Below are positions 1 to 64,000 of a DNA stretch of 64,000 bases, piece by piece. How positions within the stretch are numbered: the stretch's first letter is position 1; each line of letters opens with the position of its first letter. The stretch comes from Akkermansia sp. GTDB taxonomy: Bacteria; Verrucomicrobiota; Verrucomicrobiia; Verrucomicrobiales; Akkermansiaceae. The stretch lies in assembly GCA_017546445.1 (NCBI GenBank), contig JAFYWX010000006.1, positions 1 to 64,000 on the forward strand. The letters are read 5' to 3'. Below the pieces are notes generated by a model, which did not search any database, had not been told where the DNA came from, and saw only the letters and a program-made list of their open reading frames with translations. A program made the position numbers and the translations under genes.

Positions 1-7
1 CTGCACC

Positions 8-217
8 ATGACCCGCAAAGGTGGTATCAACAAGACACGTAAGGCCGTGGCCAAGCGTTTCAAGGTGACCGGCACGGGCAAGGTTCTGCGTCGCAAGCAG
101 GGTAAGCGTCACATTCTCCAGAAGAAGTCCAGCAAGCGCAAGCGCGCTCTTGGACGTCCCGCTCTGGTGGACGCCACCCAGGTTTGGGCAGTCAAGCAGA
201 ACATGCCCTTCGCTTAA
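8..217 (+). CDS. rpmI: 50S ribosomal protein bL35
   Basis: A 69-residue, very basic protein with the bL35 signature KRFKVTGTGKVLRRKQGKRH and the following KKSSKRKR stretch. It binds 23S rRNA in the large subunit. The N-terminus MTRKGGINKTRKAVAK is a little longer than the usual bL35 start. Only 7 nt precede the ATG in the window, so an upstream start or ribosome site cannot be judged. It precedes rplT, as in the usual infC-rpmI-rplT order; infC would lie outside the window. The family assignment is secure, the exact start less so. Confidence 0.93.
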   Translation: MTRKGGINKTRKAVAKRFKVTGTGKVLRRKQGKRHILQKKSSKRKRALGRPALVDATQVWAVKQNMPFA

Positions 218-279
218 GCCGAGGAACATGGCTACCAGCCAAGCACCGCTCGCATATCGGGCGGCCTTCATGCAGCCTT

Positions 280-346
280 CCCCGCGATATACTGTCGGGG
301 ATCGAACAGGCGAGACTGCAAGGAGGTGAGGAAGAACAGTCTGTTC
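280..346 (+). promoter_or_regulatory. Structured leader between rpmI and rplT with isolated extended Shine-Dalgarno
   Basis: A perfect 5-bp stem (280-284 with 296-300) is followed by two mutually exclusive stems: 304-309 (GAACAG) with 341-346 (CTGTTC), and 313-318 (AGACTG) with 337-342 (CAGTCT). Their loop carries AAGGAGGTGAG (320-330), an extended anti-16S match, about 40 nt before the rplT start. No ATG follows it at normal spacing; a GTG at 326 opens an 11-codon frame ending at 361. L20 is known to autoregulate translation in other bacteria through leader RNA, so a control element is inferred here. Confidence 0.4.
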
Positions 347-370
347 AACGCATATAGATAAAAAAGAACT

Positions 371-754
371 ATGGCACGTGCTACAAATGGGCCGGCATCC
401 CGCGCCCGCCGCAAGCGCATCCTGCTTCGCGCCAAGGGCTTCCGCGGTTTCCGCAGCAAGCTCTTCCGCTACGCTAAGGATGCTGTTTACAAAGCATGGC
501 AGTATGAGTACCGCGACCGTAAGAAGCGTAAGGGTCAGTTCCGTCGCCTCTGGACCGCTCGTATCTCCGCCGCCGTGCGTCCCCTCGGCCTGACCTACTC
601 CCGTTTCATGGAGGGTCTCAAGGCTGCCAACATCGATCTGGACCGCAAGTCCCTGTCCGAGCTGGCTATCGCCAACCCGGAGGCTTTCAAGGCTGTTTTC
701 GAGCAGGCTAAGAAGGCTATCGAGGCCAAGGAGGGTGCCACTCTCAAGGCATAA
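371..754 (+). CDS. rplT: 50S ribosomal protein bL20
   Basis: A 127-residue basic protein with bL20 hallmarks: an RARRKRILLRAKGFRG-type N-terminal arm, the central RDRKKRKGQFRRLW segment and GLTYSRFMEGLKAANIDLDR near residues 74-93. It is an early assembly protein that organises 23S rRNA domain I. An in-frame TAA at 359-361 excludes an upstream start. No Shine-Dalgarno lies at normal distance; the leader AAGAACT is weak. The C-terminal tail (AIEAKEGATLKA) extends slightly past the usual family end. The gene ends about 40 nt before a strong terminator. Confidence 0.96.
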   Translation: MARATNGPASRARRKRILLRAKGFRGFRSKLFRYAKDAVYKAWQYEYRDRKKRKGQFRRLWTARISAAVRPLGLTYSRFMEGLKAANIDLDRKSLSELAIANPEAFKAVFEQAKKAIEAKEGATLKA

Positions 755-793
755 ACAACCTTACGGCAACAAAAATACATTAATTCCCTTAAC

Positions 794-829
794 CCCGGCT
801 GGATTGGTACTCCCAACCAGCCGGGTTTA
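794..829 (+). terminator. Rho-independent terminator of rpmI-rplT
   Basis: A 9-bp GC-rich stem (794-802 CCCGGCTGG with 817-825 CCAGCCGGG) is followed by TTTACTTT. It closes the ribosomal-protein transcript. Confidence 0.8.
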
Positions 830-881
830 CTTTATGCCTGTATCGGTCCAACCTTTTCCGAGGCATACGCTGTTATTTTGC

Positions 882-910
882 TTGCAAAAGCGAATGAGAA
901 GGAGTAGAAT
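882..910 (+). promoter_or_regulatory. Promoter of pfp
   Basis: TTGCAA (882-887), 17-nt spacer, TAGAAT (905-910), then GACGCGCCC. It leaves a leader of about 79 nt before the phosphofructokinase ATG. It sits just downstream of the rplT terminator, so pfp is a separate transcription unit. Confidence 0.7.
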
Positions 911-995
911 GACGCGCCCGCTGGCCGTGGCAGTTCATTCTGCCGCAGGACAAGTGGGAACATTATTACAATAAACACATCTCATTCTTCATAAC

Positions 996-2249
996 ATGAA
1001 CGAACTTAAAGGTGCATGCATCATCGGTCAGTCCGGCGGTCCTACCGCTGTGATTAACGCCAGCGTACTGGGTGCTATCCAGACCGCTCTTAACGCTCCC
1101 CAGATTACCCGCGTACTGGGCGCCGCCAACGGTATCCGTGGCGTGCTCGACGGCAAGCTTTACGACATGGGCATGGAAGACCCGGTGGAGCTTGAACTGC
1201 TGAAGTTCACCCCCTCCTCCGCCCTGGGTACCTGCCGCTACAAGATGAAGAACCCGGATGTGGATCCGACCGACTACGAGAAGCTTCTGGAGACCTTCAA
1301 GAAGTTCGACGTGCGCTACTTCTTCTACAACGGTGGCAACGACTCCATGGACACCTGCAACAAGATTTCCAAATTCATGGAGAAGAGCGGTTACGAGTGC
1401 CGCGTGATGGGCATTCCCAAGACCATCGACAACGACCTGTTCGGCACCGACCACTGCCCCGGTTTCGCCTCTGCTGCTAAGTACATCGCCACTTCCGTGA
1501 TGGAAGTGAAGCACGATGCCTGCTGCTACGACACTGGCATGGTGACCATCATCGAGGTGATGGGCCGTCACGCTGGCTGGCTTACCGCCGCCTCCGCTCT
1601 GGCTACCTACGCCGGTGCTGGTCCCGACCTCATCTACCTCCCCGAGGTTGATTTCGACATGGAGAGCTTCCTGTGCGACGTGGAGAAGATCTACAACGCC
1701 ACCGGCAAGTGCCTTGTGGTTGTTTCCGAAGGTATCCACGACAAGGACGGCAACTTCATCTCCGAGGCCAAGACCAACAGCAACGACGGCTTCGGCCACG
1801 CTCAGCTGGGCGGCCTTGCCAACAAGCTTGCAGAAATCGTGCGTGCCCGCGTGACCAGCGCCAAGGTGCGTGCCATCGAGCCCTCCCTGCTGCAGCGCTG
1901 CGCTACGCACCTGGGCTCCGCCACCGACGCCCACGAGGCTTACCTCGCCGGTAAGACCGCCGTGGAGGCCGCTGTGGCTGGCGACACCGACAAGATGCCC
2001 GCTTTCGAGCGCACCACCGACGAGGAAGGCAACTACAAGTGCGAGATGAAGCTCCTGCCCCTGGCCAGCGTAGCTAACTTCGAGCGCAAGGTTCCCCGCG
2101 AATGGATCAACGCCGCCGGCAACAACGTGGAGATGGCCTTCATCGACTACGCTCTGCCCCTCATCCAGGGTGCTACCGGCATGAAGACCGCCGAGTCTCT
2201 GCCCCGTTTCGCCCGCCTGCGCAAGATTCTTGCCCAGCCCTGCTGCTAA
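996..2249 (+). CDS. pfp: Pyrophosphate-dependent 6-phosphofructokinase
   Basis: A 417-residue group A phosphofructokinase that phosphorylates fructose 6-phosphate in glycolysis. Readable motifs are GQSGGPTAVINAS (11-23), GGND (113-116), PKTIDND (141-147) and MGRHAGW (189-195). ATP-PFKs carry GGDGS/T; the acidic or amide residue after GG and the lysine in PKTIDND mark PPi-type enzymes, so PPi is inferred as the phosphoryl donor, which would make the step reversible. It is monocistronic, with its own promoter at 882-910 and a strong terminator at 2279-2310. No Shine-Dalgarno precedes the start. Donor choice is inferred from motifs only. Confidence 0.92.
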   Translation: MNELKGACIIGQSGGPTAVINASVLGAIQTALNAPQITRVLGAANGIRGVLDGKLYDMGMEDPVELELLKFTPSSALGTCRYKMKNPDVDPTDYEKLLETFKKFDVRYFFYNGGNDSMDTCNKISKFMEKSGYECRVMGIPKTIDNDLFGTDHCPGFASAAKYIATSVMEVKHDACCYDTGMVTIIEVMGRHAGWLTAASALATYAGAGPDLIYLPEVDFDMESFLCDVEKIYNATGKCLVVVSEGIHDKDGNFISEAKTNSNDGFGHAQLGGLANKLAEIVRARVTSAKVRAIEPSLLQRCATHLGSATDAHEAYLAGKTAVEAAVAGDTDKMPAFERTTDEEGNYKCEMKLLPLASVANFERKVPREWINAAGNNVEMAFIDYALPLIQGATGMKTAESLPRFARLRKILAQPCC

Positions 2250-2278
2250 TCAGGCAACTCGAAACGACATTTCAATAA

Positions 2279-2310
2279 AGTGCAGCGGCCTACGCCGCTG
2301 CACTTTTTTT
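2279..2310 (+). terminator. Rho-independent terminator of pfp
   Basis: A perfect 10-bp stem, GTGCAGCGGC (2280-2289) with GCCGCTGCAC (2294-2303), CTAC loop, followed by a run of seven T. Confidence 0.92.
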
Positions 2311-2423
2311 CCACCCTGTGCACTGTATTTCAGTTTTTATCGAACATTTAGCAAATTAGGTTGTCTCATGTATCCGGATGTGGCAGTATAGACGCATCCG
2401 GTGCTTAACCCGGCAACTACAAT

Positions 2424-2693
2424 ATGACCCAACGCAACATTACCCGATATACATACGAAACCACGTCGTTCCAGGGATGGCGACTCAGCATCTGCCGCAA
2501 GTGGAACCAGTTCACCAAGTATTTCTCTGACCGCCAGTACGGCAGCGAGGAAGCCGCATTCAAGGCGGCAGTGGAGATGAGAGACCAGATTTTTGATGCG
2601 CTGAAGCAAACGCCCGAAGATCCGCGTGGCGTGTTCGAGCGATTCAAGAATGGCGCAGATATTCCAGAAGAGATTCCTGTAAGCTCCCGATAA
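2424..2693 (+). CDS. Small AP2-like DNA-binding domain protein
   Basis: An 89-residue protein that is nearly all one domain. TTSFQGWRLSICRKWNQFT followed by KYFSDRQYGSEEAAFKAAVE matches the bacterial AP2/ERF-like pattern (GW strand, basic strand, KYFSD.kYGg.eAA helix). Such domains usually occur in homing endonucleases or integrases; here it stands alone with a short acidic tail (ADIPEEIPVSSR). It lies between the pfp terminator and a bidirectional terminator and is convergent with the transglutaminase gene. DNA binding is inferred from the fold; the target is unknown. Confidence 0.65.
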   Translation: MTQRNITRYTYETTSFQGWRLSICRKWNQFTKYFSDRQYGSEEAAFKAAVEMRDQIFDALKQTPEDPRGVFERFKNGADIPEEIPVSSR

Positions 2694-2700
2694 TGGAAAC

Positions 2701-2727
2701 GCCCCCGCCAGCAGAACTGACGGGGGC
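2701..2727. terminator. Shared terminator between convergent genes
   Basis: Stem GCCCCCGCCAG (2701-2711) with CTGACGGGGGC (2717-2727) and one mismatch. It lies between the AP2-like gene and the end of the minus-strand transglutaminase gene. T-runs are short on both sides, so efficiency is uncertain. Confidence 0.55.
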
Positions 2728-2740
2728 CGCTCATCCCAGC

Positions 2741-4783
2741 TCAGGGGATTATGGAATATTTAGCATTCTCTGGCTCCGGCACGTGCTCAGGCTCCCTCCG
2801 GCGGTCCAGCAAGCCGTATTCATTCGCACGCTTCTGGCTTTTCAACGGTGTGGGGTGGGTTTCCTCAAGATCCCACACAAGTTCCTTTGCCACCTCATCA
2901 TCGCAACGAAGGAAGTACTTGAAGGTATGCTCGCTGGTCTTTCCGGCAGCATCATCCATGGCAGCAGCAGCGTGATACCACCTGCCATTCGCCCTGCGCA
3001 CCAGGTTCCAGGCATGAGCGCCCTGGTGGCTTCGGCCATGCACCATGATGCAGGGTATCTTCATGAGAGAAAGCACCGTGTGCAAGGCCTCACTGTACCC
3101 CAGGCTGCCACTTCTGTGGTTATTGATTGCCATCAGCAGGTCAGATGCACCGGGAGTCCAGTCCACCTTCAGCACAAAATCGGTGTACACATCGCGCATC
3201 TTCTGCTTGTCCAGCTTCCAGGCAGTGCCGTACTGATACGCAAGCGCCTGGCACATTTTCAGCACGCTGCGTTCCTCCGGCGTAAGCTTTGCCGCATTTT
3301 CATCATCATCCACCGAGCGCAGGAGGCGGATGTGAGGCCAGTGCTCAAACTGCAGCTTCAGGATGTTCTTTTTCCCATCATACAGGTAATTCCAGTATTT
3401 GATGTAGTGGTAGTAATCTGCAGCCAGGAGCTTCAGCAAGAAAGAGGGGCATGTGTTCCCCACCTGGAATTCCACAACAGGGCCATCCAGATAGTCCTGG
3501 CAGATTCTGAGATTCTCATACAGGTCATCCAGCGAAGCAATGGTTTTGTACTCAGGCTTCTTTCCACGCTTGGTAGAGCGTTTGCCCCCGCCCACAATAC
3601 CAAAGGACTTCGCACTCGAGGCAACCCCGGAACTGACACTGCCGCCCACGGCAGACACCGGCGCGGTGACGGGCTCCACTGTATCCGCCACACGGTCCCC
3701 GTTTTTCTCTGCTTCATCCTGAAAACGCTCCGACAGGATTTTGAAAATCGACTCCTTCTCCCGGGGATTCGTGCATTCCTCCTCGCAGTCCTCAGATTTC
3801 AGGCATGAGCGGAAAGCCTGACGCTTGAAGAGGCTCACGCGGTTAATTTCAGGCGTATGTGGATATATTTCTGCCTCATTCCACTCATGGTCCATGGCCA
3901 TTTCCACATCCGTGAGCAGATAATAATTGAAGCGTTTTACATCCTTACCGCTCTTGGCTATGGGGTCATCCCATGTAACGTCCGTCTGGTACCATTCGCC
4001 ATTCACATCGATGATATTCCAAATATGGTTCATCTTTGGCGTACCCCTCACCGAACGGCAGTCAACCTTCAGCATATGCAGCAGCAGCTGGGTCGAGCTG
4101 GTATAGGCGGCGCATACACCCTTGCCATGCACCACCATATTATAGGTATCATAATACCCCGGCGTATACTTGCAATTATCCACAAGCGCATCATGCACCA
4201 GCCTTACCTTGAGCATATTCGGCATCTCTGGCTGAATATTGCCAACAATCCACTGGGCACAGACCTCAAGCAGGTCGCGCTCCTTATTATTGAGTCGTTC
4301 CTCCATCTCCGGATTACGGAATGCAGCAAAAACCCTGGCATCTGTATCATAGCATACACAGAGCACGCGCTGCTTCTTTTCTTCCACCACAGACGCATGC
4401 AGATAATGCAAGGTATTAACCTTCTTGAGCCACTCATCAAGCTTAGTCTTGTTCACATCGGGGCCCAGGTTGATTGCAAGGCTCGGATGCAGTTTCTTGT
4501 GCATATCATAGACAAGGTCCTCCAGGTCCTCCAGGCTGTTGATGGTCTGGCAGGCACAGGTTCTGTTACGGAACAAACGGCTGGGTTCCTTCTGCATAGG
4601 GCCTATGTACTTGCGGCCTTCTTCCGATGATGGATCCCAGTCCGCCATGGAGATTTGCGATGGAACGCTCCCCGCCGCATAGTGCCCCGTGATGCGACGC
4701 GCCTTCTCCAGTGTATTGGCAACCACCTGACCACCACACACCAGCAGCAATGCCACACATGCAAAAATTCGATACCTATTCAT
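2741..4783 (-). CDS. Exported protein with tandem transglutaminase-like domains, second degenerate
   Basis: A 680-residue protein starting at the ATG at 4783 (a GTG three codons upstream is possible). Residues 1-23 are a signal peptide (RIFACVALLLVCGGQVVA). The first transglutaminase-like core has a full triad: Cys224 in GKGVCAAYTSS, His253 in KMNHIWNI and Asp268 in YQTDVTWDDP. A linker rich in S, G and V (about 370-400) leads to a second copy where the Cys position is Ser (SGSLGYSEAL, about 560), His is kept (GAHAWNLV, about 590) and Asp is Ala (WYHAAAAMDD). The second domain therefore looks catalytically dead. The closest relative in the window is the gene at 7183-9261. Action outside the cytoplasm, as a cysteine protease or acyl transferase, is inferred; the substrate is unknown. 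It has its own promoter at 4901-4929. Confidence 0.78.
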   Translation of the reverse strand: MNRYRIFACVALLLVCGGQVVANTLEKARRITGHYAAGSVPSQISMADWDPSSEEGRKYIGPMQKEPSRLFRNRTCACQTINSLEDLEDLVYDMHKKLHPSLAINLGPDVNKTKLDEWLKKVNTLHYLHASVVEEKKQRVLCVCYDTDARVFAAFRNPEMEERLNNKERDLLEVCAQWIVGNIQPEMPNMLKVRLVHDALVDNCKYTPGYYDTYNMVVHGKGVCAAYTSSTQLLLHMLKVDCRSVRGTPKMNHIWNIIDVNGEWYQTDVTWDDPIAKSGKDVKRFNYYLLTDVEMAMDHEWNEAEIYPHTPEINRVSLFKRQAFRSCLKSEDCEEECTNPREKESIFKILSERFQDEAEKNGDRVADTVEPVTAPVSAVGGSVSSGVASSAKSFGIVGGGKRSTKRGKKPEYKTIASLDDLYENLRICQDYLDGPVVEFQVGNTCPSFLLKLLAADYYHYIKYWNYLYDGKKNILKLQFEHWPHIRLLRSVDDDENAAKLTPEERSVLKMCQALAYQYGTAWKLDKQKMRDVYTDFVLKVDWTPGASDLLMAINNHRSGSLGYSEALHTVLSLMKIPCIMVHGRSHQGAHAWNLVRRANGRWYHAAAAMDDAAGKTSEHTFKYFLRCDDEVAKELVWDLEETHPTPLKSQKRANEYGLLDRRREPEHVPEPENAKYSIIP

Positions 4784-4900
4784 TGTACTCACTTATTTTA
4801 ATCAGCCAGAAATCTGTTACATTCAACCAGATACCAGGAAGAGCTCTGCACCGCCTGGCGCACAGAAAACGAGGCTGCCCGGTCAGAACATTACCCGGTT

Positions 4901-4929
4901 ATTCTAACCGCTTAGCACACACAAGTAAA
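4901..4929 (-). promoter_or_regulatory. Promoter of the tandem-transglutaminase gene
   Basis: Minus strand: TTTACT (4924-4929), 17-nt spacer beginning TG, TAGAAT (4901-4906). The same TTTACTTG...TAGAAT arrangement lies before the first gene of the cluster at 11172-11200, suggesting shared control. The predicted leader is about 110 nt. Confidence 0.5.
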
Positions 4930-4957
4930 GCAAATTGCCCTGCTTCCATGCACCTAT

Positions 4958-7150
4958 TTACTTCTTGCGCCTGGGGGAGACTTGCCGGGCAGCCTTACGC
5001 GGAAGCTTTTTCTTGGTCTCCTTCCGGTCTACGGTGCTATGCACCTTACCCGTACCCCTGGTCGGCTCCACCGGCAGGAAGCCGTGGAATACGGAAAGAA
5101 GACCATTCGAGAGCAGATAACGCCTGTTCTCAAGAGTCAGATTCAAACCGCCGCCCTCGTGCAACAGCTCAGCACACTTGACATGGGGAGAGGGGAGGAT
5201 GGGTTTCTCTGCCGGTTGATACGAATCTGCCGTGTTACAGACAGTGAACAAAGGATTTTCGCGGGTATCTGCAGCCGAAGCCCCCTGCAGCCCAGGCAAG
5301 AGAAGACGAACCCAGCTGGTATACGCGAACTCAGCGGCACGGTGCAGCGGATATATCATCTCTTCATTCGATATCGGAGTTCCTTCATGCCACAGGATAG
5401 CAGCGCAATCAAACAAGGGGACTTCATTATGCAACGCCAGCGATTTTGCTTTCCTTCCCTTCTCAAAAAAGACATCTGCACCAGCCTGCAGCAAAAGACG
5501 CACGCATTCTGCATGGCCGCTGCCGGTATCATAATTCCACCGGACCGAGCCGGGCGCCTCCATCCCGCTGATACAGGCAGCCTGAATCGGAGAAAGCCCC
5601 GTATGGGTATCAACTGCATTGACATCCCAACCGCATTGGATGAGATGCCGCACGCAGGCCGCATTACCATTCTGCGCCGCCTGATGCAGCAATAGGGCAT
5701 CTCTTTCCTGCAGTTCGATTCTGTCCATCAACAAGCGAAGAATCTGCGGCTGGCCGCGCCGCACGGCGGCGCGCATGGGGGTCAGCAATTCTTCCTCTTC
5801 CCCTGTGGAGAATTGGATATCGGCCCGGAGATTCAGCAGAAATTCAACTAGGCTGGTATTACCGCTGGCAATAGCAGCCATGAGTGGAGTTGTCTTTTCC
5901 ACCTCAATCACCCCGGATTCGCCAACCAAATCCTCATAAGGGAAGGCATGCTGCACCGAAACAGACTGAATGACATCCACCTTGACGGAAAAGCTCCGGA
6001 TAATCTGCTCCACCAGTTCCTTATGCCCATGCCGGGCGGCGTAACACAAGGCACGGGCAGGAGCATCCTTTGGTTCATCCAGCAGGGTGATGACATAACG
6101 CAGCAGCGCCATATTACCGCTTGCTGCGGACTGCGCCACAATGTCTCCGCCGCCCTTGCTCTCCGCCTTTATCTGCGCCTGCTGCTGAATAAGGTAGCGG
6201 ACCATCTGCACGTTCCCGGAACGAGCAGCCAGAAGCAGCGCAGTATCACCCAGGCGGCTGCGGGCGTTCACGTTCACCTTATGATTCTCCACCAGGTAGC
6301 AGACAACATCCAGATTCCCGCTCTGGGCCGCTGTCATGAGCGGCGTAAAATGAGCTGTACCTTTGTAATGTGGATTTGCCCCCTCTTTCTCAATCAGCAT
6401 CCGCACCAGCTCCAGATTGCCGCTCCGGGCTGCGCGGAGCAGAATCTCATCAAAACGCCTCGGGCACCCCTGCTTCAGAAGGTAGCGAATCGTTTTATCA
6501 TGCCCGCACATACCCGCATTGTCGATAATGCTTTCGCCGTTGCGCCCAAGCGGTACCTGCCAGCCTACCTTGCCATAAAGGTAACTGAGCGTTACCTCGC
6601 TACCACTCTGAGCAGCCCGGCGCAGAATACCGCAGCAGCCCTTCCATTCAAAACGGCGGCAGGGATTATTATAAATCTGCTGGCACTCTGATGCCAGGAA
6701 ACGCACAACCTCCCTGTTGCCGGCCAGCGCGGCGCGGCATATCAAATCCTCACCCTGGTATAAAACCGCCGTATCAGCGTTCTCGAGAATCAGGAACTGG
6801 AGAGACTCCAGCAAACCGGTTCCGGCAGCATGCCACACCAGCGGTGCACCATTCAACCGCACATCCTCCGGGCCCGCTTGCTTCAGAAACACCGCCGTCA
6901 CCAGCGCGTTGTATTGCTGCTCCAGATAGCTCATATTCTCATGCCTGGGGATAACGATTCTGGCCCGCTCCAGCAATTGCTGCAGGCCTGCAGCATCAAG
7001 CCCCCTGGCCTCAGCACGCAAAAACTGAACATCCCGGGCAGTAAGGCCTGCGGCTTCTGCCATGCTGAACCACAGACAGCATAAAAACAGGCAGGCGCAA
7101 CACCACGCATACAGCATACGGGGCAGGAAATGATATTGAAAGCGATTCAT
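4958..7150 (-). CDS. Exported ankyrin-repeat protein
   Basis: About 730 residues starting at the ATG at 7150; a TTG at 7186 that overlaps the upstream stop would add 12 residues. The N-terminus MNRFQYHFLPRMLYAWCCA followed by a hydrophobic run to SMAEA is a signal peptide. Most of the rest is ankyrin repeats, for example TPLMTAAQSGNLDVVCYLVE and TALLLAARSGNVQMVRYLI, plus AASGNMALLRYVI and ARHGHKELVEQII. The C-terminus is strongly basic (KETKKKLPRKAARQVSPRRKK). Ankyrin repeats bind proteins, so it may scaffold the two flanking transglutaminase-like proteins. No catalytic domain is seen. Confidence 0.8.
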   Translation of the reverse strand: MNRFQYHFLPRMLYAWCCACLFLCCLWFSMAEAAGLTARDVQFLRAEARGLDAAGLQQLLERARIVIPRHENMSYLEQQYNALVTAVFLKQAGPEDVRLNGAPLVWHAAGTGLLESLQFLILENADTAVLYQGEDLICRAALAGNREVVRFLASECQQIYNNPCRRFEWKGCCGILRRAAQSGSEVTLSYLYGKVGWQVPLGRNGESIIDNAGMCGHDKTIRYLLKQGCPRRFDEILLRAARSGNLELVRMLIEKEGANPHYKGTAHFTPLMTAAQSGNLDVVCYLVENHKVNVNARSRLGDTALLLAARSGNVQMVRYLIQQQAQIKAESKGGGDIVAQSAASGNMALLRYVITLLDEPKDAPARALCYAARHGHKELVEQIIRSFSVKVDVIQSVSVQHAFPYEDLVGESGVIEVEKTTPLMAAIASGNTSLVEFLLNLRADIQFSTGEEEELLTPMRAAVRRGQPQILRLLMDRIELQERDALLLHQAAQNGNAACVRHLIQCGWDVNAVDTHTGLSPIQAACISGMEAPGSVRWNYDTGSGHAECVRLLLQAGADVFFEKGRKAKSLALHNEVPLFDCAAILWHEGTPISNEEMIYPLHRAAEFAYTSWVRLLLPGLQGASAADTRENPLFTVCNTADSYQPAEKPILPSPHVKCAELLHEGGGLNLTLENRRYLLSNGLLSVFHGFLPVEPTRGTGKVHSTVDRKETKKKLPRKAARQVSPRRKK

Positions 7151-7182
7151 ACGGTTGACAACAATAAGGCTTACCTGAATTT

Positions 7183-9261
7183 TCAAGATTCACAGACACT
7201 GGACCTCAGCTCCTCGAATAACTTCTGCCGGGCCTCCAGTTCATCAGATGATGGAGTCGGCGGAAGCCCCTCAGGATTCCATATATGATCTACCCGTATC
7301 TGGTCATCACATAAATAAAGATACATACCCTTTATCTGGTAACAACACGGGTTAACCAGCTTGCCGGCACAGGTGGGATAATAGACGGAATGAAGCCAAT
7401 CCTTTGCATTAAGCTGAGAAAGCACCCAGGTTTCCTCTCGGCACTCCACACGGCCGAAAACCATCCTGGTCGGCACGTCGCACGCATTAAGCAGAACATA
7501 CGCCAACTGGGCCCGCCCAAATGAGTTGTAATAACGCACCCCCTGCTCCGCCTGCTTCAGCGGATTAGTAATCACCCGGGGTTTCAGCCCCTTGGGGCAA
7601 TGGCGCATCACGCAAGCTATTTTCTTCTCATTGGAGGAAATGCGAGACAAGCCGGCCGCACGCTTAGCCAACTTGGCAAGCAGCTCCTGCTGGGCGGCAT
7701 CCAGCTTGCTTGCCAGTGAACGATTCCGGAGGGCTGCCAGGAAGAGCTGGTGCTCCCAATACCTGATATCGATGGATATGGATTTCTGTTCCGCATCGTA
7801 CACAACGTTGAATTTCTCCGCGTATTCATTGATATCGGATAGACCGACAATTTCTCTCATTCGCCAATCCTCCACCTCCTCAGCGCATTGGAAATGAAGC
7901 CGGGGCCCAGCCAGACACGACACATAGTCCTCCAGCATCTTGTTGAACTCCCTGAAATTCCGGATTTTCTGTTCGGCGGCATTGACTTTCCCGGGTTTTG
8001 CAGGCATGCGGCCAACGAGGCGCGTCACACGAGCCTTGTCAAATACCAGCTTGGTGGGATTCTGCACGTCCTTCACCGGGTCCCGCTTCGCATCCAGCAG
8101 ATATGCCTTCTCAATTTCTTTATCGCGGTTCAGCTCCACCCCGAGCATCTGGGCAACCATATCTGCGCGTCCGCCCACGCTTTTGGCATAAGTATTATAC
8201 AGAGATGGTGCAATGTGCTCATCCTCACGCGGCAAGGTATAGCCGGACGCCGCCGCAACACAGCCATGCTTCGTGTGGTGGCGCATATGAAAATGCCGGG
8301 AATTGACCTGCGGCGTTTCAGGATACAGCTCCGGATTCACCCAATCGTGGTCAGAAGCAATCTCGACATCGGTCAGCAGATAATAGTTGTATGTGCGCAG
8401 CGGAGCCGCCGCAACGGGGTCATCCCAGCTGATATCGAGGTGGTACCATTCATCATCAATTTCCACCATATTCCACACATGATTCATCTCCGGCGTACCG
8501 AAGACCATGCGGCAATCTATCTTCAGCATGTGTAGTAACAGCTGCGCAGTGCGCGAATAGGTAACACAAGAGCCCTGCCCCTCCTGCAGCATCGCAAGCG
8601 TATCATGCTTTTTCGGGCAGTAGACACTGGTATCGATGATGACATCGTGCACCTTCTGCAATTTCTGGCAATTCGGCATTCCGATGCTGATATTCCCGCT
8701 AATCCACCAGGCACACATTTCCAGAACAGCCCGTTCCTTTTTCTCGAGTACCTTCCGCATAGCATCATTGCGGAAGGCTGCAAGGATACGGGCTTCTGGC
8801 GTGTAGGCTACTTTCAGTGTACATTCGCCATTCCTGCTCTCCACACTAATCAACCCGTACAGACTTGTATTGATTTTCCGCACCCACTGCCGCACTGAAT
8901 CCAGAGTCACACAGGGAGCCAGTTTCAGCGTATCCTTTTCCTGCAGATTGTACGCCATGGCACTAACCCAGCGTTCCAGGTCCTCCTGGGTAGCAACCAT
9001 CTGCGGACGCCCAGGCTCTGCGCGAAACCACTTACCAGGAGCACAGCAAACCGGGCCTGAATAGGTGCTGTGCCTTTCATCCAGCGAACTCCACCTGGGC
9101 GTATCATCATTGCTGGTCTTCAGCGGCAGATAGCCCGTTATCCTGCGGGCCTTATCCAGCATAGAGTCTGCCGCCACTGCCACCTGCCCCACCAGCAGGC
9201 AAAATGACAAGGCCACAATGACTCGATGTACAACCATTCGCAAGCCGGACATATCAGGCAT
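7183..9261 (-). CDS. Exported protein with tandem transglutaminase-like domains, paralogue of 2741-4783
   Basis: 692 residues with an N-terminal signal peptide (VVHRVIVALSFCLLVGQVAVA). After it, LDKARRITGYL mirrors the LEKARRITGHY of the paralogue. The first core keeps Cys (GQGSCVTYSRTAQ), His (EMNHVWNMV) and Asp (WYHLDISWDDP). In the second copy all three positions are altered: Tyr for Cys (RYYNSFGRAQL), Thr for His (REETWVLSQL) and Tyr for Asp. It follows the 630-aa gene by 8 nt and precedes the ankyrin gene closely, so the three form an operon. Gene duplication followed by separate decay of the second domain is inferred. Confidence 0.78.
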   Translation of the reverse strand: MPDMSGLRMVVHRVIVALSFCLLVGQVAVAADSMLDKARRITGYLPLKTSNDDTPRWSSLDERHSTYSGPVCCAPGKWFRAEPGRPQMVATQEDLERWVSAMAYNLQEKDTLKLAPCVTLDSVRQWVRKINTSLYGLISVESRNGECTLKVAYTPEARILAAFRNDAMRKVLEKKERAVLEMCAWWISGNISIGMPNCQKLQKVHDVIIDTSVYCPKKHDTLAMLQEGQGSCVTYSRTAQLLLHMLKIDCRMVFGTPEMNHVWNMVEIDDEWYHLDISWDDPVAAAPLRTYNYYLLTDVEIASDHDWVNPELYPETPQVNSRHFHMRHHTKHGCVAAASGYTLPREDEHIAPSLYNTYAKSVGGRADMVAQMLGVELNRDKEIEKAYLLDAKRDPVKDVQNPTKLVFDKARVTRLVGRMPAKPGKVNAAEQKIRNFREFNKMLEDYVSCLAGPRLHFQCAEEVEDWRMREIVGLSDINEYAEKFNVVYDAEQKSISIDIRYWEHQLFLAALRNRSLASKLDAAQQELLAKLAKRAAGLSRISSNEKKIACVMRHCPKGLKPRVITNPLKQAEQGVRYYNSFGRAQLAYVLLNACDVPTRMVFGRVECREETWVLSQLNAKDWLHSVYYPTCAGKLVNPCCYQIKGMYLYLCDDQIRVDHIWNPEGLPPTPSSDELEARQKLFEELRSSVCES

Positions 9262-9269
9262 AATCTATA

Positions 9270-11162
9270 TTATTCCGCCTTCTTATCTTCCATTGCCGGA
9301 GTAATCATCAACAGGCAGTGAATCTCATCATTATCCGTGCATAATGCACCCTCAACACGGTCAACATACCCAGAGGTGAGACTGATACCCCCACCCAGTT
9401 CAGCCGCCAGGTCACGCTGGGATTCAGAGCCCCCACCAGCAGGCATCTCCATCACACGGGCCAGCGCGGGCATATTGATACTGAATACACACCCACCTGC
9501 AATCGGGATACGGTCAGCAGAAGGTTCAGGCATGGAACCGCCGCACGCCATGGTAACCACATTCCCTTCACCACCAATCACAGGAAGAGAGGGAATTTCG
9601 GGGCTCAGGGAGCGCAATCCGCTCCGAAGCCTTTCCCGGATTTCCGGCATAGCGGCAGCATCTGCCACCTCTCCGCTCATAAAAATGCCGTCAGGAGCAC
9701 CTGCTGCAGCGTCACCAGCGCGCACAATCCATGCAGTACCACCCCGCGGCGTGGCGTTCAAAAGCTGAAAGCCGCGGAATAAATCATCACTCGCAGGTCT
9801 CCGCAGCAAAAACGCAGGAAGCGTTGAGGCCAGGCTCTCTTCCTCTCCGGGGCTGAGTGACAGACTGTATCCCTTCCGCACCTTTTCCACTTCATCAAGG
9901 ATTTCAGCGGGCTTCATTTCCACCCCACCCTTCCATGGAGTAGTTTCGAAATACACTGCAGTGTCCTGACGTGCAGCGTACTCCGGGAATCGTAAATCAC
10001 CGGCAGCAAAACACTGCCCTGCAGCCGACCCCGACATGTAAATCCGTATGGGCTTATCCCCCCACACCATCACGCGCTCTGCGCCCTGCTGGCGCGGCAG
10101 AAGCGTCTCCGTCTTCTGAACGAGCGAACGCACAGCAGCTGCAGCCTGTGCATATGTCTCACTCTCCGGCGCCAGGCGGGAGAAGATTTTCTCCATGAAA
10201 AAAGCAGCATTCAGGTACTCATGCAAATTCAGTTCCTCTCGCAGCCTGACCACCGCCGGGCTGCTATATCCCAGCGCCCATATCCCGTGCCGTATGCGGG
10301 AATCGAAAGCAGTCATCAGCGGCGCCGCTAAAACTGAATCAGATACCCTGGCTGGAATCTTCACCTCATTCAGATTACTACAGACTACCAGCAGCAGCTT
10401 ATTACCCACAATGCGTGTTACCACATACAGGCGGGCCTTCTCAAGATTCCGCATGATGGCAGTCTCCTGCTCCGGGGTAAGTTCTGCCATGGATAAATCA
10501 AGCCTGTCCCCGCGCACACAGAAACCACTCCAGCCACTGCGCACTGTCATTTCTATCGGATTATCCGTACTCAGGGGCAGCATCAGAGGCAGAACAGAAA
10601 GCTGCCGCAGCATCGATTCACCCCCGGGCTTTGCCGACACCACCATATACAAGGGTGCCAGATGAAAATCCTGCGTTGCCTGCACAAGAATTTCGCCATC
10701 ATTGAACTGCTGCTCCCGCTCCACTGCTACAATGGCACGGGCTGCCGCATCATTCGCCTGCATCCTCCAATTCTCACCCACCAGGCCAAGGTTTGACCTC
10801 AGCACCTGAAGCAATGGTTGCAAACGCTGCATATCCTGCACGCAGCGGGGCGATACGCCCACGGCAATACTATCCAGCTCATCCACCAGCGCACCTGCCA
10901 GCTCTACCCCTGTAAATTCCTCTTTCTGTGCTGACACACTGGACATGAGTTTATCTAGCTGAGCAAGGGCAAAAAAAGAATCTGTATCTGCAGGCAGCAG
11001 ACCAAGAGCCGGCACGCACCGCGCGCGGGCTTTTGGCGCAAGCGCAGCGGCGGGTTCTGCCAGCATACCATGAAGCTCATTCAGCACCCCCGGGGCATCC
11101 TGAGCATACAGCGCGGGCAACAAACAAGAAAGTACCAGGGTAAACAGGGATGACTTCTTCAT
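9270..11162 (-). CDS. Exported protein of unknown function, first gene of the transglutaminase/ankyrin operon
   Basis: 630 residues with a signal peptide (KKSSLFTLVLSCLLPALYAQ). The mature part opens with CVPALGLLPADTDSFFALAQL, whose LLPADTDS element recalls DUF3352-like proteins, but I do not claim membership. It is mixed alpha/beta with no catalytic motif I recognise and no further membrane segment. A glycine-rich stretch (MPAGGGSESQRDLAAELGGG) lies near the C-terminus. It heads a minus-strand operon with the transglutaminase-like and ankyrin proteins (gaps of 8 nt and then close or overlapping). A promoter lies directly upstream, leaving almost no leader. Confidence 0.7.
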   Translation of the reverse strand: MKKSSLFTLVLSCLLPALYAQDAPGVLNELHGMLAEPAAALAPKARARCVPALGLLPADTDSFFALAQLDKLMSSVSAQKEEFTGVELAGALVDELDSIAVGVSPRCVQDMQRLQPLLQVLRSNLGLVGENWRMQANDAAARAIVAVEREQQFNDGEILVQATQDFHLAPLYMVVSAKPGGESMLRQLSVLPLMLPLSTDNPIEMTVRSGWSGFCVRGDRLDLSMAELTPEQETAIMRNLEKARLYVVTRIVGNKLLLVVCSNLNEVKIPARVSDSVLAAPLMTAFDSRIRHGIWALGYSSPAVVRLREELNLHEYLNAAFFMEKIFSRLAPESETYAQAAAAVRSLVQKTETLLPRQQGAERVMVWGDKPIRIYMSGSAAGQCFAAGDLRFPEYAARQDTAVYFETTPWKGGVEMKPAEILDEVEKVRKGYSLSLSPGEEESLASTLPAFLLRRPASDDLFRGFQLLNATPRGGTAWIVRAGDAAAGAPDGIFMSGEVADAAAMPEIRERLRSGLRSLSPEIPSLPVIGGEGNVVTMACGGSMPEPSADRIPIAGGCVFSINMPALARVMEMPAGGGSESQRDLAAELGGGISLTSGYVDRVEGALCTDNDEIHCLLMITPAMEDKKAE

Positions 11163-11171
11163 GCTCTTTTC

Positions 11172-11200
11172 ATTCTACTCTATCCACCCTGGCAAGTAAA
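11172..11200 (-). promoter_or_regulatory. Promoter of the exported-protein operon
   Basis: Minus strand: TTTACT (11195-11200), 17-nt spacer beginning TG, TAGAAT (11172-11177). The -10 box ends 9 nt before the ATG at 11162, so the mRNA would have a leader of only a few nucleotides. It matches the promoter at 4901-4929. Confidence 0.5.
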
Positions 11201-11238
11201 GAAAATAGAACGCCTCATTCTACGAGTATACAAAGAGG

Positions 11239-11266
11239 GCCGTTCTCCCTGTTCCGGGAAAACGGC
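11239..11266 (-). terminator. Probable terminator of adk
   Basis: On the minus strand, GCCGTT (11261-11266) pairs with AACGGC (11239-11244), followed by CCTCTTTG. The T-run is short, so this is a modest terminator at best. It separates adk from the exported-protein operon. Confidence 0.35.
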
Positions 11267-11297
11267 TCCTGAAAAATATTCCGGGAACTATGCGGAA

Positions 11298-11951
11298 TTA
11301 CTTCTCGCAGTAGGTGCGCACGGCGGCGGCGATGCGGGCGGAAACAGCCTCGGGCTCGCCTTCCTCGGTCACGTCAATCTGCACAACCTTACCCTGGGCG
11401 CGGTAGTGCTCCACCACGGGCACGGTCAGAGTCTCGTAGTCCTTACGACGTTTGGCGAAAGCCTCGGGGTTGTCGTCGGAGCGCACAATCATGGCGCCGC
11501 CGCACTTCGGGCAGATTTCCTCGCCGTTGCGGGTGGTCTCGCCGCAGGCGGGGCAAGCCTTGCGCTTCATCATGCGGGCTTCGATGAGCTCAGCAGACAC
11601 GTTGAGGTACACCACGATATCCACACCCAGGCCCATGGAGGACAGGTTGGCATCCAGAGTCTCAGCCTGGGAAACGGTGCGGGGATAGCCGTCGAGAAGG
11701 CAGCCGCACTCCTGGTTCTCACCCAGCCACTTGGCAACGATACCGTTCACCACTTCATCGGGCACGAACATGGCAGCATCCATGTACTTCTTGGCCTCCA
11801 TGCCCAGCTCAGAGCCAGCGGCAATCTCAGCACGCAGCAGAGCGCCGGTGCTCAGGGGCTTCAGACCATAGGTCTCAGAGAGGAAAGAGGACTGTGTGCC
11901 CTTGCCGGAAGCGGGGGCGCCTACAAGTACGAATCGCTTGAGCGTTTTCAT
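11298..11951 (-). CDS. adk: Adenylate kinase
   Basis: 217 residues. It interconverts ATP+AMP and 2 ADP in the cytoplasm. The P-loop is GAPASGKGTQ (11-20), followed by the AMP-binding TGALLRAEI and DGYPRT motifs. The LID carries four cysteines (CPACGETTRNGEEICPKCGG), the zinc-binding LID type common in Gram-positives but also found elsewhere. RRKDYETLTVPVVEHY is the usual late arginine motif. It has its own promoter (11998-12027), no Shine-Dalgarno, and is divergent from nothing coding upstream; lpxK follows on the same strand upstream by 128 nt. Confidence 0.95.
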   Translation of the reverse strand: MKTLKRFVLVGAPASGKGTQSSFLSETYGLKPLSTGALLRAEIAAGSELGMEAKKYMDAAMFVPDEVVNGIVAKWLGENQECGCLLDGYPRTVSQAETLDANLSSMGLGVDIVVYLNVSAELIEARMMKRKACPACGETTRNGEEICPKCGGAMIVRSDDNPEAFAKRRKDYETLTVPVVEHYRAQGKVVQIDVTEEGEPEAVSARIAAAVRTYCEK

Positions 11952-11997
11952 AGTATTTATTTAAGAATGTTGCTGCAGCTTACACTGCCAGTCGCGC

Positions 11998-12027
11998 ATA
12001 TTATGCGCGTTTTAACATGAAATGCAA
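11998..12027 (-). promoter_or_regulatory. Promoter of adk, -10 box inside a palindrome
   Basis: Minus strand: TTGCAT (12022-12027), 18-nt spacer, TAATAT (11998-12003). The -10 lies in the centre of a 17-nt near-perfect palindrome, CGCGCATA-T-TATGCGCG on the plus strand (11993-12009). The predicted leader is about 40 nt. The palindrome could be an operator or chance GC-rich discriminator sequence. Confidence 0.55.
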
Positions 12028-12079
12028 GTCAAAACTCTGCACCACCCGGCCAGAAAGCCGATTTACTGACACGGAGGCA

Positions 12080-13276
12080 TCAGAGCACATCGCCCCACTC
12101 CGGGCGCGGCTGAGGCTCGCCCAGCCCGCAGATGCGGTCAATCATGGCATCCCACTTCTCCTGCCCCTGCAGAATATCAATATGAATACGCAGGAAGTAA
12201 ATGGGCACATCCATCTCCCCCGGGCGAAGGAAGCGCACGGCATCCTTCTCCGTGGTGACAATCATATCCATGGCGCGCTCGGCGCAGCGCTCCACAAAGG
12301 CATCCAGATCCTCCTGGTCAAACCAGTAGTGGTCAGGGTAACTGCGGCGGATTTCCACATTGGCGCCAAGGGATTCCACCAGATTCTCAAAGCTTTCCGG
12401 GCGGGCAATGCCGCTGAGACAGGCCACATACTTACCCTTGAGCGCAGAAAGCGGAAGCTGTTCGCCGGTGAAGATATTCTCCAGCAGCACCGGGGCATGG
12501 TTCGTCACGATGATATCGGCCACCTTGTTGTACTTGCGGATGGTGGCAATGAGTTCATCCTGCGGCTTGCCCTCACTCTTGGTCAGAATGATATAGCTGG
12601 CGCGCTTCAGGCTGGCACGAGGTTCGCGCATGGTTCCACGCGGCAGCAGAGCGCCAGTACCGAAGGGGAAACCACAGTCCACCAGCACGATATCAATCTC
12701 ATGCTTCAGTTTGAGGAACTGCATGCCATCGTCCAGAATAAGCGTATTGCTGCCCAGCTGTTCGATGGCAAAGATACCGGACTTCACGCGGTCCTTATCC
12801 ACCAGCACCGCCACATCATCCAGGTTGCGGGCCAGCATGAAGGGCTCGTCACCGGCATACAGGGGGCTGAGGTAGCGGGTCTTGCCATCGCTGGCAATCT
12901 TGGGCACACGCTTCACGCGCTTGCCTTCCTTATCCAGCCACACCTGCGGTTTTTCCAGGTCATGGCTCTTATAGCCACGGGTCAGAATAGCGCACTTGCG
13001 GCCACGGGAAGCCAGGCTGCGGGAAAGCAGCTCCACCACCGGTGTCTTACCCGTGCCACCGGCCGTGATATTACCCACGCTCACCACAAAGGTGCCCAGG
13101 TAATGCACGGTCTTGATGCGGCGGCGGAACAGGAACAGGCGAACCTGCACAAGAATCCAGAAGAAGAAGGAAGCAAAGCGCAGCAGGCAACGCATCATCC
13201 ACGCGCGGAAGCCGCGGGCACGACCGAATACCACTTCAGTCCCCCACTCTGCAAACTCCTCCGCGCGCGATTTCAT
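12080..13276 (-). CDS. lpxK: Tetraacyldisaccharide 4'-kinase
   Basis: 398 residues. It phosphorylates the 4' position of the lipid A precursor at the inner membrane. A hydrophobic N-terminal helix (about 28-50, [19 protein letters not shown]) anchors it, then the LpxK P-loop [16 protein letters not shown] (67-82) follows. [14 protein letters not shown] and [20 protein letters not shown] are family landmarks. The protein is longer than typical LpxK (about 330), mostly through the N-terminus and a C-terminal tail. It lies 39 nt after asnS on the same strand and may be cotranscribed with it. It implies a lipid A-bearing outer membrane. Confidence 0.92.
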
Positions 13277-13315
13277 ACTTTGTTATCCTATCAGCTTCCC
13301 TGCGGCAAGTCAATA

Positions 13316-14686
13316 TCAGAACTCGCAGTTACGCGGGGTGCGCGGGAACGGCAGCACGTCGCGGATATTCTGCACACCGGTCACGAACATGATAAGGCGC
13401 TCAAAGCCAACACCAAAACCAGCATGCGGCACAGTGCCGTAGCGGCGCAGGTCGTTGTACCAGTAGTAAGCTTCCTTATCCATGCCCATGCGGTCGATAT
13501 TGCCCTCCAGAATATCGAGGCGCTCCTCACGCTGGCTGCCGCCGATGATTTCGCCGATGCCGGGCACAAGCACGTCCATGGCGGTCACGGTCTTGCCATC
13601 CTCGTTCAAGCGCATGTAGAACGGCTTGATTTCCTTCGGGTAATTGTACACGATAACCGGGCACTTGAAGTGCTTCTCGGTCAGGAAACGCTCGTGCTCG
13701 CTCTGCATATCCATGCCCCAGTAGGGAGGATATTCAAACTTCTCACCACTGGCCTGCATGATTTCGATAGCCTCGGTGTAAGAGCAGCGCACAAAGGGCT
13801 TTTCGGCCACCTCTTCCAGGCGGGCGCGCAGGCCCTTATCCACAAACTTGCAGAAGAATTCAAAGTCACCGCTGGCATCATTCAGCATAGTGCGGGCAAT
13901 GTGCTTGATGAAGGATTCTGCAATGTCCATATCGCCGTAGATATCACAGAAAGCGATTTCAGGCTCAATCATCCAGAACTCTGCGGCGTGGCGGGAGGTG
14001 TTGCTGTTCTCGGCTCGGAAGGTCGGGCCGAAGGTATAGATATTGCTCAGGGCGCAGGCAAAGGTCTCGCCCTCCAGCTGGCCGGAAACGGTCAGGTTGG
14101 CAGGTTTGCCGAAGAAATCGTTGTCGTACCCCTTGTTCTCGGCCAGGGGGTCCATCGTGGTCACACGGAACATCTCACCGGCGCCTTCGCAGTCGCTGGC
14201 CGTGATGATGGGGGTGTGAACCCACACGAAATCGCGCTCCAGGAAGAACTGGTGCACCGCAGCAGCCATGCGGGAGCGAGTGCGGAAAATAGCGCCGAAC
14301 AGGTTGGTTCGCGGGCGCAGGTGCGCAATCGTGCGCAGGAATTCAGGGGAGTGACCCTTCTTCTGCAGCGGATAAGTCTCCGGTGCGGAACCCACAAGCT
14401 TGATTTCCGTTGCCTGAATTTCCCACTTCTGCTTGCCGGGGCTCTCAATAAGGCGGCCCAGAATGCTCACGGAAGAACCAGTCGTCATGCGACCAATTTC
14501 CTCGTACCCGGGAATACCGGCATCTGCCACTACCTGAATGGAGGCCAGGCTGGTGCCATCGTTCACCTCCAGGAAGGAAAAAGTCTTGGAATCGCGGCGG
14601 GTACGCACCCAGCCTTCCACCAGAATCTGCTCTGCAGGAGCTTCACTGGCCAACGCATGTTTGACTAATGTACGCTGAATGTTCAT
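13316..14686 (-). CDS. asnS: Asparaginyl-tRNA synthetase
   Basis: 456 residues from the ATG at 14686 ([12 protein letters not shown]); further upstream the frame stays open but is not coding. It has an N-terminal OB-fold for anticodon binding ([21 protein letters not shown], split at about residues 23-43) and the class II core: motif 2 around [19 protein letters not shown], and motif 3 [15 protein letters not shown] near the C-terminus. The [11 protein letters not shown] motif fits AsnRS rather than AspRS. A promoter at 14697-14725 places the -10 box only 10 nt before the start, so the transcript is almost leaderless. lpxK follows. Confidence 0.95.
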
Positions 14687-14696
14687 GTCTGCGCTG

Positions 14697-14725
14697 ATTG
14701 TAGCACCGCCCCTGCCCCATTGCGA
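14697..14725 (-). promoter_or_regulatory. Promoter of asnS
   Basis: Minus strand: TCGCAA (14720-14725), 17-nt spacer, TACAAT (14697-14702). The transcription start is predicted about 4 nt before the ATG at 14686. It is back to back with the promoter at 14741-14769. Confidence 0.5.
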
Positions 14726-14740
14726 GCAAAAAAACCGGAA

Positions 14741-14769
14741 TTGACAAAACGGAAACGCAGGCGTATGCT
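14741..14769 (+). promoter_or_regulatory. Promoter of the C_GCAxxG_C_C gene (leaderless)
   Basis: TTGACA (14741-14746), 17-nt spacer, TATGCT (14764-14769). The start codon at 14777 is 7 nt past the -10 box, where transcription itself should begin. An alternative ATG at 14765 lies inside the -10 box and is excluded. Confidence 0.65.
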
Positions 14770-14776
14770 CACCGCC

Positions 14777-15229
14777 ATGCAAGCAGATGAAAAAGCGCTC
14801 CATTACTTCCACCAGGGCTTCAATTGCGCCCAGTCCGTCTTTGCCGCTTTTGCTGACCAGGTAGGCCTGAGCGAGAAAGCTGCGCTCCGCTTTTCCTCTG
14901 CCTTCGGCGCCGGGCTCGGACGCATGCGCGGCACCTGCGGCGCTTTTTCCGGCCTCTGCATGGTGGCGGGATTCTGCAAAGGCAACCTGAGCGGCAACCC
15001 GGAAGAAAAAGAAATTATCTTCTCTCTCACGCGCGAACTCGCCGAGGAATTCAAGAAGGAGTTCGGCACTCTCACCTGCCGGGAGCTTCTGCACATGGAC
15101 GAGGAAATGGAGGCCTCAGCCCGCCCAAACGACCGCACATCAGTCTATTACGCCAGCCGCCCTTGCGAAAGGTGTGTCGCTTTCTGTGCAACAAAAGCAC
15201 AATCTATTCTTAATAACTATTTAAGTTAA
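14777..15229 (+). CDS. C_GCAxxG_C_C family redox protein
   Basis: 150 residues from the ATG at 14777. The family pattern is clear: [11 protein letters not shown] near the N-terminus, [18 protein letters not shown] (the GxCGAxxG core), TCRELL, and a C-terminal pair [13 protein letters not shown]. The spaced cysteines suggest metal or Fe-S binding or redox activity. The family is widespread in anaerobes and its function is not established. The protein is cytoplasmic, with no signal peptide. The gene is single, divergent from asnS, with a promoter whose start coincides with the ATG. Confidence 0.82.
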
Positions 15230-15284
15230 GTAACCACAAAACGAGATTTTCACGCAAAAAAAGTTATTTTGCCTGCTATTTCTC

Positions 15285-15313
15285 TTGACGCGTTACTAAA
15301 AACCAGATATACT
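15285..15313 (+). promoter_or_regulatory. Promoter of a candidate short RNA
   Basis: TTGACG (15285-15290), 17-nt spacer, TATACT (15308-15313). There is no coding start in the next 100 nt, and a strong terminator follows at 15387, so the transcript appears to be a short RNA or an attenuated leader. Confidence 0.6.
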
Positions 15314-15319
15314 GAGCTC

Positions 15320-15423
15320 GTCTTCGGGACCGGACGTAAAACAAGGTTCCCGGGCTCGAAAGGGTCCGATTCATAGGGTAGTTGGGCACCCAGGGGCTTC
15401 GGCCCCTGGGTGACTTCCTTTTT
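15320..15423 (+). ncRNA. Candidate structured small RNA or attenuator
   Basis: About 100 nt between a good promoter and a terminator with an 11-bp stem (CACCCAGGGGC 15387-15397, TTCG loop, GCCCCTGGGTG 15402-15412, then CTTCCTTTTT). The 5' part can fold as CGGGACC with GGTTCCCG, or alternatively GGACC with the later GGTCC, so two exclusive structures exist. It matches none of the SRP RNA, tmRNA, 6S or riboswitch consensus features I can recall. The amino-acid transporter 140 nt downstream has a separate promoter, so this may be a free-standing sRNA. After the terminator, AGGAGG precedes a three-codon frame (ATG AGT TTT TGA). Confidence 0.4.
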
Positions 15424-15501
15424 CAGGAGGATGAGTTTTTGAATCACCTCACAGCAAAGCGATAGGAATTACAATAAGTTTGCGATGGACTAACATTTAG
15501 C

Positions 15502-15529
15502 TTGCAAAATGGCGAAGGTGTGTTAATAT
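15502..15529 (+). promoter_or_regulatory. Promoter of the amino-acid ABC transporter
   Basis: TTGCAA (15502-15507), 16-nt spacer, TAATAT (15524-15529), followed by a CGCGCGCGG discriminator. The leader of about 30 nt contains GGGG...CCCC that can fold before the ATG at 15567. Confidence 0.62.
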
Positions 15530-15566
15530 TCGCGCGCGGGGTGGTTCCCCCCCCGGGTTGTACAAC

Positions 15567-17087
15567 ATGAACAAAACACTTCATATTGTAGCAACTTTAG
15601 TTGCTTATGTCATGCTCGCCGCGGCTCCGATACTGGGTTCGGAGGCCATCGTCGAATCCACGCAGCAAGCCAGCAGCAAAATCAGCTGTTTTGAGGATTT
15701 GCGCGGGCGAGTGCTGGCCGTTCCTTCATCCACCGTGCAGGATATTTACGTGGAGGAGCATTATCCCGATATCAAGCTTGACCGCTTTGATACCGAGGCG
15801 GACATGATGCTTTCCCTGCAGCAGGAAAAGTGCGACGGCGCCATTATGGACGACGTTATCTGCTACGCACTGGTGCGCAAGACCCAGGGTGTCACCATCC
15901 TGCCGGACAGCCCCGTGCCCCCCTGCCAGATGGGCGTGGTATTCGGCAAACACAACCAGGAACTCTGCAACCAGTTCAACGCCTTTATCCGCCAGCTGAA
16001 AGCCAGTGGCGAACTCCAGACCATCATGGAGCGCTGGATCAAGCATTTCGATACAGCCGAAATGCCGAATCTCCCCCTGCCCACCCAGGGCGAACCCATC
16101 CGCGTGGCCATGGAGCCCTGCACGGAACCCATCGTGTTCATCAAGAACGAGAAAATCGCCGGTTTCGATGCCGAGCTGATTCAGCGCTTCTCCGTATACA
16201 TCAACCGCCCGGTGGAAATCGTGGAGATGGAGTACGACTCCCTCATCGCCTCCACCACCACCGGCAAGGCAGACATGGCCGCCTCCGGCATTCTGATTAC
16301 GGATGAACGCGCCGAGAGTGTACTTTTCTCCGAGCCGTACTATGACAGCCACTCCCGCGTAGCCGTGCTGACCAAGAACGCCCATCCCTCGATTGTATCC
16401 GGCAACGAGGGCGAGCAGAATCTCGGCATCTGGGGCACGGTGGTGCGCAGCTTCTACCGCAACATCATTGAAGAGCGCCGCTACATGCTTCTGTGGGACG
16501 GCCTGAAGGTAACCCTGCACATTTCTTTCTTCTCTGCACTGCTGGGCACCATTCTGGGAGCCTGCATCTGCTACCTGCGCATGAGCAAGAACCGCGTGCT
16601 GAGCAACATTGCCAAGGTGTACATCGACATCATGCGCGGCACGCCCATTCTGGTGCTTCTGATGATGATGTGCTATGTAGCCTTCACCAAGTTCGACAAC
16701 ACCCCGGTGGCCATCATCACCTTTGCCATGAACTTCGCGGCCTATGTCAGCGAAATGTTCCGCACTTCCATCAGCAGCATCGATAAGGGCCAGACAGAGG
16801 CCGGCATTGCCCTCGGCTTCACCCCGGTGCGCACTTTCTGCTACATCGTGCTGCCGCAGGCTATCCGCCGCGTGCTGCCCGTGTACAAGGGTGAGCTGAT
16901 TTCCCTCATCAAGAACACCTCCATTGTGGGGTACGTAGCCGTGGCCGACCTCACCCGCGCCTCCTACATCATCCGCGGGCGTACGTTCGATCCCTTCTTC
17001 CCGCTGCTCATGGTGGCACTCATGTATTTCCTGATTGCCTGGTTGTTTACCTATGTGCTTGACCGCATTGGAAACAAAGTCTGCTGA
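15567..17087 (+). CDS. Polar amino-acid ABC transporter, fused substrate-binding and permease protein
   Basis: 506 residues. After a signal-like N-terminus (residues 1-27) comes a type 3 solute-binding module whose lobes appear in reversed order. The lobe 2 signature is first (CFEDLRGRVLAVPSSTVQD ... CDGAIMDDV ... GELQTIMERWIKHF, about 40-170). Lobe 1 follows (IRVAMEPCTEPIVF ... GFDAELIQRFSV ... KADMAASGILITDERAE ... FSEPYYDSHSRVAVLTKN, about 175-285). The C-terminal half is a HisMQ/GlnP-type permease with several membrane helices from about residue 310 and the EAA-loop region near QTEAGIALGFTPVRTFCYIVLPQAIRR. It pairs with the ATPase 41 nt downstream for amino-acid import. The substrate cannot be told; glutamine or another polar amino acid is likely. 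Confidence 0.88.
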   Translation: MNKTLHIVATLVAYVMLAAAPILGSEAIVESTQQASSKISCFEDLRGRVLAVPSSTVQDIYVEEHYPDIKLDRFDTEADMMLSLQQEKCDGAIMDDVICYALVRKTQGVTILPDSPVPPCQMGVVFGKHNQELCNQFNAFIRQLKASGELQTIMERWIKHFDTAEMPNLPLPTQGEPIRVAMEPCTEPIVFIKNEKIAGFDAELIQRFSVYINRPVEIVEMEYDSLIASTTTGKADMAASGILITDERAESVLFSEPYYDSHSRVAVLTKNAHPSIVSGNEGEQNLGIWGTVVRSFYRNIIEERRYMLLWDGLKVTLHISFFSALLGTILGACICYLRMSKNRVLSNIAKVYIDIMRGTPILVLLMMMCYVAFTKFDNTPVAIITFAMNFAAYVSEMFRTSISSIDKGQTEAGIALGFTPVRTFCYIVLPQAIRRVLPVYKGELISLIKNTSIVGYVAVADLTRASYIIRGRTFDPFFPLLMVALMYFLIAWLFTYVLDRIGNKVC

Positions 17088-17128
17088 CCCTCAGAAACAC
17101 ACTCCCTTCCCCCCCTTCAAAATAAACG

Positions 17129-18199
17129 ATGATTCAAATTAAACACCTTCAGAAGAAATTCGGCAATCTGGAAGTATTGCGCGATGTTAATCTGAATATC
17201 AAATGCGGAGAAGTCATCTCTATCATCGGCCCGTCCGGCACGGGTAAAAGCACCTTCCTCCGCTGCCTGAACCTGCTGGAGCAGCCCACCGGTGGCAGCA
17301 TTGTCATTGATGGTGAGGAGGTTCTCAATGGCCGGGTCAATGTTTCCAAGCTTCGCCAGAAGATGGGCATGGTGTTCCAGTCCTTCAACCTCTTCAACCA
17401 CCTCTCCGTGCTGGAGAACGTGTGCATCGGCCCCATGAAGCTGCTCGGCAAGAGCCGCGAGGAAGCCGAAAGCAAGGCCAGGGAACTGCTCAAGATGGTG
17501 GGCATGGCCGAAAAGGCCAGCGCCATGCCGGATGAACTTTCCGGCGGCCAGAAGCAGCGCGCCGCCATTGCCCGCTGCCTTTCCATGGACCCGGAAATCA
17601 TCCTTTTCGATGAACCCACCTCCGCCCTGGACCCCACCATGGTGAGTGAGGTGCTCTCCGTTATCCGTGCACTGGCCCGCCAGGGCATGACCATGGCCAT
17701 CGTGACCCACGAGATGAGCTTCGCTCGCGACGTGAGCACGCGCGTGGTATACATGGACGAAGGCATCATCTATGAAATCGGCACCTCCGAGGAAATCTTC
17801 GAGCATCCCAAGCGCGAGCGCACGCGCGTGTTTGTGAACCGCATCCGCGATTTCCACTTTGCCTTCCACAGCCCGGATTACGATCGCTTCCTGCTCAAAT
17901 CCGAATGGCAGGCATACTGCAACAAGTATTTCCTCACCCGAGAAAGCATGCGCAAGGCCCAGCTGATTGGCAACGCCTTGTTCCGCATGATGCCGCTGGA
18001 CAAGGGTACGCTGGATTTCTACTTCCGCTACTCTGAGCACACCCGCGAAATGAGCATGGAGGTACTCCTCCCCATCGGTGCATCCCCGGTCAATGTGGAG
18101 GGGAACACCGTTATCCACGAGCTCTGCTCCAAGGTGGAATGCAATCACGAGGCAGACCGCGTGAAATACCGCCTCTGCATGCGCCATAAGAACCGCTGA
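17129..18199 (+). CDS. Polar amino-acid ABC transporter ATPase with C-terminal extension
   Basis: 356 residues; GlnQ/HisP-type ATPases are about 240-250. Residues 1-245 hold the complete ATPase: Walker [13 protein letters not shown], signature [15 protein letters not shown], Walker [13 protein letters not shown] and switch His in [12 protein letters not shown]. From about residue 245 there is an extra domain of about 110 residues (from [18 protein letters not shown] to CMRHKNR) with no motif I know; it could be a regulatory sensor. It follows the fused permease by 41 nt and ends before a strong terminator, so the transporter is a two-gene operon. Confidence 0.9.
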
Positions 18200-18220
18200 T
18201 TCTTCCGCATCCATTTCATC

Positions 18221-18258
18221 GCGCACCTGCTTGATATCAAGCAGGTGCGCTTTTCTTC
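18221..18258 (+). terminator. Rho-independent terminator of the ABC transporter operon
   Basis: A 30-nt perfect palindrome (13-bp stem GCGCACCTGCTTG, loop ATAT) at 18221-18250, followed by TTTTCTTC. Confidence 0.92.
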
Positions 18259-18299
18259 AAACGGATATAAATCAGTTGGAAAAAGGCAGCAGAATCGGC

Positions 18300-18328
18300 T
18301 TGCCAATCGGGCGGTTCTCATGTATAAT
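18300..18328 (+). promoter_or_regulatory. Promoter of purM
   Basis: TTGCCA (18300-18305), 17-nt spacer, TATAAT (18323-18328), then GCGCGCGC. This is one of the most consensus-like promoters in the window. Predicted transcription start is about 18335. Confidence 0.75.
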
Positions 18329-18360
18329 GCGCGCGCATCCAAGCGATGATTCAAGCTATT

Positions 18361-19359
18361 ATGTCCGGCAATCTCACTTACAAGCAGTCCGGCGTCGACA
18401 CTATTGAGGCGCAGTCTTTTGTTTCTGATATCAGTGCACACGTGAAGCGCACGCAGAAAAACCGTCAGCTCTGCAATGCTTTCGGCCTTTTCGCTGCCGC
18501 TTATGACCTGTCTTCCTACAAGGAGCCGGTGATTGTGACCGGCACGGACGGCGTGGGCACCAAGACCGAAATCCTTTTTGATATGGACATGCTCGAGACC
18601 GCCGGTAAGGATCTGGTGGCCATGAACGTGAACGACCTGCTCACCACCGGTGGCGATCCCCTCATGTTCCTCGACTACCTCGGCATCTCCAACCTGGAAA
18701 CCGAGCGTCCCCGCATCACCCGCCTGGTGGCCGGTATGTGCGACTATCTGGAAAGCTGCAACTGCATTCTGGCCGGTGGGGAAACCGCCGAAATGCCCGG
18801 CGTGGTACCCGAGGGCCTCGTGGAAATGGCCGGTTTCAGCATCGGCTGCGTGGAGAAGAGCGAGATGATTGACCCCTCCCAGGTGGCCGTGGGCGATATC
18901 CTCATCGGCTACCCCAGCGATGGTTTCCACGCCAACGGCTGGAGCCTGGTGCGCCGCGTACTGGCCCAGAACCCCGATCTGCTTACCAAGGAAGAGCTGC
19001 GCGACCTGCTCGCCCCCACCCGCCTGTACCATGACGTGGTGTACGACATGCGCAAGCTCGGTATCACCCCGAAAGCCTACGCCCACATCACCGGCGGCGG
19101 TCTGCCCGAAAACCTGGAACGCTTCCTCGGCGACAAGGGTGCCGACCTCGAAATCCCCTACTGGAACAACGAGCCCGCCCAGAAGGTGCTGCAGTTCGTT
19201 GACGCCGAAGACCGTTTCCACACCTTCAACATGGGTATCGGCTGGGTAGCCATCGTCTCCCCCGACCAGGTTGAACAGGCTCTTACCGCCGGTCCCGGTG
19301 GTACCGTCATCGGCACCATGCGCGAGGGTAAGGGCATCAAGGTCACCGTGCGCAAGTAA
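18361..19359 (+). CDS. purM: Phosphoribosylformylglycinamidine cyclo-ligase
   Basis: 332 residues from the ATG at 18361 (MSGNLTYKQSGVD), which matches where PurM proteins normally begin; an in-frame ATG at 18346 would add MIQAI and is only about 11 nt past the predicted transcription start. It catalyses ATP-dependent closure of FGAM to AIR in purine synthesis. Landmarks are YKQSGVD, VTGTDGVGTK, MNVNDLLTTGGDPL, LAGGETAEMPG and a C-terminal HITGGGLPENL. The PurF-like gene follows 20 nt downstream, so the two form a purine operon. Confidence 0.93.
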   Translation: MSGNLTYKQSGVDTIEAQSFVSDISAHVKRTQKNRQLCNAFGLFAAAYDLSSYKEPVIVTGTDGVGTKTEILFDMDMLETAGKDLVAMNVNDLLTTGGDPLMFLDYLGISNLETERPRITRLVAGMCDYLESCNCILAGGETAEMPGVVPEGLVEMAGFSIGCVEKSEMIDPSQVAVGDILIGYPSDGFHANGWSLVRRVLAQNPDLLTKEELRDLLAPTRLYHDVVYDMRKLGITPKAYAHITGGGLPENLERFLGDKGADLEIPYWNNEPAQKVLQFVDAEDRFHTFNMGIGWVAIVSPDQVEQALTAGPGGTVIGTMREGKGIKVTVRK

Positions 19360-19379
19360 ATTCATAATAAAGACCTTAT

Positions 19380-21278
19380 ATGTCTGCAGCCATTCGACTG
19401 CTCAAACCGCTCTCCTACTTCGAAGAGAAGTACGGGAACCCGGAATGGGCATTCAACAAGCTTTTCCTGCTCATGGAAAAGCAGCGCAACCGCGGCCAGG
19501 ACGGCGCCGGCTTCGGCAGCATCAAGCTGAACATGCCGCTGGGTGAGCCGTACATCTTCCGCTCCCGCGCGGTTGGCGGCTCTGCTCTCACGGATCTTTT
19601 CACCACGCAACAGCGCAACCTGCGCCACATGCGCGAGGACGGCATCATCAACGGCACGGACGCCATCACCTTCAAGAAGCATTTCAACTTCGGTGGTGAA
19701 GTGCTGATGGGGCACATGCTCTACGGCACCAGCGGTGTGCAGTACGAGGAAGGCAGCTGCCATCCTTTCGTACGCCGCTCCAACTGGCCCACCCGTACCC
19801 TGATGCTGCAGGGCGATTTTTCCATGACCAACGTGGAGGAACTGCACGAGCGACTCATGGCACGCGGTCAGCACCCGGTGTTCGACAACAACACCCAGGC
19901 TGTGCTGGAAGAGGTAGGCTACTACTTGGACGAGGCCCACACGGATAAGTACCGCGAGCTGCGCAAGAAAGAGATTGATGGGCGCGAGATTCCGCAGATT
20001 ATTTCTGCAGAGCTCAACCTCTTCGATGTCATCGGCAAGTCCTGCAAGGACTGGGACGGCGGCTATGTGCTCATGGGCGCTGTGGGTAATGGCGACTTCT
20101 TCTGCCTGCGCGACCCGCACGGCATCCGCCACTGCTACTACATCCAGACGGATGAGTTCATCGCCATTGCCAGCGAGCGAGTACCGCTGATGAGCGTGAT
20201 GGAAGTGGAAGAGACCGAGGTGAAGGAGCTGCCCGCCGCCAACATGATTCTGGTGAAGGCCGACGGTCAGGTAACCATCAAGGAATACACCACTCCCGGC
20301 AAGTTCACGCCCTGCTGCTTCGAGGACATCTACACCTCCCGCGGCAACGACCCCGTCGTCTACCGCGAGCGTAAGGCCCTGGGCGCCAACCTCACTGAAA
20401 AGGTGGTAGCCAGCCTGGATGGAAGCGATTTCTCCAAGGCCGCCATCACCTTCATTCCCAACACGGCAGAGGTTTCCTACTATGGTCTGCTGGAAGGTCT
20501 GCGCGCCTACCGCCGCAACAAGGTGACCCAGGCCATGCTGGAGGCTTTCCGCAACGGCACCATGAGTGAGGAGCTCATCAACGAGCTCATCCTGCGCCGC
20601 TGGCCCCGCTCTGAAAAGATTGCACACAAGGACATCAAGCTCCGCACCTTCATCTCTGAGGCCAGCAGCCGCAAGCAGATGGCTTCCATGGTGTATGACC
20701 TGACCTACGGTGCTGTGGGCCCGGACGAAGTACTCGTGGCTATTGACGACTCCATCGTGCGTGGTACCACGCTGAAGATGAGTCTGCTCCGTCTGCTCTC
20801 CCGCACCAGGGCCCGCAAGATTGTCATCGTATCCTCTGCTCCGCAGGTGCGTTACCCTGACTTCTACGGCATCGACATGAGCGAGATGGGACAGTTCGTC
20901 GCCTTCCTTGCAGCCATCAACCTGCTGCACCGCAAGGGGCTCTCCAACATCATCACCGATGTGTACAACGAGTGCCGCTACCAGCTGACCCGCCCCGCAG
21001 AGCAGCGCACCAACCCGGTTCGCCGTATCTACGCCGCACTGACGGAGGACGAAATCACCGATGAGATTTCCCGCATGGTCACGCCGGAGGATTCTCCCTG
21101 CGAGATTCAGGTTATCTACCAGAGTCTGGAAGGCCTGCACGATGCCATCGAAGCCCCCTGCGGCGACTGGTACTTCAGCGGACTTTACCCGACCCCGGGC
21201 GGTTATACTCTCATTAACAAGACCTATATCGACTGGTACGAAAAGACCCGCGGCATGGCTCGCGAGTTCGTACTGTAA
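19380..21278 (+). CDS. Amidophosphoribosyltransferase-like protein lacking the N-terminal catalytic cysteine
   Basis: 632 residues. It contains a class II glutamine amidotransferase-like domain (KQRNRGQDGAGFGS, GHMLYGTSG, LQGDFSMTNVEEL) and a type I phosphoribosyltransferase domain with the PRPP loop VLVAIDDSIVRGTT near residue 455. This is the long form I recall from Bacteroidetes and relatives, which normally begins with ...HECGVAM.RLLKPLEYY. Here the protein starts MSAAIRLLKPLSYFEEKYGN, just after where the nucleophile Cys would be, and a TAA at 19368-19370 rules out an upstream in-frame start. The glutaminase half may thus be inactive, leaving ammonia-dependent PRPP amidation or a regulatory role. 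It sits 20 nt after purM, consistent with a purine role. Confidence 0.8.
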   Translation: MSAAIRLLKPLSYFEEKYGNPEWAFNKLFLLMEKQRNRGQDGAGFGSIKLNMPLGEPYIFRSRAVGGSALTDLFTTQQRNLRHMREDGIINGTDAITFKKHFNFGGEVLMGHMLYGTSGVQYEEGSCHPFVRRSNWPTRTLMLQGDFSMTNVEELHERLMARGQHPVFDNNTQAVLEEVGYYLDEAHTDKYRELRKKEIDGREIPQIISAELNLFDVIGKSCKDWDGGYVLMGAVGNGDFFCLRDPHGIRHCYYIQTDEFIAIASERVPLMSVMEVEETEVKELPAANMILVKADGQVTIKEYTTPGKFTPCCFEDIYTSRGNDPVVYRERKALGANLTEKVVASLDGSDFSKAAITFIPNTAEVSYYGLLEGLRAYRRNKVTQAMLEAFRNGTMSEELINELILRRWPRSEKIAHKDIKLRTFISEASSRKQMASMVYDLTYGAVGPDEVLVAIDDSIVRGTTLKMSLLRLLSRTRARKIVIVSSAPQVRYPDFYGIDMSEMGQFVAFLAAINLLHRKGLSNIITDVYNECRYQLTRPAEQRTNPVRRIYAALTEDEITDEISRMVTPEDSPCEIQVIYQSLEGLHDAIEAPCGDWYFSGLYPTPGGYTLINKTYIDWYEKTRGMAREFVL

Positions 21279-21291
21279 GACGATTCGCACT

Positions 21292-21327
21292 CTCGTGGGG
21301 GCCAGGGCCCTCCCCTTCCCCCACGAG
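21292..21327 (+). terminator. Hairpin after the purM operon
   Basis: A 10-bp stem CTCGTGGGGG (21292-21301) with CCCCCACGAG (21318-21327). No T-run follows (GTGCAAAC), so it may be an mRNA 3'-end stabiliser or a weak terminator. Confidence 0.4.
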
Positions 21328-21357
21328 GTGCAAACTACCCCAACACCACCCTATGTT
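21328..21357 (+). promoter_or_regulatory. Possible promoter of the ECF sigma gene
   Basis: GTGCAA (21328-21333), 18-nt spacer, TATGTT (21352-21357). The -10 box ends 9 nt before the ATG at 21366, again an almost leaderless layout. The match is weaker than at other genes. Confidence 0.35.
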
Positions 21358-21365
21358 CTACCAAA

Positions 21366-21968
21366 ATGAAGGAAAGCCCCAAAGATTCGTATGCAGAGCA
21401 GAGCGATGAGGAGCTCGTAACGAGCACCCTCAACGGCCAGACGCGCGCATACGATGAGCTGATACGGCGCCACAGCCGTAAGCTCAATGCCATGCTCGTC
21501 CAGATGCTCAACAGCGAGGCAGATGCCTACGATGTGGCCCAGGAATCCTTCCTCAAAGCATTCCATTCCCTCCGTTATTTCAAGGGAAATAGCTCATTCT
21601 ACACCTGGCTCTACTCCATTGCCCTGAACAACGCCCGCAACTACCTGCGCAAGCGTAAGCGTGAGCGAAGCTTCAGCCTGGACAATGATGAAAAAGGCAA
21701 TCCCCTGGAGAAGGATGCCGAACTGGCTGATGCCAATCTGGAATCCGACCCCATCCGCAAGGCCCAGGTAAAAGACCTGCGCGGCAAACTGGCACGCGCC
21801 ATTTCTCAGCTTTCCCCTGCCCACCAGGAGGTAGTGAACCTCTGCGATATCCAGGGGCTTTCCTACCCCCAGATTGCCAAACTCATCAACATCTCTGAGG
21901 GCACGCTGCGCTCCCGCCTGCACTATGCCCACCGGCAGCTCCAGGGCCTGCTGGCAGATGAGCTCTGA
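21366..21968 (+). CDS. ECF-type RNA polymerase sigma factor
   Basis: 200 residues, the normal size for an ECF sigma factor. Region 2 is YDVAQESFLKAFHSLRYFKG with the promoter-melting FYTWLYSIALNNARNYLRKR. Region 4 is LSPAHQEVVNLCDIQGLSY, then PQIAKLINISEGTLRSRLHY, the -35-binding helix-turn-helix. An acidic linker (DNDEKGNPLEKDAELADANLES) joins them. No obvious anti-sigma membrane gene is adjacent; a lipoprotein with TPR-like repeats follows 21 nt downstream and is probably cotranscribed. The target regulon is unknown. Confidence 0.88.
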   Translation: MKESPKDSYAEQSDEELVTSTLNGQTRAYDELIRRHSRKLNAMLVQMLNSEADAYDVAQESFLKAFHSLRYFKGNSSFYTWLYSIALNNARNYLRKRKRERSFSLDNDEKGNPLEKDAELADANLESDPIRKAQVKDLRGKLARAISQLSPAHQEVVNLCDIQGLSYPQIAKLINISEGTLRSRLHYAHRQLQGLLADEL

Positions 21969-21989
21969 ATCACCATTTAACTTCAATTC

Positions 21990-22868
21990 ATGTCAGGTAG
22001 CACCTCTCGTCTGTTATCAGTAATCGCCATAGCAGGACTGTTGAGCTCCTGCGCCACGCAGATTCAAATGAGCTGCGCCGTGCCATCACGAGTCAGCCTA
22101 CCGAGAGGCACTGCACTGGCGATTAAAGCGCAGGAATCCTCCACAGGCAGGGAAATACAAGCCGCGCTGTCCCAGGAACTGCAGCAAGGCTTGTTCTATA
22201 CCATCTCCCCAGACGCAGAATATCAGATTCAGATTAGCGAAGCTGATGAGAGTCTCAAAATTAAAAGTTTCTTTCTGATAGCGGATGGATTCTTTTTAGA
22301 TACCGAGACGGAGCTCAAGACTCGCATCAATCTATCCAGTAAAACAAATTCTTCATACGGTTATTCACAGCAATATAGAGTGAACTCCGATGACCATGAT
22401 GACTATGTTGAGGCCCTATGCCACGAGATAGCAATCGATTTACAACCGCATCGTCTCATCTACACTGAGAAATTGGATGCCCCCAAGGAAAATCCTGCTT
22501 TTGAGCAGGCTGCAGACTATTGTAAGGGCGGCATGTGGCAGCACGCAGCCAAGGAGGCAGAGAAAGCCGTGCAGCTTACACCCCATGAGCCCGAGGCCCA
22601 TTATCTGCAAGGCCTCATCCAGCGCCAGCTGGAAAACTATGATGCATCCAATACCTGTTTCGATAAGGCCTACCAGTTAAAGCCGGATGCCCGCTATGCT
22701 AAAGCCATCAAGATTAACAAGTTGATGCAAATGGGTGCCAGACACGTACGGCACCAGATGCAATTCAGCGGCAGCGATGAAGCCGCATTCAACAAGGGAA
22801 CGCTACCCGCTTACATCAAAAAGAAAGATACGCCCTGGACGCAGCTCTTCGTGCCCTTGAACCTTTGA
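21990..22868 (+). CDS. Lipoprotein with C-terminal TPR-like repeats
   Basis: 292 residues. The signal peptide ends in a lipobox (AIAGLLSSC, Cys21), so it should be a lipoprotein. The middle (about 45-160) is a mixed region with no family I recognise. Residues about 165-240 look like TPRs: FEQAADYCKGGMWQHAAKEA followed by EKAVQLTPHEPEAHYLQGLI, then LENYDASNTCFDKAYQLKP. It follows the ECF sigma gene by 21 nt, so it may act in the same response, possibly as an envelope component. Function is unknown. Confidence 0.7.
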   Translation: MSGSTSRLLSVIAIAGLLSSCATQIQMSCAVPSRVSLPRGTALAIKAQESSTGREIQAALSQELQQGLFYTISPDAEYQIQISEADESLKIKSFFLIADGFFLDTETELKTRINLSSKTNSSYGYSQQYRVNSDDHDDYVEALCHEIAIDLQPHRLIYTEKLDAPKENPAFEQAADYCKGGMWQHAAKEAEKAVQLTPHEPEAHYLQGLIQRQLENYDASNTCFDKAYQLKPDARYAKAIKINKLMQMGARHVRHQMQFSGSDEAAFNKGTLPAYIKKKDTPWTQLFVPLNL

Positions 22869-22875
22869 AGATAAC

Positions 22876-23283
22876 ATGAAACTGAGCATGCAGAGCAACC
22901 CGGATGAAGGGTTGATACTTATCGCCTTTGACGATGAAGGGCGCGGGGAATTGCTGCACAAGATAGAAACCGCCATAGCCGAAGAGGATCACGAATTCGG
23001 CGTACTCGGCGCAGGATTGACGGAGGATGGATTACGCGGGGATGGCTGGGTACTGAATGATTTCTACAACATCATCTGCGAATACGATGCGGAAGCCCCT
23101 CTTCATGCAGACACCAGCATCTCTATTTCCGGCGGTAAGGCCGCGCTCTCCGATTTGTGCATGCGCATCAGAGCCCTCCCCCAGGGAGGCGGCGAGCTTG
23201 AACTCCCGGCAAAGCCATACAGCAAGCCCCACCCCCGCAGGTTGCTGAACGTGATAAAAAGACTGTTTACCCGCTCCCGATAA
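22876..23283 (+). CDS. Hypothetical protein
   Basis: 135 residues, cytoplasmic in appearance. It has no family I recognise. Features are an acidic centre (AIAEEDHEFGVLGAGLTED) and a basic C-terminus (KPHPRRLLNVIKRLFTRSR) that might touch membrane or nucleic acid. It begins 7 nt after the lipoprotein gene and is therefore probably translated in the same operon as the ECF sigma factor. It is convergent with ftsK, 12 nt away. Confidence 0.6.
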   Translation: MKLSMQSNPDEGLILIAFDDEGRGELLHKIETAIAEEDHEFGVLGAGLTEDGLRGDGWVLNDFYNIICEYDAEAPLHADTSISISGGKAALSDLCMRIRALPQGGGELELPAKPYSKPHPRRLLNVIKRLFTRSR

Positions 23284-23295
23284 ATCGCCGGGTTC

Positions 23296-26175
23296 TTACG
23301 GAGCATCCACCAGCACCTCGCGGGCGCGGGTAGCACCAGAGGGCGCGGAGATAACGCCGTTCTCCTCCATCATATCCATAATCTTGGCAGCGCGACCGTA
23401 GCCGATGCTGAAGCGGCGCTGCAGGAGCGAGGTACTGGCCTTGCGCTCTGTCACCACAAGCTGCACGCAACGAGTGTACAGCTCAGCATCCTCATCGTTC
23501 ATATTCTTGGTGCCGATGCGGCCACCATTATCCGCATTGGGCGAACCACCCTCGGCACTGTCCATCTCTGCGGCCACGCCCTGCTCGAACTTCTGCTTGG
23601 CATGGGCAGCGCAGTGAGCAATAATCTTGGCGATTTCGGCATCGCTCACAAAGGCGCCCTGCACGCGGGTCATCTTGGTGATACCGCCGGGCGGCAGGAA
23701 CAAGCTGTCGCCCTTGCCAAGCAGGTTTTCTGCGCCGGCCTGGTCGATGATGATACGGGAATCCAGCGGGCTGGCCACACGGAAAGCGATTCGGCTGGGG
23801 ATATTGGCCTTGATGATACCTGTCACCACATTGGCACGCGGAGTCTGCGTGGCCGCCACCAGGTGAATACCGGCAGCACGGGCCTTCTGCGTAAGGCGGG
23901 CAATGTAGTTTTCCAGGTCTTCCTTCACCACCATCATGAGGTCAGCAAGCTCATCGATAATGATAACGATGTACGGCAGCTTGAGCGGAATAGGCTCGGG
24001 GTCGTCGAAATCAAACTCATCCTGCTCATCCTCGCGGGCAAGAGCCACCTCGTCCTCTGCCTGGCGCTCAATCTCGCTGGCCATGGCCTCAATGGCGGCA
24101 TAGTCGATGGGGGCATCCTCTTCCTCCTCCGGCTCATCGATGGGGCCGTCGTCCTCGCGGTTGTTGAAGTCCTCGAAGTTACGCACGCCCACCTGACTGA
24201 ACAGGCGGTAGCGACGCTCCATTTCATTCACCGCCCAGCGCAGCGCACCAATCACACGGCCAGGCTGAGTCACCACCGGGCAAATGAGATGCGGCAGCTT
24301 GCGGTAAGGCTGCATTTCCACCACCTTGGGATCCACCAGAATAAGCTTCAGCTCCTCCGGGCGGAACTTATAGAGCATGGAAAGAATCATGCTGTTGATG
24401 CACACGGACTTACCGGAACCCGTGGTACCAGCCACCAGCGTATGCGGCATGGCAGCAAGGTCACCGATAACCGCGTTGCCGTACACATCCTTACCCAGCG
24501 CCACAGGAATACGCAGCTTCGGGCTGTTGAAATTATCTGACTGCAGCAGCTCACGCAGATAAACCGGCGATTTCTGAGCATTCTCCAGCTCGATACCCAC
24601 CGTGTTCTTGCCGGGGATAGGAGCCAGAATATTCACTGACTTGGAGCTGGTGGCCAGCATGATATCCTTATCCAGCTTGGAGAAATCGCTCACGCGGCGA
24701 CCGCGGGGGGGGTAAAATTCGTAGCGTGTGATGCTCGGGCCACGGGTAATGGCACCGGGCTCCACCGTAATTCGGAATGTATCCAGCGTCTCGATAATGC
24801 GCTGCTGCGTCTCATCCATCTCCCGCTGGGCAGCAGCAGTAACATCCTGAGAAACAGGCTCATACTTAAGCAATTCGTACGGCGGCAAGGGATAATCCTC
24901 ATATTGCACGCGGGTATCCTTCTTATCCAGCGGGCCAGCAGAACGGGACGTGGCCGCCTTGGAAGCCGGAGCAGCAGCCTTGGCTGCCCTGGGTGCAGGT
25001 TTCGGAGCAGGATTCTGCGCGGCAATGCGGCGATCCATCTGTTCCTGCAGACGCGGGTTCACCGGGCTGCGGCGAGCAGGTGCAGGCAGCGGCTCCGCAT
25101 CTGCACCAGGTGCATTGCGCAGCGCAATTTCCTCCTCCACCGGAGCCATGAGATCCAGCAGATTGGCGCGGTTACTGGTGGGCGCATACTGGCGACCACG
25201 GCCAGTGGGCGGCCGCTGAGTTTCCACTCGGTTAGCTTCCCGGCGGCGGCTATCTGCCATCTGCTGCTCAATCGAAGGCATGGGCGGATAATCATCCACC
25301 ACATACTCCGGTTCCGGAGCGCGGCGAGAATCAGCCCCGGCACGCTTGCGGGAGGGCGCATTTTCCACAGGTTCATCCGGGAAAAGGGAATTCTGGTCTT
25401 CGCCTGCGGCACGCCGGGCCTCTACGCGGGCCACCTCAGCATCTGCCGCGGCAGCAGCCTTGGCCGCAGCCATCTCGCGTTCCAGTTCCTCATTGTGCTC
25501 ACGCATCTTCTGCTCACGCTCCGCGCGGCGGCGTTCCTTCTTCTCAGCCCGGTTGCTGCGCCAGCGGCACCACGAATCGGCTATATCATACCAGGATTCT
25601 TTCCAGAACTGAATAAACGTGAACCGGGCAAAATAAATCCACCCCACAGCATGCAGCAGCAGGAATGACACCAACGCCCAGCGCGTGCCGGCATAAGGCT
25701 CCACCAGGCAGCATCCATCCAGATACCCCAGAAGACCACCTACCGAATACAGATGATGCGCGGTCTTCCAATCATCCAGGAACCAGGGCTGAAGCGCAAG
25801 AATGGCGCTGGAGAAAATCACCAGGCAAATCATGGCCACAAGCTGCAGCACAAAAGGACGACGCGGCCAGATAACGAGGCCCACAGAAAAGATGAGAAGC
25901 AGAGCCATGGCATACAGCGAGACAGCCCCCAGCAGCCAATTGCAGATTCCCGCCAGATACAAGCCGATAATCCCCAGCCAGTTGGTACAGGGAGCCTCCT
26001 CTGCCACGGTGCCGCCGGTCGGGTTCAGAAAATCCCACCCCATCTCTGAGTGGTTGTAACTCAGAAGACTAGCCGCCACCACAAGAGACAACACAACAAG
26101 GCTCACGCCAGTCACTCTGGTGGGCCATGTCCGTTTCTCCCGCTGGGGCATCTGGGGTTCTGTCTCGTACTCCAT
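23296..26175 (-). CDS. ftsK: DNA translocase FtsK
   Basis: 959 residues. Four hydrophobic segments lie in the first 190 residues (septal anchor). An Ala/Arg/Glu-rich linker follows to about residue 440, then the hexameric motor: Walker A AGTTGSGKSVCINSM (about 585) and Walker B IVIIIDELADLMM (about 735), with KARAAGIHLVAATQTPRANV. The C-terminal winged-helix gamma domain (LYTRCVQLVVTERKASTSLL followed by QRRFSIGYGRAAKIMDMMEE) reads KOPS sites. Between FEDFNN and LKLPYIVI there is a strongly acidic insertion of about 60 residues, longer than usual. It moves chromosome dimers and ter DNA at the septum. The gene is single, with a promoter at 26190-26219. Confidence 0.95.
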   Translation of the reverse strand: MEYETEPQMPQREKRTWPTRVTGVSLVVLSLVVAASLLSYNHSEMGWDFLNPTGGTVAEEAPCTNWLGIIGLYLAGICNWLLGAVSLYAMALLLIFSVGLVIWPRRPFVLQLVAMICLVIFSSAILALQPWFLDDWKTAHHLYSVGGLLGYLDGCCLVEPYAGTRWALVSFLLLHAVGWIYFARFTFIQFWKESWYDIADSWCRWRSNRAEKKERRRAEREQKMREHNEELEREMAAAKAAAAADAEVARVEARRAAGEDQNSLFPDEPVENAPSRKRAGADSRRAPEPEYVVDDYPPMPSIEQQMADSRRREANRVETQRPPTGRGRQYAPTSNRANLLDLMAPVEEEIALRNAPGADAEPLPAPARRSPVNPRLQEQMDRRIAAQNPAPKPAPRAAKAAAPASKAATSRSAGPLDKKDTRVQYEDYPLPPYELLKYEPVSQDVTAAAQREMDETQQRIIETLDTFRITVEPGAITRGPSITRYEFYPPRGRRVSDFSKLDKDIMLATSSKSVNILAPIPGKNTVGIELENAQKSPVYLRELLQSDNFNSPKLRIPVALGKDVYGNAVIGDLAAMPHTLVAGTTGSGKSVCINSMILSMLYKFRPEELKLILVDPKVVEMQPYRKLPHLICPVVTQPGRVIGALRWAVNEMERRYRLFSQVGVRNFEDFNNREDDGPIDEPEEEEDAPIDYAAIEAMASEIERQAEDEVALAREDEQDEFDFDDPEPIPLKLPYIVIIIDELADLMMVVKEDLENYIARLTQKARAAGIHLVAATQTPRANVVTGIIKANIPSRIAFRVASPLDSRIIIDQAGAENLLGKGDSLFLPPGGITKMTRVQGAFVSDAEIAKIIAHCAAHAKQKFEQGVAAEMDSAEGGSPNADNGGRIGTKNMNDEDAELYTRCVQLVVTERKASTSLLQRRFSIGYGRAAKIMDMMEENGVISAPSGATRAREVLVDAP

Positions 26176-26189
26176 AATACAGTCGGCAT

Positions 26190-26219
26190 ATCATACTATC
26201 CACGCACCCAGTTCCGCAA
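26190..26219 (-). promoter_or_regulatory. Promoter of ftsK
   Basis: Minus strand: TTGCGG (26214-26219), 18-nt spacer, TATGAT (26190-26195). It leaves a leader of about 8-15 nt before the ATG at 26175. Confidence 0.45.
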
Positions 26220-26285
26220 GCGTAAAATGCGTTCTATGCCGCATTTAAAAATTTTCCACGCAGAAAGGACAGAATCAGAAAGATA

Positions 26286-26314
26286 TTGCACACAGCACAG
26301 GATTATGGTACAGT
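26286..26314 (+). promoter_or_regulatory. Promoter of the 66-aa membrane protein gene
   Basis: TTGCAC (26286-26291), 17-nt spacer, TACAGT (26309-26314). The ATG at 26329 lies about 8 nt past the predicted transcription start. It is divergent from the ftsK promoter. Confidence 0.55.
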
Positions 26315-26328
26315 GCTGGCGCCGGCTT

Positions 26329-26529
26329 ATGAGAGAAGAATTAGCACCGAATGAGGACATTGTCTTTGCCCAGCAGAACCAGAAGGTTATGAAGAGCCGG
26401 GGAAGCGCCATCAACAAACCCCGCCAGCTGGTCAGCGCAGGCGTGGTCATCACCTGGCATGTACTGGCTCTGATTTCACTGAACCTCTGGTTACTGCGCC
26501 TGCTTGGCTATATTCCCCTGCCCTGGTAA
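26329..26529 (+). CDS. Small single-pass membrane protein of unknown function
   Basis: 66 residues starting MREELAPNEDIVFAQQNQKV; a polar N-terminal half is followed by one hydrophobic helix (VVITWHVLALISLNLWLLRL) ending GYIPLPW. Longer upstream readings pass through the promoter and are rejected. The gene has its own promoter and a good terminator, and is divergent from ftsK. No family is recognised. The clear transcription signals make it a credible small gene. Confidence 0.6.
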   Translation: MREELAPNEDIVFAQQNQKVMKSRGSAINKPRQLVSAGVVITWHVLALISLNLWLLRLLGYIPLPW

Positions 26530-26556
26530 GCAGCGTTTCAAAAAGCACCGAAGAGA

Positions 26557-26580
26557 AGCCCGCCGGTCTGGCGGGCTTTC
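26557..26580 (+). terminator. Terminator between convergent genes
   Basis: A perfect 8-bp stem AGCCCGCC (26557-26564) with GGCGGGCT (26570-26577), then TTC. It serves the small membrane protein gene and probably also the convergent minus-strand gene, whose minus-strand side lacks a clear T-run. Confidence 0.65.
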
Positions 26581-26592
26581 GTATGTAAGCAA

Positions 26593-27114
26593 TCAGCGGC
26601 GCATGCGGTTGATGGGCATCACCCCGTAATCTGCAGCATCCTGCGGCGCGGAGGGAATTTCCTCACAAGCTCCACCCTGAAGCACCTCCAGCTCCGTCAC
26701 CGGGCGAATCGGCGTCATCACATCGCCCAGGTCGGCATAATAGTGCTTCTGCGTCAGGCGAACCAGCTGCCCTGGCTTGAGCTCTGCCAGTTTCTGCAGC
26801 ATACCTTCCGGCTGCCCGGGCACATCATTCCGGGCATCAACCATCAGCATATTGCCGGCGGCTGCCATGTCATCACCATACTTACCAGGCTTTTCGTATG
26901 CCTCATTGGTAAGCACCCGGAACTGGGCCACCTTCACAGCGTGGTCGCAGCGGTCCGGGCAAAGGGCCGTACGGAAATAACATGGACGCTCCATGGTGCC
27001 CACGTACTGGGCGGTCACCGTATTAGATGCAAGCAAATCAGCCTTCTCCGGCAGGGGAGAAGCCACAACAGAGGGCAGCAAAGCCGCAATCATGAGAAAA
27101 AGTCCGGATTTCAT
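26593..27114 (-). CDS. Exported protein of unknown function
   Basis: 173 residues. Residues 1-19 are a signal peptide (KSGLFLMIAALLPSVVAS). The mature part holds a cysteine cluster RPCYFRTALCPDRCDHAV, then a beta-rich stretch including LKPGQLVRLTQKHYYADLGD and a final Cys in GGACEEIP. Disulfides are plausible in the periplasm. No family is recognised. It is downstream of the RNA methyltransferase gene by 48 nt on the same strand. Confidence 0.65.
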   Translation of the reverse strand: MKSGLFLMIAALLPSVVASPLPEKADLLASNTVTAQYVGTMERPCYFRTALCPDRCDHAVKVAQFRVLTNEAYEKPGKYGDDMAAAGNMLMVDARNDVPGQPEGMLQKLAELKPGQLVRLTQKHYYADLGDVMTPIRPVTELEVLQGGACEEIPSAPQDAADYGVMPINRMRR

Positions 27115-27162
27115 ATGCGTTTAACTGGTTTGACGTCTATGAAGCGTTTTGCGTTGAGAAAA

Positions 27163-28059
27163 TTATTTATTTTTCTGCAGAAGGCAACAAAAGCCCCCTG
27201 CCCCGAACCCATGCGCCGGCAATAAGCGGTATGCAGGAAAATCTGCAAGAGCAGAGCGGAACGGCGCCAGCAGAGGCACCTCCACCGCCTGCCATTCAGG
27301 GTTGCGCTTGAGGATATAAGCCATCACCTTTTCATTTTCCTCCGGGTCATACGTGCAGGTAGTGTACACAATGTGCCCGCCGGGGGCAACGCACTGCACA
27401 GCAGAAAGCATGATACCCTTCTGGCGCTTGGCATTTCCATTCACCATACCGGAGCCCAGGCAGCCGGGGTTCTTGATTCCCTTGCACAGCAGAGACTGCC
27501 CGCTGCAGGGTGCATCCACCAGCAGCAGGTCAAACAGCTCTCCACTGCGGGCCCACTGGTCAGGGCGGTTTCCCGTAACCCGCACCTGCGGCATACCACA
27601 CTGCTCCAGATTCTGGCGCAGAATACCACGCCGCCCGGGATGCACCTCATTGGCCGTGTGATTACCTGCGCCAAATCGCGCAGCCATCAGCATAGTCTTG
27701 CCACCGGGTGCAGCACACATATCCAGAGAGGAAGCAGGCGCCGGCACCTCGGCCAGGCATGCAGACTCCCAGCAGGATGACAAATCCAGCGAATAATACA
27801 GACCGGCGGCATAGTCTGCATGCGCCGTGGGCTTCACCCCCTCTGCCGGCACATACACGCGCGGCGGCAGCCACGGAGCATCCAGCTCCGAGCAGGCAAA
27901 CGGCGGCACATACTCCTGCGGAGCACGAGCGGTGAGCACCACCGCCTGGCGGGAGGAAACACCCGCCCGCATAGCCGCAAGCAGAGACTCCGCAGCCTCA
28001 CCCTCTAAGCCGAGACGCGCGCAGAGTCTCAATTCTCCTTTGGCAAAATCCTCAGCCAT
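27163..28059 (-). CDS. RsmB/RsmF-type RNA m5C methyltransferase
   Basis: 298 residues of the NOL1/NOP2/Sun family. The SAM-binding motif is LDMCAAPGGKTMLMAARFG. The two catalytic cysteines are in VDAPCSGQS and YTTCTYDPEEN. The protein lacks an N-terminal NusB-like domain and a C-terminal PUA domain, so it is the core enzyme only. It methylates cytosine C5 in rRNA or tRNA; the exact site cannot be told. It lies 15 nt after the ROK kinase gene and is probably cotranscribed with it. Confidence 0.85.
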   Translation of the reverse strand: MAEDFAKGELRLCARLGLEGEAAESLLAAMRAGVSSRQAVVLTARAPQEYVPPFACSELDAPWLPPRVYVPAEGVKPTAHADYAAGLYYSLDLSSCWESACLAEVPAPASSLDMCAAPGGKTMLMAARFGAGNHTANEVHPGRRGILRQNLEQCGMPQVRVTGNRPDQWARSGELFDLLLVDAPCSGQSLLCKGIKNPGCLGSGMVNGNAKRQKGIMLSAVQCVAPGGHIVYTTCTYDPEENEKVMAYILKRNPEWQAVEVPLLAPFRSALADFPAYRLLPAHGFGAGGFCCLLQKNK

Positions 28060-28074
28060 AGCAGCTCACAGGCC

Positions 28075-29022
28075 TCAACCGCGGGCATCAGCCTCTACCA
28101 GAGCCATCTTGGCAGCGCCGATGATACCGGCCTCATTGCTGAACTGCGCAGGAAGAATGCGCAGCTTCTCATAATGCGGCGCATACATCTGAGCCTTCAA
28201 GTAAGCGCGCAGCGGCTCCATGAGCAAGTCACCAGCCTTAGCCACACCACCACCGATGATGAAGGCAGCGGGATTCAGCAGGTAATGGCAGTTCAGCAGG
28301 CCTGTGGCAAGCTTGCGGGCAATGTCATCCCACATAGCCAGCGCCACGGCATCACCCTCCTTGGCAGCCAGCTCCAGCGGGTACGGGGCGCAATCCTCAA
28401 AACTCTTCTCCTGCCCTGCTGCAGCATAGGCAGCTGCAGCATCCTCCTGAATGCGGGGGTGACCGATATAATTTTCCAGAGCACCATGATTGTGGTAATA
28501 GCCTTCGCGGCCATTGTAATCAATGCTCACATGCCCCAGCTCACCTGCAGCCCCCAGAGCACCACGCAGCATCTGGCCGTTGGCCACAATGCCGGAGCCC
28601 ACACCCGTACCCAGGGTCAGGCACACCAGGTCATTCAGACCCTTACCAGCGCCAAGCTTCCATTCTGCATAGGCCATGCAGTTAGCATCATTATCCACCG
28701 CTGCGGGCAGCCCGGTCATCTCCTCCAGCATCTGGCGCACGGGCACATCATACCAGCCCGGCACGTTGGTCAGCGAATCGGCAATGCCGCGGTCATGATT
28801 CACAAAGCCCGGAATCCCCATACCCACGGCCTTCACCTCAGGGTATTCTGCAATCAGGGCCTTCAGGCGCTTGCCTACCTCCTCGAAAATTGCCTCCGGC
28901 GCCACAAAATCCTGCGTGCGTACCGGCTCGGCACGCGCAATCAGCTCTGTGCCCTGCACCACTGCAATCTTGATAGAGGTCCCCCCCATATCCACACCAA
29001 TGCTCAAATCATTCTCTGCCAT
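28075..29022 (-). CDS. ROK family sugar kinase (glucokinase-like)
   Basis: 315 residues. The ATP phosphate-binding motif SIGVDMGGTSIKIAVV opens the protein; DNDANCMAYAEWKLGAG and the LGTGVGSGIVANGQ loop follow, then GELGHVSIDYNG, the ROK metal histidine. The usual zinc motif CxCGxxGCxE is replaced by GYYHNHGALE, so the three zinc cysteines are absent. It phosphorylates glucose or a related hexose such as N-acetylglucosamine, which would suit a cell that makes hexosaminidase; the substrate is not shown by sequence. A TGATAAAAT box lies 10 nt before the ATG. Confidence 0.88.
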   Translation of the reverse strand: MAENDLSIGVDMGGTSIKIAVVQGTELIARAEPVRTQDFVAPEAIFEEVGKRLKALIAEYPEVKAVGMGIPGFVNHDRGIADSLTNVPGWYDVPVRQMLEEMTGLPAAVDNDANCMAYAEWKLGAGKGLNDLVCLTLGTGVGSGIVANGQMLRGALGAAGELGHVSIDYNGREGYYHNHGALENYIGHPRIQEDAAAAYAAAGQEKSFEDCAPYPLELAAKEGDAVALAMWDDIARKLATGLLNCHYLLNPAAFIIGGGVAKAGDLLMEPLRAYLKAQMYAPHYEKLRILPAQFSNEAGIIGAAKMALVEADARG

Positions 29023-29031
29023 ATGCCCTGC

Positions 29032-29037
29032 ATTTTA
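29032..29037 (-). promoter_or_regulatory. -10 box of the ROK kinase gene
   Basis: Minus strand TAAAAT (29032-29037) preceded by TGA gives an extended -10 (TGATAAAAT), the same element seen before coaE-rho and the iron alcohol dehydrogenase. A -35 box is poor. It ends 9 nt before the ATG, so the leader is 2-3 nt. Confidence 0.45.
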
Positions 29038-29190
29038 TCACACCCTCCAGTAGCGGAAAAGAGAAAAATACCACCTGCTGCGTTTTTTCTGTCTTTTCCA
29101 CCCGGAGTGGCACCACCTGTATCTCCGCCGGCAGAATCACCATGGGGCGCGGCAGCAGCCCGCTCCCGATTCCCACCGGAAATGACACAG

Positions 29191-29346
29191 TCAAACAAAC
29201 CATGCGACATACTGCTCGCCATTTACCAGATACACATGCGGATGCCATTCATCCATCATGTCAAAGCCCCGCAACGCACTACCCGGATCCAGCCCGACAG
29301 CAGCCTTGTAACTGTTTCCTTTTAAGCTCCTTGATAAAACACCTGT
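29191..29346 (-). pseudogene. Possible gene remnant in the 473-nt gap 29023-29495
   Basis: An open minus-strand frame of about 51 codons ends at 29191. It contains KAAVGLDPGSALRGFDMMDE and WHPHVYLVNGEQYVAWFV, which read like a real protein C-terminus, but the only ATG pair is near its end (29259) and a TAA lies just upstream. I see no promoter. It may be a decayed gene or a tiny gene; the rest of the gap shows nothing I recognise. Confidence 0.2.
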
Positions 29347-29450
29347 TTATCACCCCCGTCCAACAGAATAACAAAAGGATACCATTTTTTACAGCAGCCC
29401 TTTCATAATGAACACATTATCACGGAATTTCACAAGCAAAAAAAGAAAAC

Positions 29451-29481
29451 AAAAAAAACGGGTGCGGCTGCACCCGGTTTT
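29451..29481 (-). terminator. Terminator of the metallopeptidase gene, bidirectional in form
   Basis: Stem CGGGTGC (29459-29465) with GCACCCG (29470-29476). On the minus strand it is followed by eight T; on the plus strand by GTTTTT. Confidence 0.85.
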
Positions 29482-29495
29482 TCATCTGGCAGAAT

Positions 29496-30623
29496 TTATT
29501 TCTTCGGGAAGCTTACCTTCACTTTCTTGCTCTTCCAGGCGCGGATGAAATCCTGCTGAAGGCGGGCAGCCGTGCGGTGCGGCTTAATCAATTCCTGGGC
29601 AGCATCCTCCGGGGACTTTCCATCCAGCAGCGCCTGCAGATACGCCTTCATGGCATCCACACCCTTCTTGCCATCCAGGTGCACAAAAAAGGCAACCGTC
29701 ATAACAGAAAGCATGTACGTATCCTTGCCCTGCGGCATGTAGCCATACATGGTCTGCTGATTCATGGTGAAGAACTCCTCCAGTTTGAAATCGAAGTCCA
29801 GAGCTCCGTGCTCTGCGCGCTGCCTGGCAGCATGCAGAATGAGGGAGAAACCACGGTCAAAATCCAGGTCCTCGCCCACATAAGGCACATAGCCCACATA
29901 CTCAGCCCAGCCTTCATTTGCCCAGATAGGAAGCGAATTAAGCAGGAACTGCTGGTGGGTAAGCTCATGCACCAGAGCGTGGGTATCAATATCCTCGCGT
30001 TCCACCTTACCGCTGCGGCCGATTCCGAGCGAGGGAAACGGAATCATCACCTTATCAATGGCAATATCAGCCTCCTTGAGCGGGCCGCCCGTCTTGCGAT
30101 AAGCCCCCAGGAACACACCGGCGGAGTTCGTGGGACCACCTGCCGCATAATATTCCTCCATGCCAGGCTGCAGCTCCACGATGAATTTCTTCTCCCCGCG
30201 GTCTGCAGATGAACGCGGCACCGGCAGCACCTCAGCAATGGCTTTGCAGGCAGCGTAAGCGCATTCGCAAAGGCGCGCCACCGTCTTCTGAGCCTCCGGC
30301 TGCAGTTTCGCCTTGGAAACAAAGGCAAAATTGTTGGAGACATAGGTGAACCCGGCGCCCGGGGCGCCGCCCGCCATCTCCTGCACCTCGGTATCCTTGG
30401 GCACAGAAACGCTGCGCGGCCAGTCTCCCGGAGACTTCACGCGCACATTTTTCACCCCCATTTCCCGCAGCTCCTTTTTCTTGCGGCTGGCGGCCTTGCG
30501 CACATTGCGCTCCTTTTCCTTGCCAGCGCGATTGGAGCTGCGGTCACGCCCCGTATCGCCCATTGCCTGCATGGGGCCCAGGGCAACCAGCAAGGCAATC
30601 AACAAATGAAAAATTCTTTTCAT
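29496..30623 (-). CDS. Exported gluzincin-like metallopeptidase
   Basis: 375 residues from the ATG at 30623. A signal peptide (KRIFHLLIALLVALGPMQAMG) is followed by a basic, Arg/Lys-rich stretch (about 25-60). The catalytic region is LVHELTHQQFLLNSLPIWAN followed by EGWAEYVGYV: an HExxH zinc motif with a downstream glutamate in NEGWAEY, the gluzincin pattern. A role as a periplasmic or secreted peptidase follows; the substrate is unknown. The gene lies 26 nt after argJ on the same strand and ends at a strong terminator. Confidence 0.75.
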   Translation of the reverse strand: MKRIFHLLIALLVALGPMQAMGDTGRDRSSNRAGKEKERNVRKAASRKKKELREMGVKNVRVKSPGDWPRSVSVPKDTEVQEMAGGAPGAGFTYVSNNFAFVSKAKLQPEAQKTVARLCECAYAACKAIAEVLPVPRSSADRGEKKFIVELQPGMEEYYAAGGPTNSAGVFLGAYRKTGGPLKEADIAIDKVMIPFPSLGIGRSGKVEREDIDTHALVHELTHQQFLLNSLPIWANEGWAEYVGYVPYVGEDLDFDRGFSLILHAARQRAEHGALDFDFKLEEFFTMNQQTMYGYMPQGKDTYMLSVMTVAFFVHLDGKKGVDAMKAYLQALLDGKSPEDAAQELIKPHRTAARLQQDFIRAWKSKKVKVSFPKK

Positions 30624-30649
30624 AGCGATACGGTCTCCGTGCAAAGGGG

Positions 30650-31906
30650 TTATCGGGTCAGGCCATCGCGCTTAGCCTGGTTCCAGTAGGCGTACTCAGA
30701 GCGGTTGAAATCAACATACTCCGGAGAAAGGTCAGTGGTATAAACCACATAATCCACATCGCCCAGGTTCAGGTTGATGAGGATTTCGAACTCACGAGCC
30801 TGAACGCGCTCGCGGAGGTCATCGCTGGGGGTATCGGTCTGCTCACCACCGCGGCATGCGGGCAGGCCGGCGATGTCAATATCCACCTTCTCCTCCACCA
30901 CGCGGACACCAGAATAGCCCACAGCGTGAATAATACGGCCCCAGTTCGGATCACCACCGTTCCAGGAGCTCTTCACCAGGTTGGACTTGGCCACACCTTC
31001 AGCCACGCGCTTGGCTTCCTCCTGCGTGGGGGCGCCCACAACCTTCACTGTCACAAACTTTGTTACGCGCTCACCATCCTGCACAATGCGCTTGGCCTGC
31101 TCCAGCATCACATAATGCAGAGCAGCCACAAACTCATCCCAGCCCTCGCTGCCGGGAGCCAGCTGCACACCGGATGCACCGTTGGCCATCACCAGCGTGG
31201 TGTCGTTGGTGCTCATGTCGCCATCGATGGTGATGCGATTAAACGAATGCTCCACGCCCTCGCGCACAATGGTATCCAGATTCTCACGGGACACACCGGC
31301 ATCTGTGCAGATAAGGCAGATCATCGTAGCCATGCAGGGAGAAATCATACCTGCGCCCTTGCAGCAGGAACCAATGCGCACCGGCTTGCCGCCTATGGTG
31401 ATTTCCACAGCAACCTCCTTCTCACGGGTATCGCTGGTAATGATGGCAGAGGCCACATCATGCCCCTTCTCTGCAGAGAGGCCTGAGCACAGCTCCGGCA
31501 GGCGCGGCGTAATGCGCATCATGGGCATGGGCAGGCCAATCACGCCGGTAGAACACACAGCTACCTCACTAGGGGTAAGCCCCAGCTGCTCTGCCACCAC
31601 ACTGCACTCCAGGCGTGCATCCTCCACACCGCGGGCACCCGTGCAGGCATTGGCATTGCCGCTGTTGGCCACAATGGCCCGCACATTGCCACGGCTAAGG
31701 TGGTGCTCACTCACGCGCACGCAGGCGGCGCGCACACGATTGGTGGTAAATGTACCGGACGATGTTGTCGGCAGCTCGGAATAAACCAGAGCCAGGTCCA
31801 GGCGCGTTGCTTCCGGCTTCTTGATACCACAGCTCAGCGCATTGGCAACAAATCCCTTTGCGGCAGTTACGCCGCCCTCTATGCTCTTCATGGTGCAATC
31901 AGACAT
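30650..31906 (-). CDS. argJ: Bifunctional glutamate N-acetyltransferase / N-acetylglutamate synthase
   Basis: 418 residues from the ATG at 31906 (MSDCTMKSIEGGVTAAKGF); the frame extends 10 codons further but the shorter start fits the family. It transfers acetyl from N-acetylornithine to glutamate in arginine synthesis. The self-cleavage site is in SPCMATMICLICTDA, where the conserved Thr becomes the new N-terminal nucleophile of the beta chain. SGNANACTGARG, NRITIDGDMSTNDTTLVMAN and SSWNGGDPNWGRI are family landmarks. A structured leader with a possible promoter precedes it. The peptidase gene follows 26 nt downstream. Confidence 0.93.
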   Translation of the reverse strand: MSDCTMKSIEGGVTAAKGFVANALSCGIKKPEATRLDLALVYSELPTTSSGTFTTNRVRAACVRVSEHHLSRGNVRAIVANSGNANACTGARGVEDARLECSVVAEQLGLTPSEVAVCSTGVIGLPMPMMRITPRLPELCSGLSAEKGHDVASAIITSDTREKEVAVEITIGGKPVRIGSCCKGAGMISPCMATMICLICTDAGVSRENLDTIVREGVEHSFNRITIDGDMSTNDTTLVMANGASGVQLAPGSEGWDEFVAALHYVMLEQAKRIVQDGERVTKFVTVKVVGAPTQEEAKRVAEGVAKSNLVKSSWNGGDPNWGRIIHAVGYSGVRVVEEKVDIDIAGLPACRGGEQTDTPSDDLRERVQAREFEILINLNLGDVDYVVYTTDLSPEYVDFNRSEYAYWNQAKRDGLTR

Positions 31907-32016
31907 GGTTTCTTGCAAAAATTTCCTTGCTGGCACCTAATTTGCCACATTTTTCCTTTGGCTTCAAGACTAATCATTGCCCACACCTGCCGAAAATCAG
32001 GCATATCCCCAGTAAC

Positions 32017-32132
32017 ATACCACCCCGGCCGCTTATTCAGCAACCGGGGTGGTATCAACTTTTCTCTCTCTTTACTGAAACTCGCTCTCGCGGGTTACGT
32101 CCCTAGACTAGCATAATTTCCTACAAAGTCAA
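32017..32132 (-). promoter_or_regulatory. Candidate structured leader RNA upstream of argJ
   Basis: In the 326-nt gap 31907-32232, the minus strand has TTGACT (32127-32132), 16-nt spacer, TAGTCT (32105-32110), then a possible RNA with a GNRA-type hairpin (CGC-GAGA-GCG) and a long hairpin with perfect 12-bp arms (32044-32055 with 32017-32028, 15-nt loop). No T-run follows on the minus strand; on the plus strand TCAACTTTTC follows. It could be the argJ 5' leader (about 190 nt) or a separate RNA. Confidence 0.35.
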
Positions 32133-32173
32133 GAGGGTTTTTAGTTTTTTTGCAAATTCTTTTCCTCGCCGGA

Positions 32174-32204
32174 ATAAAAAACACCCCGCCAACATGACGG
32201 GGTG
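32174..32204 (-). terminator. Terminator of the glycine-zipper lipoprotein gene
   Basis: Minus strand: CACCCCG (32198-32204) pairs with CGGGGTG (32182-32188), then TTTTTTATT. Confidence 0.82.
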
Positions 32205-32232
32205 CCGGAAATCTGCATTCTAACGCAGGCAA

Positions 32233-32718
32233 TTACATGCCATCGGGTTCGAAGCGGGAGTTGTTGGTGCCGTGGTAGTACATACCATGAGCACCCACGG
32301 GGATGTAACCATACTGCTGAGACACAGGCTGAGTCACAGAATACAGCTGGTTGGTACCGTCAATCTGCACGGTGATGTTCTGACCCTTGGTGTTGCCCAT
32401 GGCATCAGTCAGGTAACGGCCGGCAAGAGCACCAGCTACACCGAAACCAGCGGTAGATACAAGCTTACCCGTACCGCCACCCAGCAGGGAGCCGGAAGCA
32501 GCGCCAAGCACAGCACCCACACCCGTGCCAACATTCTTGGCTGACTTGGTCGTTTCGATATTCACATTCTTGGCAGCCACCACAGTGGCAGGAAAAGCCT
32601 GAGCACCATAACCCACCTTTTCGGGAGCCACGTTGTTACCGTCCACCATGGTGGAGCAGGATGCGAGAAGCATGGCAGAGCCAGCTACGATAGCACATGC
32701 GATATGTTTCATTTTCAT
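32233..32718 (-). CDS. Glycine-zipper lipoprotein
   Basis: 161 residues. The signal peptide ends in a lipobox (GSAMLLASC). A glycine-zipper stretch (TGVGAVLGAASGSLLGGGTG and FGVAGALAGRYL, about 65-102) should insert in or lie against a membrane, as in SlyB/Rick17kDa-like outer-membrane lipoproteins. The C-terminus is a small polar domain. Start at 32718 or the second Met at 32712. It is monocistronic with a promoter at 32767-32796 and a clean terminator. A structural envelope role is inferred. Confidence 0.8.
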   Translation of the reverse strand: MKMKHIACAIVAGSAMLLASCSTMVDGNNVAPEKVGYGAQAFPATVVAAKNVNIETTKSAKNVGTGVGAVLGAASGSLLGGGTGKLVSTAGFGVAGALAGRYLTDAMGNTKGQNITVQIDGTNQLYSVTQPVSQQYGYIPVGAHGMYYHGTNNSRFEPDGM

Positions 32719-32766
32719 ATTTTGGGAATAATTTAGTTATTGGAGGATATGAGGCGAATCGCAGGT

Positions 32767-32796
32767 AGTATATCCTATAGTCCCGCTGGGAGTCAA
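32767..32796 (-). promoter_or_regulatory. Promoter of the glycine-zipper lipoprotein gene
   Basis: Minus strand: TTGACT (32791-32796), 18-nt spacer, TATACT (32767-32772). Predicted leader is about 40 nt, AT-rich, without a Shine-Dalgarno. Confidence 0.6.
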
Positions 32797-32892
32797 GCCT
32801 ATTTACGGCATGAAATACTCCGTCCTCACTCAATCAGGCGCACATGCAGACACATTTGATGCAAAAGAAAGAAAAAAAGTCACAAATTTGAC

Positions 32893-32950
32893 TTGCAATT
32901 AAGACCATTCTGCTGTATAAGTGGCCACCACATTTCCGCAGTGATGCGGA
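32893..32950 (+). promoter_or_regulatory. Promoter and 5' hairpin of the small basic protein gene
   Basis: TTGCAA (32893-32898), 17-nt spacer, TATAAG (32916-32921). The first transcribed bases form a perfect hairpin, TCCGCA-GTGA-TGCGGA (32935-32950), which could protect the 5' end of an abundant mRNA. The leader is about 48 nt. Confidence 0.6.
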
Positions 32951-32975
32951 GTTAACCTTTACCTAATACACATAT

Positions 32976-33131
32976 ATGTCTAAGCACTCCACACTCAAGG
33001 CTACTGGTACCGTCGGCGGCAAGCGTTCTGTTCTCAAGCGTTTCGAGCGCGTGAAGCTCATGAAGGAACGCGGTCAGTGGAAGGAAGGTCAGAGCCCCAT
33101 CGGTCTGCCCAAGACCAAGTTCGAGGCCTGA
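32976..33131 (+). CDS. Small basic protein of the Chlamydiae/Verrucomicrobia type
   Basis: 51 residues: MSKHSTLKATGTVGGKRSVL opens it, KRFERVKLMKERGQWKEGQS continues, then PIGLPKTKFEA. The very basic composition and this layout match the small basic protein family I recall as conserved across Chlamydiae and Verrucomicrobia; its role is not established, and ribosome association is only a suggestion. It has a strong promoter, a 5' hairpin and a terminator, so high expression as a single gene is likely. It is the best lineage marker in the window. Confidence 0.8.
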   Translation: MSKHSTLKATGTVGGKRSVLKRFERVKLMKERGQWKEGQSPIGLPKTKFEA

Positions 33132-33167
33132 TTCAGCCCCTCACGAGAGGGTACTCACATTTTCTGG

Positions 33168-33203
33168 AGCCCCCGGTTGTGGCAACCGCGGGGCTTCTTT
33201 TAT
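33168..33203 (+). terminator. Terminator of the small basic protein gene
   Basis: Stem AGCCCCCGGTTG with CAACCGCGGGGCT (33168-33195, one bulge), TGG loop, followed by TCTTTTAT. Confidence 0.85.
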
Positions 33204-33228
33204 CACTATACGTTCAGAGAAATCTACC

Positions 33229-34656
33229 ATGTCTGATACCAATGGTTATCCCGCCGCGCCGGAAGGCAGCGTGCGACTTAACAAATTTCTGGCCATGTGC
33301 GGGTACGAAAGCCGCCGCACGGCCGACCGACTCATAGCCGAAGGGCGAGTGGAAGTGAACGGCAAAGCCGTAGACACCCCTGGTCTGCGCGTTATGCCCA
33401 GCGATTTTGTGCGAGTAGACGGCCGCCGCGCCGTACCGCAGGAGGAAGTAGTCATCCTGCTCAACAAGCCGCGTGGCTTTGTGTGCAGCCGCGAGGCACA
33501 GGGTGCCATTGGCACCGTATATGACCTGCTGCCGGCCAAGTACCGCCACGCCAACTACGTGGGCCGCCTGGATGCCGATAGCGAAGGCCTGCTCATTTTC
33601 ACGAACAACGGCAGCATGAGCCAGAACCTGGCCCACCCCAGCGGAGGTATCGAAAAGGAATACTGGGTAACGCTTGACCAGGCATTCGACAGCAGCGTGC
33701 TCATTCAGCTTCTGAAGGGTGTACGCATTCCGGAAGGCCAGGCCAAGGCCAAATATGTTTCCCGCCTCTCTGCCCGCCGCGCCTGTGTGGTGCTGGAGCA
33801 GGGTCTCAAGCGCCAGGTGCGCCAGATGTTCGCCTGCCTTGGCCTGCGTGTCAAGAAGCTGGTGCGCGTGCGTATCGGCTCCCTCTGGGGTGGCGACCTG
33901 GAGCCCGGCCACTGCCAGCTCATGACTGCTGAGCAGATTGCCCAGGCCGGCACCAACCCGCGCCGCCGCAAGGGGCTCGTGGGTGCCAAGCAGGTATTCA
34001 AGCCGCGTCCCAACCCCGCCGTCAGCAAGCAGCAGGAGGAAGACGATGACGATAACTACGTATTCAACCCCGCCGACTTCGAGACTGAGGAGGAAGCCCT
34101 GGGCATCGTCACCAAGTTCAATGAAGGTGAAGCCTTTGAGCCCGAGCGCGAGGAAGGCCGCCGTCCCTTCGGCCGCGCTCCCCGCAACCGTCGCGAGGAC
34201 TCCCGCAGCTTCGGTGACCGCAAGCCTTTCGGCGAGCGCCGCTCCTTTGGCGAGCGCAAATCTTTCGGCGAGCGCAAGCCCTTCGGTGAGCGTCGCACCT
34301 TCGATGGTGAGCGCCGTTCCTTCGGCGAGCGCAAGCCCTTTGGTGAGCGTCGCTCCTTCGATGGTGAGCGCCGTTCCTTCGGCGACCGCAAGCCTTTCGG
34401 CGAGCGCCGTTCCTTCGATAGTGAGCGCCGTTCCTTCGGCGAGCGCAAGTCTTTCGGCGAGCGCAAGTCTTTCGGTGAGCGCAAGTCTTTCGATGAGCGC
34501 CGCAGCTTCGATGGCGAGCGCAAGTCCTTCGGCGAACGTAAGTCCTTCGGTGAGCGCCGCAGCTTTGGTGACCGCAAGCCGTCATTCGGCGGGCGCAAGC
34601 CGTTCAACCGCAACGGTGGCGGCCGCAACTCCGGCGGATTCCGCCGCGGTGAGTAA
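33229..34656 (+). CDS. RluB-type 23S rRNA pseudouridine synthase with long repetitive C-terminal tail
   Basis: 475 residues. Residues about 14-60 are an S4 RNA-binding domain (VRLNKFLAMCGYESRRTADR). The RsuA/RluB-type catalytic domain follows with the active Asp in VGRLDADSEGLLIFTNNG and QGLKRQVRQMFACLG. From about residue 260 a charged linker (KQQEEDDDDNYVF) leads into a tail of about 135 residues built of RRSFGER/KPFGER-like units. Arg/Phe/Gly-rich tails bind RNA and can promote condensates, so the tail may increase rRNA affinity. RluB modifies U2605 in E. coli; the site here is inferred. It ends at a strong terminator. Confidence 0.88.
   Translation: MSDTNGYPAAPEGSVRLNKFLAMCGYESRRTADRLIAEGRVEVNGKAVDTPGLRVMPSDFVRVDGRRAVPQEEVVILLNKPRGFVCSREAQGAIGTVYDLLPAKYRHANYVGRLDADSEGLLIFTNNGSMSQNLAHPSGGIEKEYWVTLDQAFDSSVLIQLLKGVRIPEGQAKAKYVSRLSARRACVVLEQGLKRQVRQMFACLGLRVKKLVRVRIGSLWGGDLEPGHCQLMTAEQIAQAGTNPRRRKGLVGAKQVFKPRPNPAVSKQQEEDDDDNYVFNPADFETEEEALGIVTKFNEGEAFEPEREEGRRPFGRAPRNRREDSRSFGDRKPFGERRSFGERKSFGERKPFGERRTFDGERRSFGERKPFGERRSFDGERRSFGDRKPFGERRSFDSERRSFGERKSFGERKSFGERKSFDERRSFDGERKSFGERKSFGERRSFGDRKPSFGGRKPFNRNGGGRNSGGFRRGE
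34189..34590 (+). repeat. In-frame tandem repeats encoding (K/R)xFGER units
   Basis: About 20 imperfect copies of a 15-24 nt unit encoding FGERR/K, FDGERR or FGDRK. They keep the reading frame of the pseudouridine synthase, so they are coding repeats rather than an intergenic array. Copy number probably varies between strains by slippage. Confidence 0.85.
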
Positions 34657-34670
34657 ACCACACCTTTTTC

Positions 34671-34711
34671 ACCCGGTGCTGATAAACCATGTCAGCACCG
34701 GGTTTTCTTTT
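34671..34711 (+). terminator. Terminator of the pseudouridine synthase gene
   Basis: A perfect 12-bp stem ACCCGGTGCTGA (34671-34682) with TCAGCACCGGGT (34692-34703), then TTTCTTTT. Confidence 0.92.
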
Positions 34712-34751
34712 CAACCAGTCGTCTCCATCCCTTGTCAAAATCAGCACGCGC

Positions 34752-36113
34752 ATGAAATCTCCCCTTCTTCTCACTCTCCTGCTTGCCCTGCCCCTGCTGG
34801 CCGAATCTGCCGCGCCGGATTCATACTCCTGCGCAGATGAGCGCATGGAACTGAGCGTAGCAGAACTCAAGGAGGCCGCAGAAAAGGGGGACGCCTATTC
34901 CCAGCGGCAGCTCTACCTGCGCTATGCGCTCAAGGGGCACGCAACCCAGGCCGCAGCATGGGCAGACCGCCTTATCGCCAACCTCAGCGAAAAAAGCCAA
35001 GCCGGGGATCAGAAAGCCATGTGGATGCTGGCACGCCTGTTCATGACCGGAGATAACGTCATCCCCGCAGACCAGGCCCGCAGCGTGGAGTGGTTCAACC
35101 GGCTTTCTGCCGCAGGCGAACCTTCTGCCTCCTTTATACTGGGTGATTTATACTCCAGACAGAACAGCCCCGAAGCAGCAGCCTCCGCCTATGCCAAGGC
35201 TTACCAGATATACAGCAGCCAGGCCGCGGCAGGAGATACCGAAGCCCTCTACTGGCAGGGCTACATGGAATTGAACGGCCTTGGCTGCACCCAGCAGGCA
35301 GAAGCCGGTATCAACAAGCTCGAAACCGCGGCCAGTCGTGGTGCCCTGCCCGCCGCCTACCAGCTTTTCAAGGTGTATACCCAGGGAATCGGCACTGCGG
35401 CAGACGCGGCAAAAGCGCTCACTTATGCCACCCAGCTGGCAGACCAGGGCAAGGACGCCCAGATGGCCTACGTCGTGGCAGATGCCTACCTGAAAGGCAC
35501 CGGTACAGCACCGGACAAGGCCAAGGGCATGCAGTACCTGGACAAGGCCGTGGCCGCCCAGGTGCCCGATGCCCTCTACCACCGCGGCTGGCTGCTGCAA
35601 GAGGAAGGAAAGGCCGCAGAAGCTCTGAGCTACTACCGGGCCGCCGCACAACAGGGGCACGCAGATGCCGCCGTAAAGGCCGGCGCCATGCTCATCTTTG
35701 GCGATGGCGTGGAAGCAGACTCCGCAGAAGGGCTCAAAATCCTGCAATATGCTGATGCCGCCCTGGAAAGCCCCTTGGCCCCTTACGAACTGGGCCGGTA
35801 TTACGACAGCGTGGGCGAAAACGCCCTGGCAGATGAATACTACATCACCGCCAGCACCCGCGGCCTCCCCGCAGCCATGGCCCGCCGCGGCCTGCTGCAC
35901 CTGGACCCCACGGCCCCGGTTACATGGAACCCCACCGCCACCTACCACTGGTGGAAACTCGGAGCCGATGCCGGAGATGCCACCTGCACCCTCTACCTGC
36001 GGCTCTACCTCTTCGTCTTCATCCCCCTGCTCCTCATCATCATATTCGGGCTGCCGCTCTACATGGTACACCACCTCATGAGCAAACGCGCCGCCCAGGC
36101 AGAACAGGAGTAA
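34752..36113 (+). CDS. Sel1-repeat protein, exported and membrane-anchored
   Basis: 453 residues from the ATG at 34752 (MKSPLLLTLLLALPLLAESA, a signal peptide); the longer frame begins in the upstream terminator region and is rejected. Most of the protein is Sel1-like repeats of about 36 residues, for example AAEKGDAYSQRQLYLRYALK and AAAQQGHADAAVKAGAMLIF, with GDGVEADSAEGLKILQYA. A C-terminal helix (LYLFVFIPLLLIIIFGLPLY) anchors it with a short cytoplasmic tail. Such repeats scaffold protein complexes; partners are unknown. Confidence 0.8.
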   Translation: MKSPLLLTLLLALPLLAESAAPDSYSCADERMELSVAELKEAAEKGDAYSQRQLYLRYALKGHATQAAAWADRLIANLSEKSQAGDQKAMWMLARLFMTGDNVIPADQARSVEWFNRLSAAGEPSASFILGDLYSRQNSPEAAASAYAKAYQIYSSQAAAGDTEALYWQGYMELNGLGCTQQAEAGINKLETAASRGALPAAYQLFKVYTQGIGTAADAAKALTYATQLADQGKDAQMAYVVADAYLKGTGTAPDKAKGMQYLDKAVAAQVPDALYHRGWLLQEEGKAAEALSYYRAAAQQGHADAAVKAGAMLIFGDGVEADSAEGLKILQYADAALESPLAPYELGRYYDSVGENALADEYYITASTRGLPAAMARRGLLHLDPTAPVTWNPTATYHWWKLGADAGDATCTLYLRLYLFVFIPLLLIIIFGLPLYMVHHLMSKRAAQAEQE

Positions 36114-36152
36114 GCAGCTAAATCCCCCCCCATTGCCGCAGGCGTTTTTTGC

Positions 36153-36180
36153 TTGCAATTCTGGCGCGGTGTGTTAGGAT
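36153..36180 (+). promoter_or_regulatory. Promoter of the GH20 gene (leaderless)
   Basis: TTGCAA (36153-36158), 16-nt spacer, TAGGAT (36175-36180). The ATG at 36188 is 7 nt past the -10 box, so transcription should start at or next to it. Confidence 0.6.
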
Positions 36181-36187
36181 ATGCGAT

Positions 36188-38455
36188 ATGCGAAAAACCA
36201 CCACTACGATGATGGCTGCACTGTGCATGGCCCCGCTCATGGCAGCTTCTCTTCAGGATATAGCAAATAACCTTCCGGTTGTCTCGCGTGTCTCCGGGCA
36301 CAAGCTCGAAATTCCCAGCGTTCCTGGTGCAGAGGTGCGTTTCCTGGGTGCAGACTACGAGCAGATTATCCGCAACGGCGGAAATATTGTAACCCCGCTG
36401 GCTGATACCCAGGTTAAGGTAAGCTTCGTGGTCAGCCGGGATGGCGAGGAAGTCGTCTCCCGCGATTATGATGTAACCGTTCCCGGCATGCTGCCCGCAG
36501 TGGCAGATGCCAACCCTGCCCCCAAGGTGGTGCCCGCCCTGCTGAACTGGGTAGGCGGCACCGGCAGCTACACCCTGGGCAAGGAAGTGACACTTTCCGC
36601 AAGCGCAGAACTGGCCCCCACCCTGGCCGCAGAGCTGGAGGAAATGCTGGGCTGCAAGGTAACGGTCGTTACCCCCGGGGAGAAGGCAGATATCACCCTC
36701 GGTATCTGCAACAGCCTCATCCTGGACAAGGAGGGCTACACCCTCGATATCACCCCTGAAAAAGGCATCAGCATTGCTGCCACCACGGAAACCGGCCTCT
36801 ACTGGGGCACCCGCTCCGTGCTCCAGATGCTGCAGCAAGGCAAGGGCGCAGTCCCCTGCGGCCGCGCGCTGGATATTCCCCGCTACCAGGTGCGCAGCTT
36901 CCTGCTGGACGTAGGCCGCCTGCCCATCCCCATGAGCTATGTGAAGGATGTGGTGAAATACATGGCCTGGTTCAAGATGAACGACCTGCATATCCACCTG
37001 AATGATAACTACATCTTCCATGAGCAATATGTGGATGCAGGCGAAGATCCCTTCGTCAAATCCTATACCGCTTTCCGTCTGGAATCCGATATGGTAGGCG
37101 AAAACGGCACCCGCCTGACCGCCGATGACCTCTCCTACTCCAAGGACGAGTTCCGCGCCCTCATCCGCTTTGCCAAGGAGCACGGCGTCAACATCATCCC
37201 GGAGTTCGATACCCCCGCCCACGCCCTTTCCTTCACCCGCGTCCGCCCGGATCTCATCTACAAGAGCCGCAACAAGCGCGCCTGTGAGATGCTCGATGCC
37301 ACCAACCCGGAGACGCTCAAGTTCGTGGAAAAGGTATTCGATGAATACCTGCTGCCCGACAAAGGCCGCGAGGCCGTCTTCAGCGGCTGCGAGGTCATGC
37401 ACGTAGGTGCCGATGAATTCCACGGCGATGCCGAACACTACCGCGCCTATGCCGATGCCCTGCTCAAGATGGTGCAGTCCAAGGGCTACACCCCGCGTAT
37501 CTGGGGCAGCCTGAACACCAAGAAAGGCACCACCCCGGTGCATGCCAAGGGCGTGCAGATGAACCTCTGGAACGGCGGCTGGGCCAAGGCCTGGGACTCC
37601 ATCCGCCAGGGGTACGATGTCATCAATACCAACGATGGCGCACTCTACATCGTACCCTTCGCTCCGTACTACCGCATGGATGCCCGCCACAAGTGGGTAC
37701 ACGAGCACTGGCGCGTGAACCGCATTGCAGATGAAACCGTACCCACCGGCCACCCGCAGCTGCTCGGTGCCGCCTTCGGTATATGGAATGATATGATTGA
37801 CCAGCGCTATGTGGGCTACAGCGCCTACGATATCTGGCACATGTTCAGCAACTCCGTGGATGTACTGGCAGGCAAGATGTGGGGCAGCGATGCCACCACC
37901 ACCAGCTACGAGGCTCACAAGCAGCAGCTCAGCACCATCAACCGCATCCCCGGCCTCAATCCCCGGGCACTCTGGAAGAACGGTGCAAGCTACATCTGCC
38001 ACCCCTCTGCACTTCCCTGCGAAATCGCCCAGCCCTGCATGGGCCCGGACTACCACCTGAGCATGGATATCATGCTCACAGAAGCCCCTGTCCCCGGAGA
38101 GGAACAGGTGCTGCTCAAGGGTGAATCCGGCGTGTTCTGCGCTGCCCTCAGCGATGGCACCATCGGCTTCCGCCGCGACGATAGCATGGAATTCTCCTTC
38201 AACTGCAAGCTCCCTGTGGGTGAACGCGTGAAGCTGGAACTCATCGGCACCCCCGGCAGCACCAGACTCCTGCTGAACGGCCAGCCCGCCGGCCAGTGCA
38301 CCCTCACCCGATTCCACCGCAACCCGGAGGGCCTCGTCAACTCCTTCGTTCTGCCGCTGGAGGTGATTGGCAGCAGCTTCACGGGCAAGGTCTACACGCT
38401 GGAGGTGAAGCACACCACCCCGGCAGGCCCCACAAAGGACCCCAACCTTAAGTAA
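36188..38455 (+). CDS. Secreted beta-N-acetylhexosaminidase, GH20
   Basis: 755 residues from the ATG at 36188 with a signal peptide (MRKTTTTMMAALCMAPLMAA). An N-terminal GH20b-like domain (about 130-230) is followed by the (beta/alpha)8 catalytic domain: FLLDVGRLPIPMSYVKDVV, LHIHLNDN, and the catalytic Asp-Glu pair in MHVGADEFHGD. The C-terminal 150 residues form a beta-rich laminin-G-like module (GVFCAALSDGTIGFRRDDS). It removes terminal GlcNAc or GalNAc from glycans, in keeping with mucin or host-glycan use in gut Verrucomicrobia, which is inference. A Sel1 gene follows 3 nt later in the same operon. Confidence 0.92.
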   Translation: MRKTTTTMMAALCMAPLMAASLQDIANNLPVVSRVSGHKLEIPSVPGAEVRFLGADYEQIIRNGGNIVTPLADTQVKVSFVVSRDGEEVVSRDYDVTVPGMLPAVADANPAPKVVPALLNWVGGTGSYTLGKEVTLSASAELAPTLAAELEEMLGCKVTVVTPGEKADITLGICNSLILDKEGYTLDITPEKGISIAATTETGLYWGTRSVLQMLQQGKGAVPCGRALDIPRYQVRSFLLDVGRLPIPMSYVKDVVKYMAWFKMNDLHIHLNDNYIFHEQYVDAGEDPFVKSYTAFRLESDMVGENGTRLTADDLSYSKDEFRALIRFAKEHGVNIIPEFDTPAHALSFTRVRPDLIYKSRNKRACEMLDATNPETLKFVEKVFDEYLLPDKGREAVFSGCEVMHVGADEFHGDAEHYRAYADALLKMVQSKGYTPRIWGSLNTKKGTTPVHAKGVQMNLWNGGWAKAWDSIRQGYDVINTNDGALYIVPFAPYYRMDARHKWVHEHWRVNRIADETVPTGHPQLLGAAFGIWNDMIDQRYVGYSAYDIWHMFSNSVDVLAGKMWGSDATTTSYEAHKQQLSTINRIPGLNPRALWKNGASYICHPSALPCEIAQPCMGPDYHLSMDIMLTEAPVPGEEQVLLKGESGVFCAALSDGTIGFRRDDSMEFSFNCKLPVGERVKLELIGTPGSTRLLLNGQPAGQCTLTRFHRNPEGLVNSFVLPLEVIGSSFTGKVYTLEVKHTTPAGPTKDPNLK

Positions 38456-38458
38456 TTT

Positions 38459-38809
38459 ATGAGTCTTACCCCCCAACAGGAATACGAAGCCGGCGCCGCC
38501 GCGTTCAAGGCTGGAGATGCCGCCACCGGTGCCAACCACCTGCGCAACGCCGCCTTTGCCGGCCACGCAGAGGCCCAGAACCAGCTGGCCCGCGTCTATT
38601 TCGCCCAGCTCAAAAACCACGGTGACCTCGTTTCCCTGGAATCCGCCGCGCAGAATGGTGACCACGTGGCTCTCTTCGTGCTTGCTATGTGCCTCATCGA
38701 AGGCAGGCTCATGGAGAAAGACACGGATAAAGCACTCACGGCGCTCAAGCATGCCGCCGCCATGGGTAACGCCATGGCAGAAGCCATGCTGGCCCAGGCA
38801 CAAGGCTGA
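38459..38809 (+). CDS. Small Sel1-repeat protein
   Basis: 116 residues with about three Sel1-like repeats: EYEAGAAAFKAGDAATGANH, AAFAGHAEAQNQLARVYFAQ and HAAAMGNAMAEAMLAQAQG. There is no signal peptide, so it is cytoplasmic, unlike its operon partner GH20, whose stop is 3 nt upstream. It may be an adaptor or chaperone-like repeat protein; no direct evidence. A strong terminator follows. Confidence 0.75.
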   Translation: MSLTPQQEYEAGAAAFKAGDAATGANHLRNAAFAGHAEAQNQLARVYFAQLKNHGDLVSLESAAQNGDHVALFVLAMCLIEGRLMEKDTDKALTALKHAAAMGNAMAEAMLAQAQG

Positions 38810-38840
38810 TTACAGGCTTCAGCATCCTGTTATTTCAAGA

Positions 38841-38870
38841 AATCCCCGGGTTCTGCCCGGGGATTTTCTT
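38841..38870 (+). terminator. Terminator of the GH20-Sel1 operon
   Basis: A perfect 10-bp stem AATCCCCGGG (38841-38850) with CCCGGGGATT (38856-38865), then TTCTT. Confidence 0.9.
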
Positions 38871-38913
38871 ATTCAGGCTTCGCCACGCAAGCAAGCACAC
38901 ACGCGGATTGGGC

Positions 38914-38942
38914 TTGATGCGTGGGGATGAATGTGATAAAAT
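38914..38942 (+). promoter_or_regulatory. Promoter of coaE-rho (leaderless)
   Basis: TTGATG (38914-38919), 17-nt spacer, TAAAAT (38937-38942) with an upstream TGA giving an extended -10, then GCGCGCC. The GTG start at 38950 is 7 nt past the -10 box, at the predicted first transcribed base. Confidence 0.7.
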
Positions 38943-38949
38943 GCGCGCC

Positions 38950-40848
38950 GTGAAGGTTATTGTAGTTACAGGAGGCATAGCCTCCGGCAAGTCCACAGTG
39001 GTGGAAATGCTGCAGGAATTAGGAGGAGCCGGCGTAGAACTGTTCGATTGCGATGCCGCCGTGGCCGACCTGCAGCAACAGGGTAAATTGTCCCGAGACC
39101 TCGTTACGGTGTTCGGGACAGAAGCGTTGTGCGATGATGGTAAGGTAAATAAGGATTACCTGCGCCAGATTGTACAGAACAACCCGGAGGGCCGAGACAA
39201 ACTCAATAACCTGATTCACCCGAAACTGGCCCAGATGTGCCTGGACGCGCAGGCGGAGGCCCGCCGCCGCGGAGACGTGCACAGTTTCCTGGTGGATATC
39301 CCGCTGTATTTCGAAAGCCCGGTGGAATTCGGCGCAGATATCGTGTGCGTGGTGGCCGTGACACCAGAGACGCAGATAGCCCGCATGGCCAGCCGCGATG
39401 GCTTTGACCGCACCCAGGCAGAGGCTATGCTGAACGCCCAGATGCCCACGCAGGCCAAGATAGACCGCGCCAACCTCGTGTTCTGGAACGAAGGCAGCAC
39501 CGAAACCCTGCGCAGGCAGGTGGAGCTTTTCTACAATACTGAACTGGCAGCAGATGCCAAGGCCATGCACGCCCGTTCCGTGGTCATCAACCTGAACGAG
39601 CTGCGCGCCCTGCCGCTCAATGAACTGCAGCGCATTGCCACCACCACCGCCCGCCGCGGCACAGAATCCCTGCCCCGCCCGCAGCTGGTGGCAGAACTGG
39701 CCCGCACTTATCTGGCAGAAGGCAGCCAGGTTATCGTGAGCGGTGTGCTGGAATTCGGCAAGGACAACCTGGTTTTCCTGCGCGACGAAGCCCGCAGTTT
39801 CCGCCCCGGCGATGATGACCCCCGCATACCGCAGGACCTCATCCGCAAGTTTGAACTGCGCCCGGGCAACGCCGTGAAGGTGAAGCTTAACCCCGCACAG
39901 AACAAGAACGACCGCGGTCTTACCGCAGGTGAAGTGCTGGAGATTGAATCCACCCCGGTGGCAGAATACACCCAGCCCAAACCCTTTGACCGCCTTACGC
40001 CGCTTATTCCCAGCGAGCGTCTGATTCTGGAGAACCCGGACATCAAATCCCCGGCCATGCGTGTGCTGGATCTCATCACCCCGCTGGGTCTGGGGCAGCG
40101 AGCCCTGGTAGTAGCCCCGCCGCGCGGCGGTAAGACCGTGCTGCTCAAGACCATGGCCAAGAGCCTGCGCGCCAATTACCCCAAGACCCACCTGCTGGTG
40201 CTGCTGCTGGATGAGCGCCCGGAGGAAGTAACTGACTTTGAGGACACGGTGGATGTGCCGGTATACGCCTCCACCTTCGATGAACCGTCCCGCCGCCATG
40301 CCCAGCTGAGCGACCTGCTGCTGGAGCGTGCCCGCCGCCTGGTGGAACAGGGGAAGGACGTCATCATCATGCTCGATTCCCTCACCCGCCTGGCCCGCGG
40401 CTACAACGCCAACCAGAGCGGCGGCCGCACCATGTCCGGCGGCCTGGGTTCCAATGCCCTGGAAAAACCCCGCAAATTCTTCGGCGCCGCCCGCAAGGTG
40501 GAGGAAGGAGGGAGCCTCACCATCATTGCCACCTGCCTTATCGAGACCGAATCCCGCATGGATGAAATCATCTTCGAGGAATTCAAGGGCACCGGCAACA
40601 TGGAAATCCGGCTCGACCGAGAGCTTTCCGAGCGCCGCATCTACCCAGCCATCTCCATCCCGCAAAGCGGCACCCGCAACGATGACCGCCTGTACCACCC
40701 GGATGAGCTGCTGCGCGTGCTGCAGATTCGCCGCCAGCTGAGCACCCTGCCCGGTTGGGAAGGGCTGCAGACCCTGCTGCGCAACATCAGCCAGACCCAG
40801 AACAACCTGGAAATCCTGCTCAAAGGGCTGACTATCTCCAACCGCTGA
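38950..40848 (+). CDS. rho: Fusion of dephospho-CoA kinase and transcription termination factor Rho
   Basis: 632 residues from the GTG at 38950 ([16 protein letters not shown]); an ATG at 38941 lies inside the -10 box. Residues 1-200 are CoaE: P-loop GGIASGKST (8-16), [10 protein letters not shown] (32-41), HPKLAQ (90-95), VDIPLYFE (115-122) and the [18 protein letters not shown] region (148-165). Residues about 212-632 are Rho: the N-terminal [16 protein letters not shown], a cold-shock-type RNA-binding domain (255-312), Walker A APPRGGKT (389-396), DERPEEV (421-427), Walker [16 protein letters not shown] (472-486), Q-loop SGGRTMSGG (490-498) and R-loop [18 protein letters not shown]. Both halves look complete. 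The last step of CoA synthesis is thereby joined to termination in one polypeptide. Confidence 0.93.
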
Positions 40849-40863
40849 TACAAAAGCAACACC

Positions 40864-41190
40864 TCATAACTGCATTTTCCAGAACGCAGCTGCATAACTG
40901 CGCGTAATGCCGCGCAGATTGATGTAACGGCTCATCAGCAAGCGCTGGTCGCGGTGCCCCATGCTCAGCTGCAGGCTCGGGGTGGAATCGGAGCTCTGCT
41001 TCCAGATACGCCGCGCGAGCCCTCCGATATTGAGAGGCGCGTACTGGCAACCTGCGCCCCTGAACCCGCTGCCACCGCAGCAGACATGAGACACACGCGA
41101 TGATGCCAGGCATGACACCCAACAATAAGCTGCATACATGCAAGAATCTTGACTTTTGTGCGTATTCATAGTACAGACATAGACAACCAC
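40864..41190 (-). pseudogene. Possible tyrosine-recombinase C-terminal remnant
   Basis: In the 356-nt gap 40849-41204, a 108-codon minus-strand frame ends LQLSMGHRDQRLLMSRYINL followed by RGITRSYAAAFWKMQL. This matches the end of phage-type integrases: L.lGH in box II, then the nucleophile-like Tyr, then ...AaaFW. The upstream part of the frame (from MVVYVCTMN) does not look like an integrase, and Arg box I is absent. It is best read as a relic of an integrated element; chance is not excluded. Confidence 0.35.
41149..41177 (+). promoter_or_regulatory. Promoter of the FKBP gene
   Basis: TTGACT (41149-41154), 17-nt spacer, TACAGA (41172-41177). The leader is about 20 nt and AT-rich, with no Shine-Dalgarno. 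Confidence 0.5.
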
Positions 41191-41204
41191 CGTACATCAC
41201 ATAT

Positions 41205-42377
41205 ATGAAGAAGACGTACATCATGATTCTGGCAGGTCTGGCCATTGTGGGCGCCACGACCACCTATTGCTTCTCCCAGAGCAATCAGGAAATTGCAATT
41301 CCGACTCCCGCCGCAGCAGAGGCTGTGGTGGCAACGGAGGCCCCGGCTCCCGCTCCCGCAAAGCCTGCTGAGGTTTCTGAAGAGGATGCAAAGAAAGCTT
41401 TCTCCTACTTCATCGGTTACCGCTTCGGCCAGGAGGTTTCTGCCGGGGCTACCACCCTCAGCATCGAGGACTTCGATAAAGATACCTTCTTCCAGGCACT
41501 TTCTGACAGCCTTTCCGGCCAGCAGCCCAGCGTGGACCAGGCTGCAATCGAGGCTGGCATGAACGCCTTTGTAATGGCCATGCAGAAGCGCGAGCAGGTG
41601 AAGGCCGAGGCCAACCTGGCCGCAGGCAAGGCCTACCAGGAAGAATTCGCCAAGGGTGAGGGCGTGACCAAGACCGATTCCGGCCTGCTCTACCGCGTTA
41701 TCACCGCAGGTGAAGGGGCCAAGTACAACCCGGAGACCGATGGTCCCGGCGCCCTGTGCAACGTGAGCTATGAAGGCAAGCTGATTGACGGCACCGTGTT
41801 CGATAAGAGCCCGACCCCCGTCGACATGCCGATTGACCGCGTGGTTCCCGGTTTCTCCGAGGCGCTGAAGCTTATGCCCGTGGGCTCCACCTGGGAAGTC
41901 TGCATTCCCTCCGAGCTGGCCTACGGTCCCCAGGGTCCCGGCCCGATTGGTAACAACTCCACCCTCATCTTCACCATTACTCTGAACGGCATCTCCAAGG
42001 CACCGGAGCCCCAGCCGCATGCTCAGTCCCTGCAGCAGCTCCCCCCGGAAATTCTGCAGCAGCTCCAGCAGCAGGGCCTCGAAATCGAGGATGAGGCCAC
42101 TCCCGCAGAAGAACCTGTAGAAGAGACCTCCGAGGAACCCGCTGGCGAACCCCTGCCCGCTCCGGCTTCCGCCGATGCTGAGGCTGCTCCCCAGGAGGCT
42201 CCCGCTGAAGAACCCGCTGGCGAGCCCGAGCCCGCTCCGGCTCCCGCTGCCACTGAGGCTGCTCCCCAGGAGGCTCCCGCTGAGGAACCCGCTGGCGAGC
42301 CCGAGCCCGCTCCGGCTCCCGCTGAAGCTGAGGCTGAGGCTGCTCCCCAGGAGCTCCCCGCTGAGGAGTCCTTCTAA
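41205..42377 (+). CDS. Exported FKBP-type peptidyl-prolyl isomerase with Pro/Glu/Ala repeats
   Basis: 390 residues. The N-terminus (KKTYIMILAGLAIVGATTTY) is a signal peptide or anchor. Residues about 57-155 form a Mip/FkpA-type helical dimerisation domain (KKAFSYFIGYRFGQEV). The FKBP domain follows (about 160-270): GLLYRVITAGEG, YEGKLIDGTVFDKS, VVPGFSEALKLMPVGSTWEV, IPSELAYGPQGPG. The C-terminal 110 residues are low-complexity EAAPQEAPAEEPAGEPEPAP repeats, perhaps a cell-wall-spanning or spacer segment. It should fold envelope proteins. Single gene with its own promoter and terminator. Confidence 0.88.
   Translation: MKKTYIMILAGLAIVGATTTYCFSQSNQEIAIPTPAAAEAVVATEAPAPAPAKPAEVSEEDAKKAFSYFIGYRFGQEVSAGATTLSIEDFDKDTFFQALSDSLSGQQPSVDQAAIEAGMNAFVMAMQKREQVKAEANLAAGKAYQEEFAKGEGVTKTDSGLLYRVITAGEGAKYNPETDGPGALCNVSYEGKLIDGTVFDKSPTPVDMPIDRVVPGFSEALKLMPVGSTWEVCIPSELAYGPQGPGPIGNNSTLIFTITLNGISKAPEPQPHAQSLQQLPPEILQQLQQQGLEIEDEATPAEEPVEETSEEPAGEPLPAPASADAEAAPQEAPAEEPAGEPEPAPAPAATEAAPQEAPAEEPAGEPEPAPAPAEAEAEAAPQELPAEESF
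42180..42362 (+). repeat. In-frame Pro/Glu/Ala-coding tandem repeats
   Basis: Three copies beginning GAGGCTGCTCCCCAGGAG at 42180, 42255 and 42336 (units of 75 and 81 bp), nearly identical at the DNA level. They encode the C-terminal tail of the FKBP protein and suggest recent copy-number change. Confidence 0.85.
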
Positions 42378-42409
42378 AGCACGTCTTTATCAGAACATTT
42401 CATCAGCTC

Positions 42410-42445
42410 TCCACCCTGCTTGATGTAAGCAGGGTGGATTTTCTT
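42410..42445 (+). terminator. Terminator of the FKBP gene
   Basis: A perfect 12-bp stem TCCACCCTGCTT (42410-42421) with AAGCAGGGTGGA (42427-42438), then TTTTCTT. Confidence 0.92.
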
Positions 42446-42477
42446 ACCCGCCAGCAGCGACACCACAGCATTTTTAC

Positions 42478-42506
42478 TCGACAGAGGAACAGAAAACAGC
42501 TATAAT
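42478..42506 (+). promoter_or_regulatory. Promoter of cmk-plsC-recF
   Basis: TCGACA (42478-42483), 17-nt spacer, TATAAT (42501-42506). The ATG at 42517 is 10 nt past the -10 box, so the leader is only about 3 nt. Confidence 0.65.
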
Positions 42507-42516
42507 CCGCCCAAGT

Positions 42517-43155
42517 ATGAATCCCCCAGCCATCGCCATTGACGGCCCTGCAGCTTCCGGTAAATCCACGGTTGCCAAACTCATTGCAAAAGAGCTTGGC
42601 TACACATTCATCAACACAGGCGCTATGTACCGCGCCGTGACCTGGTACACCCTGCAGCAAGGGGTGAATCCCGCCGATTCAGCCGCGGTAGAGGCCCTGC
42701 TGCCCGGTATTCCGCTGAGCTTCGGTAAGGATGGCGCCAACTCCACCGTAGTGTACGAGGGCCGCGTGCTCAGCACCGAACTGACGGAGAAGAGCACCAA
42801 TGACAACGTGTCTGCCATTGCCTCCATTCCCGCGGTGCGAGCCCTGCTTGTGGAAAAGCAGCGCGAATACAACACCCGCGAGGCCGTGGTCATGGAGGGC
42901 CGCGACATCGGCACCGTAGTATTCCCCGACACCAGGTACAAGTATTTCGTGACCGCCTCTGAGGAAGTGCGCGCCGCCCGCCGCGCGGCCGAGGGCATTA
43001 CCGATTCCATTGCCGAGCGCGACCGCAAGGACTCCCAGCGCGCCTGTGCCCCGCTGAAGAAGGCAGATGATGCCATGCTGGTGGACACCTCTGACATGAC
43101 CATCGATGAGGTGGTCAGCTTCATTGCGGCTGATATACGCTCCAAACTTGCCTAA
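42517..43155 (+). CDS. cmk: Cytidylate kinase
   Basis: 212 residues. It phosphorylates CMP and dCMP with ATP. The P-loop is IAIDGPAASGKSTVAK (residues 6-21), followed by FINTGAMYRAVTWY, the GRDIGTVVFPD motif and the LID-side ERDRKDSQRACAPLKKADDA. It heads an operon with plsC (18 nt gap) and recF (17 nt gap). The Cmk-PlsC pairing is common; cmk is often followed by rpsA, which is not the case here. Confidence 0.95.
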   Translation: MNPPAIAIDGPAASGKSTVAKLIAKELGYTFINTGAMYRAVTWYTLQQGVNPADSAAVEALLPGIPLSFGKDGANSTVVYEGRVLSTELTEKSTNDNVSAIASIPAVRALLVEKQREYNTREAVVMEGRDIGTVVFPDTRYKYFVTASEEVRAARRAAEGITDSIAERDRKDSQRACAPLKKADDAMLVDTSDMTIDEVVSFIAADIRSKLA

Positions 43156-43173
43156 ATTCCCTTTTCCTGCAAT

Positions 43174-43800
43174 ATGAACCGTTCCCTACTTTACCTGCTT
43201 ATTCGCGGCACAGCCCACTGCTTCTTCAAGTCCTTTTTCAACTACAAGGTTATTGGTCAGGAGAAGCTGATTGAGGAAGGTCCGGCTATCATCGTGGCCA
43301 ACCACCAGAGCTTCCTGGACCCGCCCTTGATAGGCGGACTGTACCGCAATGAGGTATTTTTCCTGGCCCGCAAAACCCTGCTCGATGCTCCGGGCTTAAA
43401 GCAGGCACTTCCGCAGTGCAACGTCATCCCGATTGACCAGACTCGCCCGGATCCCGCCAGCATCATTCAGGTGCTGCGCACGGTGAAAAACGGTGGCCGC
43501 ATTGTGATTTTCCCGGAAGGCTCCCGCTGCCCCGATGGTGAGATTCATGACGCCATGCCTGGTATCGGGCTGATTCTGAGCAAGCTTGCCCACGTGCCGG
43601 TGCAGCCGGTTCGCATTGAGGGAGCGTACGATTGCCTGCCGATTCACAGCAGCAAGCTGAAGTTCCGCCCCATCACCCTCTCCGTGGGCGATCCCATTCA
43701 GTTTGAACCCGGAGAACTCAAGGCAAAGGGCCGTGATGCCCAGCGAGCTCTCGGCAAGAAGATTATGGATGCCATTCGCGCCCTGCCGACTGAGGTCTGA
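43174..43800 (+). CDS. plsC: 1-acyl-sn-glycerol-3-phosphate acyltransferase
   Basis: 208 residues. It acylates lysophosphatidic acid to phosphatidic acid at the inner membrane. The HxxxxD catalytic motif is VANHQSFLDPPLIGG; FFLARKTLL and the substrate motif IVIFPEGSRCPDGE follow. The N-terminus (LLYLLIRGTAHCFFKSFF) is hydrophobic and would attach to the membrane. It lies between cmk and recF with short gaps and shares the cmk promoter. Confidence 0.9.
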   Translation: MNRSLLYLLIRGTAHCFFKSFFNYKVIGQEKLIEEGPAIIVANHQSFLDPPLIGGLYRNEVFFLARKTLLDAPGLKQALPQCNVIPIDQTRPDPASIIQVLRTVKNGGRIVIFPEGSRCPDGEIHDAMPGIGLILSKLAHVPVQPVRIEGAYDCLPIHSSKLKFRPITLSVGDPIQFEPGELKAKGRDAQRALGKKIMDAIRALPTEV

Positions 43801-43817
43801 TTTTTTCCGGAAGTTCT

Positions 43818-44870
43818 ATGCTCACCACTCTGCGTCTGAGCAATTTCCGCTGTTACAGCACCCTCCGCTGGTCTATACCGGCAGAGGGTGCAGTGCTGCT
43901 GGGGACAAACGCGCAGGGTAAGACCAGCCTGATGGAGGCGCTCTGCTTTGCGCTTACGCTGCACAGCCCACGCGCCACTCGGCTCGATAAACTGGCCCGG
44001 AACGGCCAGGGCCAGTTCGGCATTTCGCTGGAGACGGAAGACGGCACACGCCGGCTGCAATGGGCCGCACGCAAGCTAAATCTGCAGGTCAACGGCGCAG
44101 AGCGCAAGGATTTTGCGGATTATCTGGCAGATACCTACCCCGTGACCTGGCTGGCCAACAGCGATATTTCCCTGGTGACCGGCGCAGCGGAGGAACGGCG
44201 CCGGTATCTGGATTTTCTGGGGAGCCAGTGGCACCCGGTCTACCGGCAGGCCCTGCAGGCTTACCGCAAAGCCCTGAAAAGCCGCAATGCGCTGTTGCGG
44301 CATCCGCGCCGGAGCGCAGCCACGCTGCGCAGCTACGCAAATCTGCTGGCACAGCATGGAGAAATCATCATGCAGCTGCGCAGTCAGCTGCTCGACCGCC
44401 TGCTGCCACATATAGCCCACGGGCACCGCACCATATCCGGCGGCGCGGAACAGGTAAGCATCTGCTACCGCCCCTCAACCCAGCTGCCGCTCAGCGAGGC
44501 GCTGGACGCCAGCCTGGAGGCAGATGAACGAGCCGGATTCACCACCATAGGCCCGCACCGGGATGATTTTGACCTGCGCATTTCCGGGCTGCATGCCGCG
44601 GAGTTTGCCTCCGAAGGGCAGCAACGCACGCTGGCTATTGCCATGCAGATGGCACAAGGCAGCCTGCTGCAGGAAGAAACCGGCAAGGCTCCCATTCTGC
44701 TGGTGGATGATGTATTCGGCGAACTGGACACCAACCGCCGGCAGGCATTGCTTTCCATGCTGCCGGCTGAGGCTCAGGTCTTCATCACCACCACTACGCT
44801 GAACTGGCTGGGCGAAACTCCCCTGCACTTACCAGTGCTGCGCATTGAGAACGCAAGCATTGCGTCTTAA
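43818..44870 (+). CDS. recF: DNA replication and repair protein RecF
   Basis: 350 residues. An SMC-like ATPase that loads RecA at single-strand gaps. Walker A is LLGTNAQGKTSLMEALCF (about 30-47); the ABC signature region is FASEGQQRTLAIAMQMAQ, and Walker B is ILLVDDVFGELD. LRLSNFRCYSTL is the typical start. It is third in the cmk operon instead of beside dnaN-gyrB. It overlaps the convergent sufS gene by 4 nt. Confidence 0.93.
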   Translation: MLTTLRLSNFRCYSTLRWSIPAEGAVLLGTNAQGKTSLMEALCFALTLHSPRATRLDKLARNGQGQFGISLETEDGTRRLQWAARKLNLQVNGAERKDFADYLADTYPVTWLANSDISLVTGAAEERRRYLDFLGSQWHPVYRQALQAYRKALKSRNALLRHPRRSAATLRSYANLLAQHGEIIMQLRSQLLDRLLPHIAHGHRTISGGAEQVSICYRPSTQLPLSEALDASLEADERAGFTTIGPHRDDFDLRISGLHAAEFASEGQQRTLAIAMQMAQGSLLQEETGKAPILLVDDVFGELDTNRRQALLSMLPAEAQVFITTTTLNWLGETPLHLPVLRIENASIAS

Positions 44871-46078
44871 CGCAGCATATCGAGCGCCCGCTCCGTGGCG
44901 GCCAGGGCGGCATCCACATCCTCCTCTGTATTATAGAGCGCAAAGGAATAGCGGGTAGTACCAGTGATACCCAGCGACTGCATGAAAGGCTGGCAGCAAT
45001 GGTGCCCGGTACGCACGGCAATGCCCATCTGGTCCAGCAGTGTACCCAGGTCATAATGATGCACACCGGGTACGGTCACCGAGATAAGGGCGCCGCGTTT
45101 CTCACGCGTACCCAGGATATGAACACCCAGCGCCTTCAGACCATCAAACATACGGCCGGTCAATGCCTGCTCGTGCGCATCAATCTTTTCCACCCCCACC
45201 TGCTGCACAAAGCGCAGAGCCTCCGCCAACACGATATTGCCGCCGATATTCGGCGTGCCGGCTTCATATTTGAAGGGAAGCGTATTGTAGGTGGTTTTCT
45301 CGAAAGAAACCTCGCTGATCATCTCGCCACCACCGAGCCAGGGCGGCAGCTGCTCCAGCACAGATTCACGCCCCCAGAGCGCACCGGTGCCGGTGGGCGC
45401 ATACACCTTGTGCCCGGAGAAGGCGTAGAAATCGCAACCAAGTGCCTGCACGTCAACCAGCTGGTGGCCCGTACTCTGCGCGCCGTCCACCAGCACCAGG
45501 GTGGCGGGGTTGTTGCGCCTGGCATCGGCAATAATCTGCGCAACCGGATTGATGGCTCCCAGCGCATTGGAGATATACGGCACGGAAACAAGCTTCGTTG
45601 CGGGCGACAGGATGCGATGGAAAGCCTCCATATCGAACCTCAGCTCAGGGGTGAGCGGCACAGGGCGCAGCACTGCCCCCACGCGCTCGCACAGCATCTG
45701 CCAGGGCACAATGTTGGAGTGGTGCGAATCGGTGGTGACCACGATTTCATCCCCTGCCCCGATAAGCCCGGAAAGCGCCAGAGTCTGCGCAACCAGGTTG
45801 ATACCGGCGGTGCAGCCGCTGGTGAAAATCACCTCACGGGAGGATGCGGCATTCAGGAACGAGGCCACGGTCTCCCGGGCTTCCTCATGCTTCTCCGTGG
45901 CCAGGCGGCTCAAATAGTGAGCACCGCGGTGAATATTGGAATTCTGTTCCTCGTAGTAACGGCGGGCGGCTTCCAGCACGCAGCGGGGTTTCTGCGTGGT
46001 GGCGGCATTGTCCAGATACACCAGCGAGCGTTTGCCGATGCGGGTGGACAGGATGGGAAATTCGTCGCGATAATTCAT
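44867..46078 (-). CDS. sufS: SufS-type cysteine desulfurase
   Basis: 403 residues from the ATG at 46078 (MNYRDEFPILSTRIGKRSLV); a longer frame overlaps the upstream gene. It takes sulfur from cysteine for Fe-S clusters using PLP. The PLP-lysine motif is AFSGHKVYAPTGTGALWG; the catalytic cysteine loop is VRTGHHCCQPFMQSLG, with a double Cys instead of the usual HHCAQP. LDNAATTQKP is the standard N-terminus. Its ATG is 1 nt from the stop of the conserved gene upstream, so the two are translationally coupled. No other suf genes are in the window. Confidence 0.92.
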   Translation of the reverse strand: MNYRDEFPILSTRIGKRSLVYLDNAATTQKPRCVLEAARRYYEEQNSNIHRGAHYLSRLATEKHEEARETVASFLNAASSREVIFTSGCTAGINLVAQTLALSGLIGAGDEIVVTTDSHHSNIVPWQMLCERVGAVLRPVPLTPELRFDMEAFHRILSPATKLVSVPYISNALGAINPVAQIIADARRNNPATLVLVDGAQSTGHQLVDVQALGCDFYAFSGHKVYAPTGTGALWGRESVLEQLPPWLGGGEMISEVSFEKTTYNTLPFKYEAGTPNIGGNIVLAEALRFVQQVGVEKIDAHEQALTGRMFDGLKALGVHILGTREKRGALISVTVPGVHHYDLGTLLDQMGIAVRTGHHCCQPFMQSLGITGTTRYSFALYNTEEDVDAALAATERALDMLR

Positions 46079-46079
46079 C

Positions 46080-47480
46080 TTAAGCTTCCTCTTTGATATG
46101 TTCCACCAGGCGCGTGGCGGATTCGGGCACGTATTCCTTCCACTGCTCATCCCCGGCCTTAATCATGCGCACAATATCCCGGGGAGTCTGGAACAGGAGT
46201 TTCTGGTTGAAATATGGAACCTCAACAATATAGCCATTTTCACGCAGATGCTGATACAGGAAATGGTATTTATCCGGGGCCTTGTAGGTGCCGGCAGTCA
46301 CAAACTCACCCGTGGTGCGGTTAATCCAGGGGGTCACATAGAACTTGGTACTATTCACGAAGATATGCCCCACAGAGGCAAGAATGCCACCGGGGGTATC
46401 TGCCCATTTATCCTTGAATATCTCATTAAGCAGGCCAATGGAAAGCGCAATGGCCACGGGTTCCTTTGTGTACTGGCTCAGCAGCGTGGAAAGACGGTGG
46501 AAACGCGCCTTCTTGGTTACCATCACCATCTTGCCCTCGGCGGCCAGCGCATCAATGCGGTCGAGGCATTCCAGCAGGTCTACATCCGCCCCGCGCAGCA
46601 GGTTGGCAAGGGATATCTCACAGATATCCACCACACGCTCACGCTGCTCTTCCGGCAGGCTCTCCAGGAACCTGGCGCGCACGCTGTCCATCATTTCCAG
46701 ATGAATATTGCAAAGCGGGCGGAAGCTGCCACGCATCAGCACAATGGGACGCTTGTAGAGGTAATCCGCCGGCTGCGCCACACTGCCATCCGGGCAGATG
46801 AGAGTTGCCTCCGACAAGCCACTGCGAATCAGCTCCACCGCCAGAAGACGGTTATCGAACATACCGAATCCATGACCGGAGAAACGCATGAAATCAATCT
46901 CGTAAAACGCCCGGTCCAGGTTATCGCCGACGCTCTGCACAAACTGCTCCATGCGGTCACGCTTGTAGAAAAGCGAGTAAAGGAGATTTACCCCGAGAAT
47001 GCCAAGGATGCGCATCTGCACATCGTGATCCGGCACAATCAGGCGCACATGCATCACAAAATCACTGGGCGGCAGTTCAGGCTTGAGCTGAAAGCGCACG
47101 CCAATCCAGGCAGACCAGGGACCATTGTCGCGATAGCCCTTGCATTTCACCGTGTTGCAGAAAGCAAAGAAGCAGGTATCCTTGCCGCGTTTCTCTCCCA
47201 GTCGGTTGATAAGCTGGGTGTACTCATACTCCATCATCTGCTTCAGGCGCTCCTCTGAAACATAACGTCTGGCCTGGCCATAGAGCGAATCGCTCACGGT
47301 CATATCATAAGCAGAGATAGTCTTGGCCACGGTGCCGGCTGCACCAGAGGAACGGAAAAACCAGTTGGCTGTCTCCTGCCCGGCGCCGATTTCGGCGAAC
47401 GAGCCATACAAGCCCTTATCCAGGTTAATCTCAAACGCTTTTTCCTGTGTAGCAGCCAGGGTATGATTAAATGAATTCAT
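46080..47480 (-). CDS. Conserved cytoplasmic protein of unknown function, coupled to sufS
   Basis: 466 residues from the ATG at 47480 (MNSFNHTLAATQEKAFEINL). Its opening, with YGSFAEIGAGQE followed by WFFRSSGAAGTVAKTISAYD and MTVSD, is a highly conserved signature I recall from proteins often labelled TonB-dependent receptor or nicotinate-nucleotide adenylyltransferase in other phyla; neither label fits, since there is no signal peptide or beta-barrel and no HxGH nucleotidyltransferase motif. It is soluble, with alternating alpha/beta segments. Being 1 nt from sufS suggests a link to sulfur or Fe-S handling. A TATAAT box (47490-47495, minus) lies 9 nt before the start. Confidence 0.8.
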   Translation of the reverse strand: MNSFNHTLAATQEKAFEINLDKGLYGSFAEIGAGQETANWFFRSSGAAGTVAKTISAYDMTVSDSLYGQARRYVSEERLKQMMEYEYTQLINRLGEKRGKDTCFFAFCNTVKCKGYRDNGPWSAWIGVRFQLKPELPPSDFVMHVRLIVPDHDVQMRILGILGVNLLYSLFYKRDRMEQFVQSVGDNLDRAFYEIDFMRFSGHGFGMFDNRLLAVELIRSGLSEATLICPDGSVAQPADYLYKRPIVLMRGSFRPLCNIHLEMMDSVRARFLESLPEEQRERVVDICEISLANLLRGADVDLLECLDRIDALAAEGKMVMVTKKARFHRLSTLLSQYTKEPVAIALSIGLLNEIFKDKWADTPGGILASVGHIFVNSTKFYVTPWINRTTGEFVTAGTYKAPDKYHFLYQHLRENGYIVEVPYFNQKLLFQTPRDIVRMIKAGDEQWKEYVPESATRLVEHIKEEA

Positions 47481-47490
47481 AAGGGATAGA

Positions 47491-50097
47491 TTATAATTGC
47501 AGGGGGACCAGCGGGAGATGCTGCAGCGTAGACGGTGCGTTAATCTGCAACTCGGTGTCAATCACCGGGCCGTTCACCTCCTCCGGGGAATCGTCATCTG
47601 CGGCAGATACCTCCTCTGCCGAGGACGCAACATCCGACAGCTCAGTGGCATCCTTGTATCGGGGATTCAACACCAGGTCACAATCATAGGGATCTTCACC
47701 GATAAGCGCTGAGCTCTGCGGCAGCACCGGCACCACCGCCAGCACACGAGAGGAGTTCATATGCCCGGGATGCGTCTCCATGAAATCCACCAGAGAGGGA
47801 CTGCCGTCTCCATGAATGGAACACTGCCCCAGCGTTACATCTCCCTTGGGTATGTACTCCCGATAGGTGGGACGCACATAGCCGGGTTTTCCGTCCTTGA
47901 TGACAGTTTCAAAGCAGAAATTGGTTGCAATCTGGCCAGAGGACAGGCAGATTTCCACCTCCTCCGTATCCGGGGGAGTAGCAATATCTACGTCCGCGAA
48001 GCGGTCTTTGGCAGCTGTTACCACTGCGGCATAAACAGGCGCGCAGGTATCAGAGCCAAATGCCTGGGGATAAATCGGCTGGTGGTCATTGAGATACCCC
48101 ATCCAGATACCGCAGGTAAAGCTGCTGGTGTAACCAAACAACGCGTTGTCCGAGAAATCATAGTTGGTGCCAGTCTTGACCGCACCGGAAAAATGCTCCG
48201 GCAGCAGAGGCCGCACGCGCTGGGCAGACCCCCTCTCCATGGATTCACGCATGATGCTATGCAGGCGGTATGCGGTGCACGGAGAAGTGCTGCGCACCAT
48301 GTGGTGGGTCACAAACAGCGGATTTTCCCAGAGAATATTTCCATTGCTATCCGTAATTCTGGTAACGACATAGGGAGCAATGGGGCGCTTGCCCACATTC
48401 GGGAACACAGTGTAGGCCATGGTCACCTCCTTGAGCGATACCGGCTCTGTGCCCAGGTAGACGCGCGGATAATACTGTGGCTTGAGCTCTGTGCTGTTCG
48501 GATTACGCGGCGGAGGGGTTATACCAACCGAGGAGAGAGTATCCTGGAAACAGCGGGCGCCCTTGGTGGCATCGGACCCCAGAGCTATACCCAGGCGCGC
48601 AGAGGCCGCAATCTTGGACCATTCCAGGCTCTGACGCAGGGTGATGGAATCAAGATACCGCCCCTTCTCCACCTCCATGCCCCACTCACCCAGAATACCC
48701 TCCGAGCCGCCGATGCCGGCCAGGCGGTTATCCAGAGCATCGTCCAGAAGGCGGGAACTGGGGGTATAGCCGTTATCGAAGGCGCACATGTACAGGAACG
48801 GCAGCATGGCAGTGCCCACAGAGCGGCGACCGCTTTCGATGATATCGAAATTATCGCGTTCGAAGCTACGCCCGCCCACATATACAAGCACCCCGCCGGT
48901 AGCATTATCCACGGCAAACACGGCGCCATCCACATAGCGGTGCTGAGCGCAGCGCGGGTCTTTTGTCTCGTTGAACCGCACGTGGGCATAATCTTCCCGG
49001 GCCTCTATCTTTTCCAGCTGGGCCCGGAGGGAATTCTCTGCAGCCTCCTGCATGCGGCGGTCAATGGTGGTATAAATCTTGATACCACGGCTCTTGACGA
49101 TTTCCTCACCGCGCTCCGGATTCTGGAAGATACCGATAGCCTGCTGCTGAACCAGAGCGTGCAGGAATGAGGTGTTGCGCTTAATAGGCCTGGGGTTCAA
49201 GCCTAGTTCCGTCTCCTTCTGGCGTGCGGCCTCACCGGCGGTGAGCATACCGGCACGTTCCATGCGGTCAATCACATCGTTTCTCCACTTCCAGTTTAAC
49301 TGGGGGTTGCGAAGGGGATTGTAGTTTTCCGGGTTCTTGATAAGAGCGGCAATACTGGCAGCCTCGCGCACAGTCAAATCAGCAGGCTCCTTGCCGAAAT
49401 AGCCTAGCGACGCCGCGCGGATACCATAGAAACCGCGACCAAAGTACACACGGTTGATGTAGAACTCCAGAATCTGCTGCTTGTCATATTTCTTCTCAAT
49501 GCGCATGGCAAGGAAGATTTCGACAACCTTGCGCTCATAGCGGCTGCCGCCGCGGGCAGCGGTGCGCTGCTCCAGGTCATACGCATTTCGGGCAAGCTGC
49601 TGGGTAATGGTGGACGCACCCTGATTCGCCTGGCCACCTGCAGCCATGGCTTCCTTGATGGCGCGGATAATGCCTACCGGGTCAAAGCCGTTGTGCTCCC
49701 AGAAGTTTTTATCCTCCTGAGCCACCAGAGCATCCACCATGGACCGGGATATCTCGTTGTAGGGGACGTAGCTGCGGTTTTCATCATAGATACGGCCGAT
49801 TTCCTCGCCGTTCCGGTCATAGATGATGCAGGGATGGTCCAGGTTATTGATATCCTCCAGGTTGAACTCCTCTGCCCACTTCTGGTACTTGGCAGTAACC
49901 GAGACGAACAGAGCATAACCTATAAGAGACAGAGTAATGAGTGCTACGGAAATAACAATACTCACGCGCACAAACGCCCGCTTCCACCAACATCCGGGGC
50001 TACGGTGAATAACCGCCTTCTCCTTGGCTGCGCGCCGCTTGCGGCGCCTGTCGGCAGCGGCCTTGCGTGTATTCTGGTACTCGTCGAGATTTTCCAT
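47491..50097 (-). CDS. Class A penicillin-binding protein with degenerate transpeptidase site
   Basis: 868 residues from the ATG at 50097. A basic cytoplasmic head is followed by one helix (VSIVISVALITLSLIGYALF). The GT51 glycosyltransferase is intact: catalytic Glu128 in VAQEDKNFWEHNGFDP, then GASTITQQLARN (160-171) and KIYTTIDRRMQ at the domain boundary. In the transpeptidase domain the SxxK motif is replaced by T429-A-M-L432 (GTAMLPFLY, normally GSxxKPF.Y), and SxN by SKI (494-496); KTGT (641-644) remains. It should polymerise glycan but probably cannot cross-link or bind penicillin. An acidic tail (SSAEEVSAADDDSPEEV) ends it. It has its own promoter. Confidence 0.88.
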   Translation of the reverse strand: MENLDEYQNTRKAAADRRRKRRAAKEKAVIHRSPGCWWKRAFVRVSIVISVALITLSLIGYALFVSVTAKYQKWAEEFNLEDINNLDHPCIIYDRNGEEIGRIYDENRSYVPYNEISRSMVDALVAQEDKNFWEHNGFDPVGIIRAIKEAMAAGGQANQGASTITQQLARNAYDLEQRTAARGGSRYERKVVEIFLAMRIEKKYDKQQILEFYINRVYFGRGFYGIRAASLGYFGKEPADLTVREAASIAALIKNPENYNPLRNPQLNWKWRNDVIDRMERAGMLTAGEAARQKETELGLNPRPIKRNTSFLHALVQQQAIGIFQNPERGEEIVKSRGIKIYTTIDRRMQEAAENSLRAQLEKIEAREDYAHVRFNETKDPRCAQHRYVDGAVFAVDNATGGVLVYVGGRSFERDNFDIIESGRRSVGTAMLPFLYMCAFDNGYTPSSRLLDDALDNRLAGIGGSEGILGEWGMEVEKGRYLDSITLRQSLEWSKIAASARLGIALGSDATKGARCFQDTLSSVGITPPPRNPNSTELKPQYYPRVYLGTEPVSLKEVTMAYTVFPNVGKRPIAPYVVTRITDSNGNILWENPLFVTHHMVRSTSPCTAYRLHSIMRESMERGSAQRVRPLLPEHFSGAVKTGTNYDFSDNALFGYTSSFTCGIWMGYLNDHQPIYPQAFGSDTCAPVYAAVVTAAKDRFADVDIATPPDTEEVEICLSSGQIATNFCFETVIKDGKPGYVRPTYREYIPKGDVTLGQCSIHGDGSPSLVDFMETHPGHMNSSRVLAVVPVLPQSSALIGEDPYDCDLVLNPRYKDATELSDVASSAEEVSAADDDSPEEVNGPVIDTELQINAPSTLQHLPLVPLQL

Positions 50098-50112
50098 GCT
50101 TAAGCTATGTGC

Positions 50113-50141
50113 ACTATAGCAGAAAAGCCGCAATTTAGCAA
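50113..50141 (-). promoter_or_regulatory. Promoter of the PBP gene
   Basis: Minus strand: TTGCTA (50136-50141), 17-nt spacer, TATAGT (50113-50118). The leader is about 8 nt before the ATG at 50097. It lies in the 54-nt gap after cstA. Confidence 0.55.
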
Positions 50142-50151
50142 GCGGCAAATG

Positions 50152-51591
50152 CTACTCTTCTGAATATGGTTGCACGCGGGGATTGCGGCATTCAAAAGCA
50201 ATCTGGCATACCACGAGTCCGGCACAGGCAATCAGCCCGGCAGCCCACAGCGGGAGATTGATTCCGCACTCCGGAGCATAGAAGAAGAAGGTGATGCACA
50301 CCAGAGTCATGAACAGAGCCGGAAGCCAGGTGATGAAATACTGCTTCTGCCGGTCTCGCAGATAGGCAGAAATCGTCCAGAGCGTGATGCAGGACAGCGC
50401 CTGATTAGCCCAGCCGAAGTAACGCCAGATGGAGCTGAAATCCACCTGAGAAATAAAGATAACCAGCAGAAAAAGCGGCACGGCGAGCCCGAGGCGGGCC
50501 AGCGGCCTGCTCTGCTTCAGGTGCAGCACATCGGCCAGCATGAGGCGGCAGGAGCGCATAGCGGTATCGCCGCTGGTCACAGCCAGCACCACCACCCCCA
50601 GCACGGCCACCATACCACCATTTTCTCCCAGAAGATAAGTACAGGCGGAGCGGACAGCCGCTGCAGGGTTCGACACGATGAGCTGCTCCAAGGTCTGGTT
50701 ATCAGCCACCAGCACCTCACGCAATGTGAGGCCGACAACGGCCCACACCAGGGCCACCATGCCCTCCACCACCATGGCGCCATAGAACGCCAGGCGCAGG
50801 TTGGAGCACTTGCGGAGGCAGCGCACCATCATGGGGCTTTGCGTGGCGTGGAAGCCGGAAATAGCCCCGCAGGCAATCGTGACAAACAGCATGGGCCACA
50901 CCGAAGTGCCCTTCGGATGCACATTCGTGAAGAAATCCAGATTTGGCAGAACAGGATGCCCGCTCAAGGGTAGCATGACACCCAATCCAAGCGCCATGAA
51001 CAGGAACACAGCACCAAAAACAGGGTAAACGCGACCGATAATGGCACCGATGGGAAGCACCGTTGCGAGGAAATAATAGCCTAGAATCACCAGCGCCCAC
51101 TGCTGCGTTGTCAGAACACCCCAGATGGCTTGCAGCATGCCGGCAGGCAGCAGGGTAAACACCACACCCACCATGAGCAGCAGGAAAACGCAGATGAGAC
51201 GCATGGCATGACGCGCAGGCTCCCCCAGATTCTCGCCCACCAGCTCCGGTAGATTGGCACCGTTACGCTCGGCAGACATGGCAGCAGCCAGAAAATCATG
51301 CACAGCACCGGCCAGTATGCAGCCAAACACAATCCAGAGCAGCGCAACCGGCCCGAACAAACAGCCGGATATAGCCCCCACCACCGGCCCCAGCCCGGCG
51401 ATATTCAGCAGCTGAATCAGAAAGACGCGCCAGGTCGGCAGCGGCACATAGTCTACCCCATCTGGCATGGTGACACACGGCATCGGCTTGCTCTCATCGA
51501 GACCATACACGCGCTGCGCCAGCCGTCCATAAAACACATAGCCGAGAACCAGCAGAATCAGGCAAAGAAGGAATGCTATACAACCTGTCAT
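50152..51591 (-). CDS. cstA: Carbon starvation protein CstA-like transporter
   Basis: 479 residues from the ATG at 51591 (MTGCIAFLLCLILLVLGYVF). About a dozen hydrophobic helices; the CstA signature is LLNIAGLGPVVGAISG with the preceding GLDESKPMPCVTMPDGVDYV. It is shorter than E. coli CstA (701) and resembles the compact form. The family imports pyruvate or peptides under carbon limitation. A promoter (51617-51645) overlaps the terminator of the upstream gene. The PBP gene follows. Confidence 0.88.
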   Translation of the reverse strand: MTGCIAFLLCLILLVLGYVFYGRLAQRVYGLDESKPMPCVTMPDGVDYVPLPTWRVFLIQLLNIAGLGPVVGAISGCLFGPVALLWIVFGCILAGAVHDFLAAAMSAERNGANLPELVGENLGEPARHAMRLICVFLLLMVGVVFTLLPAGMLQAIWGVLTTQQWALVILGYYFLATVLPIGAIIGRVYPVFGAVFLFMALGLGVMLPLSGHPVLPNLDFFTNVHPKGTSVWPMLFVTIACGAISGFHATQSPMMVRCLRKCSNLRLAFYGAMVVEGMVALVWAVVGLTLREVLVADNQTLEQLIVSNPAAAVRSACTYLLGENGGMVAVLGVVVLAVTSGDTAMRSCRLMLADVLHLKQSRPLARLGLAVPLFLLVIFISQVDFSSIWRYFGWANQALSCITLWTISAYLRDRQKQYFITWLPALFMTLVCITFFFYAPECGINLPLWAAGLIACAGLVVCQIAFECRNPRVQPYSEE

Positions 51592-51597
51592 CTTATC

Positions 51598-51633
51598 AAA
51601 AAAATAAACCGCCGGGATTCTACACCCGACGGT
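51598..51633 (-). terminator. Terminator of the thioredoxin-like gene, overlapping the cstA promoter
   Basis: Minus strand: ACCGTCGGG (51625-51633) pairs with CCCGGCGGT (51608-51616, one G-T), followed by TTATTTTTTT. The loop TGTAGAAT contains the cstA -10 box. Confidence 0.8.
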
Positions 51634-51645
51634 TATGAAATTCAA
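51617..51645 (-). promoter_or_regulatory. Promoter of cstA, inside a terminator
   Basis: Minus strand: TTGAAT (51640-51645), 17-nt spacer, TAGAAT (51617-51622). Transcription should begin near 51610, leaving about 18 nt of leader. The spacer and -10 form the left arm and loop of the preceding gene's terminator. Confidence 0.6.
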
Positions 51646-51677
51646 GCCGATTGTATGACTACCCGAGGCGATTCATC

Positions 51678-52739
51678 TTAAAAATCATCGCCTTCGAAAT
51701 CACTGTCGCTCTGCTCCGCATCAGCATCAGCATCAGTGGTCGGCGTATCGTCATCAGATGCGGAAATGGTGGAACTGCTGCCGGAGCTGTTACCATCATC
51801 CGTGCGGTTATCGATGCGGTTAATCTCTGTGGGAATCGGCGTATCGGTAAGCTTACCACCTTCAACCCAGATTACCAGAGCACCTTCTGCATATGCGCCA
51901 TAGGTGGAATTGGGGTCAATGTTACGCATTTCGGTGTACAAGGCGCGCAGCCACTCCTTGGAAGCGGGTTTATTCTCCTCACCACCACGGCGGAGATGCC
52001 CGGCGTAGGCTGCCATAATCATCTGGCGCTGAAGCTTGGAATAGCCACCAGTGGCCATCATCTGGCGAATATGGGCATTAGCCTCTGCAAATGTCATGGT
52101 CTGCAGCTTTTCCACCACGCTGAGCGGGTCGAAACTCACGCGACTGCCCATCCCGGAACCGCCATCCAGATTTTTCTTATCTTCCTCATTGATAAGGCCT
52201 CCTGGCATACGGATGTCAATATCAGAAGCGGCCAGCAGCAAATCCGCACGCTTCTCTCCCTTTGCCTTTCTGGCCCTGTCCAGAATCTTCTCCTGAGCGT
52301 AGAAGTTATCCAACAGAACCTTGAGCGCCGCAAGTGCCGTTTCAGGGTCCTTCATTTCCTCCGGCTTCTGCACAATGCCACGCAGGTTACCTGCGGAGTC
52401 CACCACGGCCAGACAGGGATAACTGCGGATACCGCCCGGCAGTCGCTTGTTGCCCATGCGTTTCTCCATGTCCTTCTTCTCGCGGTCCGAGGGCATCTGG
52501 TACAGGGGCATTTCCAGGAATGTAGCCTGGCGAAGATAAGGCATAATCTTATTCTTCTTGACAAAAACCTCATACGTACGCTCACTTACCTTATCATAGT
52601 TGGCACCATAGATAAAGATAACGATGGGGTGCTTGCCCGTCTTGGCCAGAGCATCCGGATATGTGCGCGCGATAGCTGCCTGCAGAGGCGATGCCAGGAG
52701 TACAGCAAACGTGACTAGACTGAAAAACTTCTTCAACAT
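51678..52739 (-). CDS. Exported thioredoxin-fold-like protein without CxxC
   Basis: 353 residues. A signal peptide (KKFFSLVTFAVLLASPLQA) is followed by a thioredoxin-like stretch: HPIVIFIYGANYDKVSERTY, IRSYPCLAVVDSAGNLRG (cis-Pro region SYP and beta strand). The place of CxxC reads ANYDKVS, so there is no redox pair. The middle is helical with no family recognised, and the C-terminus is a Ser/Asp-rich low-complexity tail ending DSDFEGDDF. It is the last gene of a three-gene operon with the next two entries and ends at a terminator. A chaperone-like or binding role is possible. Confidence 0.65.
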   Translation of the reverse strand: MLKKFFSLVTFAVLLASPLQAAIARTYPDALAKTGKHPIVIFIYGANYDKVSERTYEVFVKKNKIMPYLRQATFLEMPLYQMPSDREKKDMEKRMGNKRLPGGIRSYPCLAVVDSAGNLRGIVQKPEEMKDPETALAALKVLLDNFYAQEKILDRARKAKGEKRADLLLAASDIDIRMPGGLINEEDKKNLDGGSGMGSRVSFDPLSVVEKLQTMTFAEANAHIRQMMATGGYSKLQRQMIMAAYAGHLRRGGEENKPASKEWLRALYTEMRNIDPNSTYGAYAEGALVIWVEGGKLTDTPIPTEINRIDNRTDDGNSSGSSSTISASDDDTPTTDADADAEQSDSDFEGDDF

Positions 52740-52754
52740 AATCTTCTCCTCGGG

Positions 52755-55304
52755 TTATTGGTTTTTCTGCGGCTTGCCATACACATAGAAACCGGCAATA
52801 CCAGGCTCATATTTATCGCCCTCGCGCAGCATGCGTACAAACTTACCGGCAGCTTCGCTCCCCTTCAGATTGAAGCGGATTTCGTTCCCCTTGATTTCAC
52901 CATTCGGGCGCACGCGATACCAGTTCTGGCCATCATCGGACACCTCCAGGTAGAACGGGCGATCCTTCTTGAGTTCCTTCTCATGGCTGATACAAACCAC
53001 ACCGGCGAGGTCACACTTCTTCTCCAGGCCTACAGTCAGACCGGATTTACCCTCGAACTTACCGGGCATGGTGCCACCAAAGCGCTGCAGCACACCCCAG
53101 TGCAGGCAGCACTGAGACATATCGCCGATGGTAGTGGCGGTATCAATCCAGCCTGTGGCAGACACTACAAAACCAGGGAAGCCCTTGATGCGGGGGCCCT
53201 TCTTGGGGAACTTCTTCTTGCACTTGTTGTAGGACAGCTTACCGATAGCCTGGAAGGTACGGCGTTCCTTATTCTTGGCGGCAGCGTGAATGGCTTCACC
53301 CAGCGTAGCCCAGGTTTCATCAATCTGCTTGCTGGAGGTACCCGTGCGGCTCATAGCCTGCACCAGCATGTTGGTAAATTCCTCCTGCACCTTGCCATCT
53401 CCCGCCGGGAGTTTGGATATATACCCAAGCCCCCAGGTCAGCACAGAACCGGAGTAGTCGGGGCGGCGCATAAGCACACGAAGCACCTCGCGCAGGTAGG
53501 CCGAGCGCTCTTCATTGGTGCGGCATGTGCCAATCTGGGCATCCAGAATAGGCGCAATATCCCAACGGTTCGCCCCCCAGTCCTTAAAGTGGCTAAACAA
53601 GCCGGAATACATCTTGTTAAGCTTATTGCGGTCCTTGATGAGGGGAGCCAGATTCGGATACACATAGCGGGCCTGCATGGTGGCGGCCGCGTGGAAATGC
53701 TCCTTACCCATGCCGTCCATCACTGCATCGTGCAGCGTCATCCACTTATCCACATCATTGGGTGCCTTGAGCTTGAGGTAAGCGGCATAGCGCTTAAGTG
53801 CCGGCCAGTTGTTCGGCTGCCCCTTCACCGCCACTTCATAACTGCTGAATGCGGCCTTCATCTTGCGGCGGGCAGTCAGGAAATCGGCCATTGCCACCAG
53901 CTGGTCAGCAGCGCAAGTCTTGAAACGCTCTTCATAGAGCTTCTGGGTAAGGTTAAGGAAGCCCCACTCATGCTCACCCCAGAATGTCTTGTGCAGGCTG
54001 TGCTGCCAGTAAATCGAATTACCACGATGCCATGTATTGCCAATGCGCATGGCATAAGCGCAGTGACCAGGCTCACCCATGGTGGCGGCAGGCAGACCAG
54101 CAGCCAGGGCACTGTATGTTGCATAGTGAGAGAGAGCACCACACACGCCACCGATTTCACGGTAGGCCCAGCCCGTCGTGAAATTCACGTACTTCCAGAT
54201 GGGAGCCAGATACTCCGAGGAGAACACTGAGTCACCAGCCACATTGCGCAGGCGGTATTCCAGCTGGCATTCTGCACCAAGATACTGTTCCATGGGCAGG
54301 CGTACATTATCACGATGCCAGGCCAGGTTGCGGGCACTGCCCCAGCTACCTGCACCATCGCTGGGCTGCATGCAGCCTGTCACAAAACGCGTTTCCCAGT
54401 ACTGAAGGTTGTCGAAGTGGGCGTTTAACTTACCCTCCTTCCAACTATCATTGTAATAATTAAAGCGCTTCAGCATGTCCTGCTCGCTCCAGCCCTCGCG
54501 GGCAAACTCCAGCGCAGTTGTCGTAGCGATACGTCGGGTTGCCGGAACCTTGAGCGCCTCTTCCCCTACCTGGGAATAAATGGTTTCAAGATAGGTAAGC
54601 GCCTTTTCCAGATTCTTGGTCGGACCGGAGTAAAGCAGATTCGTCATCCAGTTCAAATCAGACGTCAACGCCAACATCATGTCCTTGCCCTTCGGACGAG
54701 TGGTAACGCCACGAATGCCCTGGGAACCAGCCTTACGAATCAGCGTAAGCCGCGCAAGGTCCAGGCGATTCGCAGGTGACTCCATGTATTCCAGAATGGC
54801 AGCATCCGTCAGCTTACCCAATTTGCCGATAACACGGTCTGCAAGAGTGAAATATATTTTCTCGGGATCGGCCCAGTCATCCCGCTTGAATTCATCATTA
54901 GTATAATTATCCTTCTCCTGACGCTCCAGCTCGCCGACAAAGCGGCGGAATGCCCCCATGATGGTTGTGAATTGAGCATGCACACGAGCCTCGGGCACCA
55001 CGTTCTGCTTCGGGTCAATCGGCACATCATCCTCATCAAAGCTCTCATCATCCTGGCGGGTCACGCGGCGGTCCGGCACCGTTTCCTCCGGTGCTTCCAC
55101 CCATGCTGAATCAGAATCATCCACAGATTCATCATCATGACTCCAGTCATCCACCTCTGTTTCGCGGACTACAGGAGCCGCCTGCTCCGGTACTTTCGCA
55201 ACCTTCTTTTCAACCTTTGTGGGGAAAAACGCGGGGAAGAGCGCTATCCCCAGGCAGAAAAAGAGGAACGAGCCCGTTAATAACTTAATGAGTCTGGCTG
55301 TCAT
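52755..55304 (-). CDS. Large exported or anchored protein with transglutaminase-like and discoidin-like parts
   Basis: 849 residues. An N-terminal hydrophobic helix (LLTGSFLFFCLGIALFPAFF) is a signal or anchor, followed by an acidic, Asp/Glu/Val-rich region (about 30-105). In the centre, GGVCGALSHYATYSALAAGL and MGEPGHCAYAMRIGNTWHRG have the Cys...His spacing of a transglutaminase-like core; the third residue is unclear. Helical TPR-like segments follow. The last 130 residues (from KGFPGFVVSATGWIDTATTI to FYVYGKPQKNQ) look like an F5/8 discoidin-type carbohydrate-binding domain with LEVSDDGQNWYRVRP. It may act on a glycoprotein or wall target. Middle gene of the operon (gaps 26 and 15 nt). 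Confidence 0.65.
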   Translation of the reverse strand: MTARLIKLLTGSFLFFCLGIALFPAFFPTKVEKKVAKVPEQAAPVVRETEVDDWSHDDESVDDSDSAWVEAPEETVPDRRVTRQDDESFDEDDVPIDPKQNVVPEARVHAQFTTIMGAFRRFVGELERQEKDNYTNDEFKRDDWADPEKIYFTLADRVIGKLGKLTDAAILEYMESPANRLDLARLTLIRKAGSQGIRGVTTRPKGKDMMLALTSDLNWMTNLLYSGPTKNLEKALTYLETIYSQVGEEALKVPATRRIATTTALEFAREGWSEQDMLKRFNYYNDSWKEGKLNAHFDNLQYWETRFVTGCMQPSDGAGSWGSARNLAWHRDNVRLPMEQYLGAECQLEYRLRNVAGDSVFSSEYLAPIWKYVNFTTGWAYREIGGVCGALSHYATYSALAAGLPAATMGEPGHCAYAMRIGNTWHRGNSIYWQHSLHKTFWGEHEWGFLNLTQKLYEERFKTCAADQLVAMADFLTARRKMKAAFSSYEVAVKGQPNNWPALKRYAAYLKLKAPNDVDKWMTLHDAVMDGMGKEHFHAAATMQARYVYPNLAPLIKDRNKLNKMYSGLFSHFKDWGANRWDIAPILDAQIGTCRTNEERSAYLREVLRVLMRRPDYSGSVLTWGLGYISKLPAGDGKVQEEFTNMLVQAMSRTGTSSKQIDETWATLGEAIHAAAKNKERRTFQAIGKLSYNKCKKKFPKKGPRIKGFPGFVVSATGWIDTATTIGDMSQCCLHWGVLQRFGGTMPGKFEGKSGLTVGLEKKCDLAGVVCISHEKELKKDRPFYLEVSDDGQNWYRVRPNGEIKGNEIRFNLKGSEAAGKFVRMLREGDKYEPGIAGFYVYGKPQKNQ

Positions 55305-55330
55305 AGTAGCAGAAAGTTAAAGTAAGGAAA

Positions 55331-56869
55331 TTATCGCCCACGTGACTGAATAGCCTTATACGTGGTCCTTGCGGAGTGGCGAATTACAGAATCAGAATAT
55401 TCAAGGAAGGGTTCCACCACCGGCAGAGCATCAGAGGAGCCGCGTTCTTCGAGATACTTGAGAATTGTCGTGATAAGTCTGATATTGGTAGCCTTGGACA
55501 AACGATTGAGCAGCGGCGCCTGCACGCGGTATCCAAGCAGATTAAGCATATCACTCCATGCCATCGGGTTCTCACACCAGAAATCAATGATAGGCTCTAC
55601 CATGGAGTCCGGCTCCTCTCGGATCAAGAACTGAGTGACAGACGGCGCGATATCACGCTTGATAGAACGACGGGCCTCAAAATACTCCAGGCAGAAACGC
55701 ACGGCCTGCTTATCGCCTGGCTTGCAATATGTAACCAGAGCTTCAATCAAAGCAGTGTATGTATCATGGTCCGCTGCCCAGGGCTCATGCAGCACCTCCA
55801 CCAGGACATCACGGATTTCGCTGCGCAGAACGCCCACGTTTGATGCGGCCAGAGAACGGGCCGACATACGCACGCGCAAGGGGTCAAGGCACTTAAGCTC
55901 ATCAAGATTAGCGTTTACATAGGAATTATTCATGGGCGAGGTAAGCACATCTGTTGAATAGCGGCTCACCACATTCGCACGATCGGCATCAAATCTCACC
56001 TCATATATACCCTTCTCAGGCATTGCGTAGGTAAGGGTGCCGAATCGAGACAGCAGCCGTGAAATATTCTGAAGCTCACCAGGGATATTTACTGATACAT
56101 ACAATGCACCGTTGGCTCGCGTGTATGCACGGGTATACTGGGCCTGCAGAAGACGATTGAGCGCATCGCGCACCAGCTCACGCACCCGGCCATCGTGGTT
56201 ATCAATAAACACTGCGTAATTGCAGACGCGGCTAGACGAACGCTTCAGCGAAGTGAACACCTTCAAATCATCCTCTGTCAGCACAGGGCCAGAGGAGTCT
56301 ATCGGCGCGGTGAACGATTCCTGCAGCTCCAGCTGGCGAGTTCTTTCTGCAGCCTCAGCTTCCTGCCGCTCACGCTTGAGAAGCTCGGCTGCCAGCATAT
56401 CGGGCATGAACCAACCCACCCCCAGCAGAACACAGGCAAGAACACGCACCAGAAGCTTGAAACGAATGGATGAAGTTACCACCAATACAGCAGCAACAAC
56501 GCAAAGAACCATGGAAAAAAGGCGCTGGGACTCAATATCCAGCTCAGCCAGGAAAGTTACACCGGAATATTTATCGCTGATTAGGAAAAGGAACCCGCAG
56601 ATAAGAAAGATACACAAACCAAAAGCAAAGCGCAACTTGCCTGCAACACTGAAAGCCTGGCCGGAGGAGTAAATACCCCCCATCATCTCTGCACGGGCAG
56701 ACTGGCGGCGCATAGAAGCCTTGTACTCAGCAACAAGCTCCGCATGTTCCTTATCATCTAAACGAGGCGCCGCTGCGGTAAATTCATTCCGCAAACAGTC
56801 CGGGCATACATACTCATCCTCTTTAGTTGAATGAAATTTCCGTTGGCACTTACTGCACTCTATCTCCAT
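55331..56869 (-). CDS. Membrane protein with N-terminal zinc ribbon and C-terminal HEAT-like region
   Basis: 512 residues from the ATG at 56869 (MEIECSKCQRKFHSTKEDEY). Cys pairs CSKC and CPDC (residues 5-8 and 22-25) form a zinc ribbon. About four hydrophobic helices lie between residues 80 and 165 (FAFGLCIFLICGFLFLI, LFSMVLCVVAAVLVV and LVRVLACVLLGVGWFM), then a coiled Glu/Arg stretch (LLKRERQEAEAAERTRQLEL). The second half is helical, ending with HEAT-like units (LPVVEPFLEYSDSVIRHSAR). The ribbon would be cytoplasmic. It heads the three-gene operon and has a near-consensus promoter 11 nt upstream. Confidence 0.68.
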   Translation of the reverse strand: MEIECSKCQRKFHSTKEDEYVCPDCLRNEFTAAAPRLDDKEHAELVAEYKASMRRQSARAEMMGGIYSSGQAFSVAGKLRFAFGLCIFLICGFLFLISDKYSGVTFLAELDIESQRLFSMVLCVVAAVLVVTSSIRFKLLVRVLACVLLGVGWFMPDMLAAELLKRERQEAEAAERTRQLELQESFTAPIDSSGPVLTEDDLKVFTSLKRSSSRVCNYAVFIDNHDGRVRELVRDALNRLLQAQYTRAYTRANGALYVSVNIPGELQNISRLLSRFGTLTYAMPEKGIYEVRFDADRANVVSRYSTDVLTSPMNNSYVNANLDELKCLDPLRVRMSARSLAASNVGVLRSEIRDVLVEVLHEPWAADHDTYTALIEALVTYCKPGDKQAVRFCLEYFEARRSIKRDIAPSVTQFLIREEPDSMVEPIIDFWCENPMAWSDMLNLLGYRVQAPLLNRLSKATNIRLITTILKYLEERGSSDALPVVEPFLEYSDSVIRHSARTTYKAIQSRGR

Positions 56870-56879
56870 AGTCAGGGGC

Positions 56880-56908
56880 ATTCTACCAGATTAAAGCGTC
56901 CATTGCAA
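56880..56908 (-). promoter_or_regulatory. Promoter of the zinc-ribbon membrane protein operon
   Basis: Minus strand: TTGCAA (56903-56908), 17-nt spacer, TAGAAT (56880-56885), then GCCCCTG. The ATG at 56869 is 10 nt past the -10 box, leader about 3 nt. Confidence 0.65.
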
Positions 56909-56979
56909 GCCAGAATCAAGCTCGCACAGCGAGTATGAAGCAATTAACTGCTTTTGAATTTAAAATAAACAGGCGTTAT

Positions 56980-57534
56980 CTAAAACGCGTAGCGCACCGA
57001 TGGCGCAGGCAGCGATATGAAATTCCCCTGCCGTTGAGGCACCGAAATCACCGTATTATTGGGCACTTCGATAACCGTTGAATGCTGCCCACGCCGCACC
57101 GTTACACCGCCAACCTCAAAAGCAGACTGGGCCGGTTCAACACGGATTGTGGTACATTCTGCCAAATCATGCGAAAGCACCGGCAGCACAAGAGGAGATT
57201 TCTGCAGTTCTGCGGACACATTTGCTGTTGTCTCGGTCCCTGCCTGCCCGGCAGGATACATTGCATACACCACAGCCAGCACACAAAGCCCGGCGGCAGA
57301 TGCACCAAAAGCCAGGCGCCCACGCCCGAAATTATCTACGAGCTGCAATATATGGGCGAATAAATGACGACGCGCCGGGCAACACACCGCTTCTCTTGCG
57401 ACACGCTCGTGAAACTCACTGAGAAAACGGCCCTCAAAATCTGCTTCCTCCGTGGTTGTTACACGCAACGTGGCCAGCAGAGCCACTAGTTGTTCCTCTG
57501 TATCAGCAACGGGAGTATGTGATGTTTTGGGCAT
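56980..57534 (-). CDS. Single-pass membrane protein, anti-sigma-like layout
   Basis: 184 residues. The N-terminal 70 residues (EEQLVALLATLRVTTTEEAD, FLSEFHERVAREAVCCPARR) are cytoplasmic and helical, then one membrane helix (FGASAAGLCVLAVVYAMY) and a Ser/Val-rich periplasmic tail ending in APSVRYAF. This layout resembles an anti-sigma factor, but no adjacent sigma gene or HxxxCxxC motif is present; CCPARR has a Cys pair only. No family is recognised. It is separated from hemA by 91 nt and from the operon downstream by 110 nt; a weak hairpin (GCGTT...AACGC, 56973-56988) overlaps its stop. Confidence 0.6.
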   Translation of the reverse strand: MPKTSHTPVADTEEQLVALLATLRVTTTEEADFEGRFLSEFHERVAREAVCCPARRHLFAHILQLVDNFGRGRLAFGASAAGLCVLAVVYAMYPAGQAGTETTANVSAELQKSPLVLPVLSHDLAECTTIRVEPAQSAFEVGGVTVRRGQHSTVIEVPNNTVISVPQRQGNFISLPAPSVRYAF

Positions 57535-57625
57535 ATCGCAAAATAATGGTTCGCGGAGTTATAATGTAGACAAACAGTTTGCCGAAGCGTTCAAGAATTT
57601 TCGAACAATTTTTTTCGTTATCCTA

Positions 57626-58672
57626 CTATTTAACCGGGTTATGTATTTTCCGCCGGAAAAGCGACTCGGCATTTTCAGCAACCCAGGCACGAATCATTTC
57701 CTCGCAGGCAGCAATTTCACCCGAGCGGCGTCTGCGGGTTTCTGCCGTGGCTTTTTCCATGGAATCCATATCAAACACGAACACATCAGACACAAGGCCA
57801 CATGCGGGGTCCACATTGCGGGGCACAGAAAGATCCAGCAGGAACAAGGGGCGCATACGCACCGCCTGCACTTGCTCCAGCACAGGCGGAGAAACCACAT
57901 AAACCGGAGAAGCGGTAGAAACGATGACGATATCAATATTCTCCAGGTAGGGAATCCACTCCGTGAAGCGAATCACATGCCCACCAACCTGGGTAGCCAA
58001 TTCCACAGCACGGTCATACGAGCGGTTTGCAACAAAGATACTCTCAGCGCCGCGGGAGCGAAGGCTCTGAGCGGTAGTACGGGCAACTTCCCCAGCCCCC
58101 ACCACCAGCACATTAGCGCCAGCCAGATTTCCAAGGATATCCTGAGCCATCTGCACAGCCGCAGCGCCCACAGAAGTAGGGCCACTGGTAATCCGCGAAG
58201 AACTGCGGACTTTCTTGCCGATAGTAAAGACATTCTGGAAGGTGCGGTTGGCAAACCCGGAGGTAACCCCGGATTCCAGAGCGACGCGGTATGCATCCTT
58301 CAGCTGACCGAAGATTTCAGTCTCACCCACCACCATGGAATCCAGGCCGGCAGCCACGGCCGCGAGATGAAACAGAGCCTCCGCATCAGCATAATGGTAG
58401 AAGAAACGCCGCCGGGTTCCAGAATCTGGCGCATTACCCAGAAAATACGCCAGAATCGCATCTGTGGCCACCTGAGGCGATTCGCTCCAGTAATAGATTT
58501 CTGTGCGGTTGCATGTAGACAACAACACGCATTCAGCCACACCGGGCAAGGCGGCCAGCTCGGCATTAACCTGGGGAAGGCGGAATTTTTCCACAGCAAA
58601 CTGCTCTCGCACCGCAACCGTGCAGCTGCGGTAGTTCAACCCGAGGCAGTTCATGTGCATTTCGCCCGCCAT
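57626..58672 (-). CDS. hemA: Glutamyl-tRNA reductase
   Basis: 348 residues (start at 58672; MNCLGLNYRSC six codons later, at 58654, also fits). It makes glutamate-1-semialdehyde from Glu-tRNA in tetrapyrrole synthesis. The catalytic Cys is in LLSTCNRTEIYYW; VVGETEIFGQLKDAY and the NADP-binding VLVVGAGEVARTTAQ follow, with the dimerisation helix shortened. It lies 6 nt after the CobA-HemD gene. hemL, hemB and hemC are not in the window. Confidence 0.93.
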   Translation of the reverse strand: MAGEMHMNCLGLNYRSCTVAVREQFAVEKFRLPQVNAELAALPGVAECVLLSTCNRTEIYYWSESPQVATDAILAYFLGNAPDSGTRRRFFYHYADAEALFHLAAVAAGLDSMVVGETEIFGQLKDAYRVALESGVTSGFANRTFQNVFTIGKKVRSSSRITSGPTSVGAAAVQMAQDILGNLAGANVLVVGAGEVARTTAQSLRSRGAESIFVANRSYDRAVELATQVGGHVIRFTEWIPYLENIDIVIVSTASPVYVVSPPVLEQVQAVRMRPLFLLDLSVPRNVDPACGLVSDVFVFDMDSMEKATAETRRRRSGEIAACEEMIRAWVAENAESLFRRKIHNPVK

Positions 58673-58678
58673 TCTCTG

Positions 58679-60205
58679 TTAATTGAGCCGCTGAACAGCC
58701 TCTACCAGGCTGGAAATGGTGTGAGTCTCCGCCTCGATATCCGGTTTCAGGCCAAATTCTGCAAGGGTAGCCGTAGTCACCGGGCCGATACTGGCAATGC
58801 GGCAGCCTTGCGGGAGCGGTAGATTCATAGCCATGAAATGACGCACGGTGCTGCTGCTGGTGAAGGTGATGATATCTGCCCCCTCCTCGCGCAGACGCGC
58901 CTGAGCACCCGAAATATCCTCCGTCTCCGGCACGGTGGAATAGGCCAGGCATTCATCCACAATAGCCTGCCGCTTCATCAACTCATCATAGATAACACGG
59001 CGAGCCTGCTCACCATGCACCCAGAGCATTGTCACATTGGCCACCCCGCCGAACTCCTCGCCCTTGCGGTCAAATTCAGCAATCAGTTCCTCCGCCACGG
59101 CCTTCTGCGGCATCACATCCACCATGAGGCCGTATTTCTTTAATTCTGCTGCAGTACCAGGTCCCACAGCAGCAATGCGGGCACCGCCAATCTCGCGGAT
59201 ATCCTCATACACAGCAAAGAAAGCCTGGAAGAAACGGCGAACGCCATTCGGGCTGGAGAAAATGAGCCAGTCGTAATGCGGGGCATCCACCACAGCCTCG
59301 GCGAAATCTCGCTTATCAGAGGGGGGGGCAATTCGAATCGTCGGGAGCTCAATAACATCAGCCCCCAGAGTCTCCAGCATACTGCTCAGTTCACTGGCCT
59401 GCTCGCGGGTGCGGGTCACCACCACGCGTTTTCCACAGAGCGGCAGCTTGCTGCGCCAATCCAGCTGCGGAGCCAGCGTCACCACCTCGCCAATCACTAC
59501 CACTGCGGGGGAAGAAACACCGGCTGCTTCCACTGCATCTGCCAGAGTCGCAACCGTGGCAGAAACCATTTTCTGGCGACCGGTTGCTGCCCACTGCACC
59601 GCAGCAGCCGGCATATCGCCCCCCTGCCCGGCCTGCATCAGGGCCGAAAGAGTCTCACGCAGGCGGCTCATACCCATGAGCATCACCTTGGTACCACGCG
59701 CAGCGGCAATGCCGGGGATATCAAGAGCAGACGCCTCCTTATTGGCTCCTTCATGGCCAGTAAATACAGTAAACTGCGTGCAGTAATCGCGGTGCGTCAC
59801 CGGAATGCCGGCACAGGCAGGGCCAGCAATGGCAGAGGTCACACCAGGCACCACCTCAAAGGGCACCCCGGCTGCATGCAGAGCCTGGGCCTCCTCTCCA
59901 CCGCGCCCAAATACGTAGGGGTCCCCACCCTTCAGGCGAACGACGCACGCATGCCTGGAGGCACATTCCACCAACAATGCATTAATCTCTGCCTGCGGAA
60001 GCGCATGATTTCCCGAACGCTTGCCCACATATATCTTCTCACACTCCGGCTTTGCCCAGGTCAGCATGGCCGGAGCAGCCAGGGCATCGTACACAAGGCA
60101 ATCAGCCTTGGCTATCAGCTCACGGCCTTTAAGCGTCATCAGGCCAGGGTCACCAGGCCCCGCGCCAATAAGATATACCTTACCAGAAAAAGTTTTCTTA
60201 GCCAT
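58679..60205 (-). CDS. Fused uroporphyrinogen-III methyltransferase and uroporphyrinogen-III synthase
   Basis: 508 residues. Residues 1-250 are SUMT (CobA/CysG-C type): YLIGAGPGDPGLMTLKG, VRLKGGDPYVFGRGGEE, VVPGVTSAIAGPACAGIPVT, and the MSRLRETLSALMQ and ATGRQKMVSATVATL regions. Residues about 255-508 are HemD: VVVTRTREQASELSSMLETLG at its start, FSSPNGVRRFFQA, AAVGPGTAAELKKYG, FTSSSTVRHFMAM and SIGPVTTATLAEFGLKPDIE at the end. It closes the porphyrin ring and feeds siroheme. It lies between the deacetylase (5-nt gap) and hemA (6-nt gap), so the three are an operon. Confidence 0.94.
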   Translation of the reverse strand: MAKKTFSGKVYLIGAGPGDPGLMTLKGRELIAKADCLVYDALAAPAMLTWAKPECEKIYVGKRSGNHALPQAEINALLVECASRHACVVRLKGGDPYVFGRGGEEAQALHAAGVPFEVVPGVTSAIAGPACAGIPVTHRDYCTQFTVFTGHEGANKEASALDIPGIAAARGTKVMLMGMSRLRETLSALMQAGQGGDMPAAAVQWAATGRQKMVSATVATLADAVEAAGVSSPAVVVIGEVVTLAPQLDWRSKLPLCGKRVVVTRTREQASELSSMLETLGADVIELPTIRIAPPSDKRDFAEAVVDAPHYDWLIFSSPNGVRRFFQAFFAVYEDIREIGGARIAAVGPGTAAELKKYGLMVDVMPQKAVAEELIAEFDRKGEEFGGVANVTMLWVHGEQARRVIYDELMKRQAIVDECLAYSTVPETEDISGAQARLREEGADIITFTSSSTVRHFMAMNLPLPQGCRIASIGPVTTATLAEFGLKPDIEAETHTISSLVEAVQRLN

Positions 60206-60210
60206 AGGAC

Positions 60211-61410
60211 TTACATCATGTTGAGTTCATCCAGATTCACAGCAGGCTCTGCATCGCTGGCCGCATGCGGATCACCCTGCGGCTGCACAGGCTCCATATA
60301 CTCGGGAGCCACGACCGGCTCTGCAGGAGCCACTGCAGGCTCCTCCACGGGTGCCGCAGCGGGTTCAACCTGTTCCGTCAGCACCGGTGCAGCATCTGCA
60401 GCCGGAGTTGCAGCAGGCTGTTCCTGCACCTCAGCAGCAGGCAGCGCGGGCTCTGCCTCCCTGGGCTCTGCAGCCTCACGCTTGCCAATCTGCATCAGCT
60501 CCGATACAGTGACCAGCTGGAAGCCTCTGGCCTGAAGCCCGGTCACAATTTCCTCCAGCGCTGCAAGCGTTGTAGCATGAATATCGTGCACCAGAATAAT
60601 GGAGCCGGGTCTGGCCTTGTTCACCGCCACGTTGACCACCTTCTGCACGCCGGGCTTACGCCAGTCCAGCGTATCAACATCCCACATGATAGAGGCCATG
60701 CCATAGCGGTTGTACATGTGGTCAACCAGTGTCTTATTGGTTGCCCCGTAAGGCGGGCGCATCACACGGGGCGTCACGCCGGCCGCAGCAGCAATCGTCT
60801 TCTGGGTGCGGTCAATCTCGCTATCCACCTTGGCACGAGAGGAGGAATTCATCTTGATGTGGCTCCATGTGTGCACACCCAGTTCATGCCCCTCAGCCGC
60901 AGCCCGGGCCACTACAGACTTGTAGCGCGCAGCATTCTGCCCAAGCATGAAGAACGTGCCCTTGGCCCCATGGCGGTTCAGAATATCCAGAGCCTTGGGC
61001 GTGAGGGTCGGATGCGGGCCATCATCGAAAGTAAGAGCGACGTATTTCCCGTTCATAGGCACACTGAAGACACGCTTACCCAGCGGTTTCAGTGTCACAG
61101 GCTTCACCTTCTCCGGCTGCGCAGGGGTGACCTCAATCTCAGCCTGTCCGGGCACCTCAGCCTGTGCAGGTTTTGTTTCCACGGGGGGCACAACCGGCGC
61201 TGACTGAACCGGCTTTGGTTTCTTGTCTGGTTTAGGGGCCTTCTCAGGCTTTGTCTGTTTCGCCGGTGCAGAGGGCTTATCAGGTTTCACAACCGGCTTC
61301 ACCTCAGGAGTTACGACCACCACGGCCGCATTCCGAATTTGCTGATTGCAAGCAAAAAGTCCGGCAAGAACCGCAAAGCAGAGGAAATTGTGTACAATCT
61401 TCATTCGCAT
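60211..61410 (-). CDS. Exported polysaccharide deacetylase (NodB domain)
   Basis: 399 residues from the ATG at 61410 (MRMKIVHNF...; Met3 at 61404 is equally possible). A hydrophobic N-terminus ends in LAGLFACN, a possible lipobox. A Pro/Lys/Glu-rich region (about 30-100) precedes the NodB domain (about 115-300): metal and catalytic TFDDGPHPT, HTWSH, RPPYGAT, DVDTLDWRKPG and SIILVHDIH are all present. A Pro/Ala/Glu-rich tail of about 90 residues follows. It removes acetyl groups from peptidoglycan or another GlcNAc polymer. Its pairing with tetrapyrrole genes looks accidental. Confidence 0.88.
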   Translation of the reverse strand: MRMKIVHNFLCFAVLAGLFACNQQIRNAAVVVVTPEVKPVVKPDKPSAPAKQTKPEKAPKPDKKPKPVQSAPVVPPVETKPAQAEVPGQAEIEVTPAQPEKVKPVTLKPLGKRVFSVPMNGKYVALTFDDGPHPTLTPKALDILNRHGAKGTFFMLGQNAARYKSVVARAAAEGHELGVHTWSHIKMNSSSRAKVDSEIDRTQKTIAAAAGVTPRVMRPPYGATNKTLVDHMYNRYGMASIMWDVDTLDWRKPGVQKVVNVAVNKARPGSIILVHDIHATTLAALEEIVTGLQARGFQLVTVSELMQIGKREAAEPREAEPALPAAEVQEQPAATPAADAAPVLTEQVEPAAAPVEEPAVAPAEPVVAPEYMEPVQPQGDPHAASDAEPAVNLDELNMM

Positions 61411-61423
61411 GACTAGTCGCAGC

Positions 61424-61452
61424 ATTCTACCGATTGGACACCACAGAAGCAA
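61424..61452 (-). promoter_or_regulatory. Promoter of the deacetylase-cobA/hemD-hemA operon
   Basis: Minus strand: TTGCTT (61447-61452), 17-nt spacer, TAGAAT (61424-61429). Predicted leader 7-13 nt. It is back to back with the promoter at 61475. Confidence 0.55.
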
Positions 61453-61474
61453 CCCCTTTTGGCGTCATTTTGCA

Positions 61475-61503
61475 TGGACAGCACAGCTTTTACATGATAA
61501 AAT
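61475..61503 (+). promoter_or_regulatory. Promoter of the iron alcohol dehydrogenase (leaderless)
   Basis: TGGACA (61475-61480), 17-nt spacer, TAAAAT (61498-61503) with an upstream TGA. The ATG at 61511 is 7 nt past the -10 box, at the predicted transcription start. Confidence 0.62.
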
Positions 61504-61510
61504 ACCCGAC

Positions 61511-62704
61511 ATGCAGAATTTCAATTACCACAATCCCACCCGCTATGTCTATGGTCCCGGCGAACACCGCAACATTGGTCCCCTGCTGAAACCATACGCC
61601 CAGGGGCGCATTCTGCTCCACTACGGGAGCGGCAGCGTCATCCGCAGCGGCCTGCTCCAGACAGTAAAGGACAGCCTCTCGGAACATGGCATCAGCTATG
61701 AGGAATTAGGCGGCGTTAAACCCAACCCCAGCGTGGAGCTCGTGCGCAAGGGTATTGAACTCTGCCGGCGGGAGAAGGTGCAGCTCGTGCTGGCCGTGGG
61801 CGGTGGCAGCGTCATCGACTCCGCAAAAGGCATCGCCGTAGGCGCCCCGAACAGCGGCGATGTATGGGAGCTCTACTCCCGCAAAGGCTCTATCCCCGAG
61901 AACGAACCAATCCCCGTAGCCACAGTGCTCACCCTGCCGGCCGCCGGCAGCGAGAACAGCCCAAACACCGTGCTGAGCAATGAGGAGACCGGCAGAAAGC
62001 TCGGTTTTAAACACATGGGACTTCGCCCGGTACTCAGCATCGTGGACCCGACACTATTCCTCACCCTTCCCCGCGCGCAGATGGCATACGGCGCATGCGA
62101 CATGATGTGCCACATCTTCGAGCGTTATTTCACCAACACCACCCAGACCGCCCTGACCGATGCTCTGGCAGAGGCCACCATGCGCACCATCATGCAGCAA
62201 TCGACCCTCCTGGCCGCCGACCTGCAGAACATTGATGCCTGGGGCCAGCTCGCGCTGAGCGGCACCGTGGCTCACAATGATTTATTAGGGCTCGGGCGTG
62301 AGCAGAGCTGGGCTTGCCACGCCATGGAACACGAACTGAGCGCCGTGTACGATGTTCCACACGGCGGCGGGCTCGCAGTCATCATCCCGGCCTATATGGA
62401 AGCCGTGTGGCCGTATAATCCCGGAATCTTCACCCAGTGGGCATGCAATGTCATGGGCGTACCGCCGCACCGCGATACCGAGGCAGTGGTGCGCGAAGGC
62501 ATACGCAGACTCCGCGCCTGGTATCACCAGCTGGGGCTGCCGCAAACCATGCGGGAACTAGGCGTGCCTGCAGATGCCGATTTCAATGCCATGGCAACCG
62601 CCGCCTGCAAGGTATACGACAGAGACGCAGCCACACCCACCCTGGCAGGGGTTCACCCACTCACCGCAGAAGAGGCGGCCGCCATTTACAAAGCCACCAT
62701 CTAA
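61511..62704 (+). CDS. Iron-containing alcohol dehydrogenase, YqhD/BdhA type
   Basis: 397 residues from the ATG at 61511 (MQNFNYHNPTRYVYGPGEHR); upstream readings fall into the promoter. The NAD(P)-binding motif is LAVGGGSVIDSAKGIAVGA, and the metal-binding histidines lie in CHAMEHELSAVYDVPHGGG; GACDMMCHIFERYF is also typical. YqhD-type enzymes reduce short aldehydes with NADPH. A single gene with its own promoter. Confidence 0.9.
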   Translation: MQNFNYHNPTRYVYGPGEHRNIGPLLKPYAQGRILLHYGSGSVIRSGLLQTVKDSLSEHGISYEELGGVKPNPSVELVRKGIELCRREKVQLVLAVGGGSVIDSAKGIAVGAPNSGDVWELYSRKGSIPENEPIPVATVLTLPAAGSENSPNTVLSNEETGRKLGFKHMGLRPVLSIVDPTLFLTLPRAQMAYGACDMMCHIFERYFTNTTQTALTDALAEATMRTIMQQSTLLAADLQNIDAWGQLALSGTVAHNDLLGLGREQSWACHAMEHELSAVYDVPHGGGLAVIIPAYMEAVWPYNPGIFTQWACNVMGVPPHRDTEAVVREGIRRLRAWYHQLGLPQTMRELGVPADADFNAMATAACKVYDRDAATPTLAGVHPLTAEEAAAIYKATI

Positions 62705-62737
62705 TAATCATGGACACGGCAGCATCCATCCGCCACA

Positions 62738-63052
62738 ATGGGGAGCATGAACACCACCTCCCCACTCTGGTCTGCCGTATACAATGCATACGAGTCACAT
62801 GATGTGGATGAAGCCCGGCGGCTGCTGCATAGCGAGGAGCCGCCGCCGGACTGCGGCACCATCCTGCGCTGCAGCAACATTGATTACGTACGCTGGCTGC
62901 TGAGCAACGACCTGATTCCACAATCCACCAGCAACCGGGACACCTGGCCTGGCCTCGAGGAACTTCAACTCCAATGCAACGCCCTGAGCGAAGCTGCACG
63001 CCCCGCCTGCATTCTGAAGGGAGAACTCCCTGCCTCTGAGCCGGAAAAATAA
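62738..63052 (+). CDS. Short ankyrin-like protein
   Basis: 104 residues (start at 62738; Met4 at 62747 is also possible). LWSAVYNAYESHDVDEARRL followed by LHS, and CSNIDYVRWLLSNDLIPQ, have the spacing of two degenerate ankyrin repeats. The C-terminal 40 residues are polar. No signal peptide. It is related in style to the exported ankyrin protein at 4958 but much shorter, perhaps a fragment. No function is assigned. Confidence 0.5.
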   Translation: MGSMNTTSPLWSAVYNAYESHDVDEARRLLHSEEPPPDCGTILRCSNIDYVRWLLSNDLIPQSTSNRDTWPGLEELQLQCNALSEAARPACILKGELPASEPEK

Positions 63053-63084
63053 CGCACACACACCACATAAGCCACACAAAGAGC

Positions 63085-63113
63085 TTGACAAGTAACCATC
63101 TCCCCCGTAGAAT
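63085..63113 (+). promoter_or_regulatory. Promoter upstream of nusA
   Basis: TTGACA (63085-63090), 17-nt spacer, TAGAAT (63108-63113): a near-consensus sigma-70-type promoter, the best in the window. Confidence 0.8.
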
Positions 63114-63148
63114 AAACCTGTTCAAGTTCCGGTCCGTATCGAGATTGG

Positions 63149-63175
63149 GGCGGGTCGGTGACCCGCTCTTTTTTT
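63149..63175 (+). terminator. Terminator-like hairpin in the nusA leader
   Basis: A perfect 7-bp stem GCGGGTC (63150-63156), GGT loop, GACCCGC (63160-63166), then TCTTTTTTT. It lies between the promoter and the nusA ATG, so most transcripts would end after about 55 nt unless antiterminated. Confidence 0.8.
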
Positions 63176-63218
63176 GTACACGGCTAACAATAAAACCATA
63201 AGTAAGCAAGCTAAGACA

Positions 63219-64000
63219 ATGGCCACCACTGACATCTCCGCACTGATTGATTTCTACGTTCGCGAAAAGGATCTTACCCGCGAGCGCGTGATTCAGGCTC
63301 TTGAAGCCTCCTTCATCACCGCTTATTCCAAGATGGTGCCCGGTTCAGACCACATCCACAACATTCGCGCCGTTGTCAACCCCCAGAAGGGCACTGTCAA
63401 AATCAAGGCAGAGATGGTCGTAGTGGAAGACGACTTGCTGACCGATGCGTTTAACGAGGTCAAACTCAGCGTTGCACAGGCTGTGGGAGAGAAAAAGGGC
63501 AAGACCTACATGCCCGGCGATACCATCAGCGTCAACATCACCCCCAAGGACTTTGGCCGCATTGCTGTGCAGACCGCCCGGCAGACCATGCAGCAGCGCA
63601 TCCGCAAGGCAGAGCAGGAAATGCTTGCAGACGCCTTCCGCGACCGCGCAGGCGAAGTGGTGACCGGCACCGTAAAGCGTTATGATAAGGGCGACGTTGT
63701 CGTTGAGGTGGAAAAATTTGAAGGCATTGTTCCCCTGCGCCAGCGTATCCCCGGTGAGGAATACAACAGCGGCGACAAGATGCGTTTCTACGTGGTGGAG
63801 GTACGCGATGGCGTGCGCGGCAATGAGCTCATCCTCTCCCGCAGCCACCCCAACCTGGTGCGCAGCCTTTTCGAGAACGAAGTGCAGGAAATCGCTGACA
63901 ACACAGTTGAAATCCTTAACATCGTGCGCGAGGCTGGCTACCGCACCAAGATGGTTGTACGCAGCAACGACCCGAACGTAGACCCCATCGGGGCCTGTGT
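63219..64000 (+). CDS. nusA: Transcription termination/antitermination protein NusA (3' end outside window)
   Basis: The first 260 codons are present and run off the window. The N-terminal domain (about 1-130) binds RNA polymerase; RIAVQTARQTMQQRIRKAEQ is its typical helix. The S1 domain follows (EVVTGTVKRYDKGDVVVEVE, FEGIVPLRQRI) and the start of KH1 is reached (SNDPNVDPIGACV). It has an unusual solo leader with promoter and terminator, and rimP is not directly upstream. The missing C-terminal part cannot be described. Confidence 0.94.
   Translation, partial: MATTDISALIDFYVREKDLTRERVIQALEASFITAYSKMVPGSDHIHNIRAVVNPQKGTVKIKAEMVVVEDDLLTDAFNEVKLSVAQAVGEKKGKTYMPGDTISVNITPKDFGRIAVQTARQTMQQRIRKAEQEMLADAFRDRAGEVVTGTVKRYDKGDVVVEVEKFEGIVPLRQRIPGEEYNSGDKMRFYVVEVRDGVRGNELILSRSHPNLVRSLFENEVQEIADNTVEILNIVREAGYRTKMVVRSNDPNVDPIGAC

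Follow-up and report, generated by a model that had tools for sequence, protein, structure and literature searches.

A candidate exported unit in an Akkermansiaceae genus: two-module transglutaminase-like proteins next to an orphan protein family

The transglutaminase-like (TG) superfamily (PF01841) holds many proteases in bacteria; LapG, for example, is a periplasmic thiol protease with a TG-like fold. The closest solved relative of the proteins described below is a bacterial TG-like protein, TglA from S. pyogenes (PDB 9crn), which at 379 residues is about half as long as they are, and is therefore without a second module. A third reference is the MAG6410 family of transglutaminase-related lipoproteins (NF045980). 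Ankyrin-repeat proteins, which also have a representative at the locus, are defined by a generic repeat.

The locus studied here encodes two TG proteins, TGa and TGb. TglA is the best match to their N-terminal (N) module (profile 6.4e-11, Foldseek 1.7e-5, Z 10.8). The TG core also matches the MAG6410 family, with 113.9 bits for TGb and 61.7 for TGa, far from the 450 bits that define membership of NF045980; that family is named for lipoproteins, whereas neither window protein shows a clear lipobox. The structural match between LapG and the TGb model is weak, since a Z of about 7 is typical of common folds and not specific.

The window, i.e. the whole stretch of 64,000 nucleotides that was analysed, belongs to a 2.6-Mb draft genome (G000) of an Akkermansiaceae genus; among named records, the closest one that carries this locus is Akkermansiaceae MAG SIG71. 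Four adjacent ORFs, all on the minus strand, are flanked by adk (11298-11951) on one side and by a small convergent ORF next to pfp on the other. The features are as follows:

11239-11266, minus strand: terminator-like hairpin between adk and P630
11172-11200, minus strand: promoter of P630, sigma-70 type (TTTACT-17-TAGAAT)
9270-11162, minus strand: P630, ORF of 630 aa with a signal-like N terminus (MKKSSLFTLVLSCLLPALYAQ); core partner
7183-9261, minus strand: TGa, two-module transglutaminase-like protein of 692 aa with a signal-like N terminus (Pfam Transglut_core 3.1e-13; orthologues)
8323-8991, minus strand: N module of TGa, predicted to be catalytic from its triad (Cys232, His261, Asp276; alignments)
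7222-7962, minus strand: C-terminal (C) module of TGa, of the same family (alignments, tree), with the nucleophile lost (Gly) and Glu at the His position
4958-7186, minus strand: ANK, ankyrin-repeat protein with a signal-like N terminus, 742 aa from TTG 7186 or 730 aa from ATG 7150 (Pfam Ank_2 1.8e-52); accessory
4901-4929, minus strand: promoter of TGb, sigma-70 type (TTTACT-17-TAGAAT)
2741-4792, minus strand: TGb, two-module protein with a signal-like N terminus, 683 aa from GTG or 680 aa from ATG 4783 (Pfam Transglut_core 1.1e-11; AF2 model with two TG-like units; orthologues)
3863-4552, minus strand: N module of TGb, predicted to be catalytic from its triad (Cys227, His256, Asp271, numbered from GTG; alignments; structural match to TglA 9crn)
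2828-3544, minus strand: C module of TGb, a pseudoenzyme with Gly at the Cys position and Ala at the Asp position (alignments)
2701-2727, minus strand: terminator-like hairpin just after TGb

For ANK, the ATG at 7150 is a likelier start than the TTG (7186), and for TGb the ATG at 4783 is likelier than the GTG (4792). The N termini of all four proteins carry a hydrophobic stretch which, judged by eye, is signal-like, and from which the four proteins are predicted to be exported. The original prediction of four neighbouring minus-strand genes with exported products is thus confirmed for the ORFs, and is consistent with these N termini for export. The search of the region for RNA families found none. 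An ORF of 89 aa between the locus and pfp (window 2424-2693, plus strand) is present at the same place in other genomes with 88-93% identity, and resembles AP2 weakly (Pfam AP2, E 0.025, short of the cut-off).

Both transcript starts had been predicted to carry one shared and unusual promoter motif. The motif is indeed shared: TTTACTTG-N15-TAGAAT occurs in exact copies at 11200-11172, before P630, and at 4929-4901, before TGb. It is not unusual, since it corresponds to ordinary sigma-70 -35 and -10 boxes. In the window, TT-type -35 boxes precede TAGAAT or TATAAT at 17 bp in 7/10 cases, pfp included; this layout is common enough for the two promoters to be considered normal. The layout is also conserved before P630 orthologues, the upstream region in five other genomes showing TTTACA-17-TAGAAT or a close variant. 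The presence of two promoters probably means two transcription units, P630-TGa-ANK and TGb, with the terminator-like hairpins as their outer limits. The proposal of a single operon therefore holds for the adjacency of the genes on one strand, but probably not for their transcription as one unit.

TGa and TGb score 50.4 and 45.4 bits against Pfam PF01841 Transglut_core, for which the gathering cut-off is 23, which makes them members of the superfamily. They are paralogues (E 4.5e-81) and lie one on each side of ANK, as was first noted. The repeat is also internal, as the TGb C module and the TGa N module match each other with an E value of 9e-15. The AF2 model of TGb, built from 4 sequences, is of middling quality (pLDDT 55) and runs twice through a similar succession of helices and strands; in a structure search, its C half gives weak TG-superfamily matches only. 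Matches to ribosomal protein S8 (TGb residues 82-147) and to arylamine N-acetyltransferase (C module), with Z of 6-8, were taken as common arrangements. The host genome has a third TG paralogue, a single-module protein of 370 aa (L070 7608-8720, G000:C2), and genes of this single-module type are frequent across the genus. In phage records, matches to the TG core were distant only.

The two modules were compared in an alignment of 15 TG genes from 11 genomes, one of the genes being in two pieces at contig ends. In the N module, the Cys-His-Asp triad is present in 14/15 genes, including TGa and TGb of the window, in the contexts GxGxC, NHxWN and DxxW. The exception is a TGa-like gene of G105 (L058 2277-4367), which has a Ser (AGC) for the catalytic Cys (TGT in the window). 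It adjoins a TGb-like copy with an intact triad, so that this genome has an active/dead pair of genes in addition to active/dead modules. In the C module, the Cys is replaced in 15/15 genes, by Gly and once by Ala; the His position often holds Gln, Glu or Arg, and the Asp is retained in about half of the 15 genes. The C modules therefore cannot act as catalysts by the usual mechanism.

In the tree of the modules, the N modules form one clade and the C modules another (support 100/99 and 100/100), which indicates that one internal duplication predates the spread of the TG genes. By parsimony, the nucleophile of the C module would have been lost once and early. The C module is under purifying selection as strong as that on the N module in the G126/G109 pair, the one close pair for which dN/dS was calculated: the ratio is 0.083 in both modules, and 0.22 in the linker. 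In the more distant TGa/G105 pair, identity is lower in the C module (52%) than in the N module (73%).

P630 of the window has no match in profile searches of Pfam, NCBIfam and PDB other than hits at chance level, and no Pfam model scores above cut-off for 10 P630 orthologues and 15 wider relatives. The 10 orthologues align over their full length. The AF2 model, based on 2 sequences, has a pLDDT of 35 and gives no usable fold. A family profile searched against 288 genomes of the phylum is positive in 16/23 genomes of the same genus and in 0/265 sampled genomes from other genera. The family is thus uncharacterised and, as far as profiles can tell, confined to this genus among the sampled genomes. 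Plasmids gave no P630 match and the viral contigs scanned no relatives; together with phage records that hold only distant TG-core matches, there is no sign of a mobile origin.

Most genomes of the genus encode distant relatives of P630 (about 620-820 aa), often immediately after adk, and other members of the genus have P630-like genes next to adk with no TG gene. In G149, three P630-like genes are in tandem directly behind adk (L099 6220-12705). The position of adk itself differs within the genus: G028 and G134 (L102, L103) have it among the ribosomal-protein/secY genes, and the part of the genus that includes the window has it at another site, often next to P630-like genes. Two genomes with good assemblies, G063 and G047 (L119 4283-9163 and L120 1038-5962), have as nearest P630 relative a lipoprotein-like protein whose gene immediately follows that of a penicillin-binding protein (identified with Pfam in G063); these relatives share only weak homology with P630, about 1e-8 across 150 residues.

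The survey of co-occurrence covered 76 genomes of the host genus, G000 included. P630 orthologues were taken at E 1e-93 or better, which leaves a wide gap to the best paralogue (6e-29). An orthologue is present in 11/76 genomes and a two-module TG gene in those same 11, where the two are neighbours in every case (in G125 the locus is divided over contig ends). Close P630 orthologues are never found without TG in this survey. Two TG genes are present in G000, G105, G124 and G125 and one in the other 7 genomes; the copies differ in number and order, yet stay behind P630. The flanks of the locus vary: adk is upstream in most genomes, and an ilvH-like gene in G126, where the pair is kept. In G130, an in-frame TAG interrupts the P630 orthologue (L066 10366-12204) and the adjoining TG gene is intact, which reflects either a pseudogene or an assembly error. 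If the TAG is real, P630 may not be strictly needed in this organism.

The original prediction was to be judged by the co-occurrence of all four families, and the outcome is divided: P630 and TG are neighbours in 11/11 genomes, but all four families are together in only 2/11 genomes, the window (G000) and G105, where the order is P630-TGb-TGa-ANK. A close ANK orthologue occurs only in G105, at the same locus, and in G124, on another contig; no ANK gene was found at the locus in 9/11 genomes carrying P630 and TG. ANK is therefore not core but accessory, which leaves its proposed role as a scaffold unsupported. ANK and the second TG copy look like optional additions to the P630-TG pair. ANK is recognised by its repeats (Ank_2 1.8e-52, in 6 stretches); matches to Legionella Ank and PADLOC models involve the repeats only, far below NCBIfam cut-offs, and P630, TGa and TGb match none of the PADLOC defence models.

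A first look across the genus gave 2 to about 150 ankyrin candidates per genome. Most larger finished genomes have few and most drafts have many, which hints that ankyrin genes have expanded in some members of the genus. At L071 5266-7218 (G142) and L100 2921-6604 (G114), a TG or P630-like gene has an ankyrin gene as its neighbour; ankyrin genes being abundant, this may be due to chance. The idea that TG genes generally lie beside ankyrin genes finds no support in the single-module TG loci that were inspected, most of them with about 1.5 kb of flank, where one neighbour pair (L071) was seen.

The adjacency of P630 and TG in 11/11 genomes supports a functional unit. It is strong evidence, but the observations are not independent, because the 11 genomes may trace to one shared acquisition of TG, a single origin being compatible with the adk tree. 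On this basis, P630 and TG could be neighbours with no joint function: the P630-adk arrangement would be old, as suggested by the many genomes in which adk is followed by a P630-like gene without TG, and TG would have landed behind P630 in one subclade, so that the 11 adjacencies do not count as 11 events. However, the pair is kept in G126 even without adk in front of it, TG genes stay behind P630 whatever their number and order, and the close orthologues always come with TG. Mere proximity is for these reasons rather unlikely. The alternative that the locus was first thought to represent, a periplasmic complex in which ANK organises two true transglutaminases that cross-link proteins, is very unlikely. 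The four genes are adjacent, the same families are together in G105, and the triads of both window N modules are intact; against this, ANK is not found at the locus in 9/11 genomes and is unlinked in G124, each TG protein has one dead module, and the closest solved relative is a TG-like protein from bacteria, in which the superfamily is rich in proteases. Nothing at the locus separates cross-linking from proteolysis or deamidation, which leaves the cross-linking set unsupported.

A secreted cysteine peptidase of TG fold, acting on host or neighbour proteins outside the cell with P630 as a surface anchor or chaperone, would be in keeping with the signal-like N termini, with the habitat of relatives of this lineage, which live in animal guts, and with LapG-type periplasmic cysteine proteases turning up as weak structural matches (Z about 7). 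Nevertheless, a Z below 8 lacks specificity, no secretion signal was identified beyond the N terminus, and P630 is without a recognisable anchor. This explanation is rather unlikely as well. The lipoprotein-like relatives of P630 downstream of a penicillin-binding protein gene fit an envelope role. They also speak for a further alternative, a role in peptidoglycan or envelope assembly, in which the TG module would hydrolyse or transfer wall peptides and P630 would be an accessory factor of wall synthesis. This is improbable: the homology is weak (about 1e-8, 150 residues), G063 and G047 may share a single ancestral arrangement, and no wall-binding domain was found.

The reading that we prefer, and which we hold to be evenly poised, is that of a lineage-specific exported unit whose core consists of P630 and a two-module enzyme of TG fold. 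Somewhat more tentatively, the locus may encode an undescribed exported protein-processing unit, where the dead TG module has been turned into a conserved regulatory or substrate-binding domain that works with an orphan, genus-only family. In such a unit, the N module would be a thiol enzyme (peptidase, amidase or transamidase) acting outside the cytoplasm on an envelope or extracellular protein, the C module would bind the substrate or a partner, and P630 would be the fixed partner of TG, as its anchor, substrate or regulator. The two sigma-70 promoters would probably drive P630-TGa-ANK and TGb separately.

Bacteria of the Akkermansia type are prominent in the gut, and few of their envelope systems have been characterised. 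The locus gives a handle on a protein family that is absent from the searched databases, and the combination of an active-plus-dead enzyme with a constant orphan partner offers a compact and testable case of a bacterial pseudoenzyme.

What the window proteins share with the TG superfamily (PF01841) is the profile match and the Cys-His-Asp triad of their N modules. They differ from it in having two modules, the second without a nucleophile, in their predicted export, and in being paired with P630. A search of the literature found no description of such a system. The TG superfamily itself is known; the tandem of an active and a dead TG module, predicted to be exported and with a constant orphan partner, is new.
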